This document shows, in pieces, positions 1-64,000 of a stretch of 64,000 nucleotides of DNA. This DNA comes from Sorex araneus (Eukaryota; Chordata; Mammalia; Eulipotyphla; Soricidae): NCBI RefSeq assembly GCF_027595985.1, contig NC_073304.1, positions 213,372,500 to 213,436,499 of the forward strand. The letters are read 5' to 3'. The number at the start of each line of letters is the position of its first letter. Position 1 is the first letter of the stretch. The notes beneath the pieces are model-generated. The model ran no database searches, was not told where the DNA came from, and saw only the letters and a program-made list of their open reading frames with translations. A program made the translations under genes and the position numbers.

Positions 1-260
1 CACTGCTCAAGCTGGTGATGGTTTGACGCTCAGGAGCCACTCGGGTCACACTCAGTGGTGCTGGGGCCATGCGGTGCCTGGGATCAAACTCAGCCTCACA
101 CACACTAGGTATGTGCTCTCCCGCTCAGTCACATCCTTGATCCCCAACTGTCCATTGCGTGTGTGGTGCCAGGGATCAAAACAAGAGAGTGTGTGTGGCG
201 GGGGCGCCTCATGAGTGTAAGGCAGGACAACTGCTACTGAGTCATGTCTTTCTGCTGGTT

Positions 261-453
261 CCTTTTTTTTTTTTTTTGTATTTTGTTTTGCTTTTTGGGT
301 CACACCCGGCGATGCACAGGAGTTACTCCTGGCTCTGCACTCAGGAATCACCCCTGGCAGTGCTCAGAGGACCATATGGGATGCTGGGAATCAAACCCGG
401 GTCGGCGGCATGCAAGGCAAATGCCCTACCCACTGTACTATTGCTCCAGCCCC
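261..453 (-). mobile_element. Shrew SINE, A-tailed class
   Basis: Full length, with target duplication TCTGCTGGTT on both sides (251-260, 454-463) and an oligo-T on the plus strand at 262-276. Confidence 0.9.
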
Positions 454-479
454 TCTGCTGGTTGCTTTTTAATTGGGTG

Positions 480-629
480 GGGGTCACATCTGATGATAGT
501 CAGGGATTACTCCTGGCTCTGTGCTCAGGAATCATTCCTGGCAGTGCCTATGGGACCAGACGAAGTGCTGGGGATTGAACTCAGGTTGGCCGGGTGCAAG
601 GCAAGCACTGTACTATCACTCCATCCCCC
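480..629 (-). mobile_element. Older shrew SINE, no A tail left
   Basis: Recognisable by ACTCCTGGCTCTGTGCTCAG and the terminal CTATCACTCCATCCCC; about 15-20% diverged by eye from the young copies. Confidence 0.75.
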
Positions 630-708
630 AACCCCTCTGCACAGTTGAAACTCCAGACCAATCTATGTGCTGTAAAACCAAAGAGGATAGACAAAGGGTC
701 AGTTTGGA

Positions 709-867
709 ACTGGGGCGATAGTACAGTGGGTAAGGTGCTTGCCTGGCATATGGTCAACCCGGGTTGGATCCCCGGCATCCCATATGATCCCGTAAGTACC
801 ACCAGGAGTGATTCCTGAGCAGAGTCAGGAATAAGCCCTGAGCATGGTCGGATGTGGCCCCCAAACT
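709..867 (+). mobile_element. Older shrew SINE invaded in its tail by copy A
   Basis: Head CTGGGGCGATAGTACAGTGG and body CCACCAGGAGTGATTCCTGA. Its own tail, GTGTGGCCCCCAAACT-like, continues beyond 1119 after the inserted RTE-tailed SINE. Confidence 0.8.
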
Positions 868-1108
868 GTCACTGTCACTGTCATCCCGTTGCTCATTGAT
901 TTGTTCGAGCGGGCACCAGTAACGTTTCCATTGTGAGACTTATTGTTACTGGTTTTGGCATATCCAATATGCACTGGTAGCTTGCCAGGCTCTGCTGCGC
1001 AGGCTCGATACTCTCGGTAGCTTGCTGGGCTCTCTGAGAGGGGCGGAAGAATCGAACTCGGGTCGGCCAAGTGAAAGGCGAACGCTCTACCGCTGTGCTA
1101 TCACTAGG
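868..1108 (-). mobile_element. RTE-tailed tRNA-headed SINE (copy A)
   Basis: Flanked by a perfect 11 bp duplication GCCCCCAAACT (857-867 and 1109-1119), so it is a discrete insertion, placed in the tail of an older plus-strand SINE. Minus strand: tRNA-like head, then a body different from the common SINE (CGGAAGAATC reversed, AACAATAAGTCTCACAATGG), then the tail ACTGGTGCCCGCTCGAACAA, ending in GACAGT repeats. The tail translates YWCPLEQINEQRDD, like the C-terminus of the LINE at 61961. Confidence 0.88.
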
Positions 1109-1119
1109 GCCCCCAAACT

Positions 1120-2158
1120 AACTAAATAAAAGGTACAGATCAGGCTCCTTTCCCTAAGGAACCGGAAGCTGCAGACACTAGCCCTCACCCGCCCAATTTA
1201 AGGGCCCAGGGAACAGATTAAGTGGCACAGGGAACAGATTTGCTTACAGAGCTGAGGAGGGGTGGAGGGCAAACTGTCAGACAATGCGGGGCTCTAAATA
1301 AAGACTCGGGGAGTCTCTGCAGGCCTCAGAGGCAGCGCAGCGCAAGGTGGAGGCGAGGCTGAGCGTGCATGCGCGAGCACTGAGAGTAGGGAGTGGACAG
1401 GACATGAGGTGGACGTGGGGGCTGAGGAACCCACGGGGGCAGGAGCCAGGGCTTGGCCAAGTGGGGCAGAGGCAGCCCATCTTCCCGGAGGCAGCAGGCA
1501 GCAGGAGATGAAAGCACCTCCCTGTGATTCAGTCCCTGTGGGAGAGCAGAGGCCAGTTGGGGAGACCGGGAAGGACGTCCTGGGGCCGGTGAGGCGCGGG
1601 TCACTGCAGCAAGGATTCCGTACGATGGAGCTGTGGCTCATGACTGAGCATAGAAGCCCCGCTCTTTCCTGTTGCAGGGCGTGGGGACCCTAGCGCAAAG
1701 GGGGTCACTCTCACCCACGGCTGGCCCGCTCTCCACCCTGGAGCCAGGGCACAGGCCTGCAAGTGGGCGGAGGGGACAGAGGACGAAGGCAGGGCGGGGA
1801 GAAGCAGAGGAGCTCGAGGTTTCCCTCTGACTTAAATTTTTTTCACCACGTTGATTTAAATCGTGGGGGAAATTCTGACCCCAGGGTGGTACTAGGGGAA
1901 CCCGGCAGGGCTGTACCTAGCAGAGCAGTGCCTTCAGAGCTGGCGGTGGTGGAGGGGGGGGTGGCCCTCCCCTTCCCCTCCCCCCCTTCCCGGCTTCCTG
2001 GTTTCTTAGCAACAGGAAAAGGGAGAAAGCTGCCTGTTCAGGGTTCAGGTTCCTAACCAGATTTACAGTCACAATATTTAGGCCTCTTTTCTTTTTTCTT
2101 TTCTTTTCTTTTCTTTGTTTATAATTCAGAGACCTTGGAGAAACACAGCACAAGATAG
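1120..2158. other. No gene seen
   Basis: GC-moderate unique sequence with a CTTTT-rich stretch at 2083-2117. No exon, tRNA or young repeat recognised on either strand. Confidence 0.5.
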
Positions 2159-2170
2159 AAGACTGCATTT

Positions 2171-2341
2171 GTGGGGCCAGAGCGATAGTCCAGCGGATAG
2201 GGTGTTTGCTTTGCACACTGCCTACCCAGATTCCCCAGCAACCCAGATGGTGTCCCCCTCTTTCCGCACCCCCCCACCCCCCAGCCTGCCAGGAGTAAGC
2301 CCTGAGCACCACGCAGCGTGACCCAAAAACCAACCCAAAAA
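2171..2341 (+). mobile_element. Shrew SINE with 12 bp target duplication
   Basis: AAGACTGCATTT on both sides (2159-2170, 2342-2353). The centre is altered by C-runs. Confidence 0.85.
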
Positions 2342-2689
2342 AAGACTGCATTTTGTTGATTTGCTGCATTATTTGGAGGGGGGTGTGGGGAGTCAGAGAC
2401 TTCCCCGTGGATATTGGGGGCTGGTGAAGGCGTCTTGCATGCTGAGCACTTCGGGGTTTTTCCCCTCTCACCTTGATTCATGTTCTTAATTCAAGAGCTA
2501 CTTAACAAACAAAATTTCCCCTTATTCAACCTAAGTATGCAGTGGAAAATCTTTCCTTGATTTGTTGACAGCAGAAAGTTTGAGTCTGATAAGATCTCTA
2601 GAAAGCAGCAGGAGGCAGAAGCTGGAGAGTCCTCTGCAACCCTCGGGAAAGAGGACGGCTATTCTCTCTTTCTTCTGCCACCCAGGACC

Positions 2690-2832
2690 GGGGCCTCACT
2701 GATGGTGCCCAGGGCTTACTCCTGGCTCTGCACTCAGCGATCACAGGGATCACTCCTGACAGTGCTGGGGGGACCGTATTCCGTGCAGGGGAGGAAAATG
2801 GGTCAGCCACTTGAGTCACACTATTTCTCCGC
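2690..2832 (-). mobile_element. Degraded shrew SINE
   Basis: Keeps TTACTCCTGGCTCTGCACTCAG and a C-rich 5' end, with an internal duplication of GATCAC. It ends just before a TCCC microsatellite. Confidence 0.6.
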
Positions 2833-2856
2833 CCAGAATTTAGGTGTTATCTCCTG

Positions 2857-2970
2857 TCTCCCTCCCTCCCTCCCTCCCTCCCTCCCTCCCTCCCTCCCTC
2901 CCTCCCTCCCTGTCTCTCCCTCCCTCCCTTCCTCTTTCTCCCTGTCTCTCTCCCTCCCTCTCTCTCTCCT

Positions 2971-3004
<34 letters not shown>

Positions 3005-3060
3005 CCTCTCTCCCTCTCTTTCTCCCTCCCTCACTCTCCCTCTCTTTCCCTCATTCCATA
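2857..3060. repeat. (TCCC)n/(TC)n polypyrimidine tract
   Basis: About 200 bp of almost pure C/T on the plus strand, with 14 or so consecutive CTCC units followed by CT runs. It can form H-DNA in principle. Confidence 0.95.
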
Positions 3061-3079
3061 CCGCCCCCCCCCCCCCAAT

Positions 3080-3220
3080 CCGTGGAGCTCAGAGCTTACT
3101 CCTGGCTCTGCACTCAGGGATCACTCCTGCTGGTGTCGGAGGACCATATGGGATGCCGGGGATAGAACCTGGGCCCACGTGCGTAAATCCCTAGCCACTG
3201 TACTATCTCTCCAGACCCCT
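3080..3220 (-). mobile_element. Shrew SINE, older copy
   Basis: Begins after a C13 run and ends CTATCTCTCCAGACCCC. Lies in MYCBPAP intron 1. Confidence 0.8.
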
Positions 3221-3897
3221 GATTTGTTTTCTTGAGGGCTGTACAGTTAATGATGAACCCTTAGCTATCTCCCAGAGTGACCACCATAAGTGGAAACTAA
3301 GAAAGTAGCACTGCACCCCTGTAGCCAGAGGGGAGGGGGGCACAGCCCTGCCTGCTGTGTCCAGAGACGCCCTGTGTGGGGACCTGGACAGGAGTGCCAG
3401 GCCTGATGGAGCAGGTGGGAAGGGGCAGCAGAAACAGAAGTAGCCGAGCTGGGACCTTTCTTCTAGCACATTTTCCAGGGCTCTTGGGACCCCACCTAGA
3501 GAACCGGCAGAAGTCTGACCCTCTCCACTCACTGCTCTCTCCCAGCTCTCTTCCCTGCGCCCGCCCCCACCAACCCAAATTACTGGGCACATTCCCCAAG
3601 TTTCGCACAATGTCATCTCTCTCCCACATGATTCCCGGGAGGGAGGGGCTTGGGCAGACCCCCCATTCCCAAGGTCCTGTATTCCAGGTCTGGATGTCCT
3701 GTGCCTCTCCCGAGGGTCCTGCAACAGTGCCCCCCGCCAGACCCCGTGCTCTGTGCCTTCCCTGGCGTGGGGGCTCCCACTGCCTTGTCCATCACTTTTC
3801 AAGTGCGCCTTCTGCCTTATCCCATCCCCCATCTCAGGTGAGGCTCCCATCCCGCAGCCCCGCCCCTGGCCCTGGCTGGCTCCCGGGGCAGCCAAAC
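3221..3897 (-). other. MYCBPAP intron 1, proximal part; no exon seen
   Basis: Unique sequence downstream of the exon 1 donor. A long open frame continues from the exon into the intron by chance but shows no family resemblance past residue 26. Confidence 0.55.
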
Positions 3898-3976
3898 CTT
3901 TCGTGTTCTCTAAGAGCTCAGGCAATTTGTTCGACGTGGGGATCCTCAGGCGCGACTCCTTCTTCAGAGACTTCAT
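3898..3976 (-). CDS. MYCBPAP: MYCBPAP exon 1 (N-terminus only)
   Basis: First coding exon of MYCBP-associated protein, a testis- and cilium-associated protein linked in published work to the central apparatus of motile axonemes. The reading frame begins MKSLKKESRLRI, which matches the start of the human protein as I remember it, and continues for about 26 codons to ENTK before a splice donor (AAAG|GTTTGG on the minus strand). The ATG at 3974-3976 has a good context (CACCATGA). An in-frame upstream ATG at 4025-4027 has no stop in between, so a 17-residue longer start cannot be excluded. No second exon could be recognised between here and position 1, so intron 1 is at least 3.9 kb and the remaining exons lie left of the window. 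Identity rests on a short stretch and on synteny with RSAD1. Confidence 0.75.
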
Positions 3977-4017
3977 GGTGCCGGGGACTGTGATCGTGGG
4001 CCTGCTCCCCAGGCCCT

Positions 4018-4290
4018 GACACGTCACTAGGCCGGCGCCGCACCCCCCAATCCCTCACCCCGCCCCCGGGACCCCCCGCGCGCCTGCCAGCGGCTGCCGC
4101 TGCGTCCTTGGCAACCGGCGCCCGCGCGGGGCGCGCTGGCCAGCGGCCTCCTCCGACGTCACCTTTCTCAGCCCCGCTGGCCCGCCGAGGGTAGCCCCTG
4201 GAACCGGGTCGTGACGTCACGGGCGGGGCAGGGGTCCGGGTAGGTGGAGGTGGCCGCGGGACCGGTGGGCAGGACGTCCTAGACACGGGA
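4018..4290 (-). promoter_or_regulatory. MYCBPAP: CpG-rich MYCBPAP promoter with CRE-like sites
   Basis: A GC- and CpG-rich stretch directly upstream of the MYCBPAP start, unlike the repeat-rich flanks. It contains a perfect palindromic CRE (TGACGTCA at 4212-4219), a second CRE-like site GACGTCA at 4155-4161, TGACACGTCA at about 4018-4027 and GGACGTCC at about 4272-4279. Around 4100-4115 the strand reads TCCTTGGCAACC, which on the minus strand gives GGTTGCC, one half of an RFX X-box. CREM and RFX factors drive many testis and ciliary genes, so the sites fit the expected expression of MYCBPAP. Factor binding is inference. Confidence 0.6.
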
Positions 4291-4759
4291 AATGGGGCTG
4301 GGGTGGAGCTGGGGGTGGGGAGGAGGAGTGGTCCTCGCTGGGAGATTGGGAGGCCTTTGGGAAGGGGGTCCTAAGAGGAGTTGTGGGGGGCAGTGAGAGG
4401 AAGGAGCCCTAGGGGACAGAGGGGGAGCCTGGGGGAAGAAGTCTAGGGGAGGGAGGGGACCTGGGCCGCTGGTGATTACCCCTCCCTCTGTCCTTCCACT
4501 CATACAAACCGTCTCTTTCCGCAGCGGAAGCCTGGACCTTCTGGAAAGCCCAGAAGCCCCCACCCCTATTCCCCACACACAGGCACCCCTCCCCCGCTTG
4601 TGCCTTTTAGCTGTCTGATGGCTCTTCCGCCTGTGAGCTTACACACCCCGACACTCTCCCGCCATTTGCCACAGCCCCTGTGGCCTCATGCTTGGGACAT
4701 GCCAGGCTGCTCCCTCACTCTGGAGACTTTGCTCTTCCAGGCTGACCAAGGGCCCAAGA

Positions 4760-4948
4760 GGGCTGGAGTGATAGCACAGCGGGTAGGGTGTTAGCCTTGC
4801 GCGCAGCTGACCCCCAACCCAGGTTCAATTCCCAGCATCCCAAATGGTCCCCGAGCACCGCCAGGAGTAATTCCTGAGTGCATGAGCCAGGAGTAACCCC
4901 TGTGCGTTGCCAGGTGTGACCCAAAAAGCCAAAAAAACCCCAAAAAAC
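4760..4948 (+). mobile_element. Shrew SINE, A-tailed
   Basis: Has the variant AGTGCATGAGCCAGGAG, shared with the copy at 16651. The A tail is broken by CCCC. Confidence 0.88.
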
Positions 4949-4986
4949 TAAGGGCCAAAGTGTGTGATCTCAGGGTGGTGCATCTT

Positions 4987-5010
4987 ACACACACACACAC
5001 ACACACACAG
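4987..5010. repeat. (AC)12 microsatellite
   Basis: Twelve dinucleotide units, close to two SINE copies. Confidence 0.9.
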
Positions 5011-5073
5011 ATGTGTCATTGTATTTTGGAGTTATTTTGACCTGTTATCAATCTTCCTATAAGAATATAAACT

Positions 5074-5255
5074 ACTAGGCTGGAGCGATAGCATAGCGGT
5101 TAGGGCGTTTGCCTTGCAAGCGGCCTACCCAGGTTCGATTCCCAGCATCCTATATGGTTCCCTGAGTACCGCCAGGGGTAATTCCTGAGTGCAGAGCCAG
5201 GAGTGACCCCCCATGCATTGCTGGGTGTGACCCAAAAAGCAAAAAAAAAAAAGAG
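5074..5255 (+). mobile_element. Shrew SINE with 12 bp target duplication
   Basis: AGAATATAAACT at 5062-5073 and 5256-5267. Young-looking, with an intact B box GGTTCGATTCC. Confidence 0.92.
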
Positions 5256-5754
5256 AGAATATAAACTCCAGGGGCCAGAGAGCAGGAACGGAGGTGCCAT
5301 GCTGACTTTGTCGGCTGTGGTGAGACCCTGGTTTAAATCCCCCACCTCTGCCCCCCACCACATATGGTCCCCTGAGCACTTAGCAAGCAGGCTGAGGGGG
5401 GCCCAACTCTCCCCCCCACACCAGATATTAACTCCATCAAGGCAGTGAGATTTGTCCCTTGTCCCCATCCAAACCCAATGTCTCACACACTTGTCATTTG
5501 GACACCGAAACAACGGACTTTAGAGATGCAGAACTGAGTTCCAGTCCCAGCTGGGCCTGCTGCTCTCTGTGCATGCCTGAGCCCAGACCCTGAGCGCCCC
5601 CCGCACCCCCCCTGCCTTGGAGCCACAGGGTCTCTCATAAAAGAGGCCTCGACATCTCCCACACGGGCTCCCTGGAAGGACATCACCACCATAACAGGAG
5701 TGTAGATGCCGTCCACTCTCCAAATGGTGGGGCTGAGAGAGCCAGTGTGCCCTG

Positions 5755-5800
5755 AGTCCATTTTACAGATGGAAGAATTGAGATCCCAGAAGTAACGTCC
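5755..5800 (+). repeat. MIR-like core fragment
   Basis: ATTTTACAGATGGAAGAATTGAG matches the familiar MIR motif for the segment around TTTACAGATGAGGAAACTGAG. Confidence 0.45.
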
Positions 5801-6311
5801 CAGGCCAGGGCTCTTTGGATTTGGGCCATTTTTCCTGAGTTTTGCTACCGTTGGCAAGAGCAAAGAGGGCTACCAATCGGGACGGTCCATCCTGGGCTCC
5901 CTCTGTTGCCCCCAGGGACTCTCCCTAGGGGCATGACCCCTACTTCCCACCCTCTAGACTGGCGCTGCCCTCCTGAGGGGGCTTCCTTCCTGGGCATCCC
6001 CTTCTCTCCTACATTCTGAGGCCCAGGCCCCAGCCCCTTGCCCCCTCCAGGAAGCCCCCAGTTTGCTTCATTCCATGAACATTTACTGAGCACTGCAGAT
6101 GCACGGCCTGGATGTGAGTCACTGAGGTGCTCAGTGAAAGCAGCTCCTGAGCCAGAGGAGTGTGGGGGTGTGGGGTGGGGGGCTGACTGCAGGGGGCCTG
6201 GGGAGAGGGCAGTGGGAAAGCCAGTGAGAGGGGAAGGGGGATGAAGCCGCCCTGGGCTGGGAGCCTCCAACAGGGTTGCAGTCTCAGCAAGCCTGGGGTC
6301 CAGAACTGTGT

Positions 6312-6555
6312 ATGTCACTATCGTCCCGTTTGCTCATCGATTTGCTCGAGCGGGCACCAGTAACATCTCCATATGAGACTTGTTGTTACTGTTTTTGGCA
6401 TATCCAATATGCACGGGTAGCTTGCCAGTCTCTGCCGTGCGGGCGAGATACTCTCGGAGCTTGCCGGGCTCTCCAAGAGGAGCGGAGGAATCGAACACGG
6501 GTTGGCCACAGTGGTAAGGCAAACACCCTACCTGCTGTGCTATCGCTCCAGCCCA
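6312..6555 (-). mobile_element. RTE-tailed SINE (copy B)
   Basis: Complete from GGGCTGGAGCGATAGCACAG at its 5' end (6555 side) to the tail CTGGTGCCCGCTCGAGCAAA. One extra base in the tail disrupts the relic frame. No clear target duplication found. Confidence 0.85.
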
Positions 6556-6695
6556 AACATTCTGTGGATTCTGTCATGCTCTGCCCTCCTGGCAGATGAA
6601 GGGGCGGATTCTCCGTGGCTGATCACTCTCCTCTCCACCGAAGGAGCTAGCTCTGGGAGAGAGGGAAGAAGTATCAGAAATAACAGAAATATCTT

Positions 6696-6880
6696 TTTTT
6701 TTTTTTTTTTTTTGCTTTTTGGGTTACACCTGGTGATGCACAGGGGCTATTCCTGGCTCATGCACTCAGGAATTACCCCTTGGCGGTGCTCAGGGGACCA
6801 TATAGGATGCTGGAAATCGAACCAGGGTCGGCTGTGTGCAAGGCAAACACTCTACCCACTGTGCCATTGCTCCAGCCTCC
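6696..6880 (-). mobile_element. Shrew SINE with 17 bp perfect target duplication
   Basis: AATAACAGAAATATCTT at 6679-6695 and 6881-6897, with a T20-like run on the plus strand. Among the youngest copies here. Confidence 0.94.
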
Positions 6881-7212
6881 AATAACAGAAATATCTTATC
6901 CTCCAGGAGTTTGAATCCACTCGAGAGCGAAAGAGAAACACCCAAACTCTCTCGCTTCCAGAAGGCCTTATCTCTGGGGAGATCTAAGGCATGCAGGCTG
7001 CCTGGCTGGAAGCAGGACAGAACTGGGGGATCCTTTGGGTTCAGCAGAGATTGAAGGACAAAAGGAAGGGGTGAGGCCAGGGTCGAATGGGTACTGTCCC
7101 TGACTGACCCGGGACAAGTCTCGTCCTCTCGCTGTGCCTTGGCCCCGCCACCTGCTTCCTGCAGGCAGGAGACTCCATTAGAGCTTCTTCACCTCTTGAG
7201 AATATGATTTCT

Positions 7213-7382
7213 TTTGTTCTGTTTTTGGGCCACACCCAGAGATGCTCAGGGCTTACTCCCTGGCCCTGTGCTCAGGAATTACTCCTGGCAAAGCTCGGGG
7301 GCCCATAAGGGGTGCCCGAGATCGAACCCGGATAGGCCCTTTGTAAGGCAAATGCCCTACCCACTGTACTCTCTTTGGCCCC
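7213..7382 (-). mobile_element. Shrew SINE, older copy
   Basis: Head and B box retained (reverse of CGAACCCGG). Tail is GTTTTTGGGCC, not the AAAGC type. Confidence 0.8.
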
Positions 7383-7499
7383 AACCTTTTGAGAATCTGA
7401 TTAAAGCCAGAAAACTTCTCTAAAATGAGGCTGGAATTAGCCCTGAGCACAGCCGGGTGTGTCCCCCCAAGAAGCGTGCATTATGTATGTGGGGGGGGT

Positions 7500-7870
7500 A
7501 ATAAAATATACATAATAACTTCACCATTTGAACAAATACATATCAGTGGCATTTAGCACACTGAGAAATGTATTCATTGTACATTGCTGCGACCCAGTTC
7601 CAGAGGTGTTTGCATTTTTCCCAAGTAAACCAACAAACAGTCACTCCCCATTGCTCCCCTCCCGGCCCCTGAACCTCATCTACTTCCAGTCCTGACTGCT
7701 TGGCCCATTTCCTATGAATGGAACCAGGTCACGTCTGACCGCCTGCAGCTGCCTTCTTTTATCTAGCAAGTGTGTTTTCGGGGTTCTCTGTGTGGAATCC
7801 TGTAGCAGTCCTGCCGTCCTTTTTGGTGGCTGAATAATATTCCGCCCTCCCTGCAGTTCAACCATCTGGC
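7500..7870 (-). mobile_element. Ancient L1 (L1M-type) 3' UTR fragment
   Basis: The plus strand reads the reverse complement of the well-known old L1 3' UTR: CAGTGGCATTTAGCACA, ACTCCCCATTGCTCCCCTCC, CTATGAATGGAACCAGGTCA, GGCTGAATAATATTCCG. Confidence 0.75.
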
Positions 7871-10080
7871 CCTGGGCTGGGTTGGACCGGGCTGAGGTCA
7901 TGGTGCCGTAGATATCTCTGAAAGCAGATGCCCAATCTGTCCTCTCTGGGTGTAGAGGTTGTGATGACTACCCCTTGGGAACTTGGACAGAAGAAACATG
8001 AAGGAAGACTCCTTAGGGAGGAGCACTCGAGATCAGCCTTCCTCTGCGGGCCAGGCGCAGGCCCTCCTCGTGAGCACTCCCCAGGGAAAGTGCAGGAACA
8101 GCAGCCTTCAGCCTCCCCAGCACTCACAGTGGCCTCCTCTGCCCCCCGGCTGCCTCCGCCAGCTCCACTCCGGAGAAGGAGGTGGCTGGGCTGACCAAGG
8201 GCGTGACATCAATTACCGCTTTGCGTCTCTGTTTATTTCCACCCAGCCAGGTGCCGGCCCTGTTGTCAGCCTCTCTCTGCAGAAGCCAAACTGTCTCCCA
8301 AAATAGAAAGTGTGTTTCCGCCGCAGGCTGCGGTCGCCTCCCAGACACCGCCGGGCCCCCCTGAAGCTTACGTCTGGGGAGGCTGTCCTCAAGCCCCTGC
8401 CGTCTCCCACCTCTCCATCCATCACCCCTGCCCCCTCCTCCCTGTTCGCCCCGTTTGTGCCTCACCTTCGCACACACCCCTGCTTCCGTCCCCTGGAAGC
8501 AGGCCACACCCTCCCTCCTACACCGCAGCCCACCATGGACCCCCTTGGCATGCTGACACATCACAGGGATCTGTTGTGCTCCTGGGCCCTTGAGGGAAGG
8601 TTGGCCACAGCTGCACCCTGTCCCCCTGAGACACAGCTGGAGTCTCCAGGAGGATGTGCGGATTCTGGGAGCCACCCCCCCAACCTCAGACTGCTGAGTC
8701 CCGTCTAGAGGAGGACCCCAGAGAAGATTTCTCCGAGGCCACCCTGCCGGGCGGAATGAGGAGCAAGGAGACCCAGCATGAAACACAGCTTTGCATCGCC
8801 CCCTTGTTCCTTGGGGCGGGGGATCCTTCTCCCTGACTCCCCCGTCTGACTGTCCCCACAGAAGAGCAAGTCCCGGGAGCAGGCCTGGCTGTCTCGGGGC
8901 TCTCAGAAGGGCGTGTGATGGAGGCCAGGGGCAGTGGGCGGGCAGCGTGGGGCAGGCTCCAGGGCCCCCTGCCCCTGCTGTGTGGGTCCACGGATGGGAG
9001 AGAGCTGGTGTTCTCGTGCATGGCTCTTCAGCAGGGGGCAGGGGAGAGGGGGTGACGCTCCTGGGAGTCCCTCGAGGGCAGAAGTTCCAGTGTGAGCTTT
9101 AAAAAGAACGCCATGGACTGCTGTGACACACGGATGATGGCATTTTCTGGGGCCTGGACAGATAGTGTGACCTGGGGAGTGGACAGGCAGCGTGTTCTGG
9201 CACATGGGCAGAGTGTCCGTGGCCATGGATGGAAAGCGTGCTCTGGACATGGGTGGACAGCATACTCTGGGGTTCTGGGGCTAGGCGTTCCACTCAAAGG
9301 AAGGTTCTGGACCTAACTTTCTCTCCCTGTCCTGCTTATAGAAGAGAGCCAGCCCATCTTGAGGGGTGGCGTATCTTAGGATCGGGGGTGTTGCCCAAAG
9401 GACTTCCTGACACCAAAACTGAGAACAACGTCAAGGTCGTGCGGAGCTGGGACTAGGGGCAGGTGGGATGGGGGTGAGGAACAGCCTTGGACTCAAGTGT
9501 CTTTCTCTTGGGGTGACCCTAGCACCTTGCACCCTTCTGAGGCTCATCGACTTCCCTTGCGGACCGGGTCCCATTGATTTCTCAAGATCAAGGCTAGGGG
9601 CACGAGAAGAAAGAAGTGCAAATACTCTGAAAACTGTACAGATGAAAGGGATTATGGCTAAGGCTCAGAACACTCCAATCCACTCGATAATTTATCTCTC
9701 CGACAGTGTGGTAGGCAGAGTAACAGCTCCCCGGGGAGATTCACTTCCTCCCGGTGGGAAGCTGGGAATTGGTTGCTTTGCGAGGCATAAAGGGCTTTGC
9801 AGCCGTGATTAAGGATGCTGACAAGGAGGGGAAATCTGCACTATGCAGATGGGCTCTCACATGACAGGACCCTTCAAAGAGGAGCAGGAGGTCGAGGGCG
9901 GACAGCAGTGAGGAGTCCAGGGGCATGGCTGAAGAGGGGAGGGGAACGCTTCTTCCCCAGGGCCCCCAGGGGGACCTGCAGCCTCCTGCCTCCCGTGAGT
10001 AGCATAACACAGCACAGGAGTGCAGTTGGAAGGCACTAAATTGGCAGTGACTTGTTACATCAGCAATAAAAAAATTAATG
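7871..10080. other. No gene seen; weak tandem region at 9150-9275
   Basis: Unique, moderately GC-rich sequence. Between 9150 and 9275 a degenerate unit around GTGGACAGCATACTCTGG recurs three or four times. No exon recognised. Confidence 0.45.
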
Positions 10081-10082
10081 TC

Positions 10083-10236
10083 GGGGGTCGGGGAGATGGT
10101 TCAGAGGCAGGAGCACAAACTTTGCATGCAGGGGCCCAGTTTATTCCCCAGCACTGTATCGTCTCCCGAGACCCACCAGGAGTGACACCCAAGGACCGAG
10201 CCAGGAGTGACTCCTGAGCACTACTGGGTGTGCCCC
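10083..10236 (+). mobile_element. Old shrew-type SINE
   Basis: Diverged head GGGGAGATGGTTCAGAGG, but ACCAGGAGTGAC and CCAGGAGTGACTCCTGAGCA remain. Confidence 0.65.
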
Positions 10237-10311
10237 CGGGTTAGATCAACCTTGTTTTAAATCTGATTCTCTATTTTTTCTCTTTCTTTCTTCTTTTCAT
10301 TCATTCATTCT

Positions 10312-10477
10312 TTGTTTGTTTGGGGCCATACCTGGTGGTGCTCAGGGATTATTCCTGGCTCTGTGCTGAGGAATCACTCCTAGCAGGGCCCGGGGGGACC
10401 CCTGTGAAGTGTTGGGGATTGATCTGGGGTCACCTGTGCGCAACACAAGGGCCTTATCCACTATACTATATTGGCCC
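10312..10477 (-). mobile_element. Old shrew-type SINE
   Basis: Begins TTTGGGGCCATACCTGGTGG and ends CTATACTATATTGGCCC. Several substitutions in the B box. Confidence 0.72.
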
Positions 10478-10509
10478 TTCTTTTACTTTTTTTAAAAATA
10501 TCTATTCTT

Positions 10510-10663
10510 GGGGCTGGAGTAATAGCACAGCAGGTATGCGGCCGACCCGGGTTCAATTCCCAGCATCCCATATGGTCCCCTGAGCACCGCCAGGAGTAAC
10601 TCCTGAGTGCAAAGCCAGGAGGTAACCCCTGTGCATTGCCGGGTGTGACCCAAAAAGAAAAAA
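10510..10663 (+). mobile_element. Shrew SINE with internal head deletion
   Basis: Target duplication ATCTATTCTT (10500-10509, 10664-10673). About 18 bp between the A and B boxes (the GGCGTTTGCCTTGC stretch) is missing. Confidence 0.88.
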
Positions 10664-10673
10664 ATCTATTCTT

Positions 10674-10843
10674 ATTTTTTTGCTTTTTGGGTCACACCCA
10701 GCGATGTCCAAGGGCTACTCCTGGCCCTGCACTCAGGAATTACTCCTGGTTGTGCTCAGGGGGTCACATGGGATGTCAGGGATTGAACCTGGGTCGGCCA
10801 CGTGCAAGGCAAATATCCTACCCTCTGTACTATGGCTCTGGCC
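10674..10843 (-). mobile_element. Shrew SINE facing the previous copy tail to tail
   Basis: Separated from the plus-strand copy only by its target duplication, making a potential inverted repeat of about 160 bp arms. Confidence 0.88.
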
Positions 10844-11412
10844 CCTCTTTTTCTTTTTATAATAGGGTCCTTCTCAGCATTGCTAGGGCCCAGGGGTCAC
10901 TCCACAGGATGCTCCACCCTGTGCTGCAGGCCTGATGCTTGGACCAGTGGCTGGGGGCCACGAAGACTGTTCCCTACAGTACCCTGTCCCTTTGCATACT
11001 TGCCTGGCCACAACTCTCTCTTTTTCAATATTCCCTCTCAGCCAGTGAAAGCTGCTTCCTTATCAAGTGAGTTCTCGATTCCCGTCCTCAGTAAGTGCAT
11101 CACTCCCTGTCTATCCTTGGCACCTTGCCAAGTGCGACCAAGTCCAAATTTCAACTTAATCATTTCCTATCTGGGTGATCTGGGCCAGATCACTTGGCCT
11201 CTGAGTTAATATCTTCTGTGGGGGGTGGTGGGTGGTGGGATAGGGAGTAGTAAGAAATAAATATGATCTTATTCAAAAGCTTTTCTTTCATCAAAAGCTT
11301 TTCTTTCTATCCCTATTTTATGTAATAGGGATATTACATAAAACCAGAATGCCCAGTTAAATTAGAATTTCAGATACATTTTTTTAGTGTATGTCCTGGG
11401 TAATTTTTGGGA

Positions 11413-11592
11413 CTTTTTTTTTTGGGGGGGGGGTTGGGTGATACTTAGCTGTGCTCCACACTTATTCCTGGCTTGACACTCAGGGATGACTCTTGGCAGG
11501 CTTCGGGGATCATATGAGATGATGGGATTCAAACCCAAGTCAGCCACATGCAAAATAAGCACCCTATTAGCTGTGCTATTCCTCTAGCCCCT
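11413..11592 (-). mobile_element. Degraded shrew SINE
   Basis: Oligo-T and G runs at the tail side. CTATTCCTCTAGCCCC marks the 5' end. Confidence 0.7.
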
Positions 11593-11606
11593 TGAGACCT
11601 ATTCTT

Positions 11607-11609
<3 letters not shown>

Positions 11610-11652
<43 letters not shown>
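11610..11652. repeat. (AC)n microsatellite
   Basis: About 21 perfect units. Confidence 0.93.
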
Positions 11653-11654
<2 letters not shown>

Positions 11655-11948
11655 GTTTATTGTACTGTCTGCAATTCAAATATAACGATGTCTAGATTTT
11701 TACTAGCTAAATCTGGCTGCCTTGCCCCAGATCACCTATCATGTAAACAATAGAACAGACTTTTTCACCCTGAGACTGATAAACAGCCCCGTTGCTTCTT
11801 TCCAGGCCTGACCTTGACTAGATTAGCAATACCATTCGGTAGCAGTGAGCACACAACTCGATTTTTAAGAAGCATAAGCTTCAACATCCAATGCGATTTG
11901 GGCCTTGGAAACCCACTTTATATCTTAAACGTATCTGGAGTGAACATG

Positions 11949-12291
11949 GAGGGGCCCAAGTGATAGTACAGCATGTAGGGCACTTGCTTTGCATGTGACC
12001 AGCTTGGTTCGATCCCCGCCTTCCCATATGGTCCTCTGAGCCCCGATTGGAGTGAGCCTGAGTGCAGATCCAAGTCCTGAGCATTACTGGGCATCACCCA
12101 AAAAAAAAAAAAAAACCCAAAAATTTAAAATAGGGGCTGGAGTGATAGTACAGTGGGTAGGGGATTTGCCTTGCACGTGGCCGATCTGGCTGCATTCCCC
12201 GGCATCCCATCTGGTCCCCAGAGCACCACCAGGAACAATTCCTGAGTGCAGAGCCAGGAGCAACCCCTAAGCATCCAAAGAGAAAAAAATT
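11949..12291 (+). mobile_element. Two tandem shrew SINEs
   Basis: First copy 11949-12119 with a 16-base A run; second copy 12132-12291, younger head GGGGCTGGAGTGATAGTACA. The second probably inserted at the A tail of the first. Confidence 0.82.
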
Positions 12292-13199
12292 AAATAAAGT
12301 AATCATGGAGACAAAAGTTGCAAACCACACAGGGATCAGTGCTTCTATATATGCGCATATGCTATGCGTCAAAGATGTATATGCTAGACTGAATTTGAAA
12401 TTGAGCAGCAAGCAGTGTCCTGCAGAGAAAGGCTTTCGTAGGTATCACAGATGTGAACTGAACCTAACAAGGACATGGTTTTGAGCACTTTTCTTCTTTC
12501 TACCTGCTGTGGACTTGTCCAGTGGCGTCTAAACCAAACTGGCCTCCCTGCATCCTTCTAGTAAACCTGATGCTCAGATCTTCCCCGTTGCCAGCCTCTC
12601 AACCTGCCCCAAAACGAGAGGTTCTTTTCTTCATTCCACCAGGTAGAGATGCTTCTCTGAAGGACCCGAGGAATTCGCTTGCTTCTTCGAAACATTCTTC
12701 AACAGGGTACGTGGCGTGAGTGCCTCCAGGTGACGCCCAAGGTATCAAGAGATTGGGCTACCTCTGGGTGGACTAACAGGGCATGGTTCTTTGTGTGGTC
12801 TGTGCTATAACCACACCTGAGGAGCGCTTCATTCACTGACTTCCAGTTCAGGCTGCTGCAACCCTCAGCACATGGTCACAGAGGTCTGCACTTAACCAAG
12901 GTGCCGCTGAAGAGAGGTGAAGGTGGAAAGCCTGCACCATTCCCACCTCCTGTCACACCATCGACAAACCTCTGATCCTGATGACAAGAGGGTTGTGCGG
13001 ATATGCAAGGGTAGCTGAAGTTTTTTTGCCCTTTGAGCCACTGCACACCTGCCTCTTTTCTTTCTTTTTTTCCCCTCTCTGGTGCCAAAGATGGAAACCA
13101 GCTCTCACACATGTAAGGCGTGAGCACTTAACTGCTGAGTCTCATCCCTAGAAACCCGCCTAGAGTCTAAGCTTCCTCCTCACCTTTTCCTTTTCCCCC

Positions 13200-13369
13200 T
13201 TGGCTTACGGGTCACATCTGGATGGCTGTGTTCAAGCCTTACTCCTGGCTCTGTGCTCAGGGATCACGCCTGTTGGTGCTCGGGAGCCACATGGGATGCC
13301 AGGGATCGAACGCAGACTGACCACATGCAAGGCAAACACCCTCCCGGCTGTGCTATTGCTCTGGTCCCT
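13200..13369 (-). mobile_element. Shrew SINE, older copy
   Basis: GGATCACGCCTGTTGGTGCTC variant body; ends GCTATTGCTCTGGTCCC. A more decayed relative follows at about 13385-13520. Confidence 0.75.
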
Positions 13370-13689
13370 TCCTCGCCTTTTGTGGCATTTTTTTCCCTTT
13401 TGCCTTTGGGTCGTACTGGGCTACCCCCGGCTTGATGCTCAGGGGGTCCTTGCCTGGCAGAGCTGCGGGAACTGTGTGCTGCCGGGGGATCGAACCTGGG
13501 CCTGCCACGAACTTCTCTCTCAGCTTTGATCTTCTCAGCTTGAAGAATTCCCAGCTCTAAGACATTTCCTTCTCAGGTTCCTGGCATAGAACAACCCTTT
13601 TTCTTCTCTTCTGCATCTTGTGGGGGTTCCAGCTGGAAAAGGACTCCTAAAAGGAAAAAAGAAGAAGAAATTTTCAAAACGTAGTAATG

Positions 13690-14330
13690 TATATAACATA
13701 AGAATCATCCTTTAAAGTGCGTGGTTCAGTGTTTGTTTACTATAGTCAAAAGGCTGTGCCACCACCAACACTGTCTAGAACACCCCCATCACCCCAGAAA
13801 GAAACCTTGTACCCACCAACACTGGCTCCCCATTCCCTTCTACACCCGCCCCCTCCCTTCCCCATCTCTGGCAAACACAAGTCTACCGTGTCTCTGGCTC
13901 CCACTGTTCTGGACATACCACAGCTGTGAAGTCAGGCCATATGTACCACCTTCCACGTCTGGTAGGTTTCACTGGCCTGTTTTCAAGGTTCTCTGTGGCG
14001 TGTTGCCAAGGGCTTGTCTCTTATCGTTGTTGTCCAGTATTTCATTGTCTGAATCGTCCACCTTTCATCTGTCCCTCCCTCCATTGATGGGTTGTTTCTA
14101 CCACGGGGCTAATCAGAATAATGCCCCAATAAACACTTGTGTACACACACATTTCTGGGTGAACGTAGTTTCCCGGTTTTCTTGGAGACACACCTAGGGC
14201 TTTCTGAAGGCGCTGCCAGACTGTCTCCGCAGCAGCTGCGCCTCTTGACTTTCCTGCCAACCGAGTGGGAGGGTCCAGGTGCTTCTCACTGGCCCGCTTT
14301 CCTTTTCACAACAAATTATTATAACTCTCC
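13690..14330 (-). mobile_element. Ancient L1 (L1M-type) 3' UTR, long fragment
   Basis: The plus strand reads the inverse L1M consensus in order: GCGTGGTTCAGTGTTTGTTTA, CATCACCCCAGAAAGAAACC, TGTTCTGGACATACC, TTCAAGGTTCTCTGTGG, ATTGATGGGTTGTTTCTACC, CAATAAACACTTGTGTACAC, CTGCCAGACTGTCTCCGCAG. Confidence 0.8.
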
Positions 14331-14387
14331 TTCTGGGAAGTGCTATTTCACTGGGTCCTGATTTGCACTGGGAGAGTGGGGGGGGGG

Positions 14388-14551
14388 GTGTTGGTTTTTA
14401 GGCCACACCCCGTGGTACTCAAGGCTCACTCCTGGCTCTGTGCTCAGGGATCACTCCTTCTTGAGGAACCATATGGGATGCCAGGGATCAAATCTGGGAT
14501 GGGCCACGTGAAAGGCAAGTGCCCAATCTGCTATGCTATTGCTCTAGTCCT
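14388..14551 (-). mobile_element. Shrew SINE, older copy
   Basis: Body shortened: GGATCACTCCTTCTTGAGGAACC lacks about 12 bases of the usual GGTGGTGCTCAGG segment. Confidence 0.75.
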
Positions 14552-14941
14552 TTGAACTGTTTTTCTTAAAGATGGTGATGCAGTTGAGTGACTTTTTTGT
14601 GTACTTTTCTGGCCATGTGTATTTTTTGGAGAAAGATCTATTCACAGCCTTTATCTTGTTTTCATATTGTTGTGGGGGTCCATTCCAGCAGTGCTCAGGA
14701 GTCCTCTGATGTTGGGGACCCAGTCCAGGGCCTTGTACACACAGTTCACGTAATCTACCACTTGAACCACATGCCTGGCCTATCTTTGCCCGTTTGTAAA
14801 TTGAGTTACTTGCCTTCTTCATTCTTGATAGGACTTTTTTTTATATATGCAGGCTAGTAAATGCTTATCATAGAGATATTTGCAAATAGTTGCAAATATT
14901 TAAATATTTTCTTCCTTACTCCGGGTTTTCCTTCCGCTGCT

Positions 14942-15450
14942 TTTTTTCCTTGGTTTTTGGACCCTATTCGACAGTGCTCAGGACTTGCTACTGGCTCTGT
15001 GTTCACGGATGACTCCTGGTGGTACTCAGGGCACCATCTGTAGAGATGCTATGTGATCATCATGCCTTATCCGCCATACTATCTCACTGGCCTCTCCTGT
15101 CATTTCTTTCATTTCTTGATAGTGTTCGTTGAGGCATAAGTTCCTCCCCCCCCGCCCGTTTTCTTGTTTGTTTGTTTTTGGAGGTGCTCCATGGTCACTC
15201 CCTGTGGCCACGTGGCGTGAAGGCCCGCTCAGCCCACTTACTTCTCTCCAGCCCTGAGACACTAAAGCTTTGGTGCTTTTGTTTCTGTCTGTGCCCTGGA
15301 GTTTGGTTTGGGGTTTCACATATTTCAGTATCCAGGACTTATTCCTTTCTCAGGGATTACTCCTGGCAGAGCTCAAGAGACCACATGTGGTGCCAGGTTG
15401 ATAGCATGCAAGGCAACTGCCCTACCCACTGTACTCTCTCTCCGGCCTGA
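14942..15450 (-). mobile_element. Cluster of three decayed shrew-type SINEs
   Basis: Recognisable pieces at 14942-15092, 15170-15245 and 15300-15450, all in the same orientation. Only the shared CTCAGGGATTACTCCTGGC-type core is clear in the last. Confidence 0.6.
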
Positions 15451-15629
15451 CATTAAATATTTTAAAACACCGAGCGAGGGATATGCCTCAGAGGGCTAGA
15501 GTCGTGCTCTGCTGCAGGAGGCCTAGGTTAGATCCCCTACATGACCAGTCCTCTGAGCATGGCTGGGAGCCGATGGCTTGAGAATTGAGTCAGGAGTCGC
15601 CCCTGAGCACTGAAAGGCATAGCTCCCAA

Positions 15630-16650
15630 ATCCATAAACGCATACAACACATAAAGTTGATTAACTCTCCTATACATCATTTTCTCTGGCTGCTTTATAC
15701 TAATGCCTTGACTATTTAGGACAATTATGCCAGGTGGAGAATATCGCTAGCAAAATCTCATTTTACCGAGTCACAGAAAGATGAGGGACCTTGCTCCCAG
15801 TTTGGAAGTGGAGCCTGAACATAAACATTCACACTTGAGGGCCCCAGGGGGAGCCGTTCCCTCTTCCCGTGTGCTGGCTGGCACCAGTGGCCCGAGGCAG
15901 ACGTGCCAGACCTGGCCCACGAGGGCTGCCCGTGTGCTGGTTTCAAGCTCATGAACGATCAGTTAAAGCTGGAGACTGGGACCGGCAGCACCCTGCAAGG
16001 GCGGAGACCCTGCTCCGAGTCCCCCCAGTGGCACCGGCCTCTCTTCGGGGTCTGGGTCACATGACGGCAAGTCAGAAGAACCCACGAGGCCTGCTCAAGT
16101 CGGTCAGGTTCCAGGGCAGAGAGAAGTGCCAAGCAGGGACACAGACATCAGAGCCAGGGTGGGGAGACCCCAGCCTAGGCAAGGCTGAGGTGAGCCCCAG
16201 GAGAGACCCAGCCCAGCCGTGGAGGCAAGGGACAGGCTGACGGTGGGAGTGTGGCCCTGGAGGGAGGGACCCAGGGGGCAGGTGGGGTGGTACCTCCTGT
16301 GTGGGTAGGTCTCCACCCCAGACATGACCCCATTCCTGCCCTGCTGGGGACGAGCATGGGGCAGGGAAGAGGCGTCACGGAGGGAGGCGCCCTTCCTTCC
16401 TCTGGGTGCTGCTTCCTGGAGGCCTTCCCAGATACTGGGAGGTGGCAAGTTCTACACTGGGCTTGGGGGTGTGTGGGGGGCAATGTCCTAGAGTCTCAAG
16501 GCTACCTATGACAAATTTTAGCATCACAGAGAAATGGCAAGTCTCTTTCTGTCTCTCAGACATCAGGGATTCTTTGTTTTGGACCTGCCTATCTGAGGAC
16601 TGATCCTTGATTTCAGGGCACTGTAAGCCCCGATAAAATGCAATTCTGCA
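15630..16650. other. No gene seen
   Basis: Unique sequence, GC-richer from 15840 to 16500. Open frames exist on both strands but none shows a family motif. Confidence 0.45.
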
Positions 16651-16824
16651 GGGGCTGGAGCAATAGCACAGCAGGTAGGGCATTTGTCTTGCATGTGGCT
16701 GACCCGTGTTCGATTCCCAGCATCCCATACGGTCCTTCGAGTACCACCAGGAGTAACTCCTGAGTGCATGAGCCAGGAGTGACCCCTGTGCATCGCCGGG
16801 TGTGACCCAAAAAGCAAAAAAAAA
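16651..16824 (+). mobile_element. Shrew SINE with 13 bp target duplication
   Basis: ATGYAATTCTGCA at 16638-16650 and 16825-16837, one mismatch. Confidence 0.92.
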
Positions 16825-16904
16825 ATGTAATTCTGCACCTGTTAACTGGGCATTTTGTGCCAGGTACTACACTAAGCACTTTCTGTTCATCATTTATTCG
16901 CCAC

Positions 16905-17280
16905 CTACCCATCTATCCATTTATCTGTCCGTCCATCCATCCATGCACATATCTATCCATCCACCCACCCACCTATTCATTGATCCGTCCATATATACAC
17001 TCATCTATCCATACTCTCACCCACTCACCCATACATACATCCATACCACACATCTATCCACCCACCCACTCGACCATCCATTCATCCATACATGCTCATG
17101 TCTATCCATCCACCCTCCCACCCACCCATTCATCCATCCATTATCTACCCAACACATATCCATCTGTCCATCCTCCCACTCATCCATCCATCCATCCATC
17201 CATCCATCCATCCATCCACCCATCATCTATCCATTATCTGACCATCTATCTATCATCCATCACCCATTCACTCACTTATG
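16905..17280. repeat. (CATC)n tetranucleotide array, imperfect
   Basis: About 375 bp built from CATC/CACC/CATA tetramers, with a perfect run of nine CATC units near 17180-17216. Confidence 0.93.
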
Positions 17281-17324
17281 CATCCTCTATCCTCATCACC
17301 AATGTTAACAACCTTGATGGGATG

Positions 17325-17510
17325 ATGATCCCTGCTTTCAAAGGTGAAGAGCCAGAGAGTCACAGTGAGTGGCTGAAAGAATGACAGTCTGAGTTTATGT
17401 CCGCATCTGTGAAATGGGCATGATCATAGAATTTATTTCCTAATACTAGAACATCTCTCATTGCTGTGAGGTTCGGATGAGCTAATGCAGATAAAATTCT
17501 TGGCACTATA
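17325..17510 (+). mobile_element. MIR element
   Basis: AAGGTGAAGAGCCAGAGAGTCAC, CTGTGAAATGGGCATGATCAT, GAGGTTCGGATGAGCTAATGC and TTCTTGGCAC appear in MIR order. Confidence 0.75.
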
Positions 17511-17579
17511 TTGCAGTGTAGCTCACTGAACTACAATCTGCTACCACGTAAGCAGAGGTGGTGGCAGCACCAATCAGAA

Positions 17580-17800
17580 AAACCCAGGACATGCTGTTGA
17601 GTAAAAAAGAAAAAAAAAAAACAGGTTTCAAAAATTGGCACGAGGATGATCCGTCTTGTGAAAAACTATTTTTATTTCTGATGCAAAGATATGTATATCC
17701 CTGCATCAGGAGGCATTGGGAAGGATGGTTGTCCAAATGTTAGTAGTGGTTAATTTTTAAGTAGTACAATTTTTGCTTCCTTCTTTATGGTTGAAAACAG
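17580..17800 (+). mobile_element. Probable ancient L1 3' fragment
   Basis: TTTTTATTTCTGATGCAAAG, ATGTATATCCCTGCATCAGG and AATGTTAGTAGTGGTTAATT resemble the L1M 3' UTR segment ending in ACAGTGGTTA. Weak. Confidence 0.45.
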
Positions 17801-17907
17801 CACTTTTTTCTTTCTTTCTCTGAGCAGAAAAAGAAATGGAAAAAAAGGGAAAAAAACCCTTTGGCAACAATCTAGCACTTTACACCATAAAAAACAGTTT
17901 TAGCCTT

Positions 17908-18074
17908 TGTTTTTTGGGCCACAGTCTGCTATATTCGAGGGTTTACTAGAGCTCTGTGCTCAGGAATCACTCCTGGCAGTGCTCAGGGGACCATACCATA
18001 TGCATTGCCAGAGACTGAACTAGTGGCCAGCCTCGTGCAATGCAAGAGTCTTAACCCCTGTATTAGCTCTGACC
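17908..18074 (-). mobile_element. Old shrew-type SINE
   Basis: CTCAGGAATCACTCCTGGCA is intact; head strongly diverged. Confidence 0.7.
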
Positions 18075-18395
18075 AGAGTCTTCTGACCCTTTAAGCCTTT
18101 TCTCCGAGGCCCTGCTCTGGTGGTACCTTTAGATCCTGGGAATGGATCTGCATAAAGCACCCCATCCTTCCATCTTCATCCAGAATGCAGGCTGGATCTT
18201 TGCCTCGCTGGGATCTTAAGAGTGCATTCTGCGCCTTTTGCTTCTCCTTCTGTCAAAAGTATTTTGCCCTGTTGCTATACAGTCACTATCTCTCACATTT
18301 CAATTGACTATGTTCTAATGAGTGAATAACTTAATAATTACCCTCCGAGGAGTGGCACATGCGGGGTTGCTCTGTTAGAAAGAAAACTGCCGCAT

Positions 18396-18575
18396 GTTTT
18401 TTTCTTTTCTTTTCTTTTTGGGTCACACCCGGCGACGCATGGGGGTTACTCCTGGCTCTGCACTCAGGAATCACTCCTGGCGGTGCTCAGGGGACCCTAC
18501 GGGATGTGGGAATCGAATCCAGGTCGGCCTCCTGCAAGGCAAACGCCCTACCCGCTGTGCTATCGCTCCAGCCCC
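18396..18575 (-). mobile_element. Shrew SINE, young
   Basis: Near-consensus CGACGCATGGGGGTTACTCC; tail is TTTTCTTTTC on the plus strand. Confidence 0.9.
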
Positions 18576-19022
18576 AGCGACACGCTTTTATGCAAAGAGT
18601 CTCTTCCTTTGCCGTGGTACTTGTTGGGGCCAAGGATGGAAGGGCATCTTCCTCCCCGTTTCCTTGGATGTGGTTGTGGTGGTGCTGTGCCAACATGGTA
18701 CATCTGGTAGAGATGCTCACACAATTTGTGGTGGCCCGGGGATCACACTGGCACAGCAGGGTATTGCTCTCAACAGGTGTGGGGTGGGGCCTCCAGGGAC
18801 AGAACCATGAACCTCTGCCCTGAAGTCAGGGGCTTGACCACTCTTCCACATTCCGGACCCTTTCACTTAGGATTCTAAGGTTTCTGGACTTTTCTTTGTT
18901 GTTTTGGGGAGCACACCTGGTTGTGCCCGGCACTTACTTCTGGTCCTGCACTCAGAGATGGCTAAGTCGAAATTGAGTTTACGAGAGTCCTTTTGTTGAA
19001 ACGAAGGGTTGGATTGTTTATT

Positions 19023-19198
19023 TATTTATTTATTGCTTTTTGGGTCACACCTGGCGATGCACAGGGGTTACTCCTGGCTCTGCACTCAGGAATTACCCCT
19101 GGCCGTGCTCAGGGGACCATATGGGATGCTGGGATTTGAACCCAGGTCGGCCGCGTGCAAGGCAAACGCCCTACCCGCTGTGCTATCTCTCCAGCCCC
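19023..19198 (-). mobile_element. Shrew SINE, young, 12 bp target duplication
   Basis: GGATTGTTTATT at 19011-19022 and 19199-19210; TTTA-rich tail. Confidence 0.92.
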
Positions 19199-19468
19199 GG
19201 ATTGTTTATTTTTGAGAGGCCCAGGACGAAGAGCTTATGTAAATAGTTTGATAGCTAGATCATGGCCTTGAGTTTAGGATGAATCCCAAGAAGTAGAATT
19301 GCTGACTGGAGCTCACGCCACCTCCAGGGACATGACGCCAAGCGAGCCTGCAGGAAGCCTGCCCGTCTCACCCTCCTGCCAACACGCTGGCACTCATTTC
19401 CCTCCATTCTTGCCAATAGCACACGTTATCAATTTTCCCAAATGTTCCAATCTGAAGAGAGCACTCTT

Positions 19469-19638
19469 TTTTTTTTTTTTTGGCCACATTCAGCATTGCT
19501 CAGGGCTTACTCTTGGCCCCATGCTCAGGGATCACTCCTGGCAGGGCTCAGGGAACCATATGCAATATCGGGGATCGAACCCAGGTCCACTACATGCCAG
19601 ATGAGACCCCCTATCCACTCTTCTATCTCTCTGGCCCC
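19469..19638 (-). mobile_element. Older shrew SINE adjoining the composite retroposon
   Basis: Own duplication AGAGCACTCTT / AGAGTACTCTT (one mismatch). The composite element inserted exactly at its 5' edge. Confidence 0.78.
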
Positions 19639-19650
19639 AAGAGTACTCTT

Positions 19651-20124
19651 TTTTAAAAAATTTATTTTTTATTGAATCACTGTAAGATACAGTTACAAAG
19701 TTTTCATATTTGATCCACCACCAAACCCCGCATACCCCCCTCCCACCCCTCTCTGCCCGTGTGGCAGACATTTTCCACTTTACTCTTTCCTTACTTTGAT
19801 TACGTTCAATTTTCAACAAGGATCTCACTATCATTATCTGGAGGTTTTCCTCCAACAGTCAGACATGTTGGATGGCATCAGTAGATTGTATGTTTTCATT
19901 TTTTAGAAAAGGTCACGCGGCCTTGTTAGCAGCCGCTCGGTTTGAAGTTGTCCCGGTCCCGCATCCCGGAGCCGGGTTAGTCATTGTTCATTGTCGCCGG
20001 GGCTCCATCTGGAGAAGGCGTACCGTCTGTGCCTCTTCCGTCTGGCTCCCCGGTGTTGCTGGCCCGGTCTGGGGTCCGGAGCAGTCTCCGGCCTGCGCCG
20101 CTTACCAGCCCGCCCGGATTCTTC
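19651..20124 (-). mobile_element. Composite retroposon: GC-rich head joined to L1-type 3' tail
   Basis: Flanked by a perfect 16 bp duplication CCCCAAGAGTACTCTT (19635-19650 and 20125-20140). Reading the minus strand, about 220 bp of CpG-containing sequence (20124 to about 19905) passes into an AT-rich middle and then an L1-like 3' end: G-rich tract, AACTTTGTAACTGTATC, GTGATTCAATAAAAAAT and A-rich tail. No long ORF. It could be an internally deleted or spliced L1 (5' UTR joined to 3' UTR) or a separate composite family. Confidence 0.7.
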
Positions 20125-20299
20125 CCCCAAGAGTACTCTTAACACGAGCTCTGTTATCAGCTCCCACACGGCCTTCGCATTGTTGTCAGTCACTCTGTCC
20201 AGGTGACAGCTGAGCCAGTGTTCAAAGGGCTGCTGCCTCCACACCTGCCAGGCTAGACCCCAGCTCTGGTCTGCCGCTAAGTGCATTTTATTGAATCAC

Positions 20300-20895
20300 T
20301 TTTGTTTGGGGGCCACATGGGGCAGTGCTTAGGGGCTACTCCCAGCCTTAGGTTCAGGGGATCACTCTCAGCAGTTCTTGGGAGACCCCACGGGGCTGGA
20401 AATCTAACCTGGGGCTCCCGCATGCAGAACACGTGCCCACCCTGTGAGCATGCCCCGGCCCGTGTGCATTGCATGTGTTTTAGGTTGCATTTGAGCTGCT
20501 CTTTGCCAGACCCTCCTGAGAGATCCCCAGAGCTTCACCCTTCTGACTTCCTCTCTCTGATTCCCATTTTCCTAGAGGCAATTTTAATGTATTTTGTTTT
20601 ATTTTAGGGTATCGGGGATTGAAACCAGTGCCCCGCACACGCAAGGTATATGCTCTGCATATTTCTTGGTATAGGCGTGCCATAGGCAGAGGCACCACTG
20701 AGCTGCTTCCCTGGTCCTTGGGAGTGTGGTTTTCATGCTAATATCTTCTTTTATTGACTTTTGGGCACACCCCATGGTAGTCAGAGATTACTCCTGGCTC
20801 TGTGCCTGGGCTCACTCCCTGCAGTGCAGTGAGAACCATGCATTCCCCGCATATGCAAAGCACACACTGGTCCATTGAGCTATCTCTCTGGCTCC
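20300..20895 (-). mobile_element. Two old shrew-type SINEs
   Basis: Pieces at 20300-20459 and 20750-20895; between them is unassigned sequence. Confidence 0.6.
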
Positions 20896-20935
20896 TGAGT
20901 TAATGCATTTTTTTTAAATTACAAAAACATTCTCA

Positions 20936-21331
20936 AGGGCCAGAGAGATAGTACTGTGGGCAAGGTATCTGCCTTGCAGCAGCGGACCCCTGTTCACTCT
21001 CTGGCAGCTCATACTGTCCCCCCAAGCAAAAGCATATTCTCGAGCTATACAGATTCGACTTGGAAAGAGAACACTTGTGAGGCCGATGGAGAAGACTCCC
21101 AAGCAAGATGCATTTTATCCCACTTTTGTAAGATTGCATATCCAAATATGTTCACTGGAGCTAGAGCGATAGATAGTACAGCGGGTAGGGCATTTGCCTT
21201 GCATGAGGCTGACCTGGGTTTGCTCCTCGGCATCCCGTATGGTCCCCCAAGTATCATCAGGAGTAATTCCTAAGGGCAGAGCCAGGACTAACCCCTGAGC
21301 AACGCTGGGTGTGGCCCCCAAACAAAAACAA
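20936..21331 (+). mobile_element. Two shrew-type SINEs, plus orientation
   Basis: A truncated copy 20936-21030, then a fuller copy 21157-21331 with an extra GATA in the head (GATAGATAGTACAGCGGG). Confidence 0.72.
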
Positions 21332-21589
21332 AATATGTCCGTCTGTGCAGAAGAAATGCACCAGGCTTCATTTTGTAGGTATCAGCAGTGCTGTAGTTGG
21401 GGGGGCGGGGGGGGCTGCCTGTGGTGCCAGGAATCCCACTCAGAGCCTAGTATATGCTAAGCATGTGCTCCCACACTTGAGTACTCTCCCTGGGCCGCCA
21501 TACCAGCTCTGAGTGCTAGGTGGTAACAAAGGGCACCAGCCAGATCAGACTCAGTTAAGCTACAGTAATAAAGGAGCTCCAACCCTCGC

Positions 21590-21645
21590 AGCAACAGTAA
21601 CCAGCAACCAGCAACAGTAACCAGCAACCAGCAACAGTAACCAGC
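21590..21645. repeat. 20 bp tandem repeat, 2.8 copies
   Basis: Unit AGCAACAGTAACCAGCAACC, almost perfect. Confidence 0.92.
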
Positions 21646-22579
21646 ACTGTGACTCAAGGCTGCTCTGGTCAGCTGTGCTCGGTGGCTCTGCCCAACATCC
21701 TTGTCTCTCTGGGAGCAGGCCAGCGTATTGCGGGGTGCCTCCAAGAGGACAGAGGAACTAGTGAGCACCCGTGGGTTGTTGTATCCGGGACTGGGTGAGG
21801 CACATGGCACAGGGTCAACAGGGCAGAGGCAGCCTAATGCGGACACCGAAGGAAACACTTGGGATAATGATGTTTATCATCGCTGCCACCCACGTTTTCT
21901 CCTCCCTGACTTGTTCTGTTGAGGCCTCGATCGCAGACACGCCAGAGCGCGCGGCCTGAACAGCAGACACTTCCTTCTCTTGGTCCCGGAGGTTGGAGGG
22001 TTCACCCCGGGCGTGTGGCTGGATTCGGTGGCTGGTGGGAACCCACTTGGTGGCTCTCAGACATCTGCTTCCTCTCCAGGTCACTGCGAGGAGAAAAGCG
22101 GCAAGGGTGCCCAAGGCTCTGGGATAAGGACGTGAGTCCCACACTTAGGAGGTTGCAATGCTCAGGATGTGACCCCTCACCCTCACCCCCACCCTCAGGC
22201 CACCGCCACAGACATCATGATGGGGGGGTGGTTGCCACAGGCAAGCTCGGGGGAGGGGAACATTCAAGTGCCACTGAAGTTGGTTTCCCCTGCGGGGCCC
22301 GTCCTGACCCAGGGTGCACTCATGGGGCTGGGTGGGATCCACACACCTCACTCTCGCTGTGAGAGCCTCTGAAGGGGCAAAGAGAGGGGCTGGGTCTGAG
22401 CCCCCCAGCACCAAGCAGAGAGGCCAGAAAGAGGCCAGGAACTTGTCTGATTTGAGAGACAGATTATTGACCTGGACTTGTGGGAACTATAGAATGATGA
22501 CGTGACAGAAAGTTCTGGATGTCCAGAAGCATCACCCTAGGATCCACTGCTTTCTGTGACTTAAGTGAAGCGTCTCTTT
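21646..22579. other. No gene seen
   Basis: Unique sequence, GC-rich at 21950-22420. No exon or recognised repeat. Confidence 0.45.
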
Positions 22580-22721
22580 AGGGGCCAGACAGACAGGACG
22601 GCATGTACAGAACTTGCCTTGCCTGTGGCTGACCTGGGTTTGTTCCCTGGTACCCCATATAGTCCCGTAAGCCCTGCCAGGAGTTAGCCCTGAGCACTGC
22701 CAGGTGAGCCCCACCCCCCAA
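22580..22721 (+). mobile_element. Old shrew-type SINE
   Basis: GGGGCCAGACAGACAGGACG head and CCAGGAGTTAGCCCTGAGCA body. Confidence 0.68.
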
Positions 22722-22827
22722 AAGGGATCTCTTTGAGGGTCCAAGGAGGTAGCCTATGCTTTCCATATGTGAGCTGCCTACTCAGAAATGGTGCTGGTGT
22801 TTGGGCCACCTCCGGTGGTAGCACTCT

Positions 22828-23056
22828 AGCACCGTCCTCCCGTTGTTCATCGATTTGCTTGATGGGCACCAGTAATGTCTCCATTGGGAGACTTGTTGTT
22901 ACTGTTTTTGGCATATTGAATACATCAAGGGTAGCTTGCCAGGCTCTGCTGTGTGGGCGCAATACTCTCGGTATCTTGCCGGGCTCTCGGAGAGGGACAG
23001 AGGAATCGAACCTGGGTTGGCTGCGTGCAAGGCAAACGCCCTACCCTCTGTGCTAT
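22828..23056 (-). mobile_element. RTE-tailed SINE (copy C, 5' end trimmed)
   Basis: Head lacks the first dozen bases and abuts an AAT microsatellite. The tail keeps ATTACTGGTGCCCATCAAGC but ends in GGTGCTAGAGTGCTACC instead of GACAGT repeats. Confidence 0.82.
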
Positions 23057-23115
23057 AATAAATAATAAGAATAAAATACTCAAAAACATAATAATAATAA
23101 TAATAATAATAATAA
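23057..23115. repeat. (AAT)n microsatellite
   Basis: Interrupted array; the last nine units are perfect. Abuts RTE-tailed SINE copy C. Confidence 0.9.
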
Positions 23116-24301
23116 AGTGAAAAACCTCTTTGAAAGTCACCCTATGTAAATTCAAACAGCTAAGTGGCCAGCCCTCCGCTGCACACAATGGCCAGCACAG
23201 TCAAGCCAAGGGCTTTAGCGCTGCCAGTTCTCTGGCCCGGGGAAGGCTGGGCCTTCAGGCTGTGCCCACACACAGCCTGCACTTCCCCACTCCTCTCTCC
23301 TCACCTTATCCCAAAAATAGCTTTTCCACCCCTTTTATTTGTGTCTATGTGCTTTTCAGTAGAGCAAGATGACACGCCTTGGAGTAGAGGAGACCCCCTC
23401 CCTTAGAGTGTGAGGAGGGAAGTTTCCCCCCGCCTCGACTTCTTGGTCCCATGTGGACTGAGCAGCTGTACCCCCTCTCCCTCTCTGGACCCCAGCCTCT
23501 GTGGATGGAAAGCAGGAGGTGACAGGGCTTCCTAGACGGGACCAACCATGAGAGTTCTTTAGGAAGCTCTGACAACTAGATTCTTCCTGAGCCTGGAGGA
23601 AAAGCCCAGGGACCTGGAGCTACTGGTTTCGAGTTCAAATGCCGGGTGTCCCACATATGCACAGCACAATCCTGGCTGCGCTGCTGTTTGTGCCTGTGGC
23701 AGCCCCACAGCTCGGCTTGCATAAGCCCCATAAAAAAGGGTGGTGCGGTCCCCAGCAAGTTTTGCAAATAAAAAGACGCAGAAGTGTCGTGACCGGGGCA
23801 TTACGTAGGGATGTTAACTGTCCCCACTGGCCAGCATTGGTGGCCACCCCCAGTACGGATGTCTGGGCCTCCCCTGAGAGTGCGGCCACCAGAGAGCATG
23901 TGTGCAAGCAAAGCACTGCCCCTTAAGGAGTGCAAAGCTCGGCACTATAACCTGCAGCGGGACCCCCATGAGACCCCCATGGGCCCCATGGCCAAGCCCA
24001 TGTCAGCCCTGACCACCGTGCTATAGCATCAACAGAGAGGCGGCAGCAACAGGGGACAGGGAGGAAATGAAAACACACGAGCCGACCACTCATGTCTCTG
24101 GAACTCTGATTCACCCCGTAAGGGTGGGACCAGACTGAGTCACGGGAGGTGACCTGTGTCACCCAGCTGGCTCCTGCCCAGCCCCTGGTGGGAGGGCCTG
24201 TGCCTCTCGGGTGCCACGAGCTGGGCAGCTGGGAGAAGCTGAGAGTCCCCTCCCACCTCTGATGTCTCTAATATGTCTCTGCCTCTCCTTCTACTATCAA
24301 G
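23116..24301. other. No gene seen
   Basis: Unique sequence without exon signals that I can support. Confidence 0.45.
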
Positions 24302-24627
24302 GCAGGGGATGGAGCAGAGATAGGACAGCACTTGCCTTGCATGCCACCAACCTGGTTCCATCCCCCGCACACCATATAGTCCTCTGAGTCCGCCAGGAGC
24401 AAGTCCTGAGCACTGCTGGGTGTGACCCAAAAACATATTTAAAAAAGAGGAGGAGGGGCTGTAGCGATAGCACAGGGGATAGGGCGTTTGCCTTGCATGC
24501 GGCCGACCTGGGTTCGATTCCCAGCATCCCATAGGGTCCCCTGAGCACTGCCAGGAGTGATTCCTGAGTGCAGGGCCAGGAGTAAGCCCTGTGCATTGCT
24601 GGGTATGACCCAAAAAGAAAAAAAAAG
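24302..24627 (+). mobile_element. Two tandem shrew SINEs, old then young
   Basis: Old copy 24302-24441 ends GTGTGACCCAAAAAC; young copy 24455-24627 ends GTATGACCCAAAAAG plus A tail. Confidence 0.85.
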
Positions 24628-25139
24628 TGGAAAAAGGTTCAGGAAGAGGGTTGGGGGAGTCTGGGGGCTGTGTTATCCCAGGGCCAGAGGAGGGAGCATA
24701 GAAAAAACATTCCCTGCTCTATCCCCAGTCCCCTAGAACTGCAGGCACTGCAGGCTTCCAGGGCTACACTTCTCTACTGATAACCCCACACGTGATCTCG
24801 TCACCATCTCTCGCTAGCTGGTGAGTCCCTTAAGGGCTGGGACAGGCTTGATTTCCCCTGAGAGCCCAGCGTGTCCCCGGCACACTGCCACTGCTTGCTG
24901 ACTTTTTCATGAGGAACGGAGAGGCGAGAACACTTACCGGGTTACACAGGGTCAGAGCTGGACTGATACCTCCAGCCTAGCAACTCGGAAAGGCACCAGC
25001 TCGCCTCTGGGGTGGGGTCAGATCTCCTGTCCGAGGATGAGCTTGGCCCGCCCTGATTTGTAGCATAGCAGATTAATTTGGGTTTCGTGGAACCCTTCGG
25101 TAGGGTAAAGAATGGACAGTAGCCCTCTGGATAGGAAAA

Positions 25140-25187
25140 AGGCTTTCTCCTTCTCTCTGTCTCCGTCTCCGTCTCTCTTTCTCTCTG

Positions 25188-25271
<84 letters not shown>
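25140..25271. repeat. (CT)n followed by perfect (CA)35
   Basis: A CT-rich stretch passes into about 35 uninterrupted CA units, the longest pure dinucleotide run in the window. Confidence 0.95.
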
Positions 25272-25272
<1 letters not shown>

Positions 25273-25312
25273 AATTTCTAGGTTATCAGCTCTATGAAAG
25301 AAAGAGAAATCT

Positions 25313-25432
25313 TGGGCCAGATAGTACAGTGGGCAGGGTGCTTGCCATGCATGCAACCAGCCACTTTCAGGAGTGCTCCCTGAGCACAGAGCCAGGACTA
25401 TGACCTGAGCACAGTCCAGTGTGGCCTGAAAG
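25313..25432 (+). mobile_element. Decayed shrew-type SINE
   Basis: Head GGGCCAGATAGTACAGTGGGC and ACAGAGCCAGGACTATGACC remain; the middle is deleted. Confidence 0.6.
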
Positions 25433-26018
25433 TAGAGAGGGAGAGAGAAAGCTTTATTTTTTTCCTCCAGATGAATGCCAGCTCATGAATATTGATGGAG
25501 TTATAGCATCAAAAACTAGCATTCTGCAGCTCCCCGTCCAGTCCCCGGGGAAGATGCCAAGAAAGATGCTCCAATAATCCGGCCCGAGTGAGTGTCAGGG
25601 CACAGGATGCCCAAGGTCATGGGCCCACAGCGGATCTATCCATTGATGAGGAGAAATGTTCCAGAATGTAGAGAACCTGGGCAGGGCTCACCTTCAAGTG
25701 CTCGCATGTCCTGTGACTGCTCGAGGCTGCGCGGCAGAACTGGGGCTACTCGGCAGTTACCTCGTACCCCTGCCAAGAATATTCAACTACACCCAATCAG
25801 GGGGAAACAGTCACACAGAGCCAGAGGTGGGACACGCCACCTGGTGGACTTGACCTTGACTCTCATGCCAGGAGGAAGGGGCAGAGCTGGCCTCGCTGTG
25901 CCTGTGTGAGGCCCTGGGGGTCGCCACACTGTTTTCTGTTCTGTTCTGTTTTGTTTTATTGAGGCGGCTGTACTGAAAGGAACTGAAAAGACACAGTGCT
26001 GAAAGTGAAGCATAAAAC

Positions 26019-26024
26019 TTTATT
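26019..26024 (-). terminator. RSAD1: Likely RSAD1 polyadenylation signal (AATAAA)
   Basis: The first canonical AATAAA I found on the minus strand below the RSAD1 stop codon, giving a 3' UTR of about 1.15 kb. A U/GU-rich stretch (TGTGTCTTTT) follows about 25-35 bases downstream, as expected for cleavage. The UTR contains a 20-base oligo-T on the RNA sense (about 26607-26628). Confidence 0.55.
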
Positions 26025-27165
26025 GGAACCTGTGTCCCCTTATGAATCGGAAGGCGTTTCGGAAGCCTGGGACATCATTCGAGAAAACCACGTGGCCGTC
26101 ATTGCTCTTGGGCTGGTAACGGTTTCTGTGGCCAGAGAATACATCTTTCCTTGGACACAGCAGATAAAATGTTTGGCGTCTACAACTTTCTTTCAAACGG
26201 TGCAGAAAAAGAAAGAAAGGAAGGAAAAAAGAAAGTCGCGAGCGAGCGGTCTAAAGATGAAATGAATGTGGCCGGTGTGTAACAATGGCCGGGGCCGGGC
26301 TGAGCACTGGGCCGGGAGGCTGGCTGTTTGATTTCGGTGGGTGGAAGCGGGCCTCGCGAACATGAATCCCCGTCTCTGCCCACACTGTGCTGGCTCCCCG
26401 CGGCGGAGGCGCTGGGTACGGTTTACATCGAACTCTTCCTTTCAACTTTTCTGGAGGCTTGAAATCTTTCAAAAGGAAGCACGGGGAGAGGGTGAGGGCT
26501 CCTGGCCCCAGACTAAGCCTCGAACCCCGACGCAGGAGCCCCCCTCCGGGCAGGCCCTGGCACAGGCGAGGGCCCAGGCAGGCTCCGGAGAGCCTTTCAG
26601 GCTATTTAAAAAAAAAAAAAAAAAAAAAGGAAGAAAGAAAGAAAGAAAATGGCCTGAAAGTGCTGGTGCAGGAAAGGGCCAGGAAAACCGGCAGACTCTG
26701 CTCCCTTCCCCCTCTCCTGCTCAGCCCGCCTCACCCTTGCCCCCCCTCCCCGTACAGGGCTCGCACAGAGACCTGCGTGGCTCCTGCCAGCCAGGACAGA
26801 CCCTGGGTGACCAAAGAGAAGGTCAGGGCTTCCCCTGACTGTCCCCCTATTCTCAGAGCCCGGCTGCGCCTGAGCTGAGTGTCCACACAGGATCCCCCCA
26901 GCAGGCCTCACCCCTTCTCTGCCTTAGCCTGCATGGTGGGGGGGGGGTGGGGGCACGCTGGACGCTGCAGAGTGCGGCCTCCCAGGCTCACCATGGAGAG
27001 GCTCTGGCAGACACCCCGACTGTGCCGGCCGAGGGGCGCACAGCTGCTGCCACGTCCCTCACCCCCTGGAGCCGTGCCCTCGAGGGCGCCAGGCCCCCGG
27101 CCATGGCCAGAGCCAACATGTGTAAGACCAGCTCAGTCCCCCAAGGCCCACCTGGCGGGGTCCGG

Positions 27166-27280
27166 TCACCCTCCTGGGGCGGGGCAGGGCCTTCGCTGCC
27201 AGGCCTCTCGGAGCACAGGGAGGAGGGTCAGCAAGGCGGAGTCGAGCACGGCCAGGCCCTCCCAGGAACACCGCAGACCC
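27166..27280 (-). CDS. RSAD1: RSAD1 exon 9 (last coding exon, stop TGA)
   Basis: Reads [14 protein letters not shown] and ends PCPAPGG, with TGA as the complement of 27166-27168. The C-terminal [13 protein letters not shown] stretch matches the human protein as remembered. Confidence 0.93.
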
Positions 27281-30200
27281 CTGGAATACCCAGACCCGGC
27301 CGTGACCACCTGGCCCCTCCCAGCCCCACACCCCGGCACCACCCCCGCCCCCCAAAGGCCCCCTCGGCGCGCTCCCCCACTCGGGGGGCACAGGAGGCAG
27401 CCGGCCCCCACGCACCTGTCATCCAGCAGCAGCCGCCCCTCCGCCTGCAGCTCCCCCACTTCCGGACTTGCTCCGAACACGTCCCACAGGCTCAGCCGGG
27501 GCGCGAACCGCTGCCAGTGCTGGGGAAGCAGTGGGCTCGGAGGTCAGGGGCAGGCCGGGGCGGGTCAGTGAGCGGCTACTCGGCACAGGGAAGGGTCCCA
27601 AAGGCTCTGGCCTGGTGCAGGGGGCTCCACTGCTGCCTCCACCCCCCAGGACCAGGCCAACGGGCCAGCAGGGAGGCACTTACATTCCTGGTCCATGGCG
27701 CCCCCCAGTGAGCCTCCCCCCCAGACCCCCCTCCCACCCCACACCCAGAGTCACAGCCCGGAGTTTGAACGGTGCTGCCTTAAGACATTTGGAAGCCTTC
27801 CTGAAGTCTGAACCCATCGCTGAGAAAATGGGGTGTCAGACTGAGGCTACGATGTGTGCCCAAGGGAGCAGGAGGGAGAGGAGTGCCCTGGCTCAGGGTC
27901 TCACCACTGCACCACCGTGCCCACATGGGAGAGGGATGTGTGTGAGACTCTGTGTGTGTATGTGTGTGAGAGGGAGAGAGTGTGTGTGTGTGTGTGTCTG
28001 TGTTTGAATGTGAGACAGTATGTGTGTGTATATAAGGCTTGATGTGTGTGTGTGTGTGTGTGTGTGTTTGAAAATCTGTGAGTGTGGCTGTGTTTGAATG
28101 TGTGAGGCTGCATGTGTGTATGAGGCTCTGTGTGTGTGTGTGTGTGTACGTGTGTGTGCACACACGTGTATACAGAAAGGAGAACGCTTCTGCCAAGTGG
28201 AGGAAGCAGGGTACCAGCGCCCACTGACCTCTTACCTGGTGAGTAACCCCCACATCTGTCCGCAGCCCCATGGCCAAAACTTCCTCCAGCCTGAAAGTAA
28301 AAACCAGCCGGGGGTCTCAGAGACTCTGACCGGGCCAGTCTCCAGGCACGGGTGGGCCTGAGGGCGCGCGGGGAGCCCACGGGAGACCCCCTGCTGCTCA
28401 CAGCTCCAGCTCGCCCAGGGGGACACGCTTCCGGGTGCCGTGGCCAGACAGCATCACCTCCTTCACCCAGTTGTCAGGCTCGAGGGTCTGGATCCGAGCT
28501 TCCCGGGTGTGGCCACCGGCCCCCAGGGGCACAAACCGCCCGTGGGCCCCTGACAACAAGAGTCAGTCACCAACGCCAGGTTAGTGGCAGCCAACACCGC
28601 CGTGAGTTCTCCGATTGAGACCCGGAACACGGGAGAAGTGTTGCGTCCTCGGGCTCTGCGCCGGTTTGAGTCTGGGTTCGAGCAGACCCTCCAGCTGACG
28701 TGCGAGACGAGACCCCCGAGGGCTGGGGAGACGGCTGCACGCGGCAGGCCCAGGCTCCATCCCCGGCCCCGCCTGGCCCCCCACACTCCTGGGAAGGGTC
28801 CTGAGCACTGAGCTGAGACAGGAATAACCCCTGAACACTGCTGGGGGCGGCCCCAGCCCAAGGTAAATAAAAACAGACAGACAAAAAGGAAAAGACTGAG
28901 AAGCACCGTGTCAACCCCAACCCTGGGAGACACAGCCGCCTGAACTCTGCAAAGCGGGGGGTACTTCCTGCTGCACTTTCCACGTGGGGAAACTGAGGGC
29001 AGGGGATCTATGTGGCCCAAGACCACCCTGACACTGCTCTCTGGAGTCACCCCACCTACGCGATGACAGGGCACTCACCGGGCCCAACGCCAAGGTACTG
29101 TCCACACTGCCAGTACGTCCAATTGTGGGTACTAAGCGCTCCCTGTGGGGAGGGAGGGGACAGTCAGTGCAGAGGAGGGGGGGCAGGGGGCGGGGGGGCC
29201 CTTTCTGCTCAGAGGGTCCCATCCCAAGGCCTGGAGCCGCCCTGGCCACAGCCCCCGCGGGCCAGCTGCCACAGGACTCACGTTCCTGGCGAAGTTGGAG
29301 ACCTCGTACTGGCGGAAGCCCGCCTCCCGCAGGGCGGCCCGGCCCTCCAGGTACATCTCCGCGGCCAGGTCCGGGTCGGGCGCGGGCAGGGCGCCCCGCT
29401 GCACCTGGCTGAAGAGGGCGGTGCCCCGCTCCAGGGACAGCTGGTACAGGGACACGTGGTCGTCGCAGTGCTGGAGCAGCTCCCGCAGCTGCTGCAGCCA
29501 TGGCCCCGTCCGCTGGGCGGGCAGCCCCAGCAGCAGGTCCGTGGACACGCGCCCCGGGAAGAGGCGCCGGGCCTCCGCCAGGGTCCGCAGGGCGTCGCGG
29601 GCCGAGTGGGTCCGCCCCAGCAGCTGGAGCTCCCGGTCGTCCAGGGACTGGGGAGAGAGGAGGCGAGGGGTGGGCCTGCAGGGACCCGCCACTGGCCTGC
29701 TGGTCACAGACACAGATCAGAAGAAACGCGGGGACTCAGGTGGGAGTCGGAGGGTCAGGCTGGCACCCTGGCACCGCCCACTGCGGGGACGCTGCCCCTG
29801 GCCCCTCTGATTTGTTATTTCATTTTATTTTGGGTTTGGGTGTGGGGGGGATGCACACTCCTGGCTCTGTGCTCAGGGGCCCATGGGCAGTACCGGGGCT
29901 CCAACTGGGCTGGGCCACAAGCAAGGCAAGCAAACACCTCCCCTCGGACCCTCTATGATATCGTGATTATAACGCTGCACTGTTGGCTCTACTGTATAGA
30001 GGAGGAAACTGAAGTTCAGAGATCGTGAGACCCCTTGACCTGAAGTTCCTACAATCACAAAGGCAGACCTAGAATTTAGGACTGTCCAGCTCCTTTCCGT
30101 TTATTTAAGGACAGCTCCTTACACAGGGGGCCGCGGCAGGGTTCCATCCCAGCCCCACGGCCTTCTGAGGTTTGACCTTTCGTTCTGAAGGGTTTCAAGC

Positions 30201-31518
30201 CCACGGAAGCGCCAAAAGAGGAGCACAGGAAACGCCGAGGCTAGCTGCCCCGAGTAACGATGGGTCACATTTTGCTCTCGCTAGACATCATGCTGAATCA
30301 TCTGCGAGCAGGCGACAGCCCAGCCCTGTTCAGAAGAACTTCCCGTGATGACAGAACGGGCTAGGTCTGCACTGCTGGACACCGCAGGCACTGGCCCACC
30401 TGGTCACTTACCTTTCAAGATAATTAAATCTGGGGGGGAAGGGGGAGAAGGGGCATCCCGGTGTCCAGGGGGTTGGAGAGCACTTACGGCCGAGCTCAGT
30501 CTGGTCATGGGGACTTGATGTTTCCGGGACAGGGCTTGGGGGTGCCACGCTGTTCAGGCCGCCAGGGTTACACCCAGTGGTGCTTGGGAGCCAGCCGGGG
30601 CCACACCTGGCACTGCAGGGGACCAAACTCAGGGCCTTCCTGCTTCCTCCCCAAGTTAATGACACGGAAAGAGCCACCCAGGGCTCCCTCGTCCGAGGCC
30701 AGGGACTACCGTCCTGGTTCCGTGCAGCTGTAGGACACCCCACCACCCGTTCGCTCCCGAGTACAGGCCAGTGAGCAGCCCAGATCTGGGTGGTCACACG
30801 GAATCAACTTACAGAGGACCTCCCCGCCCTGCCCATCCCAGCCACTTTCCTTTAGAGCAAGGACACTCTCTGGCCCGGCCACAATCCAGGGGCAGGAAGG
30901 GTAGCGTGCCGCAGCACCATGATCAAATCCCGAGTCACCCTCATAGTGGCCCCACCGTACCACTGCATCCGCCCCGGCAGCTTCCTCTTCCTTCCCCAAC
31001 CCAGCCCCTACCTGGGCTCACGGGATGCCTTCAGCCCTGTCTACACTTCCCCTTCGTCATCCTCAGCTCTGACAATGACTTGTTGGAAGAACACGGTCTG
31101 GCTGTTTTTTTTTTTTTTTTAAAGTGTCACAACGGGGTTTGAAGCCCAGAGAAGTCCCCAGGCACCACGGGGCGTGGCCTCAACACAAAAACAGTCTCTC
31201 GATGAATTCTTTCCAGAGATCTGCTTACAGTTGTAAAGTCACTGAGCTTACGGTTCTCAGCACAGGAGCCTGCACTAAAAAAAATTATGAAGCAGGGAGG
31301 AGTGGAGATATAGCATGGCAGGTAACAAACATACTTGTCCTGCATGTAGCCTGGGCAGGTGAAACACTTGTCCTGCATGCAGCCCGCCAGTCCTGGTACC
31401 ACACGTGGTGCCCCTGATCCTGCCAGGAGCAAATCCTGAGCACAACTGGGTGTGATCCAAAACTGAAAACAACAAAATGGGGAAGAGAGTAGCTAGATCT
31501 CAAAATATGTGTTCTCTC

Positions 31519-31578
<60 letters not shown>

Positions 31579-33748
31579 GCACATTTTTTTGTTTTTGTTT
31601 TTGGTCCACGTCCAGACGGTGCTCCAGAATCACTCCTGGCAGTGCTTGGAGGACTGCAGGTGATGCTGGGAATCAAACCGAGATCAGCTGCATGCAAGGC
31701 GAGTGCCTTACCTTCTGTGCTATCTCTCCAGTCTCCAGAGGGGGGAAAAAAAAAGTCTTAAGTTTTCCTTAAGGGTCGTCACAATTAGATGTCAGCTGTG
31801 CGTTTGGAGCCAGAACTGACCTCTCCTTTTCATCACATCTGCTTGATGTATTAGCTGGGTTTCTTCCCACTCAGAAACCTTCCACTCAGGCCAGGTCCAA
31901 GGACGGGGGGACGTGCATTGTGTGCAGGCTTGGCGGACTCTGGTCTGCTCCTGACGGCAAGGTCCCCTGAGTGCCACTGGGAGCAACTCCCAAGTATCAA
32001 GCCAGGAGCGGCCTTGGAGCACTGTTGGATGAGGCCCCCAAACAGGACAGCGGAAACAAGACCTTCCACTGTCCTCTCACCGCGAGGCAAAACCCCACAC
32101 TGCTTGGTGAGGGCCCGAGACTGTGGAGCCCGAGACTGCAGCCTTGTCCGCGGCCTGTGCTGACAAGGAATGACTCAAGACTCCCCGAAACATTCCAGGG
32201 TGGTGGGGCCACTGAGTCAGCTCAGGCCTTCAGGCACCAGCCCTGCGTATGGACCACCCCTGAGCACAGAGCCTGGAGCAGGCACTGGGGACTTCTAGGT
32301 GTGGTCCATCCCCCTCAAAAAGAAAAACCAAACAAACAAAAAGTATGCAAGGTGCTTCCACTTCCTGTGTCCTTTCCTCCCACAGCCTCTCCTCATGAAT
32401 GCCACCTCATCCAAACACCACCTCCTCCAGGAAGGTTTCCGCGATTTCATCTGCCGGAGCTGATCTCCAGGCCTTACCTGGCCTCCCTGCACTAGCAGCC
32501 TTTCCTTCAGTGATCTGACCACCTGTCTACCTCCTCCTGTGTTTCCAATCACCGATCATATATTTTCTGAGCATCCTCTTGATACCAGGAGCTGTAGTGG
32601 GTGCTAGAATATTGTGACCAACCCAATCAAAGCCTTCACAAGCTCTGCCTCATGGCACTTGGGCCCGGGGCCCAGCAACAGACAGTTAAGTGCTTACAAA
32701 AGTGTCAACACACACTAGAGGCGCGCAGGTCCGGGTGCGGGGGGTTGAAGATGGGATACCTGGAGGCCGATGGACACCCTGTTGACCCCTGCTGCCCCAA
32801 AAGCTGCCAGCCTCGCGCCTGGGGCGGATGCAGGGTTGACCTCCAGCGTGACCTCGGAGTCTGCGGGCAGGTGGGCGGCGGCGGCCACTGCCTCCAAGAC
32901 TGCAGCCACGGTGCGGGGGCTGGCCAGGCTGGGAGTGCCCCCGCCAAAGAACACAGACTCCACCCTGAGGACCAAGGAGGGAGACCGTGAGACGGAGCGT
33001 GTGGGGGGGGAGGGGGCGCCCACCAGACCGGGGGCCCCAAACCCCTTCTAAGACCCACCGGCGCACCCCGCTGATGTGCAGGAGAGTCCTGGCCTCGGTC
33101 ACCAGGCAGCTGCGCAGCGCCGCCTCCTCCACGCCGCCGGCGCGGGGGACGTACTTGTTGAAGTTGCAGTAAGTGCACCGCTTCTCGCAGTACGGCCACT
33201 GGGGGCAGGGGGGCGGGGATGAGCAGGGCCGGGGGTCAGCCCTGCGCGCAGGTGGCCCCGAAATCCTTGCCCCCCTCCCCCCAGAGGCCCGCCAGCGACA
33301 GCCCGCACCGCCCCTCCGAGCCGTCCCCGCGCCGCCCGCGCGGACCCGCAGCAGTGAGCCCGGCGACCCCGCGTGAGCAAAGCAGCGCAGGAGGGAAAGG
33401 GCAGGGTCAAGGGCACCCGGGGGCTGCGCGCCGGCCCTCGGCGCCTGCCCCCCAGACCCGCCTGGGCACCGCGACCCCTTCCAGATCCCGCGGTCGGCTT
33501 TGCGGCGTCGCGCTGGGGGGTCGGCGTGGGGAAAGCGGGGCCCGGGGCGTCCCACGTGACCACTGGCCACGTGGGTTCCAGCGCGCGGCGGCGGCCCCGG
33601 CCCCGCCACTCACGTGCACGTAAAGCGCCGCGCGCCGGCTCTCGGGCTCTGGGCCCGGGCGTCCTCCCGCGCCCGCCGTGTGGCGGCGCCTCTGGGCCAC
33701 TCTGGCGGCTGCTGCCCAGCCGCGACCCCGAGCCCCGGGCAGCGCCAT
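27166..33748 (-). CDS. RSAD1: RSAD1, radical SAM domain-containing protein 1 (complete, 9 coding exons)
   Basis: Mitochondrial HemW-like radical SAM protein, a heme-binding homologue of bacterial coproporphyrinogen oxidases that is thought to act as a heme chaperone rather than an oxidase. Nine exons (33614-33748, 33059-33198, 32760-32964, 29282-29647, 29079-29142, 28402-28549, 28236-28290, 27416-27519, 27166-27280) join with GT/AG boundaries into 1332 nt, 443 residues, against 442 in human as I recall. The arginine-rich, acid-poor N-terminus (residues 1-40) fits a mitochondrial presequence. The cluster-binding CX3CX2C motif is at C49, C53 and C56 ([11 protein letters not shown]), followed by FFGGGTPS in exon 3 and the HemN-type C-terminal domain in exons 6-9. 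No frameshift or stop was met. ACSF2 lies upstream in tandem. Transcription starts in a CpG island with no TATA box. Confidence 0.95.
27416..27519 (-). CDS. RSAD1: RSAD1 exon 8
   Basis: Reads [20 protein letters not shown] and ends LLLDD plus two bases of an arginine codon at donor GTGCGT. The intron between this exon and exon 7 contains a long GT-rich tract. Confidence 0.9.
27940..28165. repeat. (GT)n-rich tract in RSAD1 intron
   Basis: Interrupted TG runs between RSAD1 exons 8 and 7. On the transcript this is a CA-rich stretch ending about 70 bp from the exon 7 donor, a possible hnRNP L site. Confidence 0.9.
28236..28290 (-). CDS. RSAD1: RSAD1 exon 7
   Basis: Reads [18 protein letters not shown] between acceptor TTTCAG and donor GTAAGA. 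It is the start of the HemN C-terminal helical domain. Confidence 0.92.
28402..28549 (-). CDS. RSAD1: RSAD1 exon 6
   Basis: Reads [19 protein letters not shown] and continues to PLGELEL, ending two bases into a leucine codon at donor GTGAGC. The frame is continuous with exons 5 and 7. Confidence 0.92.
29079..29142 (-). CDS. RSAD1: RSAD1 exon 5
   Basis: Short exon reading [22 protein letters not shown] across its 3' boundary, between acceptor CCCCACAG and donor GTGAGT. The H-N-x-x-Y-W motif is typical of the HemN/HemW family. Confidence 0.92.
29282..29647 (-). CDS. RSAD1: RSAD1 exon 4
   Basis: The largest exon, 122 codons, from [15 protein letters not shown] to YEVSNFARN. It contains the conserved LLLGLPAQ and [10 protein letters not shown] segments of the radical SAM barrel. 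The 3.1 kb intron before it (29648-32759) holds an MIR, shrew SINEs and a TC/AC microsatellite. Confidence 0.94.
29985..30095 (+). mobile_element. MIR fragment in RSAD1 intron 3
   Basis: GAGGAGGAAACTGAAGTTCAG and TCACAAAGGCAGACCTAGAATT follow the MIR core order. Confidence 0.6.
31300..31736. mobile_element. Two shrew SINEs flanking a (TC)n(AC)n microsatellite in RSAD1 intron 3
   Basis: A diverged plus copy (31300-31470) with a duplicated CACTTGTCCTGCATG segment, then TC/AC repeats at 31515-31579, then a minus copy (31585-31736). Confidence 0.72.
32760..32964 (-). CDS. RSAD1: RSAD1 exon 3
   Basis: Starts with the single base completing the split arginine codon, then [12 protein letters not shown], the SAM-contacting glycine-rich motif, and ends VSIGLQ at donor GTATCC. 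The exon is alanine-rich. Confidence 0.93.
33059..33198 (-). CDS. RSAD1: RSAD1 exon 2 (Fe-S cluster motif)
   Basis: Begins [16 protein letters not shown] after acceptor CCCCCAG and carries all three cysteines of the radical SAM cluster. It ends with two bases of an arginine codon before donor GTGGGT. Relative to the remembered human sequence there are a few extra glycine-containing residues after NKYVPR. Confidence 0.93.
33614..33748 (-). CDS. RSAD1: RSAD1 exon 1
   Basis: Encodes residues 1-45, starting [11 protein letters not shown], and ends ALYVH before donor GTGAGT. It contains the likely mitochondrial targeting segment (many R, no D, one E before residue 36). An upstream in-frame ATG at 33937 exists but lies in the CpG-island leader and is not conserved in the human protein as I remember it. 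Confidence 0.92.
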
Positions 33749-33964
33749 GGCGGGCGCGGTGTGTCCGTCCGCGTCCGGGCGGAAGGAGGAGGAGGAACTG
33801 CGGGAGCGCGCGCCGCGTCCGACGGCGCTCGGGCGCCACCTGCTGGACATTCGCCGCGCGCGCAGCCCCGCCTTCCCGCGCGGGGTGGCCCCGTTCCCCT
33901 CCCTACCCCCCCAACACCGACCTGGTGTAGCCCTCACCCCATCCCAGGAACTTCGTACGTTCCT

Positions 33965-34414
33965 TTGAACTGTATGCTTGGCTCAGAGGTGGCCGCTGGG
34001 GGACTTAAACATGCATAAACCCAAGTCGCAGTGCACTGCCTGAGTCAGGACCGTAGGACAAAGGGGCCTACGATCCTAATTCGGCATCAGCTGGGTGCCG
34101 GAGTCCTGGGGTCCTAGAGCGCCCTCCTGCTGAGTGCAGAAAATCTCTGGGGTGATCTGCTTGGTGGGGAGAATAAGCCGCTGTGTCCTGGGCCAGGCTC
34201 CGCGGGTCCCTCCTGGGAAGACCCCCAGTGTTGTCTGGGGTGCAGGTGGACTGGGGAAGCAGCACCCAGAGAGCCCTGCGAAGCGGAAAGGGCCACTTGA
34301 ATCCCAGGCATGTGGTCTTGCACATGCCTCGTGTTTCAGCTTCATCACCAGTGAAGGGAAACTCATTCTCCTGCTTGACAGGGTTGTTGGGAAGATTTCA
34401 AGGAAGAACTTGGG
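33965..34414. other. Spacer between RSAD1 and ACSF2; no gene seen
   Basis: Unique sequence upstream of the RSAD1 CpG island. The rest of the RSAD1-ACSF2 spacer to 36398 is mainly SINEs and L1 fragments. Confidence 0.5.
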
Positions 34415-35045
34415 TTTGAGGGCCAGTCCTGGCAGTGCTCACTCCTGGGAGTGCTCCAGAGGCCATGTGTGGTGCTGGGGATCGAGCCAGGGTTGGCCGC
34501 ATGCAGGGCGAGTTCCTTAACCCTGGTACTATCTCTCGTGCCCCTCAATAAAAAAAAAAATTTTGTATGAAAGCACCAAGCATAGCTGGCAGTGGGCATA
34601 CATACCCTAAGGCTACGGATTTTTGAGGAAAGAGAGCAGTGGTGTTGTCAGGAGGACTCTCTGGGAAGTCAAGAGCGGGATGGGGATGGGAGAATCCTAT
34701 GTGTCTTCTAATATTGTTTGGTGGGGTTTGCTTGTTGGCTTTGGGACCACATCCAGCAGTGGGCAGGGATCACTCCTGGCAGGCTAGGGGACCATATGGG
34801 ATGCCTGAGATCAAACCTGGATCAGCTGCATCTAAGGCAGGCATCTCACATGTTATCCTATGGCTCTGGCTCTGTTTTGGTATTTGGGCCACATCTGGTG
34901 ATGCTCGAAGGCTTTTTCTGTGTGCTGAGCTCAGGAGTCACCCCTGGTGGTGCTCAGGGGATCATATGCGATGCCAGAGATTCAAAACAGGTATGGCAGG
35001 ATACAGGGCAAGTGATGAAACTCCCTATGCTATCTCTCAGGTACC
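34415..35045 (-). mobile_element. Three old shrew-type SINEs
   Basis: Copies at 34415-34543, 34730-34870 and 34876-35045, all minus; all have lost the A-rich tail. Confidence 0.68.
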
Positions 35046-35169
35046 CAAGTGCTTTTTTGGAACCTACGTGTTTATTTTTTATTTCAAACTGCAACATTCT
35101 TAGTTTCCCTGGCCCAGCACGGGAATTCCAAGTTCATGAATTTAAAAAAATAAAATAAAATAGAATAGA

Positions 35170-35560
35170 GTAAAAGAAAAACGCTTAGTTGGGGGAGGAA
35201 GTGAATAATAGGTGAAAATGGGATGATGGGGGGAGGGTGGTTAGGTCAGAGAAGGGACCTCTATGACAAAGATAGTGGGAAGTGATCACACTGGATAAGA
35301 ACTGGGTGCTGAAAGGAGGTAAAGTGATATGCAGGATACCCTTTCAGTAACAGTTTGCAAACCACGATGCCTAAAAGAGGAAAGTGCTATAGTGGCAGGC
35401 TGGGGGGCAGGAGGGAAACTGGGCACACTGGTGTAGGGAAGTAGACACTGGTGAAGGGAGGGGTGCTTGAACATTGTAGAACTGAAACTCCATAATGGAT
35501 GACTTTGTAACTTTGTATCCCGTGGTGAGCCAGTAAATGTTAAAAAATATTTTTACAAAA
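35170..35560 (+). mobile_element. L1 3'-end fragment (lineage-specific type)
   Basis: Contains a G-rich polypurine tract (GGCTGGGGGGCAGGAGGG), CACTGGTGAAGGGAGGGGTG, TTGAACATTGTAGAACTGA, CTTTGTAACTTTGTATC and an A-rich end, in the same order as the tails at 62835-63099 and 19651-20124 but more diverged. Confidence 0.65.
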
Positions 35561-35577
35561 AGAAAGTGGGATGGTTT

Positions 35578-35824
35578 CTGTAGCACTGTAGCACTGTAGT
35601 CCAACCCGCATCGATTTGCTCGAGTGGGCACCAGTAACATCTCCATCATGAGACTTCTTGTTACTGTTTTTGGCACATTGAATATGCCACGGGTAGCTTG
35701 CCAGTCTCTGCTGTGTGGCCGAGATACTCTTGGTAGCTTGCCGGGCTGAGAGGGGCGGAGGAATTGAACCTGGGTGGGCTGCATGCAAGGCTAACACCCT
35801 ACCCGCTGTGCTACTGTTCCAGTC
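35578..35824 (-). mobile_element. RTE-tailed SINE (copy D, variant terminal repeat)
   Basis: Inserted in an old L1 3' UTR, flanked by a short duplication GGTTTCT. The tail reads CTGGTGCCCACTCGAGCAAA and ends in tandem CTACAGTG units instead of GACAGT. Confidence 0.84.
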
Positions 35825-35834
35825 CATTAGGTTT

Positions 35835-35945
35835 CTAAGGTGATGGAAATATTTTAAATAAATTTGGGTGATGATTGCACAACAGGCCAGAAATCACGCA
35901 CTGTAGCTAAAATGAAAGATATATAAATCATATAAATAAAGACAT
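35835..35945 (+). mobile_element. Ancient L1 3' end fragment
   Basis: AAGGTGATGGAAATATTTTAAA, GGGTGATGATTGCACAAC and CATATAAATAAAG match the terminal part of L1M 3' UTRs. RTE-tailed SINE copy D inserted at its left side. Confidence 0.7.
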
Positions 35946-36398
35946 TATTTTTTGCACTGGGGTCACCCAGAGTGGTGCACGCTCAAGGAACTTTACGGAA
36001 CCCAGCACTTCCTTCTGTAAAGCACGTGCTTCAGTCCTTGGAGCCATCTCCCCGGCCCCAAAGAACACATCTTGCTAGACGAGTAGGATAATGTGGAAAA
36101 AGCAAATGAGAATAGCCACCCTCCAGCTGGATTGGTATCTCAGAGGGATCGATGAGGATCGAAACCCGTCAACAAGGCAGGCCAGCATGAGCTACTGCTG
36201 ACAAGGCCCAGAAGGCTGAAAGTGCCCGCGTCCCACCAGCTCTCCCCTCCTCCTCCCTGCACGGCTGCCAAGAGATCACGCAGGGCGAAAGCAGCCAAAG
36301 GAAACGAGCTCTTTATGCCAAGTCACATAGACAGACAGCGGAGGCGGGGGGGGGGGGGCAAGAGCAGGGAGGGCCTCGGCGCCCCCAAGCCCTCTTTT

Positions 36399-36449
36399 TC
36401 AGAGGTTTAGACGTTGTTCCATCTGCTCTCGAAGTTTGTGTTTCTGGAT
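36399..36449 (-). CDS. ACSF2: ACSF2 exon 16 (stop TGA)
   Basis: Sixteen codons, [16 protein letters not shown], after acceptor CTCTAG, then TGA. Human ends IQKFKLREQMERHLNL as remembered. A weak polyadenylation hexamer CATAAA on the minus strand (36312-36317) lies about 85 bp downstream. Confidence 0.9.
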   Translation of the reverse strand: MQKHKLREQMEQRLNL

Positions 36450-39400
36450 CTAGAGGCAAGAGAAAGAAATAAGAGCCAGGCTCTGGGCCTCTGCCAGCCG
36501 GGCACTCTGTCTGTCTGCAGAGAACCCAGGGGTTCCTCAGGCTGAAACTGGGAATGTCTGGGGTTACCCCGGGTAAGCTGACCTATGGCCACTCTCCTGC
36601 TAGCCTCCAGATAGACCCTTTTTGGCTATTTTCTTTTTTTTTCTTTTTATTGAGTCACACCTGGCGATACACAGGGGTTACTCCTGGCTCTGCACTCAGG
36701 AATTACCCCTGGCCGTGCTCAGGGGACCATATGGGATGCTGGGATTCGAACCTGGGTCGGCCGCGTGCAAGGCAAACGCCCTACCCGCTGTGCTATCGCT
36801 CCAGCCCCATTGGCTATTTTCTTGAGAGGGGGTTGACACCCGGCCGTGTGTGACTTGCTCTGGGCTCTGTTGCCCTGGGATCAGTCCTGGAGATGCTTGG
36901 GGAACTGCATGCAGGCATCCAGCCTGGGTTGGCCACATGCAAGGCAGCACCTTAATCCCCTGGACTGCCTGCCGGCTTCGGACAGACTCGCCAGTGGCTG
37001 AGGGGCTGCCGTCTGCCTGGCCTTCAGTACCAGGGACCCAGGCCTCCCTCCCTTCCCCGTCTCCCCCACGAACACACCTTTCCCGAGACTGTGAGCGGGT
37101 AGCTCGTGACAAACACGAAATAGCGGGGAATCTTGAAGTGGGAGATCTGCAGAGCCAAGACAGGGAGAGTGTCAGGCGGGCGACCCGGGGGCGGTGGGGA
37201 GGGGAGGGGCGGGGCGGGGGCTGGGGCACCCACCTTCCCTTTGCAGAAAGCCTTGAGCTCCTCGGCCGTGGTCTCCTGGCCTGCCTTCAGCCGGATGCAG
37301 GCACAGACTTCCTCCCCCATCCGGTCATCCTTCACTCCCACCACCTTCCAGGGGCAGAGCCACAACTCAGAAGGCCTCTGCCTGTTTCCTGCCTCCCTCC
37401 TGGGGGCGCCCAGCACAGCTTGGGGGCAGGAGGGAGACACGGAAGGGGGAAGCGGGGACCCTCTGGCGGCACGGCAGCTTGGCGTGCAGGGGCCTCACCT
37501 GCACTTCCTGCACCTTGGGGTGTGTGTGGAAGAAGTCCTCCAGCTCCGCGGGGTAGATGTTCTCCCCACCCCGGATGATCATGTCCTTAGAGCGGCCCAC
37601 AATCCTGCAGAAGCCGTCCTTGTCCATCGTGGCGATGTCTCTGCAAGGAAAGCCAGGGATGGCCTCTCTCTCTCTCTCTCCCCTCGGCCTGGTCTGGCTG
37701 GCTGGCTCGCTCGTTCATCACACACTTAGCGAGCACCTATGATGTGTCCGACGCTGTGTTAGGCTGAGGGGGTGGTAGGGGGGGAGGGGGACAGCAGGAA
37801 CAAGAAGACATTCCCTGGGACTCGAGAGAGGAGGAGGAAGCCAAAACCGAGCCGCCCCCCACCCTCCCTCCCCGCAGTCTCGACCCGTCTCCTCACCCCG
37901 TCCGATACCACTTGTCTGGTCCGATGACCTCGTCTGTCTTCTGGGGCTCGCCCCAGTAGCCCAGCATGACACAATACCCGCGGATGCACAGCTCTCCCGG
38001 CGCGTTCAGCTCCACCAGCTCCCCGGTCTGCTGGTCAATGATCTGGGCCTGGGAAATCCGACGGCTTCAGGTCAGGGGCTCCCTCCCACCCCCTCACCTT
38101 TCAGAACGAAAGCCTCGGGGTGAGGGCGAAGGGGAGGGGGCCTTGGCATTCCCTCCCCCCAGTCACGCAGCTCCTAGGTTTTGCAATGCCACTCCAGGGC
38201 AGGACGGCAAAGGCCGCCCGCAGCCGGCCACCTGTGCTGGCATGAGAGTATCTCAGAGGCCCACGTGGGGTCTTCAGGCAGGAGTGCCACGGAGGGCCGG
38301 GCCAGCTGCAGGATCCGAGGCTGCCCGGCAGGAGAGAGAGTCTCCCCCAACAAGCCGTGAAGCAGCAAACAGAGAAGCCGCAGAGGGTGGCGTGGCCAGG
38401 CAGCAGTCGGGAAGCCTGGGACAGAAATGTCCCGCTGCCCCAGACAGGCCAGGGATGGTCTGAAGTGGAGGGCATGCGGGGGTGGGTGTCCCGGGGAGCA
38501 GCACGGGCCCATCAGAACCCCTGGCTGGGCAGAGGCAGCCCAGGATGGTGAAGAAGAGCGGCCGCTAGGGGACGTGGGCTGTGACCCCAGAGGGGACAGG
38601 GAAGCCCAGTACACGAGGACATGCCACACTGGTGCCAGAGCTGGGGGTCTGAGAGGAGCCCTTCTGTGCAAAGACCCCAAAGGGCCAGGCGGCTTTGGAA
38701 ACCCTGTGCTGATGGCAAATGAGAAAAGCACCGCTCGGTGGGGGTGGGGTGCTGGGGCCTGGGGGGGGGCGTGTAGCCCGGCAGGCTGGGCACAGGCAGC
38801 AGCAGGCAGCAGGCTCCAGCCTGAGTCCCCAGGCTGCAGGGTACTCTGAGCACAACTGGGAGAGACCCCCCGAGCACTGAGCCCAGAGTAGCTCCTCAGC
38901 ACCACAGGGACTTGGTCCCCAAACCCAATAGCAAAAAGGGTGAAAAGGCTGTTGTGAGGCAGGGAGGGGCGGGGGAGAGAGAACGGGGTGGGAGGGGTGG
39001 AAACAGTCTCGGCGCGCTCTCCTCTCTGAGCTGCCGTGGCTTCCCCAGGCCGACTGAGGGGTTTGGCAAAAACACCTCGGGCGGGAAGGGAGGCTGCGGA
39101 GAAGCCCAGCTGGCCGCGGCGTTTGCCACTGCGCCGCTCTGCCCATTAGACCCCCACCTGGCCTGGCCTGGCTGGGGAGCCCGACTTGATCCTGGGGTGC
39201 TCAGGGTCCGAGCGGTTTGGATCAGTCATGGAGAGAAACCCCGGCCGTGGGGGGCGCCGGGGCTCACCTCTGTGTGAGGCATTACTCTGCCCACAGTCTC
39301 CGCCTTCTGCTCCGTGGTGTCCTCGGCAAAGGTCATGAAGGTCACCGGACTGTTCTCGGTGGTTCCGTATGCCACCTGGAGGGGGCCCAGGGAGGTGTTT

Positions 39401-42400
39401 GCGGGAGTGGGAGGACCCCAGAGGGAGGGGGCGCACTCCCTCTGGGACCTGGAACCCGCCCGGCTGGCTCCCAACCGAGCGCTCAGACCAGGTCCTCCCA
39501 GTCTCGCTGCGGCCCCAGCCCAGCCACGTGCTCTGACCTTACCAGCCCTCTGCCCCGGTCCCCTTCCTTGTTTCAGCTCACCCCACCCCTTCCCGCCAAG
39601 CCACAGGTCCCGTCAACTTGATGAGAAAGCCAGCCTGCCTCGAGCCAGCCGGGAACCCCTCAGACACCCCCACCGCCACCCCAGGCACCCCCCACCCCCG
39701 CCCCCCACCGACCCTGCACCAGCCTCCTGAAACCAGGGACAAGTGTCTGGCCATGGGGCTGGGTGCCCCCCAAGCTCTGGAGAGCTGCCTGTGAGTTAAT
39801 TTCCATCAAAATAAAAATATAGCCAAAGGAAGGCTTTTAGAAGCCTGGGCACACTCCCCGCCACACCCCGCCTTCTACCCCCACCGCATCGAGCGGTTGG
39901 AACATCCTGAGCAAGAGAAAACCAGAAGCCAGCCTCGGCGAGGCCCAAAAACCATCCGGAACGTTCCGGGCCAATTATAATAACCCTCAACTAGAGGCAA
40001 GGGTGGCAGGGACAGCCGGGTACCTGGCTGCTGGGAGAAGAGGAGGGAGTGTTCTCCGGGAAGAGACCTCAGCCTGCCTTCCCCCACTTAGCCCAGTCTC
40101 ACCGCACCCCCCACCCCAGCAATTTCCTCCCCTCCAGCCCTAAGGGACAAGTGCTCCAGCAGGCAGCCCGCTTGCTCCCCCCACACCCCCCAATCCCCTT
40201 CCTCTTCCCGCAGGAGCAGGAATCCGTGTGCGGAGGGTGGGGCTGCCCACAGGACCCCAGGACCCGGCCCCCCTCACTCGCCCCGAGGCCCCGGGGACAC
40301 TGCCCAGGTGTGGCCTCTGCCAAGTACACCTTGGCGCCACCCCGCGAGCCCCCTGGGCACTGGGCGTGGGGAGGAAGAGAGGGGGATAATTTAGGGGGAT
40401 TAAGAAAGGGAAGTGGGGGAGATGGTGTGACCCGCTAGGCTGCCCAGACTCCGAGCCTGCGGCCCTCAGGTGTCCTGGGGGTCACGTCACCCGCTCATCC
40501 CCCACCCCACCCGCATCCCAAGTTCCCACTTTTCCACCGCAGGGCAGGGCCGGGTTGGTGCCAGGAACAGAAACTCCAGCCCGGGGCGCGGGGCGGGGGG
40601 CGCGGGTTGGCTCCGAGTCCCGCCGGAAGGGGGCGCGCGCGACGCCGGAGCGCACAAGCGCCCCTTTAAAGCGCCGCCGCCGCCCGACCGCGGCGAGACT
40701 CGCGTCCGGCCGGGACGTCCCGCTCCGCTTCCTCCCTCCCGGGGCCAGGGCGCGCGGCCGAGCGGGCTTGGAGGGGCGGGGAGGTGGCGTGGAGGCTGCA
40801 GCTAGAGCAAACAAACAAGTTCAGAGACTGCCTCCCTCTCTCCGGTGCAAACTCAAGACACCCTCCCCATCCCTCCCTAACTCCGTGCTCCCCCCCCCCA
40901 AAAAAAAAGCCTGGGGAGGAGGCGGTAGGGGGCCGGAGAGAAGCTGGACCCAGAGCCCGGAGAAAGGGGGAGGGTCCCAGCCCAGCAGGGTCGCCGGGGC
41001 CAACGTCCCTCCCCGTCGAGGGCGGGGGCGCATCTCCGGCCGCGCGCGCGGGAGGGGGCAGCGCCGGTGCCCCGATGCTCCACGTAGTTGCTGGCTCGGG
41101 CCGCGCGCTGCGGTCGGGGCCACCGTATAAATAGGCCCGGAGACCCGCGCTCCGAGGACTTGCCGCCGCCGCCGCAGCCCCGGGCCCCAGGCGTCCCGGC
41201 CATGGCCCGCCCGGTGCTCCTGCTCTTGCTCGGCCTCCTGGCCGGCCTGCTGCCCGCGCTGGCGGCCTGCCCCCAGCACTGCCACTGCCACGGCGACCTG
41301 CAGCACGTCATCTGCGACAAGGTGGGTCTGCACAAGATCCCCAAAGTCTCGGAGAAGACCAAGCTGCTCAACCTGCAGCGCAACAGCTTCCCGGTGCTGG
41401 CGGCCAACGCCTTCCGCGCGATGCCCAACCTCGTGTCGCTGCATCTGCAGCACTGCCAGATCCGCGAGGTGGCGGCCGGCGCCTTCCGCGGCCTCAAGCA
41501 GCTCATCTACCTGTACCTGTCGCACAACGACATCCGCGTGCTGCGCGCCGGCGCCTTCGACGACCTGAGCGAGCTCACCTACCTCTACCTGGACCACAAC
41601 AAGGTGACCGAGCTGCCCCGCGGGCTGCTCTCGCCGCTCGTCAACCTCTTCATCCTGCAGCTCAACAACAACAAGATCCGCGAGCTGCGCGCCGGCGCCT
41701 TCCAGGGCGCCAAGGACCTGCGCTGGCTCTACCTGTCCGAGAACGCGCTCAGCACCCTGCAGCCGGGCGCGCTCGACGACGTGGAGAACCTCGCCAAGTT
41801 CCACCTGGACAGGAACCAGCTGTCCAGCTACCCCGCGGCGGCGCTCAGCAAGCTGCGCGTGGTGGAGGAGCTGAAGCTGTCGCACAACCCCCTGAAGAGC
41901 ATCCCTGACAACGCCTTCCAGTCCTTCGGCAGGTACCTGGAGACCCTCTGGCTGGACAACACACACCTGGAGAAGGTGAGTTCCGGCCACAGAGTGCCGC
42001 TGTCCCGGGTTCCACTCTTCTCTGCCTGGGGGCTGGGGGGATCTGGGCTCACCGCGAAGCACCATCCTCTCCCTCAAAAATGGCCTCTGGTCCTGGGCTC
42101 TCTCCCAGATGCGGGCACTGCCCCCTCTGTCCCTCAACATGTTGCCTCCCGGCTCTAATCCCACCCCATTGCTCCTTGTCTCAGCCCCTGGCATCCTCGA
42201 TTCCCGCTTCTAAATGCAGCTGCCACAGCAGCCCCCCCCCCCCGCCCCCGTGGCCTCTAAGCAGCATCTCCACGGCGCCCCCCCAAAGCCCCCGCTGTGG
42301 GCAGCGGCCACCTCTTCCTGTTGGCCCTCTTCTGCTGTCCCCCTCCTGCTCTTTGGTAACCCCATAAAGGAAGGTTTGTTTCTTCAGGAGCCTTCCAGAG

Positions 42401-45400
42401 GAGCGGGCTGAGTCAGGCCCACAAAGAGATCCTGTTCCTGCCGGGCGGGAGGGTGGGAGAGAGAGGAAATACCTGGGGGAGCTCTTCCCCGCCCCCCACC
42501 GACGCGCACGCACACCCCCACTGCCTTCTCCGGCCTTTTTCACAGAGCGAGGCCCTGGGAATCACGGGTCCCGTAGACCCACAGCGGGGCCGGCACCGCC
42601 GGGCACAGGGAAGGGGCGAAGACGAAAGCCCAGCACCATCCTCGGCGGGGCCCCAGGTGTTTCCCGGAGGGAAGAGAGACCGTGCCTCCCTGTCCCCCTC
42701 CCTGCCGCTCGCCCCAGAACTGCTGCACCACGGTCATCCTGGCCTCTCTGTGATGGCCACGGCAGGGCCAGGAGCCAGGGACGCGCCCTTCTGTGATCAG
42801 AGAAATGCAGAGGCTTTTGCCAGGAGGTTGGGGCTCAGGACACGGTGGAGGATGGATGCCAGGGGGACCTTCTGTCCCTCCCTGGGCGAGGCTTGAGCCT
42901 GTCTGCGGCTCCTGTCCTTCCCGACCCCTCCCCAGTGAAAGAGGGGGAGTGCCCGTGCCCCTTGTGACACAGTGGCCTTTCAGTGGGCAGAGGAGGCTGG
43001 GCAGGGCCTGCGACATTTGTTCCAAGATGTGGGCACCCACCAGGGCCTTCCCGTGGAGCTTTCCGACCTGGCCGGCCCTGCTCACTGCGGCCGCTCCACA
43101 AACAGCATCTGGCAGGCAGAACCGGACGGTGAGGACAGAGGCGGGGGCAGTCCCAGGCCCCCGGGGCGGCGGGCAGCCCGGGCGCACGGCCCATCCCACC
43201 AAACCCTGACCGGCTCCTCCGGGCACCAGCTCAGCCCCGGGGCGCGATCCTGGCCACGTTGCCCCTGTGCCAGCGTGTGTGCCAGGTGCCAGGGGACGAG
43301 GGGCCCCCGGGGGCTGCGGCCACGGTGTGCTGACTGCTGTCGCCTTGGACTTCCGTGGCTTTCTCCTCACTTGCACTCTGGAAGTCACACCCCCGTCTCA
43401 GCAGGCCGTGGCCCAGATTAGGTCATCGGAGACCACATGGCCACACGCCCACCTCCTCCAGCCGCTGCAGCTCATGCCCCCAAGGGGCCGCTGCAGCTGG
43501 GAGAGGCTGGACAAGCCTTGGGGGGGGTTGCTCCCTCATACTCTCCTTGCCCCCCAGTTCTCGGACGGCGCCTTCGCGGGCACGAGCACGCTGAAGCACG
43601 TGCACCTGGAGAATAACCGCCTGAGCCAGCTGCCTCCCAGCTTCCCCTTTGACCACCTGGAGACCCTCACCCTCACCAACAACCCCTGGAAGTGCACCTG
43701 CCCGCTCCAGGGTCTTCGGAGGTGAGCACGTGCCCATGCGCCCCACCCCCAGACCACCGGGGCCGCAAGGCAGACAGACAGATGTTCAGAACGGACACCC
43801 CAGCTCTGCTGCCGGGCGGTGGCGGGGGGGGGGTGTCCCCAGGTGAATTGAGCGCCCTCCCTCCCTCCATCCCTCCCTCCCTCCCCCGGTGCCCGCATGT
43901 CTCTGCCCGCACCCCTGAAACTCTGTCTCTCCAGGTGGCTGGAAGCTAAGACTTCGCGCCCCGATGCCACCTGCGCCTCCCCCAGCAAGGTCAGAGGGCA
44001 GCACATCCGGGACACGGACGCCTTCCGCAGCTGCAAGTCCCCCACCAAACGGTCCAAGAAAGCCGGCCGCCACTAAATGGTAGGCCCCCGACCCCTCCAT
44101 GGAGATTCGGCAGGCAACCCCTTTGCTTGGGGAGAGGGAGGGCTGGGGCTTTGGGACAAGGAACAAAGGGGTACAGCCCGTGACCCCCCCCCATTCTCTG
44201 CAGACCTCATGGTGGTTTGCACGGGAGAGGGGGTGGGGGGCCCGTTGCCTGCCTGCCAGGGGAACAGCCTAAGCCTTCTGCTAGGGGGACTCCTGACCTC
44301 CTTCCTTTCCCCTGTTTCCTCCCCTCGCCCAGCCTCTGCCAGTACCCACACAGCGCTGGCCAGGCCCTGGCAGGGCCACGGGCATCCAGCACAAACCCAG
44401 ACCCCCAGACGGGAATGCCATCACACCTGCCCTGTCCTCTCAGAAAAGCTGTCGCGGGGGGCCCGGAGCAGGTGATTCTCAGCACAGGTGACCACCAGTC
44501 CAGTTGCCGCCCAGAGGGACCCCCCGCCGCTCGGCTGCCCCAGCCCCGCCATCCGGGAGCAACGCCAGAGCCGAGGCCTGCCCCTGCTTCCAGAGAGGGC
44601 TGGCGGCTCCGGCCCCCGCCTGCCAGGACACGCCAGCAGGACCCCAGGGCGTTGCTCCCGAGATGCGTTTCTTCCTCCAGTTTCTAGAACTATAAATGTA
44701 CGAGCGTATACCACTGACTCCCCGGGTCCCTAACTTGGCGACTCGCCAGCGGCTGTCTCTGGAACAAGGGTGGGAGAGGGTGTCTCCCTGGGAGGTCCAG
44801 CCGGGTTTGTCCCGTCCCCCCCCCCGAGCCCACCCACCTTGACCGCCACTCACCACCAGGTCCCTCATGTTCAACTTGTTGGTCATGCTTCGGATCAGCT
44901 CTGGGGGTGCTGAGGACCCCCCAATCACACCTGCATCAGAGAAGCCGGGTCCGGCCCAGAGCTCTCCCTTTACCCGTCCCTCAGACCGTTCCCATGGCCC
45001 TGGACGTGTTTGTGCAGGGGGGTTTCCTCCCTCCCGTTCCCGTTTCTGTGGTGACCCTGCCCGCTAGGTGCTCAACTGGCCTTGCCACCCTTTTCCCCAT
45101 CCCACCTCCACACATGGATGAGATGTTGTAACTGGAGAAGTCGGGCTGGTTCAGAATGTCCACGTACATGGTTGGGGTGCCATAGAGGTAGGCGCCTCTG
45201 TACAGGGGGGTGGGGGGGGAGCGTCTCGAAATCAGGCCTGGCAGGGACGGGGCCATCCCTCTTCTCCCCCACCCATTCTCAGCCTGCACACACACACAGC
45301 TATGGAGTACAGGCAGGTGGGGAGAGCTCTGGAAACAGGGACTGGGGGCATGGGGGGTGGGGGAGGGTTCCCCCAGGGCCCCCCAGGGCTAGCTCCATTA

Positions 45401-46782
45401 CTCCTGACTAGAGAGGAGAGACGCCCCGGGAAGGGCTCGGGGCCCAGGGCCGAGGGATGGGGCATCTTCTCTCACGGCCGGTGCTCACCTCTCCTTGCTG
45501 ATGGCCTCCAGCGCCTTCTTGCCGTCAAAGGTGGGGGAGGAGAGGATGAGGGTGACGCCGTACATGAGACTCACCATGGTGCCGCCCACGGAGCCCAGGC
45601 AGTGGTACAGGGGGCTGGGTAGCACGGCCCGCAGCTGCTCGGGGCTCTGGATGCGGAGGCAGGGGGCTGAGTCCAGAGAAAGCCCCGGAAGCCGGCAGGG
45701 CGCCTGCCCCACCCCCTCCACCCCGGGGCCCACCTTGTGCTGCAGCTTCATGCGCTCCCCGATCATGTTGGAGTTGTTGACGATGTTGAAGTGCGACAGG
45801 GTGGCGCCCTTGGGGTTGCCTGTGGTCCCCTGAGGAGACACCATAAGGACCTCGGCCGCCCCCTTTGTCCTCCTGGGGGACCCGTCTCTCCACCCCCACC
45901 TTCTCCTCAAAGACCCCCCCCCCCGGCCAGGCCTACAGACCAGAAGCCCGGGAGATCTGTCTGCTGCTGCCGCTAAGGGGTCCAGCCCCCTCTGCCACCT
46001 GCCTCCCCCCCACCCCAGGCTCCTTCCATGCCCCTTGCTGCTCACTGAGGGGTCACGCTGTGGCACCTTTGACCTGGTGGGTTCCCCGTGCACCTGGCCT
46101 GTGCAGGGGCCGAGAGCCGGGGGCAGCGGGATGTGCCGCAGCCCCAGTGGTGAGGGTGCTCAAGGCAGAGCAGCCCCAAGGCCTGTGTCTGCATGCTGAG
46201 GACGGCTGTCCCCCGCCCAGGGGGCCACAGGGCCAGGAGGTAGGGTGCCAACCCCGGTGCCCTACCGAGGTGAACAGGATGTTGATGGGGTCGTGGCAGG
46301 ACAGGAACTTCTGTGTGTAGCGGAGGTGAGCCATCTGCGTCTCCGAGGAGCCGGCGGCCACCACGTCCTCCAGCAGCAGCGTGCCCGGCAGCCGCGCGTC
46401 CACCACGATGACGGTGGTCAGATCCGGGAGCCTGGGGGTGGTGGAAGCAGAGCTGGGGCCCTGGGGTGGAGGGGCAGTGGAGGGGCCGGGACGCTGCACA
46501 CGCCCCACCCGGGCCCCACCTCTGACTCTTCAGGGCCCCCGGCGGGCAGGTGTCCAGCTCCGGACAGATCTGCTTCAGGATGTCGTAGTACTGCTGGGTC
46601 CTGAACTGCTGCGGGAACACCAGGGCCTTGCAGCCCACCTACGGGGAGGGGGCACTCCTGGTCATTAGGAAGCTGGGCTCTGGGGGTCCTCACTGACCAC
46701 GGCTCCCACTCACACACATGCACCACTGCCCACTGTGCGGCCCCCAGCACTGCTGCACACAGACACACACACCTCCAGCAGC

Positions 46783-46818
<36 letters not shown>

Positions 46819-46879
46819 ACTGCCCAGATGTGCAGCCCCCAGCACCACTGCACAGACACACACACACACACCAGCAGCA

Positions 46880-46913
<34 letters not shown>

Positions 46914-48421
46914 CACTGCCCAGATGTGCACACATAGACAAACACAACAAACAGCACTGCATACACCCCAGCACCACTGCACACACAGACACACACAACC
47001 AACACCACATGCACACATACACCATTGCCCCTCCACACCAGCATCACGGCACACGCACACATACCAACACCACTGCCCTCACACACACGCACATACACCA
47101 ACACTACTACACACATGTGCATATGAATACTGCCCCCGACTCCAGACCACTGCATGCACGTGCGCGCGTTCACACACACACACACACACACACACAAACA
47201 CCCCAAATGCCCCCCCAGACACACACCCCAAATGCCCCCCAGACACACACACCCCAAGTGCCCCCCACAGACTGGCACCACTGTCCACCCCACACACACG
47301 GCAGCACCATTGCACACACACACACATGCACACACATACCGCTGCCCTCACACACACCAGCATCACTACAAACACACCAGCACACACACTGCCCCTCACA
47401 GACATACATTTGACCCAACACACATACTCGCACACATACACACACGCAACCCTGGACACATACACCACTGTTCTGACAGACACACATGTCACCCTCTAAC
47501 AGATATTACCCCCCCCCCCACACACACACAATCCCTCACAGTCCCACCACTCCCCTGATACACACAGGCGCCAGCACACAGCAGCCTGAGTCTACCCGGC
47601 CCCTTCCTCCTCCTCTCAGTGCCCCTGTGTGCCCGAGCATGCCCCTCTCCCCGCCACCTTCTTGAGGGAGTACTCCAGCTCCATGGCCTGGTAGGCGGGG
47701 TTCACAGACACCTGTGGAGACAGAGAGTGGCAGGGGGACCCCGCCCAGGAGACACACAGGCTCGGGGTATGCAGGGGCCCCCAGAAACGCCGTCCCCACC
47801 CCACTCCGCCGGCAAGACTCTCCTCACCAGGATGATGCCCGCGTGGGCCGTGGCCAGCTGCATGAGCACCCACGCGTAGGAGTTGGGCCCCCACATGCCC
47901 AGACGGTCGCCTCGACGGAGGCCGAGACTCAGCAGCCCAGAAGCAGCTTTGTCTACCTGATGGGAACATGGGGCTCAGGGGGGTGGGCCGGGGACCCCCA
48001 CTGAGACCTGCCCCCAGGACTTCACATCAGCACCAGGAGGGGAGCCTGGGACGGCACATCCCCGCCCAGGCGCCCAGGAGCTAAGGCAGGAGCTGCCCGG
48101 CCCTGGTGGCCTCGGCTGGGGAGCTCGCCACAGCCCCACCCCACCCCGCACCCCAAGCTCTGCACAGTGCACGAGGCCTGCGGGGCAGCCAGCTGTCCAC
48201 TTCGGGGTTCGGGATCAGGACCCACCTCCTCCTTGAGCTGGGCAAAGGTCAACCTGATGTTTTCCAGGGGGATGACTAGGGCCTCCCGGTCCGGGAACTT
48301 CTGAGTTATGTCCTCAAGGCAGTGCCCCACCGTCTTGTTGAGGAGTTGCAGTCGGGTGCGGCCCTGGACGTAGCTGAAGCCCCCGATGGGCAGCGTGGTG
48401 AGGTAGTCATCCTGCACAGCA
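36399..48421 (-). CDS. ACSF2: ACSF2, acyl-CoA synthetase family member 2 (exons 2-16; exon 1 outside window)
   Basis: Mitochondrial ANL-superfamily enzyme that activates medium-chain fatty acids to acyl-CoA via an acyl-AMP intermediate. Fifteen exons (48226-48421, 47828-47956, 47658-47711, 46520-46638, 46266-46431, 45734-45829, 45489-45646, 45106-45197, 44854-44930, 39268-39375, 37897-38048, 37499-37640, 37234-37344, 37078-37146, 36399-36449) join in frame to 1720 nt, encoding 572 residues; with a first exon of about 43 residues this equals the 615 of the human protein as I recall. Adenylation-domain signatures are present: [10 protein letters not shown] split over exons 6 and 7, AYGTTENSP over exons 10 and 11, YRTGD over exons 12 and 13, [20 protein letters not shown] in exon 13 and the catalytic lysine in PLTVSGK in exon 15. 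The start exon, with the targeting peptide and promoter, must lie beyond position 64000, making intron 1 longer than 15 kb. CHAD is nested in the intron between exons 11 and 10. Confidence 0.95.
36636..36809 (-). mobile_element. Shrew SINE in ACSF2 last intron, 14 bp target duplication
   Basis: TTGGCTATTTTCTT at 36622-36635 and 36810-36823. Young copy, in sense with ACSF2, about 190 bp upstream of exon 16 in the transcript. Confidence 0.93.
37078..37146 (-). CDS. ACSF2: ACSF2 exon 15 (catalytic lysine)
   Basis: Reads [20 protein letters not shown], then SGK, at donor GTGTGT. The final lysine corresponds to the invariant adenylation lysine of ANL enzymes. Confidence 0.93.
37234..37344 (-). 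CDS. ACSF2: ACSF2 exon 14
   Basis: Reads [20 protein letters not shown] to LKAFCKGK at donor GTGGGT. Part of the small C-terminal domain. The next intron is only 87 bp. Confidence 0.93.
37499..37640 (-). CDS. ACSF2: ACSF2 exon 13 (hinge and A8 motif)
   Basis: Begins by completing TGD, then [19 protein letters not shown] and [17 protein letters not shown], and ends VQEVQ at donor GTGAGG. It holds the hinge between the large and small domains. Confidence 0.94.
37897..38048 (-). CDS. ACSF2: ACSF2 exon 12
   Basis: Reads [20 protein letters not shown], then [18 protein letters not shown], and ends WYRT plus two bases of the glycine of the TGD motif at donor GTGAGG. Human has WYWTGD as remembered, so the residue before TGD is changed to arginine. 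Confidence 0.9.
38049..39267 (-). other. ACSF2 intron 11; no additional exon seen
   Basis: GC-rich intronic sequence with a possible decayed SINE around 38845-38940. Long open frames on the minus strand reflect base composition. Confidence 0.5.
39268..39375 (-). CDS. ACSF2: ACSF2 exon 11
   Basis: Reads [20 protein letters not shown] to VMPHTE at donor GTGAGC and contains the YGTTE acyl/AMP-contact motif. The 5.5 kb intron between this exon and exon 10 contains the whole CHAD gene. Confidence 0.93.
39376..40539. other. ACSF2 intron 10, part upstream of CHAD; no gene seen
   Basis: GC-rich, nearly free of SINEs, which contrasts with the rest of the window and may reflect CHAD regulatory sequence. 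Confidence 0.4.
40540..41960 (+). promoter_or_regulatory. CHAD: CpG island over CHAD promoter and exon 1
   Basis: CpG-dense stretch beginning about 0.65 kb upstream of the CHAD start and covering all of coding exon 1. It is the only such island inside the ACSF2 introns seen here, consistent with an independent promoter for the nested gene. Confidence 0.7.
41126..41133 (+). promoter_or_regulatory. CHAD: CHAD TATA box (TATAAATA)
   Basis: A perfect TATA element 69 bp before the ATG within a CpG-rich segment, placing transcription start near 41155 and giving a 5' UTR of about 45 nt with a GCC-repeat (GCCGCCGCCGCCGC) just upstream of the start codon. Confidence 0.75.
41202..41975 (+). CDS. CHAD: CHAD exon 1 coding part
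   Basis: Encodes residues 1-258: signal peptide, LRRNT cap and most LRRs, ending THLEK at donor GTGAGT. Strong third-position GC makes long false ORFs on the other strand. Confidence 0.96.
41202..44076 (+). CDS. CHAD: CHAD, chondroadherin (complete; coding exons 41202-41975, 43558-43721, 43935-44076)
   Basis: Secreted small leucine-rich repeat protein of cartilage matrix that binds collagen and cells through integrin alpha2beta1 and heparan sulfate. The three coding exons join (donors GTGAGT and GTGAGC; acceptors CCCCAG and CTCCAG) to 1080 nt, 359 residues plus TAA, the same length as human. Residues 1-21 form a signal peptide ([16 protein letters not shown]), followed by the N-terminal cysteine cap ([16 protein letters not shown]), about ten LRRs with the usual LxxLxLxxN spacing, a C-terminal cap ([10 protein letters not shown] to ATC) and a basic tail KRSKKAGRH that fits heparin binding. 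The frame is open upstream of the ATG, but a TATA box at 41126 makes 41202 the sensible start. The gene is nested, antisense, in an ACSF2 intron. Confidence 0.97.
41976..43557 (+). other. CHAD intron 1; no exon or repeat seen
   Basis: 1.58 kb, GC-rich, without a recognisable SINE. Confidence 0.6.
43558..43721 (+). CDS. CHAD: CHAD exon 2
   Basis: Reads [20 protein letters not shown] to CTCPLQGLR plus two bases of an arginine codon. It contains the last LRRs and the first half of the C-terminal cysteine loop. Confidence 0.96.
43935..44076 (+). CDS. CHAD: CHAD exon 3 (stop TAA)
   Basis: Reads [20 protein letters not shown] to KRSKKAGRH and TAA. A donor GTAGGC follows three bases after the stop, so the stop is in the penultimate exon. 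Confidence 0.95.
44204..44715 (+). other. CHAD: CHAD 3' untranslated exon 4 with variant poly(A) signal
   Basis: A strong acceptor (pyrimidine run then CTGCAG) ends at 44203 and pairs with the donor at 44080. The exon would run to about 44715, just after TATAAA at 44691-44696, a known variant polyadenylation hexamer; no canonical AATAAA was seen. The exact cleavage position is inferred. Confidence 0.6.
44854..44930 (-). CDS. ACSF2: ACSF2 exon 10
   Basis: Completes a glycine codon, then [15 protein letters not shown] to MRDLV at donor GTGAGT. It sits about 140 bp from the predicted CHAD 3' end on the opposite strand. Confidence 0.91.
45106..45197 (-). CDS. ACSF2: ACSF2 exon 9
   Basis: Reads [20 protein letters not shown] to SSMCG plus one base of a glycine codon at donor GTGGGA. 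The LYGTPTM(F/Y)[12 protein letters not shown] block is diagnostic for this family. Confidence 0.93.
45489..45646 (-). CDS. ACSF2: ACSF2 exon 8
   Basis: Reads [20 protein letters not shown] to ALEAISKE plus two bases of an arginine codon at donor GTGAGC. It contains the conserved PLYHCLGS substrate-domain motif. Confidence 0.93.
45734..45829 (-). CDS. ACSF2: ACSF2 exon 7 (P-loop)
   Basis: Begins [20 protein letters not shown], the AMP-binding loop, and ends MKLQHK at donor GTGGGC. The intron to exon 8 is only 87 bp. Confidence 0.93.
46266..46431 (-). CDS. ACSF2: ACSF2 exon 6
   Basis: Completes the split arginine, then [20 protein letters not shown], and ends [10 protein letters not shown] at donor GTAGGG. 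The terminal serine opens the ATP-binding P-loop that continues in exon 7. Confidence 0.92.
46520..46638 (-). CDS. ACSF2: ACSF2 exon 5
   Basis: Reads [20 protein letters not shown] to GALKSQ plus two bases of an arginine codon at donor GTGGGG. It is separated from exon 4 by an intron filled with AC-rich tandem repeats. Confidence 0.91.
46725..47535. repeat. AC-rich tandem repeat array in ACSF2 intron 4
   Basis: About 800 bp of CA runs interleaved with recurring CAGCACCACTGCACACA and CACTGCCCAGATGTGCA segments, suggesting a microsatellite that grew into longer units. It fills most of the intron between exons 4 and 5. Confidence 0.9.
47658..47711 (-). CDS. ACSF2: ACSF2 exon 4
   Basis: Eighteen codons, [18 protein letters not shown], between acceptor CCACAG and a weak donor GTGGCG. 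The donor is chosen because the next exon resumes VGCKALVFP in frame. Confidence 0.9.
47828..47956 (-). CDS. ACSF2: ACSF2 exon 3
   Basis: Begins [20 protein letters not shown] and ends HAGIIL at donor GTGAGG. The central [17 protein letters not shown] segment is nearly identical to the human enzyme as remembered. Confidence 0.92.
48226..48421 (-). CDS. ACSF2: ACSF2 exon 2
   Basis: Starts with one base completing a codon split from exon 1, then [20 protein letters not shown], and ends TFAQLKEE at donor GTGGGT. It holds the N-terminal subdomain entry (GxSYVQG, DREALV). Confidence 0.9.
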
Positions 48422-48954
48422 CTGCGGGGACAAGGCCCGCGGGCTCAGCTGGCACCCCCGGCTGGCGGGCACGCAGCTTACCTGAGGACACCAGGGACCC
48501 GCCCTCCCAGGAGCCATCGCCATGTCCTCTAGTGCTGACCCTAATCTCCTTTCCTGACCTCAGGGGCACCAAACGCTGGGGCCTTGCTCGGTGCAGAAGC
48601 TTGGGAAAGAGAAACTGAGGCAAACCACAGACAGCCCTTTGAGCAGCAGAGGTGGGCTAGGAGGGCTGGGAGCAGACTCCTCTTCAAAGCTGCTCCCTCC
48701 CGATAGAATCAGAAAACAGATGCAGCCCCCGGGTATCTGCCAGCACAAGGACCAAACCTGGATAGCCAGAGGTGGGGACTTTCGACCTTGCCACTGTGTC
48801 CATTCCCGCACACTGAGGCATGCTACAGTAAGATGTGGGCTGGCAGGGAGATTGTGCCCTGGGCAGGGTGAGGTAGCTCAGTAGCTCTTCATCCTGTCTG
48901 GGACTCTAAAACTGGACTTTTGGGGACAATCCACTAATGAGTTTAGAAACGGAA

Positions 48955-49720
48955 GCGGTACCGGAGTGACAGTACTGGGGATTAGGTGCTTGCATCCGGC
49001 CAACCCTGATTCCAATCCCAGGCTCCACCGTTGGTCCCCCGACCACCACTAGGAGTTACCTTTGAACACAGAGCCATGAATAGCCCCTGAGAACTTCTGG
49101 GTGTAGCCCCCCTCCCCCAAAATAAAAAAACAGCAGCCAGAGAGAGAGTACAGTGGGCAAGGTGCTTGCCTTGTATGCAACGGGGCTGGGCTTGATCCCT
49201 GGTACCACATACTCTCCTGAGCACATCCAGGTGTGGTCCTGACCTCCTCACCCCCAGATGAAAGCCACAAAGTCCAGGGTTGAAGAGACAGCACAGAGAA
49301 GAGGGCCCAGGTTTGATCCCGGACACGGTGTGGTGCCCTGAATACAACAGGGAGCAAACCCCAAGCACAGAGTCAGGAGTGACCCCTGATCACTTCCAGG
49401 TATACCCCAGATAAACCAAAATAAATAGGGTCTGGAGAGGGAGTTCAGCAAGTAGGGCACTTGCCTTGCACACTGCCAACCTGGGTTTGATCCCTGGCAT
49501 TCCATTGGGTCCCCCAGTCCTCACCAGGAGTAATTCCTGAGTGCAGAGCCAGGAGTAACCCCTGAGCACTGCTGGGTGTGGTTCCAAATCACCGCCCCCC
49601 CAAAAAAAACCCCCATAAATAAATGGAAAGAAAGGACCAGAGAGATAGTATAAGGCTAAGTCACTTACTTTGCAGGCCACCGACCCTGGTTCCAGAGGCC
49701 ACCTGCAGCTAGGACAGCCT
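48955..49720 (+). mobile_element. Cluster of four old shrew-type SINEs
   Basis: Pieces at 48955-49130, 49135-49260, 49265-49415 and 49428-49620, plus a head fragment 49633-49700, all in plus orientation and increasingly decayed to the left. Confidence 0.65.
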
Positions 49721-50137
49721 GTGCTCACTTTTCCCACCCTGGGTGACAGCTACTGGGCACTCCACGACTTTGGGGTGCATGTGAATGGTTTCAGGCCCTG
49801 TTCCCATCAGAGAGCGTGCTCCAGGCTCCAGCCACGGGGCACTGCCCACCCCCCACAGCCAACCATGGTAGCTCAGCCCTGGAGCTCTGGTACCTTTTCT
49901 CCTTTGTTCACCGCCACTTATGCTGTGGCGGGGAGAATTTCGGGTAAAGACCGTGTGCGGAGCGGGGCGGGGGCAGCAGGAGGGGGTTTCCCTGCAGATG
50001 CTGGAGGCCCAAGGAGGCAGCCATGGGGCTCGACGGGGCGGCTGCTGGGACGTGGCCTCCAGAGCTGGGAGTTGGAATCGTACCGTGGGGACCATACTGC
50101 AGCCACAACAGCGCATGCCCTTCTCGAGTCTATATTT

Positions 50138-51020
50138 GTGTGTGCTTGGGTCACACCCAGCAATGCTCAGGACTTCCTCCTGGCTCTGTGCTCAGGTACC
50201 ATCAGTCCTGGTGGGGCCCAGGGGACTATATGGGATGACACGGGATCAAACCTGGGTCAGCCACGTGCCAGGCAAGCTCCCTACCAGCTGTGCTATCACT
50301 CTCACTCCAACCTCCTCTTTTTTTTTTTTTTTAAGTTTTGGTTTTTGTTTTTGGGCTACACCCAGCTATACTCTGTGTTCAGGGAACAGTGTGGTGGCAG
50401 GGACCAAACCTGGGGACGCCAGCATTTGAAGCCTGTGCTCACCCCACAGAGTGAGCACTCAGGCCAGAGTATGTGATTTTCCGGGAGACAGGGAGCGTCA
50501 TAAGGGAAAGAATGAGGCTCCCAGGGAGCCCCAGAACCAAGTACGCATGCGGCCACCGGTCTCCACAACACAGCAGCAGAGGGAAGGGAGGAGGGGAGGG
50601 AATTCAACTGAAAACACCTCAAAATATTTTTTAATCAAAAATGAAATTAAATTAAATATAAAAATAAATAAATAAAAGTATAGCAGGGAAGGCATTTGCT
50701 TTGTACGCGGCTGACCCAAGCTCGGTCCCTGATGCCACACATGGTCCTCCCAAGAGTGATCCCTGAGTAGAGAGCCAGGAGTCAGCCCTGAGTCCTGCCG
50801 GGTGTGGCCCCAAAATCATAAAATAAACAAAAGTTATAAAAAGCAAATTCATGAAAAAGCTAGTATGGAAGAGATACATAATTGGGAAGACGCTTGCCTT
50901 GCATGCGGCCAATTGTGGTTTGATCTCGGACACCCCATAAGGTGTGTCAGCACCAGGAGTGATCCCTAAGCACAGCACCTGGAGTAAGTCCTGAGCACCA
51001 CTGAGGACGGCCCCCAAAGA
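50138..51020. mobile_element. Cluster of old shrew-type SINEs
   Basis: Minus copies at 50138-50318 and 50330-50470, then plus copies at about 50680-50815 and 50875-51020. Separate insertions of different age. Confidence 0.62.
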
Positions 51021-51144
51021 AAAGCTCACATAACCCAGGAGAAAACAGGGCGAGACGGAGAGGGAAAGAGAGATGGAGAGACATAAGGACACACTGAGTC
51101 TTACAGCCTTAATCTTTTTATTTAAGAATTTCCACACCCTTCCT

Positions 51145-51571
51145 TTCTTTTTTTTTTTTGGAGGGGGGTGGTCACACCCGGCGATGCTCAGGGGTTACTC
51201 CTGGCTCTGCACTCAGGAATGACTCCTGGCAGTGCTCAGGGGACCATATGGGATGCCAGAGATCGAATCTGGGTTGGCCGAGTGCAAAGCGTCCTACCCA
51301 CTGTACAATCACTCTGGCCCTCCACCACACCCTTTTTTTCCCTAAAAAAGAGAGTGAGTGAGTGAGTGTGAGAGAGGGGGGGTACCATCTGAACCAATTA
51401 TTTTGGGGGGGTTGGTCACACCCAGCCATGCTCAGAACTTACCCCTGGCTCTGCACCCCGTAATTACACTTGGCAGTGCTCAAGGAACCATATGGGATGC
51501 CAGGGATCGAACCCAGGTCAGTTGCATGCAAGGTAAAAGCTGTACCCACTGTACTATTACTCTGCCCCCTG
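51145..51571 (-). mobile_element. Two shrew SINEs, minus
   Basis: Copies 51145-51322 and 51405-51571. The first lacks about 10 bases between the A and B boxes. Confidence 0.8.
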
Positions 51572-51869
51572 AACCAATTACTAAACTACTATTTCCCCTC
51601 TTCTCTTTCCTTGTTGTGAGGACTAGAGGTTGCATAATTCAGTTGAACCTCTTGCCAGGGACCACATTGGCATTTGGCATGTGGGGAACTGGGAATTAAA
51701 CTCTCAGCCTAATTGCCAGTATGAAGGGCGCCCTGACACTGAGCTCCCCCTGGGCCAGAGGATTTGCCTTGAGGCTCTGGAATCCCTAGACCAGGTGTGG
51801 GACATCTACCTGCTTCTGGACTCTGATGTCAGAAGCCAGTAAATTTCCTCCTTAAATTTAAGCCACTTT

Positions 51870-52040
51870 GGGGCTGGAGCAATAGCACAGCGGGTAAGGC
51901 GTTTGCCTTGCACGAGGCCCACCCAGGTTCGATTCCCAGAATCCCATATGGTCCCCCGAGCACCACCAGGAGCAATTCCTGAGTGCAGAGCCAGGAGTAA
52001 CCCCTGTGCAACACCGGGTATGATCCAAAAAGAAGAAAAA
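51870..52040 (+). mobile_element. Shrew SINE, young, 10 bp target duplication
   Basis: AAGCCACTTT at 51860-51869 and 52041-52050. Confidence 0.92.
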
Positions 52041-52084
52041 AAGCCACTTTGAGAGGGGGAGTGGGGGTGGTCAGAAATCCACTG

Positions 52085-52170
52085 ATGACCACACTCATGA
52101 ACATAAGACACGATGCTAAATAAGCCAGACACAGAAAGACAAACATATTAGATCTCTTATATATGCCAAA
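52085..52170 (+). mobile_element. Ancient L1 fragment
   Basis: GACACGATGCTAAATAAGCC, AGACACAGAAAGACAAACAT and TCTCTTATAT follow the L1M segment ATGCTAAGTGAAAGAAGCCAG. Confidence 0.6.
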
Positions 52171-53462
52171 TAACAGTCAATGCATACATTTAATAGTTTG
52201 AGTTGGGTTTCTGTGGCTTACAACGGGTAAATCCTAATGCACAGGTGACTCCTTTGATCAGTTCTTGAGTTTTCTGGGGTTTCAGTTATGCACCCCTAAT
52301 GGAGGCGGGGGAAAATTCACATTAAGGTATTTTGAGAAAGTACAAAGAGAGTGTTATTATTATTCTATTTTATTATTAGTTGTAGATGTTTACCGGTAAC
52401 CATGCCTAATTTACATTTTTCCCAGTGCTCAGGGCTTACTCCTAGCTTCCTGCTCCGGGAATCACTCCTGGTAGCCTTGGAGGACCACATCGGCCGTTCA
52501 GGATTGAACATGGATAGGCAAACACCTTACCCGCCCTACTCTCGCTCCAGGCCAAACGTATAAATGAAACTTTGACATAGTGCTGTGTGCACAGAGAAAA
52601 ACAACACTCACAGGGCTTGTTCTGAGGCTGGGTTTCAGGGCCCTGCCTGGAGGCTTGCAACTAGCCTGGTGGGTGAGGGGCCGTGGCTTACACTTGCATA
52701 ATAAGGAACCAGACAGCTGGCAGGCACCTTCCCCGTGGCAGCATCTGGTTTATGAGGCCACAAAGCACAAATCTCAGTCACTTGGACCCTTTGCTGTCAA
52801 GGTTGGGGGTGCTACCCCCACCCCCGCCACAGACATGCTCCCCTTCTCACAATGCCCAGGAGTCCTGTTTAGTGGGGCTTTTGCGTAATTCATCATGGTT
52901 TTCAGACCAGACAGTGACCTTCTGGCAAAGTCTAGCTGGAAAATCAGCAGATGGGTTTATGTGCTAACCGCCTCTCTGTTTACAGCAGTGCACACCGTGC
53001 TGCGACAGAGATCTCCCCGTCCCCAAGTGTCCCCTTCCTCCCTGTCAAAAGGAAGAATTTGCATTTTGGCCCTTGACCACCTCCTGCCCCCAATTAAATG
53101 GACTCTCTGGGGTTAGAAAAAGCTCACTGGCCTGAGGCTGGTAGTCTGGAGAATGTGACAGTCTCTCTGTATTGAAATCTGTTGGCTCTGTTGGGGCCAG
53201 GGTGGAACCATAAGAACAATTTTGCATTGAGAAGGACCCAGGCCACTGGCCAGATAGTACCGGTCAGTGGACACTGGGCACTAGTGAGCCCCTCTTCGCC
53301 TCTGGTCCAGTGATCTTCAACCACTGGTTCCTGGGACAGTGTGGGTCTTGGGTGTTGATGTGTAGAGAGGTTGCAAAACACTGGCCTCTCAGCTTGTTAT
53401 AAATGCTGAGCCATGGACCAGGATGCAAGACCGGTGCCTGCCCACAGGTATAGAAAAGAACA
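52166..53462. other. ACSF2 intron 1; no gene seen
   Basis: One old SINE at 52410-52555. The rest, 52580-53460, is unique sequence with no exon that I can support. Confidence 0.45.
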
Positions 53463-53648
53463 GGGCTGGAAAGATAGCACAGAGGGTAGGGTGTTTGCCT
53501 TGCACACGGCCGACCAGGGTTCGATTCTCAGCATCCCATATGGTCCCTTGAGTACCGCCAGCGGTAATTCCTGAGTGCAGAGCCAGGAGTGACCCCTGTG
53601 CATTGCTGGGTGTGACCCAAAAAGCAGAAAAAAAGAAAAGAAAAAGAA
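53463..53648 (+). mobile_element. Shrew SINE, young
   Basis: Near-consensus throughout, long A/G tail; AAAAGAACA repeated at both ends. Confidence 0.88.
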
Positions 53649-54057
53649 AAAAAAAGAACAAATGCTGCTCGAATCACCTTTCTCCTTGTCACCCCTGGGG
53701 ATAGTTCTCTGCCATTTTCTGTATATATACTACATGTCTTCATGTACACAGACATGTGTGTGCATGCACATCTGTGTATATATACGTGTGTATATATGCT
53801 ATGTGTGTTCATTGTATGTTCCCCAATTGCTCATGCTTGCTGTTCTCCCCTGGGAAATACTGCTAGAATATGTACAACCTCCCATCATTTCAAAAGTCCA
53901 AACATATCACTTTGCCTCCGCTGCTCATAAACCAGGCCCTCTGTTCCTCCCTCTCCTGGGAGCTGTTTTTCAGCCTGTCTGGGGACACCCTTCCCTACCT
54001 AAGCTGTTTAATTTCTCAATAAATCCCTCTTTTCTAATCAGTGGTTTCTGCGCTTTT

Positions 54058-54236
54058 TTTTTTTTTTTTTTTGCTTTTTGGGTCACACCTGGCGATGCAC
54101 AGGGGTTACTCCTGGCTCTGCACTCAGGAATTACCCCTGGCCATGCTCAGGGGACCATATGGGATGCTGGGATTCGAACGCGGGTCGGCCGCATGCAAGG
54201 CAAATGCCCTACCCGCTGTGCTATCCCTCCAGCCCC
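54058..54236 (-). mobile_element. Shrew SINE, young
   Basis: Near-identical to the copies at 19023 and 36636 (CCTGGCCATGCTCAGGGGACC). Confidence 0.92.
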
Positions 54237-54267
54237 TCCTGTGCTTTTTTGAAGATGACACTTCTTT

Positions 54268-54428
54268 ATTTTTTTTTTGGGTCACACTCGGCGATGCTCA
54301 GGGTTACTCCTGGCTGGGGAATTACTCCTGGTGTTGCTTAAGGGAACATCCGGGATGCTAGGGGTTGAACCGGGGTCAGCCACGTGCAAGGCAAACACCC
54401 TACCCACTGTACTATCACTCCGGCCCCA
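54268..54428 (-). mobile_element. Shrew SINE, 16 bp target duplication
   Basis: AAGATGACACTTCTTT at 54252-54267 and 54429-54444; body shortened near GGCTGGGGAATTACTCC. Confidence 0.92.
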
Positions 54429-54595
54429 AAGATGACACTTCTTTTGTTGTTTCCATCCCTGGTGGGACTCAGGGGCTATCCCTGGCTCTCATGTTCAGGG
54501 AGTGCCATATGCGGTGCCAAGGATCGAGCTAAGGTCAGCTGAGGCTCTGGCATGCAAGGTAAGTGACTTACCTCCTGCATTGGCTCTCCAGCCCT

Positions 54596-55689
54596 GTGAG
54601 GCCACTTAGGAACTCACCTTCTGTGCTTTGGCTAGCCAAGGCTCTTTGGAATACAGTTCGTGTTTTCAACTTTTCCCAGGAGGAGATTTAGCCCAGAGGT
54701 GAAGTTCTGGCCAATGGGACCGCAAAGTATGGCCACGGGTGGAGCAGCTTCTGGAAACAATCCTTAAAGGAGATGGGCGTCTCCGCTTCCTTCGCCTGGG
54801 GCGGGGAAGCTGCCTTCCAGGAAAAGATGGTTACCACCACGGACCACAGGGTGGGGGGGGTCTTCAGAGGGGCGAGAAGCCTGAGACTGCTGTCTCAGCC
54901 CAGACACAGTCTTCCAGAAAAGGAGATTCCCTTTTCCTGTTCTCCTCCATGAGAGGGTGGGAGTCTCCAACGCAATAAACTAACCTTGAAAAATTACAAG
55001 TGGGAATTCCGAGGTCTCGGTCTAGGGATAAGTGGGTTGGGGGGGGGGTGCCTGGCTGGTGTGTAGCTGAATCTGGAGAATCTAGTAGCTGCCCGTCCTT
55101 TGCTGCTAGCCCTGTCTACACCTTCTCCAGGGCAGTTCTTTTCCGTAGTCTTTAGGTTAATCCTTTGAGTGATGGCCAAGGGTTATCTAATATCAGGTGT
55201 ATTTTTTTCAACAGTCTTGACTGATTGAATCCAAGAAACTGGGTCTTGGGTAAGGCAGGGTTGAGATGGAAATTGATGAATCTACAAAAAACTTAAGAGT
55301 TCTAGGGACGCATTCAGAAAATTTGCTCATAAACATAAGAGCCTCCCGTCATTTCAAAAGGCCAAACATATTCAAGTGCTGTCTGGTCAGTGCAAGGTTA
55401 TAAGTTCAAACCCCCACTTATGGAGGCAACCTGGACAGCCCTGCAGTTAGAGACCCCCATGCAGAAGGGCCTGGAAGATTGCTCAGTGGTTAGGGAAGCA
55501 AGAGGGCAAGCCTGAGGGGCTGAGCACAATCCCAGTGAAGCATGCGTTCAGGAGATCCTGATCCTGGGGTCCTGGATTGAGGGAAAGGGGTCCAAAAGCA
55601 CACACCTAAACACGGGCCACCTCTGATTCCCTCCTCTGTTGGACATACTCCAAATGCCCCAGGCAAAGGGGACGCCATAACTTTTTCTA
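54596..55689. other. ACSF2 intron 1; no gene seen
   Basis: Mostly unique. TCATTTCAAAAGGCCAAACAT near 55351 repeats a segment at about 53886, suggesting an unrecognised old repeat. Confidence 0.4.
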
Positions 55690-55864
55690 TTTGTTTTTGT
55701 GTGGGGGCCATACCTGGTGGTGCTTATTCCTGGTTCTGCACTCAGGGATCACTCCAGGCAGGCTGGGGGACCATACGGGGTCCTGGGATTTGAACCTGAG
55801 GAGCGTGTGTGCAAAGCATTTACTTAAGCCCTTTGAACTGTCTCCTTGGTGCATGTGTTGATTT

Positions 55865-55896
<32 letters not shown>

Positions 55897-55897
55897 A
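55690..55897 (-). mobile_element. Old shrew-type SINE followed by (GTT)n
   Basis: SINE 55690-55850; then about eleven GTT units at 55864-55897. Confidence 0.72.
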
Positions 55898-56499
55898 TGT
55901 AATAGAGATGAACCTTAGACTTGGAATACTGACCCTCCCTCTGACTTCCTCCTGGTTCAAGATGCTCCCATCTCCTGCCTCCCAGTACTTGGGCTCAGCA
56001 CATATTCAGGGCTCGGCCCAATTGTCTTGGTAGTTTCAGCCTTTTCCCCAGAAACTGGTATAGCCACTCTGCTCCCTGTCTCAGCCAGAAAATCCTCATT
56101 CTTATCAAGCCATTTTGTGGGGGAATGCTCACAAGACTGTAGGCAGTTATGGGCACAGAAAGAGGACACTGGTCTGAGTCTGGGTGGGAGGCTCGGGGGG
56201 AGAAGTTCACAAAGAACCAAGGGATCGCTTGCTGCAGCCTCAGCCACTTGGATAGGGTGACGGGAAACACAGGTAGGAGCAAGCCACATAAATCAGCCAC
56301 ATCAGAAAGACAGCCAGACTGAGCAACACCCTGGGGGAGGGACCCCCCGACGCTCAGCGTGGGGCATCGAAGCCCACCTCAGCTGCTACATCTGATTTTA
56401 TAAAGAAACCAGGAAAAAGGGATTTTTTTAAAAAAATAATTATGTTGCTTAGCAGCTAAGTGTTTACTGTTTTATCCCCAGGGCCTGAGATGACAGAGG

Positions 56500-57475
56500 T
56501 GCTCAACTGAATGAACAAATAAGTGAATTATAAGCAATGCCCACAATGAAGCAATTTAAACACGGGCAATGGGCTTGAATAGACATTTTGCCAAAGACAA
56601 TATAGAAAAATGACCGACCAGGCTGTTAAAAGCAAATTAACACCTTCAGGAGATGCCACTTTACACCCACTTGAAGATGATAATCAAAAAGGCAAAAGAA
56701 CAAATGCTGTGAGCATGTGTCCAAATGGCGGGTGAATCCCTGTAGGTGGAAAAAGGTTTGGACATTCTCCAAAATGTCAAACACAGAATTATGGCAGGAC
56801 CCAGCAGCTATGCATGGACCGGAAATCACTGAAAGCAGGTGTTCAGAGACTAGGTGAACGCTCACAGCAGGTTCTGTTCCTAACGATACTGTTCCAAGAA
56901 CGGCTCCAGCAGGGGATGGTAAAGGGAGAAACAGGATTGGATGATCCATCTCGTGAATCCTACTTGGTCCTACAAGGGATGAAGTTCTAATTCATGCTAC
57001 AATGTGGATGAACCTTTAAGCTGCTGTGCTAAGTCTTCCTAAGCCAAACGCAAAGCCAGGTATTATATTTTCCACATATCTGAAGTGATTGAGGAGGCAG
57101 ATCCTGAGACAGAAGCATATGAGGGCTGGGGAGAGAGGGCTGGGTGAAGGCACTTGCCTTGCGTGTGGCTAATCCCAGCACCACATGGTTCCCTGACCAC
57201 TGTAGGGAGTGGAAGTCTATCCCAGTGCAGAATCACCCCAAAACACAGAGCAGAAAGTAGCCTCAAACCACAGAGCTGGGAGAACCCCACCTCTCCCCAC
57301 CCCCTACTCCCCACGACTGGGTATGACCCAACAACCTCCCCATGCCATAAAAAAAAAAAAATAACTGAGGTAGTTGCTTGGGGCTGGGAGATGGGATCTG
57401 GGGTTTCTCTCTGAAGTTGCGAAATGTTCTAAAGTTGACTGTGGTCATGGTTGTCTATATCCACAAATATACTAA
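56500..57475 (+). mobile_element. Ancient L1: end of ORF2 and 3' UTR, split by a SINE
   Basis: GGGCTTGAATAGACATTTTGCC, GATGCCACTTTACACCCAC, ATAATCAAAAAGGCAAAAGA and CATGCTACAATGTGGATGAACC match the ORF2 3' region of old L1s. GTTCTAAAGTTGACTGTGGTC and AATATACTAAAAACAATGGAA at 57430-57475 match the 3' UTR. A shrew-type SINE occupies about 57120-57355. Confidence 0.8.
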
Positions 57476-57509
57476 AAACAATGGAATGATATGCTAAGAA
57501 AAAAAATGT

Positions 57510-57757
57510 AGGCCAAGCAATAGCATGGCAGGTAGGGTGTTTGCCTTGCATAAGACTGATAAGGCTGGCCCAGGTTTTGTCCTTGCATCCCATTTGATTC
57601 CTGAGCCTGCCAGAAATGATCCCTGAGAGCAGAGCCAGGAGTAAGCCCTGAGCACCGCTGGGTGTGCTGGGCTCCATTCCTGGTTCCACATAGCCTGTGA
57701 ACCCCACCAAGAGGGACCCCTGAGCACATGGCCAGGGGCAGTCCCAAAACCAAACAA
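57510..57757 (+). mobile_element. Old shrew-type SINE pair
   Basis: Copy 57510-57670, followed by a second tail-like segment reading GAGGGACCCCTGAGCACATGG. Confidence 0.62.
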
Positions 57758-58369
57758 AAAAAGAAATCACCTCAGTTTTGATACAGCGAGAATTCCTTTT
57801 GGAACATTCCACTGGATGGTAAAGCAGTTTATCTGCCACTGTGCAATGCATGGTACAACGAGACCATTGTCCCAACCAACCAATTTCACACCTGGGTGCA
57901 CCCTCCCCCGCTCAGAGCACAGAGCAGCTCACGACTCTTTGCTTATTGTTCAGGATATGGCTCCCTGGGCGGAAGGCTTGGGTCCAGGACACAGCCGGGC
58001 GGGAGACCGGGATCCACCCAATAATGATCTGATTCACAATGTAATTTCCAGGAACAGCTACAGAGACTTGTAATGACAAGTTGGGAGTGCAGTGGTTCTG
58101 CTTTCTGAAGATGGGCGTGCCCAGTGGGAAAAGGCAGACGGTAACCCCTGCAGCGTGTGTGAGCCGAGGCGGGAGGCAAACACTCAGCACCTCCTCCTTA
58201 TTGCTATCCTGCGGGTGTTCCCAGGTAATTGTCCTTAGAGCTTTAATCTGCATTACACGGGGAGAAAATTGCAGAGAAGTTAAGTATCTCATCCAAGATG
58301 CTGCAATAAAAGTTGATGAAAACAGCCTCATCAAATGAGTCTCCAACAACGTTCCTCTAAGACAGATCA

Positions 58370-58525
58370 CACGAACCAGATAGTACAAGGGGTTACGGCG
58401 GTTGCCTCACATTCTGCTGACCTGGTTCGAATCCCTGGCACTATATATGAGCTCCTGAGCACTGCCAGGGTTACTTCTGAGTCTCCCCAGCACTGCCAGA
58501 TGTGATGTGGTCCCCCAAAAAGAAT
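58370..58525 (+). mobile_element. Old shrew-type SINE
   Basis: AGATAGTACAAGGGGTTACGGC head with B box GGTTCGAATCC. Confidence 0.6.
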
Positions 58526-58783
58526 AAAGCAAAGCAAATGGGTCCCAGGAGAGTACCTGCCTTAGACATAAGACCCAGAGTTTTACATCCCTGGCACCAT
58601 CCCAAGTGAGATCCCTATGGCTCTGTGATTGAGATCCCTGGCACCACAGCAAAGCGTGTAGACTCCTCTGGTACACAACTGTGTGTGAGCACTGCAACTA
58701 AGAGTGTCTGTGAACCCTGTCATTGCAACAACAACAAGGGAAAGGGGGAAATAATCGTAATTTTTTAAAAAAGAGAGAGAGAA

Positions 58784-58954
58784 GGGGCTGGAGCGATAGC
58801 ACGGTGGGTAGGGCCTTTGCCTTGCACGCAACTGACCCAGGTTCAATTCCCAGCATCAAATATGGTCCCCTGAGCACCGCCAGGAGTAATTCCTGAGTGC
58901 AGAGCCAGGAGTAACCTCTGTGCATCACCAGGTGTGACCCCAAAAAGCAAAAAA
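58784..58954 (+). mobile_element. Shrew SINE inserted in a GA microsatellite
   Basis: AGAGAGAGA on both sides. Body near consensus. Confidence 0.88.
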
Positions 58955-58977
58955 AGAGAGAGAGAGAGAGAAATAAG

Positions 58978-59955
58978 GGTCGGGGCCATAGCTCTGGGAT
59001 CAGGGGTGCATGCCTTTCATATGTAGGGACAGAAGTTTGATCCCAAGTACAGCATGCCCCACAGCCCACCCCACTGGGTGAGGCCCTTTTGACCCCTGGG
59101 CTGCTGTGGCCCTGGAGTGCTGCCTCACTGCTACAGCATTGTATCTTTAGTCCAGTTCACCAAGTACCACCATAAGTGGTCCCTCGGCCCCCTGAGTGCT
59201 TCTGGGAAGACCCACAAGAAAACAAAGCAAAATAGGCTGGAGTGATAGTACAGCAGGTAGGGCATTTGCCTTGCACACGGCTGACCCAAGTTAAATCCCT
59301 GGCATCCCATGTGGTATCCCAAGCACTGCCAGGAGTAATTTCTGGGTTCAGAAGTAACCCCTGAACATTGCTGGGTGTGACCCAAGAAGAAAAAGAAAGC
59401 AAAATTAATTTAAAACTAAGTAAAGCAGGGGGACCAAAGAGAGAGTTTAGGAGGTAAAGCGTTTGTCTTGCATGTGGCTGCCGTGACCCTGGCTCAAATC
59501 CTGGGCACCTCATATGGTCACCCCAAGTGCTCCCAGAGGCCCGTCCTGAGCACAGAGCCACAAGTGAGCTCTAAGCACTCCGGATGTGCTTCCCACCAAC
59601 ATAAAGTAAGACCGAGGCTAGAGAGAGAGCACAACAGGCTGAGCACTTGCTCTGCATGCAGGAAATCAGAGTTTGACACCTGTGACACTGCCTGGGCCCC
59701 CAAGTCCACAGGGAGTAACCCCAGTGCACTGCCGACTGTGGCCCCCAAACCACTAAAATAAATAAGAAAAACAGGCTAGGCCCAGATAGTTAGTACAGCA
59801 GATTAGGCACTTGCCTTGCATGTGGATGACCTGTGTTCGATTCCAGGTACCTCACATGGTCTCCTGAGCCGTGCCAGAAATGACCCCTGAGTGCAGAGCC
59901 AGGAGTAAGCCCTGAGCACCACTGGGTGTGGCCCCAAAACAAAAAAAAAAAAAAA
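58978..59955 (+). mobile_element. Array of five shrew-type SINEs, head to tail
   Basis: Copies at 58978-59220, 59228-59392, 59425-59608, 59615-59762 and 59776-59955, all plus. Ages differ, so this is repeated insertion into A-rich tails rather than tandem duplication. Confidence 0.72.
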
Positions 59956-59994
59956 GAAGAAAAAAAAAACAGGCCAAGAAAGAATGGCGCACAG

Positions 59995-61418
59995 AGCGGG
60001 TATGGTGCTGCCCAGCAGGTCAGCCTGGCGAGTGCATCAGCAGCCTGATGGGGCCTTCGGGTTTCCTGATACCCAACATTGCCGCTGTGCCTCTGGCCGG
60101 ACCCCAACAACTTGAGACCAAGTTTCCTGAAAAATTAAACGGCCAAAAGTTAAGTATGTGGGAGTCAGGCTCACAAACCACCTCTGGCTCAGCTATACAA
60201 GCTCACTTATCCGCCTTGCTTCAGAGACCCATAAATAAATCTCAAAAGAGATGAAAATCATTTAAGCGCATTAGCGGTCGTGATTAGAGACTCACACATG
60301 AATCTCGGAGGAGAGCAGCGTGCCGCAGAGATGTCGCCCCACCCCACGCCAGGCTGATTTCACCAGGGCATCTCGGAGGGGGACCCGTGTGTCCCTGCAC
60401 CTGTCCCAAATGAACCCCGGCAGCTGCAAACCTCCAGAACCCAAGCGGTGCCATGCTCACGGCTGACAGTCACAGGCTCATCCCCAGCCCCCCACGCATG
60501 AGAATGAATCTGCTAAAAAACTCAGGTATTCAGGACCAGCGACTGAAAACTCCAGGTTGCACAGAGTCGGTATGGGCAACCTCCCCCCATCTCCCCACTC
60601 TTCCAGTTTCCTGGCAGTCATGCCCAAGAACTGCCTCTAGGTGCCATTTAAGCGCCTTAACAGCCATGATTCAGAGACTCACAAATGAATCTCAGAAGAA
60701 AGCAGCACACCACAGAGATGCCTCCAGACTTCAAATATTTAAAAATTTTAGAATTCCAGGAGGATGCGGCCACTTTTGAGACCACATGATATTCATTATG
60801 TGGTCTCAAAATAGTACCACATCGTACTATTCATGGTGGGTAATACAAAATAAATTTTGTATGCCTTCAGACCTCAAATATTTAAAAATTTTAGAATTCC
60901 AGGAGCATGCGGCCACTTTTGAGACCACATGATGTTCGTCATGTGGTCTCAAAATAGTACCACATCGTACTATTCATGGCGAGTAATACAAAATAAATCA
61001 CTTAGCATCTGCCTAAGGAGCAGGCTGGGATGGTGGTGGTAAGATTCAAAGTAGTGGTGGTGGGAATGCATAATGGTGGTGGGATTGGTGTTGAAATATT
61101 GAATGTAAACAATTATTGTAAACAACTTTATGAACAATTTAAAACTTAAATTTTTTTTGCTTTTTGGGTCACACCTGACAATGCACAGGGGTTAATCCTG
61201 GCTCTGCACTCAATAATTACTCCTAGTGGTGCTCAGGGGACCATATGGGATGCTGAGAATCAAACCCGGGTTGGCCGAGTGCAAGGCAAACGCCCTACCT
61301 GCTGTGCTATCACTCCAGCCCCCAAATTTTTAAAAAGTAATGTGGGGTTCATGCCTGCTTCAATCAGCTTAATCAGTGGCTGAATAAGTAGCGGTATTCC
61401 CACAAAAAAATTTTAAAA
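59995..61418 (+). mobile_element. Composite repeat with duplicated hairpin units and L1-like 3' end
   Basis: Flanked by imperfect copies of AAAGAATGRYGCACAGARC (59979-59997 and 61419-61437; 16 of 19 positions agree), which could be an aged target duplication. Inside, a segment of about 80 bp occurs at 60257-60338 and again at 60646-60726, and a 143 bp unit occurs twice in tandem (60725-60867 and 60868 to about 61000). The distal part (GGTGGTGGGATTGGTGTTGA, AACAACTTTATGAACAA) resembles an L1 3' UTR. A shrew SINE (61151-61322) is inserted near the tail. Family unrecognised. Confidence 0.55.
61151..61322 (-). mobile_element. Shrew SINE within the composite repeat
   Basis: AAATTTTT-type duplication on both sides. 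Confidence 0.85.
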
Positions 61419-61437
61419 AAAGAATGATGCACAGAAC

Positions 61438-61786
61438 ACAGTAATTATCAAATATGCCACAAAGAGCCCTAGGGAGATAAAAGGCCCCTTGGAAGATTCA
61501 TGGGTCATCAACTGAAGCAAGTCAGACATAGTGTCCCTGTCCCCCAGGAAGTCAGCAAAGACACCCAATGGAGACAGCATGATGTCGAGCTGATCTCCAA
61601 AGGTTGCAGGAAAGTGTGTGCATGTTTGCAGAAAGAGTTAGGGGCTGGGCAGGGAGGGAGCCCCTCCCCGACCCTTCATCAGCTAATGCCTCAAACTTTT
61701 TAGCTCAGTCTTATCATTGGTTCATCTGGGCTACTATGATACCACACCCCCAAAGCTATTAATGCCCAAATCATCTTTTATTGTGG
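61438..61786. other. Unassigned sequence between two repeats
   Basis: AT-rich with GAGATAAAAGGCCCC near 61474. No gene or family recognised. Confidence 0.4.
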
Positions 61787-61942
61787 GGCCACACCCAGCA
61801 GTGCTCAGGGTTTATTCTGATTCTGCACTCAGGAATCACTCCTGACTGTGCTTGGGGCATCATATGGGGTATCAGGGATCAAACCCATGTTGACTGAGTG
61901 CAAGATAATCATCCTATCCATCGTACTATCGCTCCAGACTCC
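61787..61942 (-). mobile_element. Shrew SINE abutting the 3' end of the RTE copy
   Basis: Ends CTATCGCTCCAGACTCC about 20 bp from the RTE terminal repeats; AATMATCTTTTTAT occurs on both sides. Confidence 0.78.
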
Positions 61943-61960
61943 AAATAATCTTTTTATAAA

Positions 61961-64000
61961 CTGATCACTTGTATCACTTGTCATCCCGTTGATCTTCGAT
62001 TTGATCAAGTGAGTGCCAGTAACGTCTTTATTTGTCCCTGTCATGTGCTAGTGTAGCCTAATGGTATCTGCTCGCTCCAGGAACACAAAGAGCCTCAAAC
62101 TATTCGTTCAGGGTCTTGACGAAAAAGTCTGATTATCTCGTAGGTGAGCGGCCACGCGATCTTTTGACATCCTGTGGAAACCAGTCAGTAACAGCTCTAG
62201 TCCAGCAGTCGTCTCTAAATCACATTACGTGTACTGCCCATCTGATTTTTGATGCCTTGGCAAATGAGACAGAGTCCCTGATTCTTGATCATCGATGGAG
62301 GTCAGAACTCCGGATTCCTTCTCTCACTTGAGTGAAACGTGATACTCCGAACATAGCTCTTTTGATTTCTCTTTGGAATACCCTAATAGCGTTCTCATCC
62401 TGTTCTCGTAGGGCCCAGGTCTCTGAGGCATATATTAGTGCAGGAAGAATGGTGGACTCGAAAAGATGTCCCTGGAGCCAGAGGTTCTTTGTCCTCTTAA
62501 CAACTTCTTCGACGCTCTTGAAGGCGTTCCACGCTGCTCTCTTCCTTCTGTGCAGTTCTGGCACCAAGTCATTCCTCATGTTGATTTCTCAACCCAGGCA
62601 CACACAGGGCAGCCATGCTGCATTCGGAGATGTTTGTTCCATTGAGAGCAAATGGAGCGACAGGGACTAGTTCGATTTTCATGAACATTGTCTTGGTGAG
62701 ATTCAGCTGCAGTCCGACCTTTCCACACTCTGGTCGAAGTCGGCCAGCATTTGTGCTGCTTGGCTAATGTTTGGCGTTATGAGAATGATGTCATCAGTGA
62801 AGCCTAAGTAATGTAGCTGCCAACCATCTATCTTTTCTTTTTAATTTTTTTCTTGAATAATTTTTTTAATTCTTTTATTGAATCACCATGTGGAAAGTTA
62901 CAAAGCTTTCAGGTTTAAGTCTCAGTTATACAATGCTCGAACACCCATCCCTTCACCAGTGCACATATAACACCACCAAGAATCACAGTATACCTCCTCC
63001 CCACAACCCCACCTCCCCAGCCCCCCACCCCGCCTGTGTAACTGGTAAATTTCACTTTACTTTCACTTTACTTTGATTACATTCAATATTTCAACAACGA
63101 CCATCTATCTTCACTCCAATTCTTTCCCATTCCAGTCGTCACATGACGTTCTCAAGGGTGGCACTGAAGAGTTTCGGTGAAATGGTATCACTCTGCTGAA
63201 CCCCTCTCTTTACGTCGATGGTCACTTCCTTGTAGAATGGTGAGATCCTAGTGGTGAACCCGTAATACAGCTCGCAGAGGATCCTGATGTGTTGAGTTTG
63301 AATGCCCTGTTTGGCTAAGGCTTCAATGACCACTTCGGTCTCAACAGAATCAAAGGCTTTCTTTAAGTCGATGAACGTTAGACAGAGTGGCATCTTGAAC
63401 TTTTGCAAAATTTCAATGAGCTTGGTCACCATGTGGATATGGTCAATTGTACTGAGTCCTTTTCGAACCCGGCTTGCTCGCATGGTTGTCCTTCACCTAG
63501 TGTTCTGCCTATTCTATTCAGGATGACTCAAGTAAACAATTTGTAGATGACAGACAACAGGCAGATTGGGCGATAGTTGCCGATGTTGTGGATGTTTCCT
63601 TTCTTGAACAACAGAATGGTCCTGTTGGTTTTTCATTGGGATGGAACCTTGCATTCGGAGAGGTAGCATGTGAAGAGCTGAACCAGTGTGTTGACGAGTA
63701 CTGGCAGCAGATTCTTCAGGTGTTCGGGTCTGATCTTGTCTGGACTGGGTGCTGTACGCGTCTTTACCAATAAAATGGCGTGTCGGATTTCGGAAGGGAG
63801 AACGTTGGGAACGACATATCCATCCTGCAGAATTTGTTATGTGGGCAGGTGGACATGGCTATCGAAGATATCTGAGCAGGAGTCGTGAATAATCCTCTCC
63901 ATTGCCCTTCTGGAAGATGTGATAGATCCATTAGGACGTCAGAGGGCATTCACCCGGGTCTTGTAATTGGTGAAGGACAGGCAAGCGTTATGAATACTTT
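61961..64000 (-). pseudogene. RTE-clade LINE, degenerate reverse transcriptase copy (3' part; continues past right edge)
   Basis: The minus strand encodes broken pieces of an endonuclease-reverse transcriptase of the RTE type: PSEIRHAIL, GNYRPICLLSVIYKLF, LCLTFIDLKKAFDSVE, DTISPKLFSATLE, the catalytic region FTDDIILITPN (FADD expected), RRKRAAW, ILPALIYASETWALRE, FTQVREGIRSS and a C-terminus ending YWHSLDQIEDQRDDK then TGA. Several in-frame stops and at least one frameshift (near 63480) show it is dead. As I remember them, the closest sequences are RTE elements of strongylid nematodes, not the BovB type of ruminants and snakes. The end at about 61961 has short tandem units (ACAAGTGAT twice), as RTE elements do. 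It probably lies in ACSF2 intron 1, in sense orientation. Another element splits it at 62835-63099. Confidence 0.88.
62835..63099 (-). mobile_element. L1-type 3'-end retroposon inserted in the RTE copy
   Basis: Flanked by a perfect 12 bp target duplication ACCATCTATCTT (62823-62834 and 63100-63111). On the minus strand it has a G-rich tract, then AAGCTTTGTAACTTTCC, GGTGATTCAATAAA and an A-rich tail, the same tail as the elements at 19651-20124 and 35170-35560. Removing it restores the LINE frame across the junction (GVKIDG to WQLHYL). Confidence 0.85.

Follow-up and report, generated by a model that had tools for sequence, protein, structure and literature searches.

A SINE near one end of the 64,000-nucleotide stretch of shrew DNA analyzed here (the window) has a tail that resembles the 3' end of a LINE near the other end. 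The question raised by this locus is whether the SINE gained its tail from such a LINE and has been mobilized by it. Judging from the sequences of four SINE copies and one LINE end in one window, we consider it very probable that a Sor-type tRNA SINE gained the 3' end of an RTE LINE and was mobilized by that LINE. The features on which the argument rests are listed in Table 1.

Table 1. Positions, strands and basis of assignment of the features in the window
Feature	Positions	Strand	Basis
c1, RTE-tailed SINE, main element	868-1108	-	sequence search and alignment
c1 head, tRNA-Ala-like, common to the Sor SINE	1049-1108	-	consensus heads 58/64; ARAGORN on Sor copies
c1 body, matching neither the Sor body nor the 2 kb of LINE in the window	933-1048	-	internal repeat of 18 bp (consensus 17/18)
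c1 LINE-derived tail, C-terminal codons and terminal ACAGTG units	868-932	-	alignment to the LINE
Possible stem-loop, 5' arm in the body, 3' arm in the LINE-derived tail	910-958	-	weak, found by eye
Target site duplication GCCCCCAAACT, 3' side of c1	857-867	.	exact repeat
Target site duplication GCCCCCAAACT, 5' side of c1	1109-1119	.	exact repeat
Sor-type SINE hosting the c1 insertion; its tail picks up again after 1119	710-866	+	Sor search and joined flanks
c2, RTE-tailed SINE	6304-6554	-	sequence search; no target duplication found
c3, RTE-tailed SINE, 5' end lost	22830-23056	-	sequence search; without convincing target duplication
c4, RTE-tailed SINE	35575-35825	-	sequence search; 7 bp repeat AGAAACC at the ends
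RTE-type LINE, 3' part, decayed, running off the window; 3' boundary approximate	61959-64000	-	RVT_1 and reading frames
LINE C-terminal codons common to the SINE tail; stop codon 61974-61976	61974-62032	-	alignment and reading frames

The SINE and its copies in the window

The main copy, c1, is flanked by an exact 11 bp repeat, GCCCCCAAACT, which extends to 12 bp (856-867 and 1108-1119) if the neighboring G is counted. When c1 was excised in silico and its flanks were joined, an unbroken older Sor-type SINE was recovered (local score of 97.5 against the Sor consensus). Because the joined flanks restore an uninterrupted Sor-type SINE tail, c1 was inserted as a unit, as had already been proposed from the 11 bp duplication.

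Four long copies of the RTE-tailed SINE were present in the 64 kb window, all on the minus strand. They have a common structure and pairwise identities of 188/245 to 210/249 (77-84%), and none of the four ends in an A-rich 3' tail. Target duplications were looked for at c2 and c3, and none was convincing. At c4, a 9 bp AT-rich repeat lies farther out than the 7 bp repeat and was left unused. The SINE has probably not been active recently, because the copies in the window are only 77-84% alike. In a 2011 tabulation of young families in mammals (<1% divergence), the shrew has LTR elements only, with neither SINE nor RTE, in the part of the paper that was available (PMC3183009). No Rfam family matched the SINE at gathering scores, and scans of IMG/VR and GTDB for further copies returned 0 matches each.

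Similarity of the SINE tail to the LINE 3' end

Alignment of c1 (868-1110) with the LINE gave 46 identities in 59 columns at LINE positions 62032-61974, with a score of 31.5 that none of 500 shuffled sequences reached (mean 12.5, maximum 20.5). BLASTN of the window alone paired the SINE (minus strand) with LINE positions 62032-61958 (57/75 columns, 76.0%, E 1.6e-8); the final columns of this 75-column alignment (SINE 863-867) belong to the target duplication and lie outside the element. A consensus of the four SINE copies scored 38.5 against the LINE with its ends included, and 33.0 (43/53 columns) with the terminal repeats trimmed off, with 0/500 shuffles as high in either case. Against the LINE, c2, c3 and c4 each outscored 200 of 200 shuffles. 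The majority consensus reached 36.5 at the LINE end versus at best 12.0 elsewhere in the LINE.

The c1 match is in phase with the RT reading frame and ends at the LINE stop codon. Read in frame, c1 gives YWCPLEQINEQRDD and the LINE YWHSLDQIEDQRDDK followed by a stop, while the SINE consensus gives QWRRYWCPLEQIDEQRDD where the LINE reads K-stop-RRYWHSLDQIEDQRDDK-stop. Where the window LINE copy has its inner stop, a Trp codon stands in each of the four SINE copies, and the tail therefore derives from a relative of that LINE copy. The LINE 3' UTR is short (at most 36 bp), because a Sor copy begins 36 bp beyond the stop codon. Both elements finish in short units containing ACAGTG or ACAAGTG. These units are alike without being identical: GACAGT in c1 (about 6 bp), CTACAGTG in c4 (8 bp) and ACAAGTGAT in the LINE (9 bp). 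Different terminal units are also found in reptilian BovB and its partner, the Sauria SINE (PMC13295347).

The sequence-only reading had counted about 40 identities in about 52 positions by hand, had given the two frames of c1 and the LINE, and had supposed that the SINE carries C-terminal codons since RTE 3' UTRs are short. The computed alignment agrees with the hand count, the frames are exact as given, and the length of the UTR and the in-frame match up to the stop bear out the supposition. Its placement of the LINE match at 61961-62045 needs revision: the similarity is real, the match spans 61974-62032, and the LINE continues to the end of the window.

Head, body and relation to the Sor SINE

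The window contains many A-tailed SINEs, 63 as BLAST hits, which we take to be Sor by their shrew primer sites. Exact sites for the Soricidae SINE primers and probe, whose sequences were taken from the available text of PMC8608897, numbered 1 (forward), 9 (reverse) and 0 (probe); with up to 2 mismatches there were 14, 23 and 5 sites. The abundance of Sor-like SINEs and these primer sites support the assignment to a shrew made in the sequence-only reading. The Sor SINE of shrews goes back to Borodulina and Kramerov (2001), as cited in the part of PMC11240701 that was available. For the Sor set, 40 near-complete copies were kept from the 63 hits and 23 were dropped.

Over the first ~64 bp, the window consensuses of the RTE-tailed SINE and Sor are identical at 58 of 64 positions. 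ARAGORN called tRNA-Ala with anticodon TGC in three Sor copies (5081-5153, 19121-19193 and 36731-36803), and made no tRNA call on the four heads of the RTE-tailed SINE (0/4). Beyond this common head, Sor differs in its A-rich tail, in its body and in having no match to the LINE. The RTE-tailed SINE is not Sor itself, as both the A-rich 3' tail and the Sor body are absent from it. As a control within the window, the Sor consensus was compared with the LINE and did not match (176/500 shuffles reached the score).

The body of ~115 bp contains an internal 18 bp repeat (17/18 in the consensus), seen as AGAGCC(C/T)GGCAAGCTACC present twice in the consensus. It matched neither the Sor body (210/500 shuffles reached the score) nor the last 2 kb of the LINE (396/500). 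By analogy with other SINEs, the body is predicted to derive from an RTE 5' UTR. SINEs of the RTE type often have part of the RTE 5' UTR in this position; for BovB this was reportedly described in 2008 by Gogolevsky and others. Part of the tail also comes from an RTE 5' UTR in the AviRTE SINEs (PMC4844689) and in hagfish SINEs (PMC7245038), according to the available text of both papers.

Identity of the LINE

RVT_1 (Pfam) matched the LINE at 63139-63492 (E 1.8e-8). The closest solved chains to the RT piece were R2 and then L1 proteins, which indicates a LINE-type RT. We tentatively assign the LINE to the RTE clade from its anatomy (short 3' UTR, non-A terminal units) and from the name given in the sequence-only reading. 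The LINE 5' end and its duplication fall outside the window. Searches for LINE relatives in IMG/VR and GTDB gave 7, 3 and 24 pattern matches, none of which was confirmed by tblastn, and a search of the phage collection found nothing.

Several other repeats were observed in the course of this analysis. An L1-like 3' fragment with an A-rich end lies inside the RTE LINE at 62823-63111, with AAGATAGATGGT on either side of it as a 12 bp duplication (63100-63111 and 62823-62834). Two stretches, 35398-35565 and 19714-19822, resemble the L1-like part of the LINE query. At 60718-60998 there are two direct copies of 138 bp, 94% alike and with a spacing of 143, each with a near-perfect hairpin of 16-17 nt; the pair resembles a duplicated short palindromic element.

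By description rather than by sequence comparison, the LINE is probably RTE1_Sar, a highly abundant RTE of the shrew (PMC6542046, in the part available). In the same part, Dunemann and Wasmuth report RTE1_Sar from nine parasitic nematode species and from no other mammal genome searched, and conclude that it was transferred horizontally. The words SINE and SINEs are absent from the main text of that paper (PMC6542046). The partner of the SINE may instead be an RTE other than RTE1_Sar, to which the nematode link would not apply. We consider this rather unlikely: the Pfam match would allow it, as it says reverse transcriptase only, but RTE1_Sar is the shrew RTE described as highly abundant in the available text of PMC6542046, and the window is Soricidae-like by its Sor SINEs and the published primer sites.

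Insertion sites and mode of mobilization

The usable insertion sites, those of c1 (CCTTTTATTTAGTT/AGTTTGG) and c4 (ATTTCCATCACCTT/AGAAACC), both show T/A with TTT at -13 to -9 (2/2), a range chosen after inspection of these two sites. This combination is found at 0.14% of positions on one strand and at 0.18% on the other. In the available text of PMC13295347, BovB duplications begin with A after T, ~10 bases downstream of three Ts; plant RTE LINEs have sites like those of BovB, and the authors suppose the same for most of the clade. The c1 and c4 sites fit the Tn-TA pattern of that paper, a good sign so far as two sites can suggest it. None of 17 Sor sites fits the T/A and TTT pattern, and 13 of the 17 repeats begin with AA. 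These 17 are the copies among the 40 with an exact repeat of at least 9 bp near the ends, a loose search in which some repeats are possibly due to chance.

These sites bear on the possibility that the RTE tail is a passive relic of recombination and that L1 copies the SINE, as it presumably does Sor. Such a course would suit a head identical in kind to that of the A-tailed Sor. It would also suit the L1-like fragment inside the LINE, whose A-rich end and 12 bp duplication mean that poly(A)-type machinery operated in this genome. However, no copy of the RTE-tailed SINE has an A-rich end, and the c1 and c4 sites have the RTE pattern that the Sor sites lack. We regard a passive relic as improbable.

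It is slightly less probable still that a SINE fragment, inserted in the LINE or fused to it, makes up the LINE end, in which case the similarity would be one of SINE to SINE. The restriction of the match to the last 59-75 LINE columns would agree with this. Against it, the segment prolongs the LINE reading frame to the stop, the frame just upstream is absent from the SINE, and neither the SINE body nor the tRNA head is matched at the LINE end. Chance similarity, which might be suspected of a resemblance spotted by eye in 64 kb, is negligible against 0/500 shuffles and an in-frame match to the C-terminal codons that recurs in all four copies.

Mobilization by the RTE LINE is the reading that we prefer. 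The SINE would then be a chimera of a tRNA-Ala-type pol III head, as in Sor, a body of ~115 bp, the last ~65 bp of an RTE LINE, and tandem units. Its RNA would be transcribed by pol III, and the RTE protein would bind it in trans via the common 3' end. After a nick by the RTE endonuclease at a T/A site, the RT would reverse-transcribe the SINE RNA there, giving rise to the target duplication. The sequence-only reading had spoken of direct evidence for a LINE-SINE 3' partnership. Partnership is indeed the best reading of the data, but "direct" is too strong a word, because the evidence comes from sequence and from a single window.

Candidate stem-loop across the body/tail junction

A possible stem-loop spans the junction of body and tail. 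Its candidate arms pair CAGTAAC..GTCTC of the body with GAGAC and GTTACTG of the tail, and a counterpart was observed at the same place in c2, c3 and c4. Pairing was present in 46 of 48 cells across the four copies, with no pair changed on both sides. Folds of single copies gave z-scores of -2.4, -1.7, -2.1 and -1.9, with the c3 stretch trimmed to the inner stem only, and the corresponding LINE stretch gave -0.1. The last 123 nt of c1 folded with a z-score of -0.79, and the preferred fold of the whole c3 3' part is without the outer stem. The consensus fold was also without the outer stem (z -2.07; 34/1000 shuffles as low). The 152 nt at the LINE 3' end gave z -2.26, in a different structure. 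The junction stem-loop is thus a weakly predicted 3' element, which is not the minimum-energy structure in every trial, and we treat it as a lead.

A fuller version of the preferred reading is that a shrew tRNA SINE swapped its L1-type A tail for the nematode-derived 3' end of RTE1_Sar, with the stem-loop of body and tail perhaps serving as the recognition element. In our judgment the chances for and against this version are evenly balanced.

Implications

The greater interest of the locus is that its SINE tail may have come from a nematode. If the LINE is RTE1_Sar, the SINE is necessarily younger than the horizontal transfer, and the birth of the SINE, the date of the transfer and shrew phylogeny could therefore be linked. 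If the preferred reading is true, the shrew has two SINE families that have the same head but different tails, the A tail of Sor and the RTE tail. The two families would serve as a natural experiment for comparing L1-type with RTE-type mobilization and the insertion sites of each.

Comparison with known SINE/LINE pairs

Mammalian SINEs with a tRNA head and an RTE-clade 3' end include Bov-tA, Ped-2, AfroSINE, SINE2-1_EC, SINE2-1_Pca and Mar-1 (PMC3747384, Table 1, in the part available). The 13 mammal rows of this table include no shrew pair, and "Sorex" is absent from the available text of the paper. No description of the pair was found among the matches listed in the literature search, in the portions of the papers that were available; Repbase, Dfam and SINEBase may well hold a consensus. 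Pairing of this kind is well known (BovB, AfroSINE, AviRTE), and the novelty therefore lies in the pair. The shrew SINE and its RTE are a probable new pair of a well-known class. The sequence-only reading had likened them to BovB and its SINEs and had known of no description: the kind matches and no account of the pair was found in the available texts, but the kind itself is far from new.

In the available descriptions, the RTE/BovB SINEs of mammals resemble the shrew SINE in their tRNA head and in a 3' end common with an RTE-clade LINE, whereas the partner LINE is another. Ped-2 takes its head from an existing SINE (ID), as the RTE-tailed SINE takes a Sor-type head. The window LINE resembles RTE1_Sar in being a shrew RTE, and is likely the same element, a likeness that rests on description. 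The duplications of Sauria SINEs begin with T in the available text of PMC13295347, unlike those of c1 and c4, which begin with A as in BovB LINEs.

The AviRTE SINEs of birds (ManaSINE1 and others) likewise arose within a host by the joining of a local head to an RTE 3' end, the RTE being shared horizontally with nematodes (PMC4844689). They differ in their host, birds, and in their RTE, and a bipartite tail of 5' UTR and 3' UTR is established there. The hagfish SINEs SINE1-1_EBu and SINE2-1_EBu also combine a head with an RTE tail, which is bipartite in hagfish (PMC7245038, in the part available). They differ from the shrew SINE in that SINE1-1_EBu has a 7SL head and the 5' UTR-derived part is established in hagfish.
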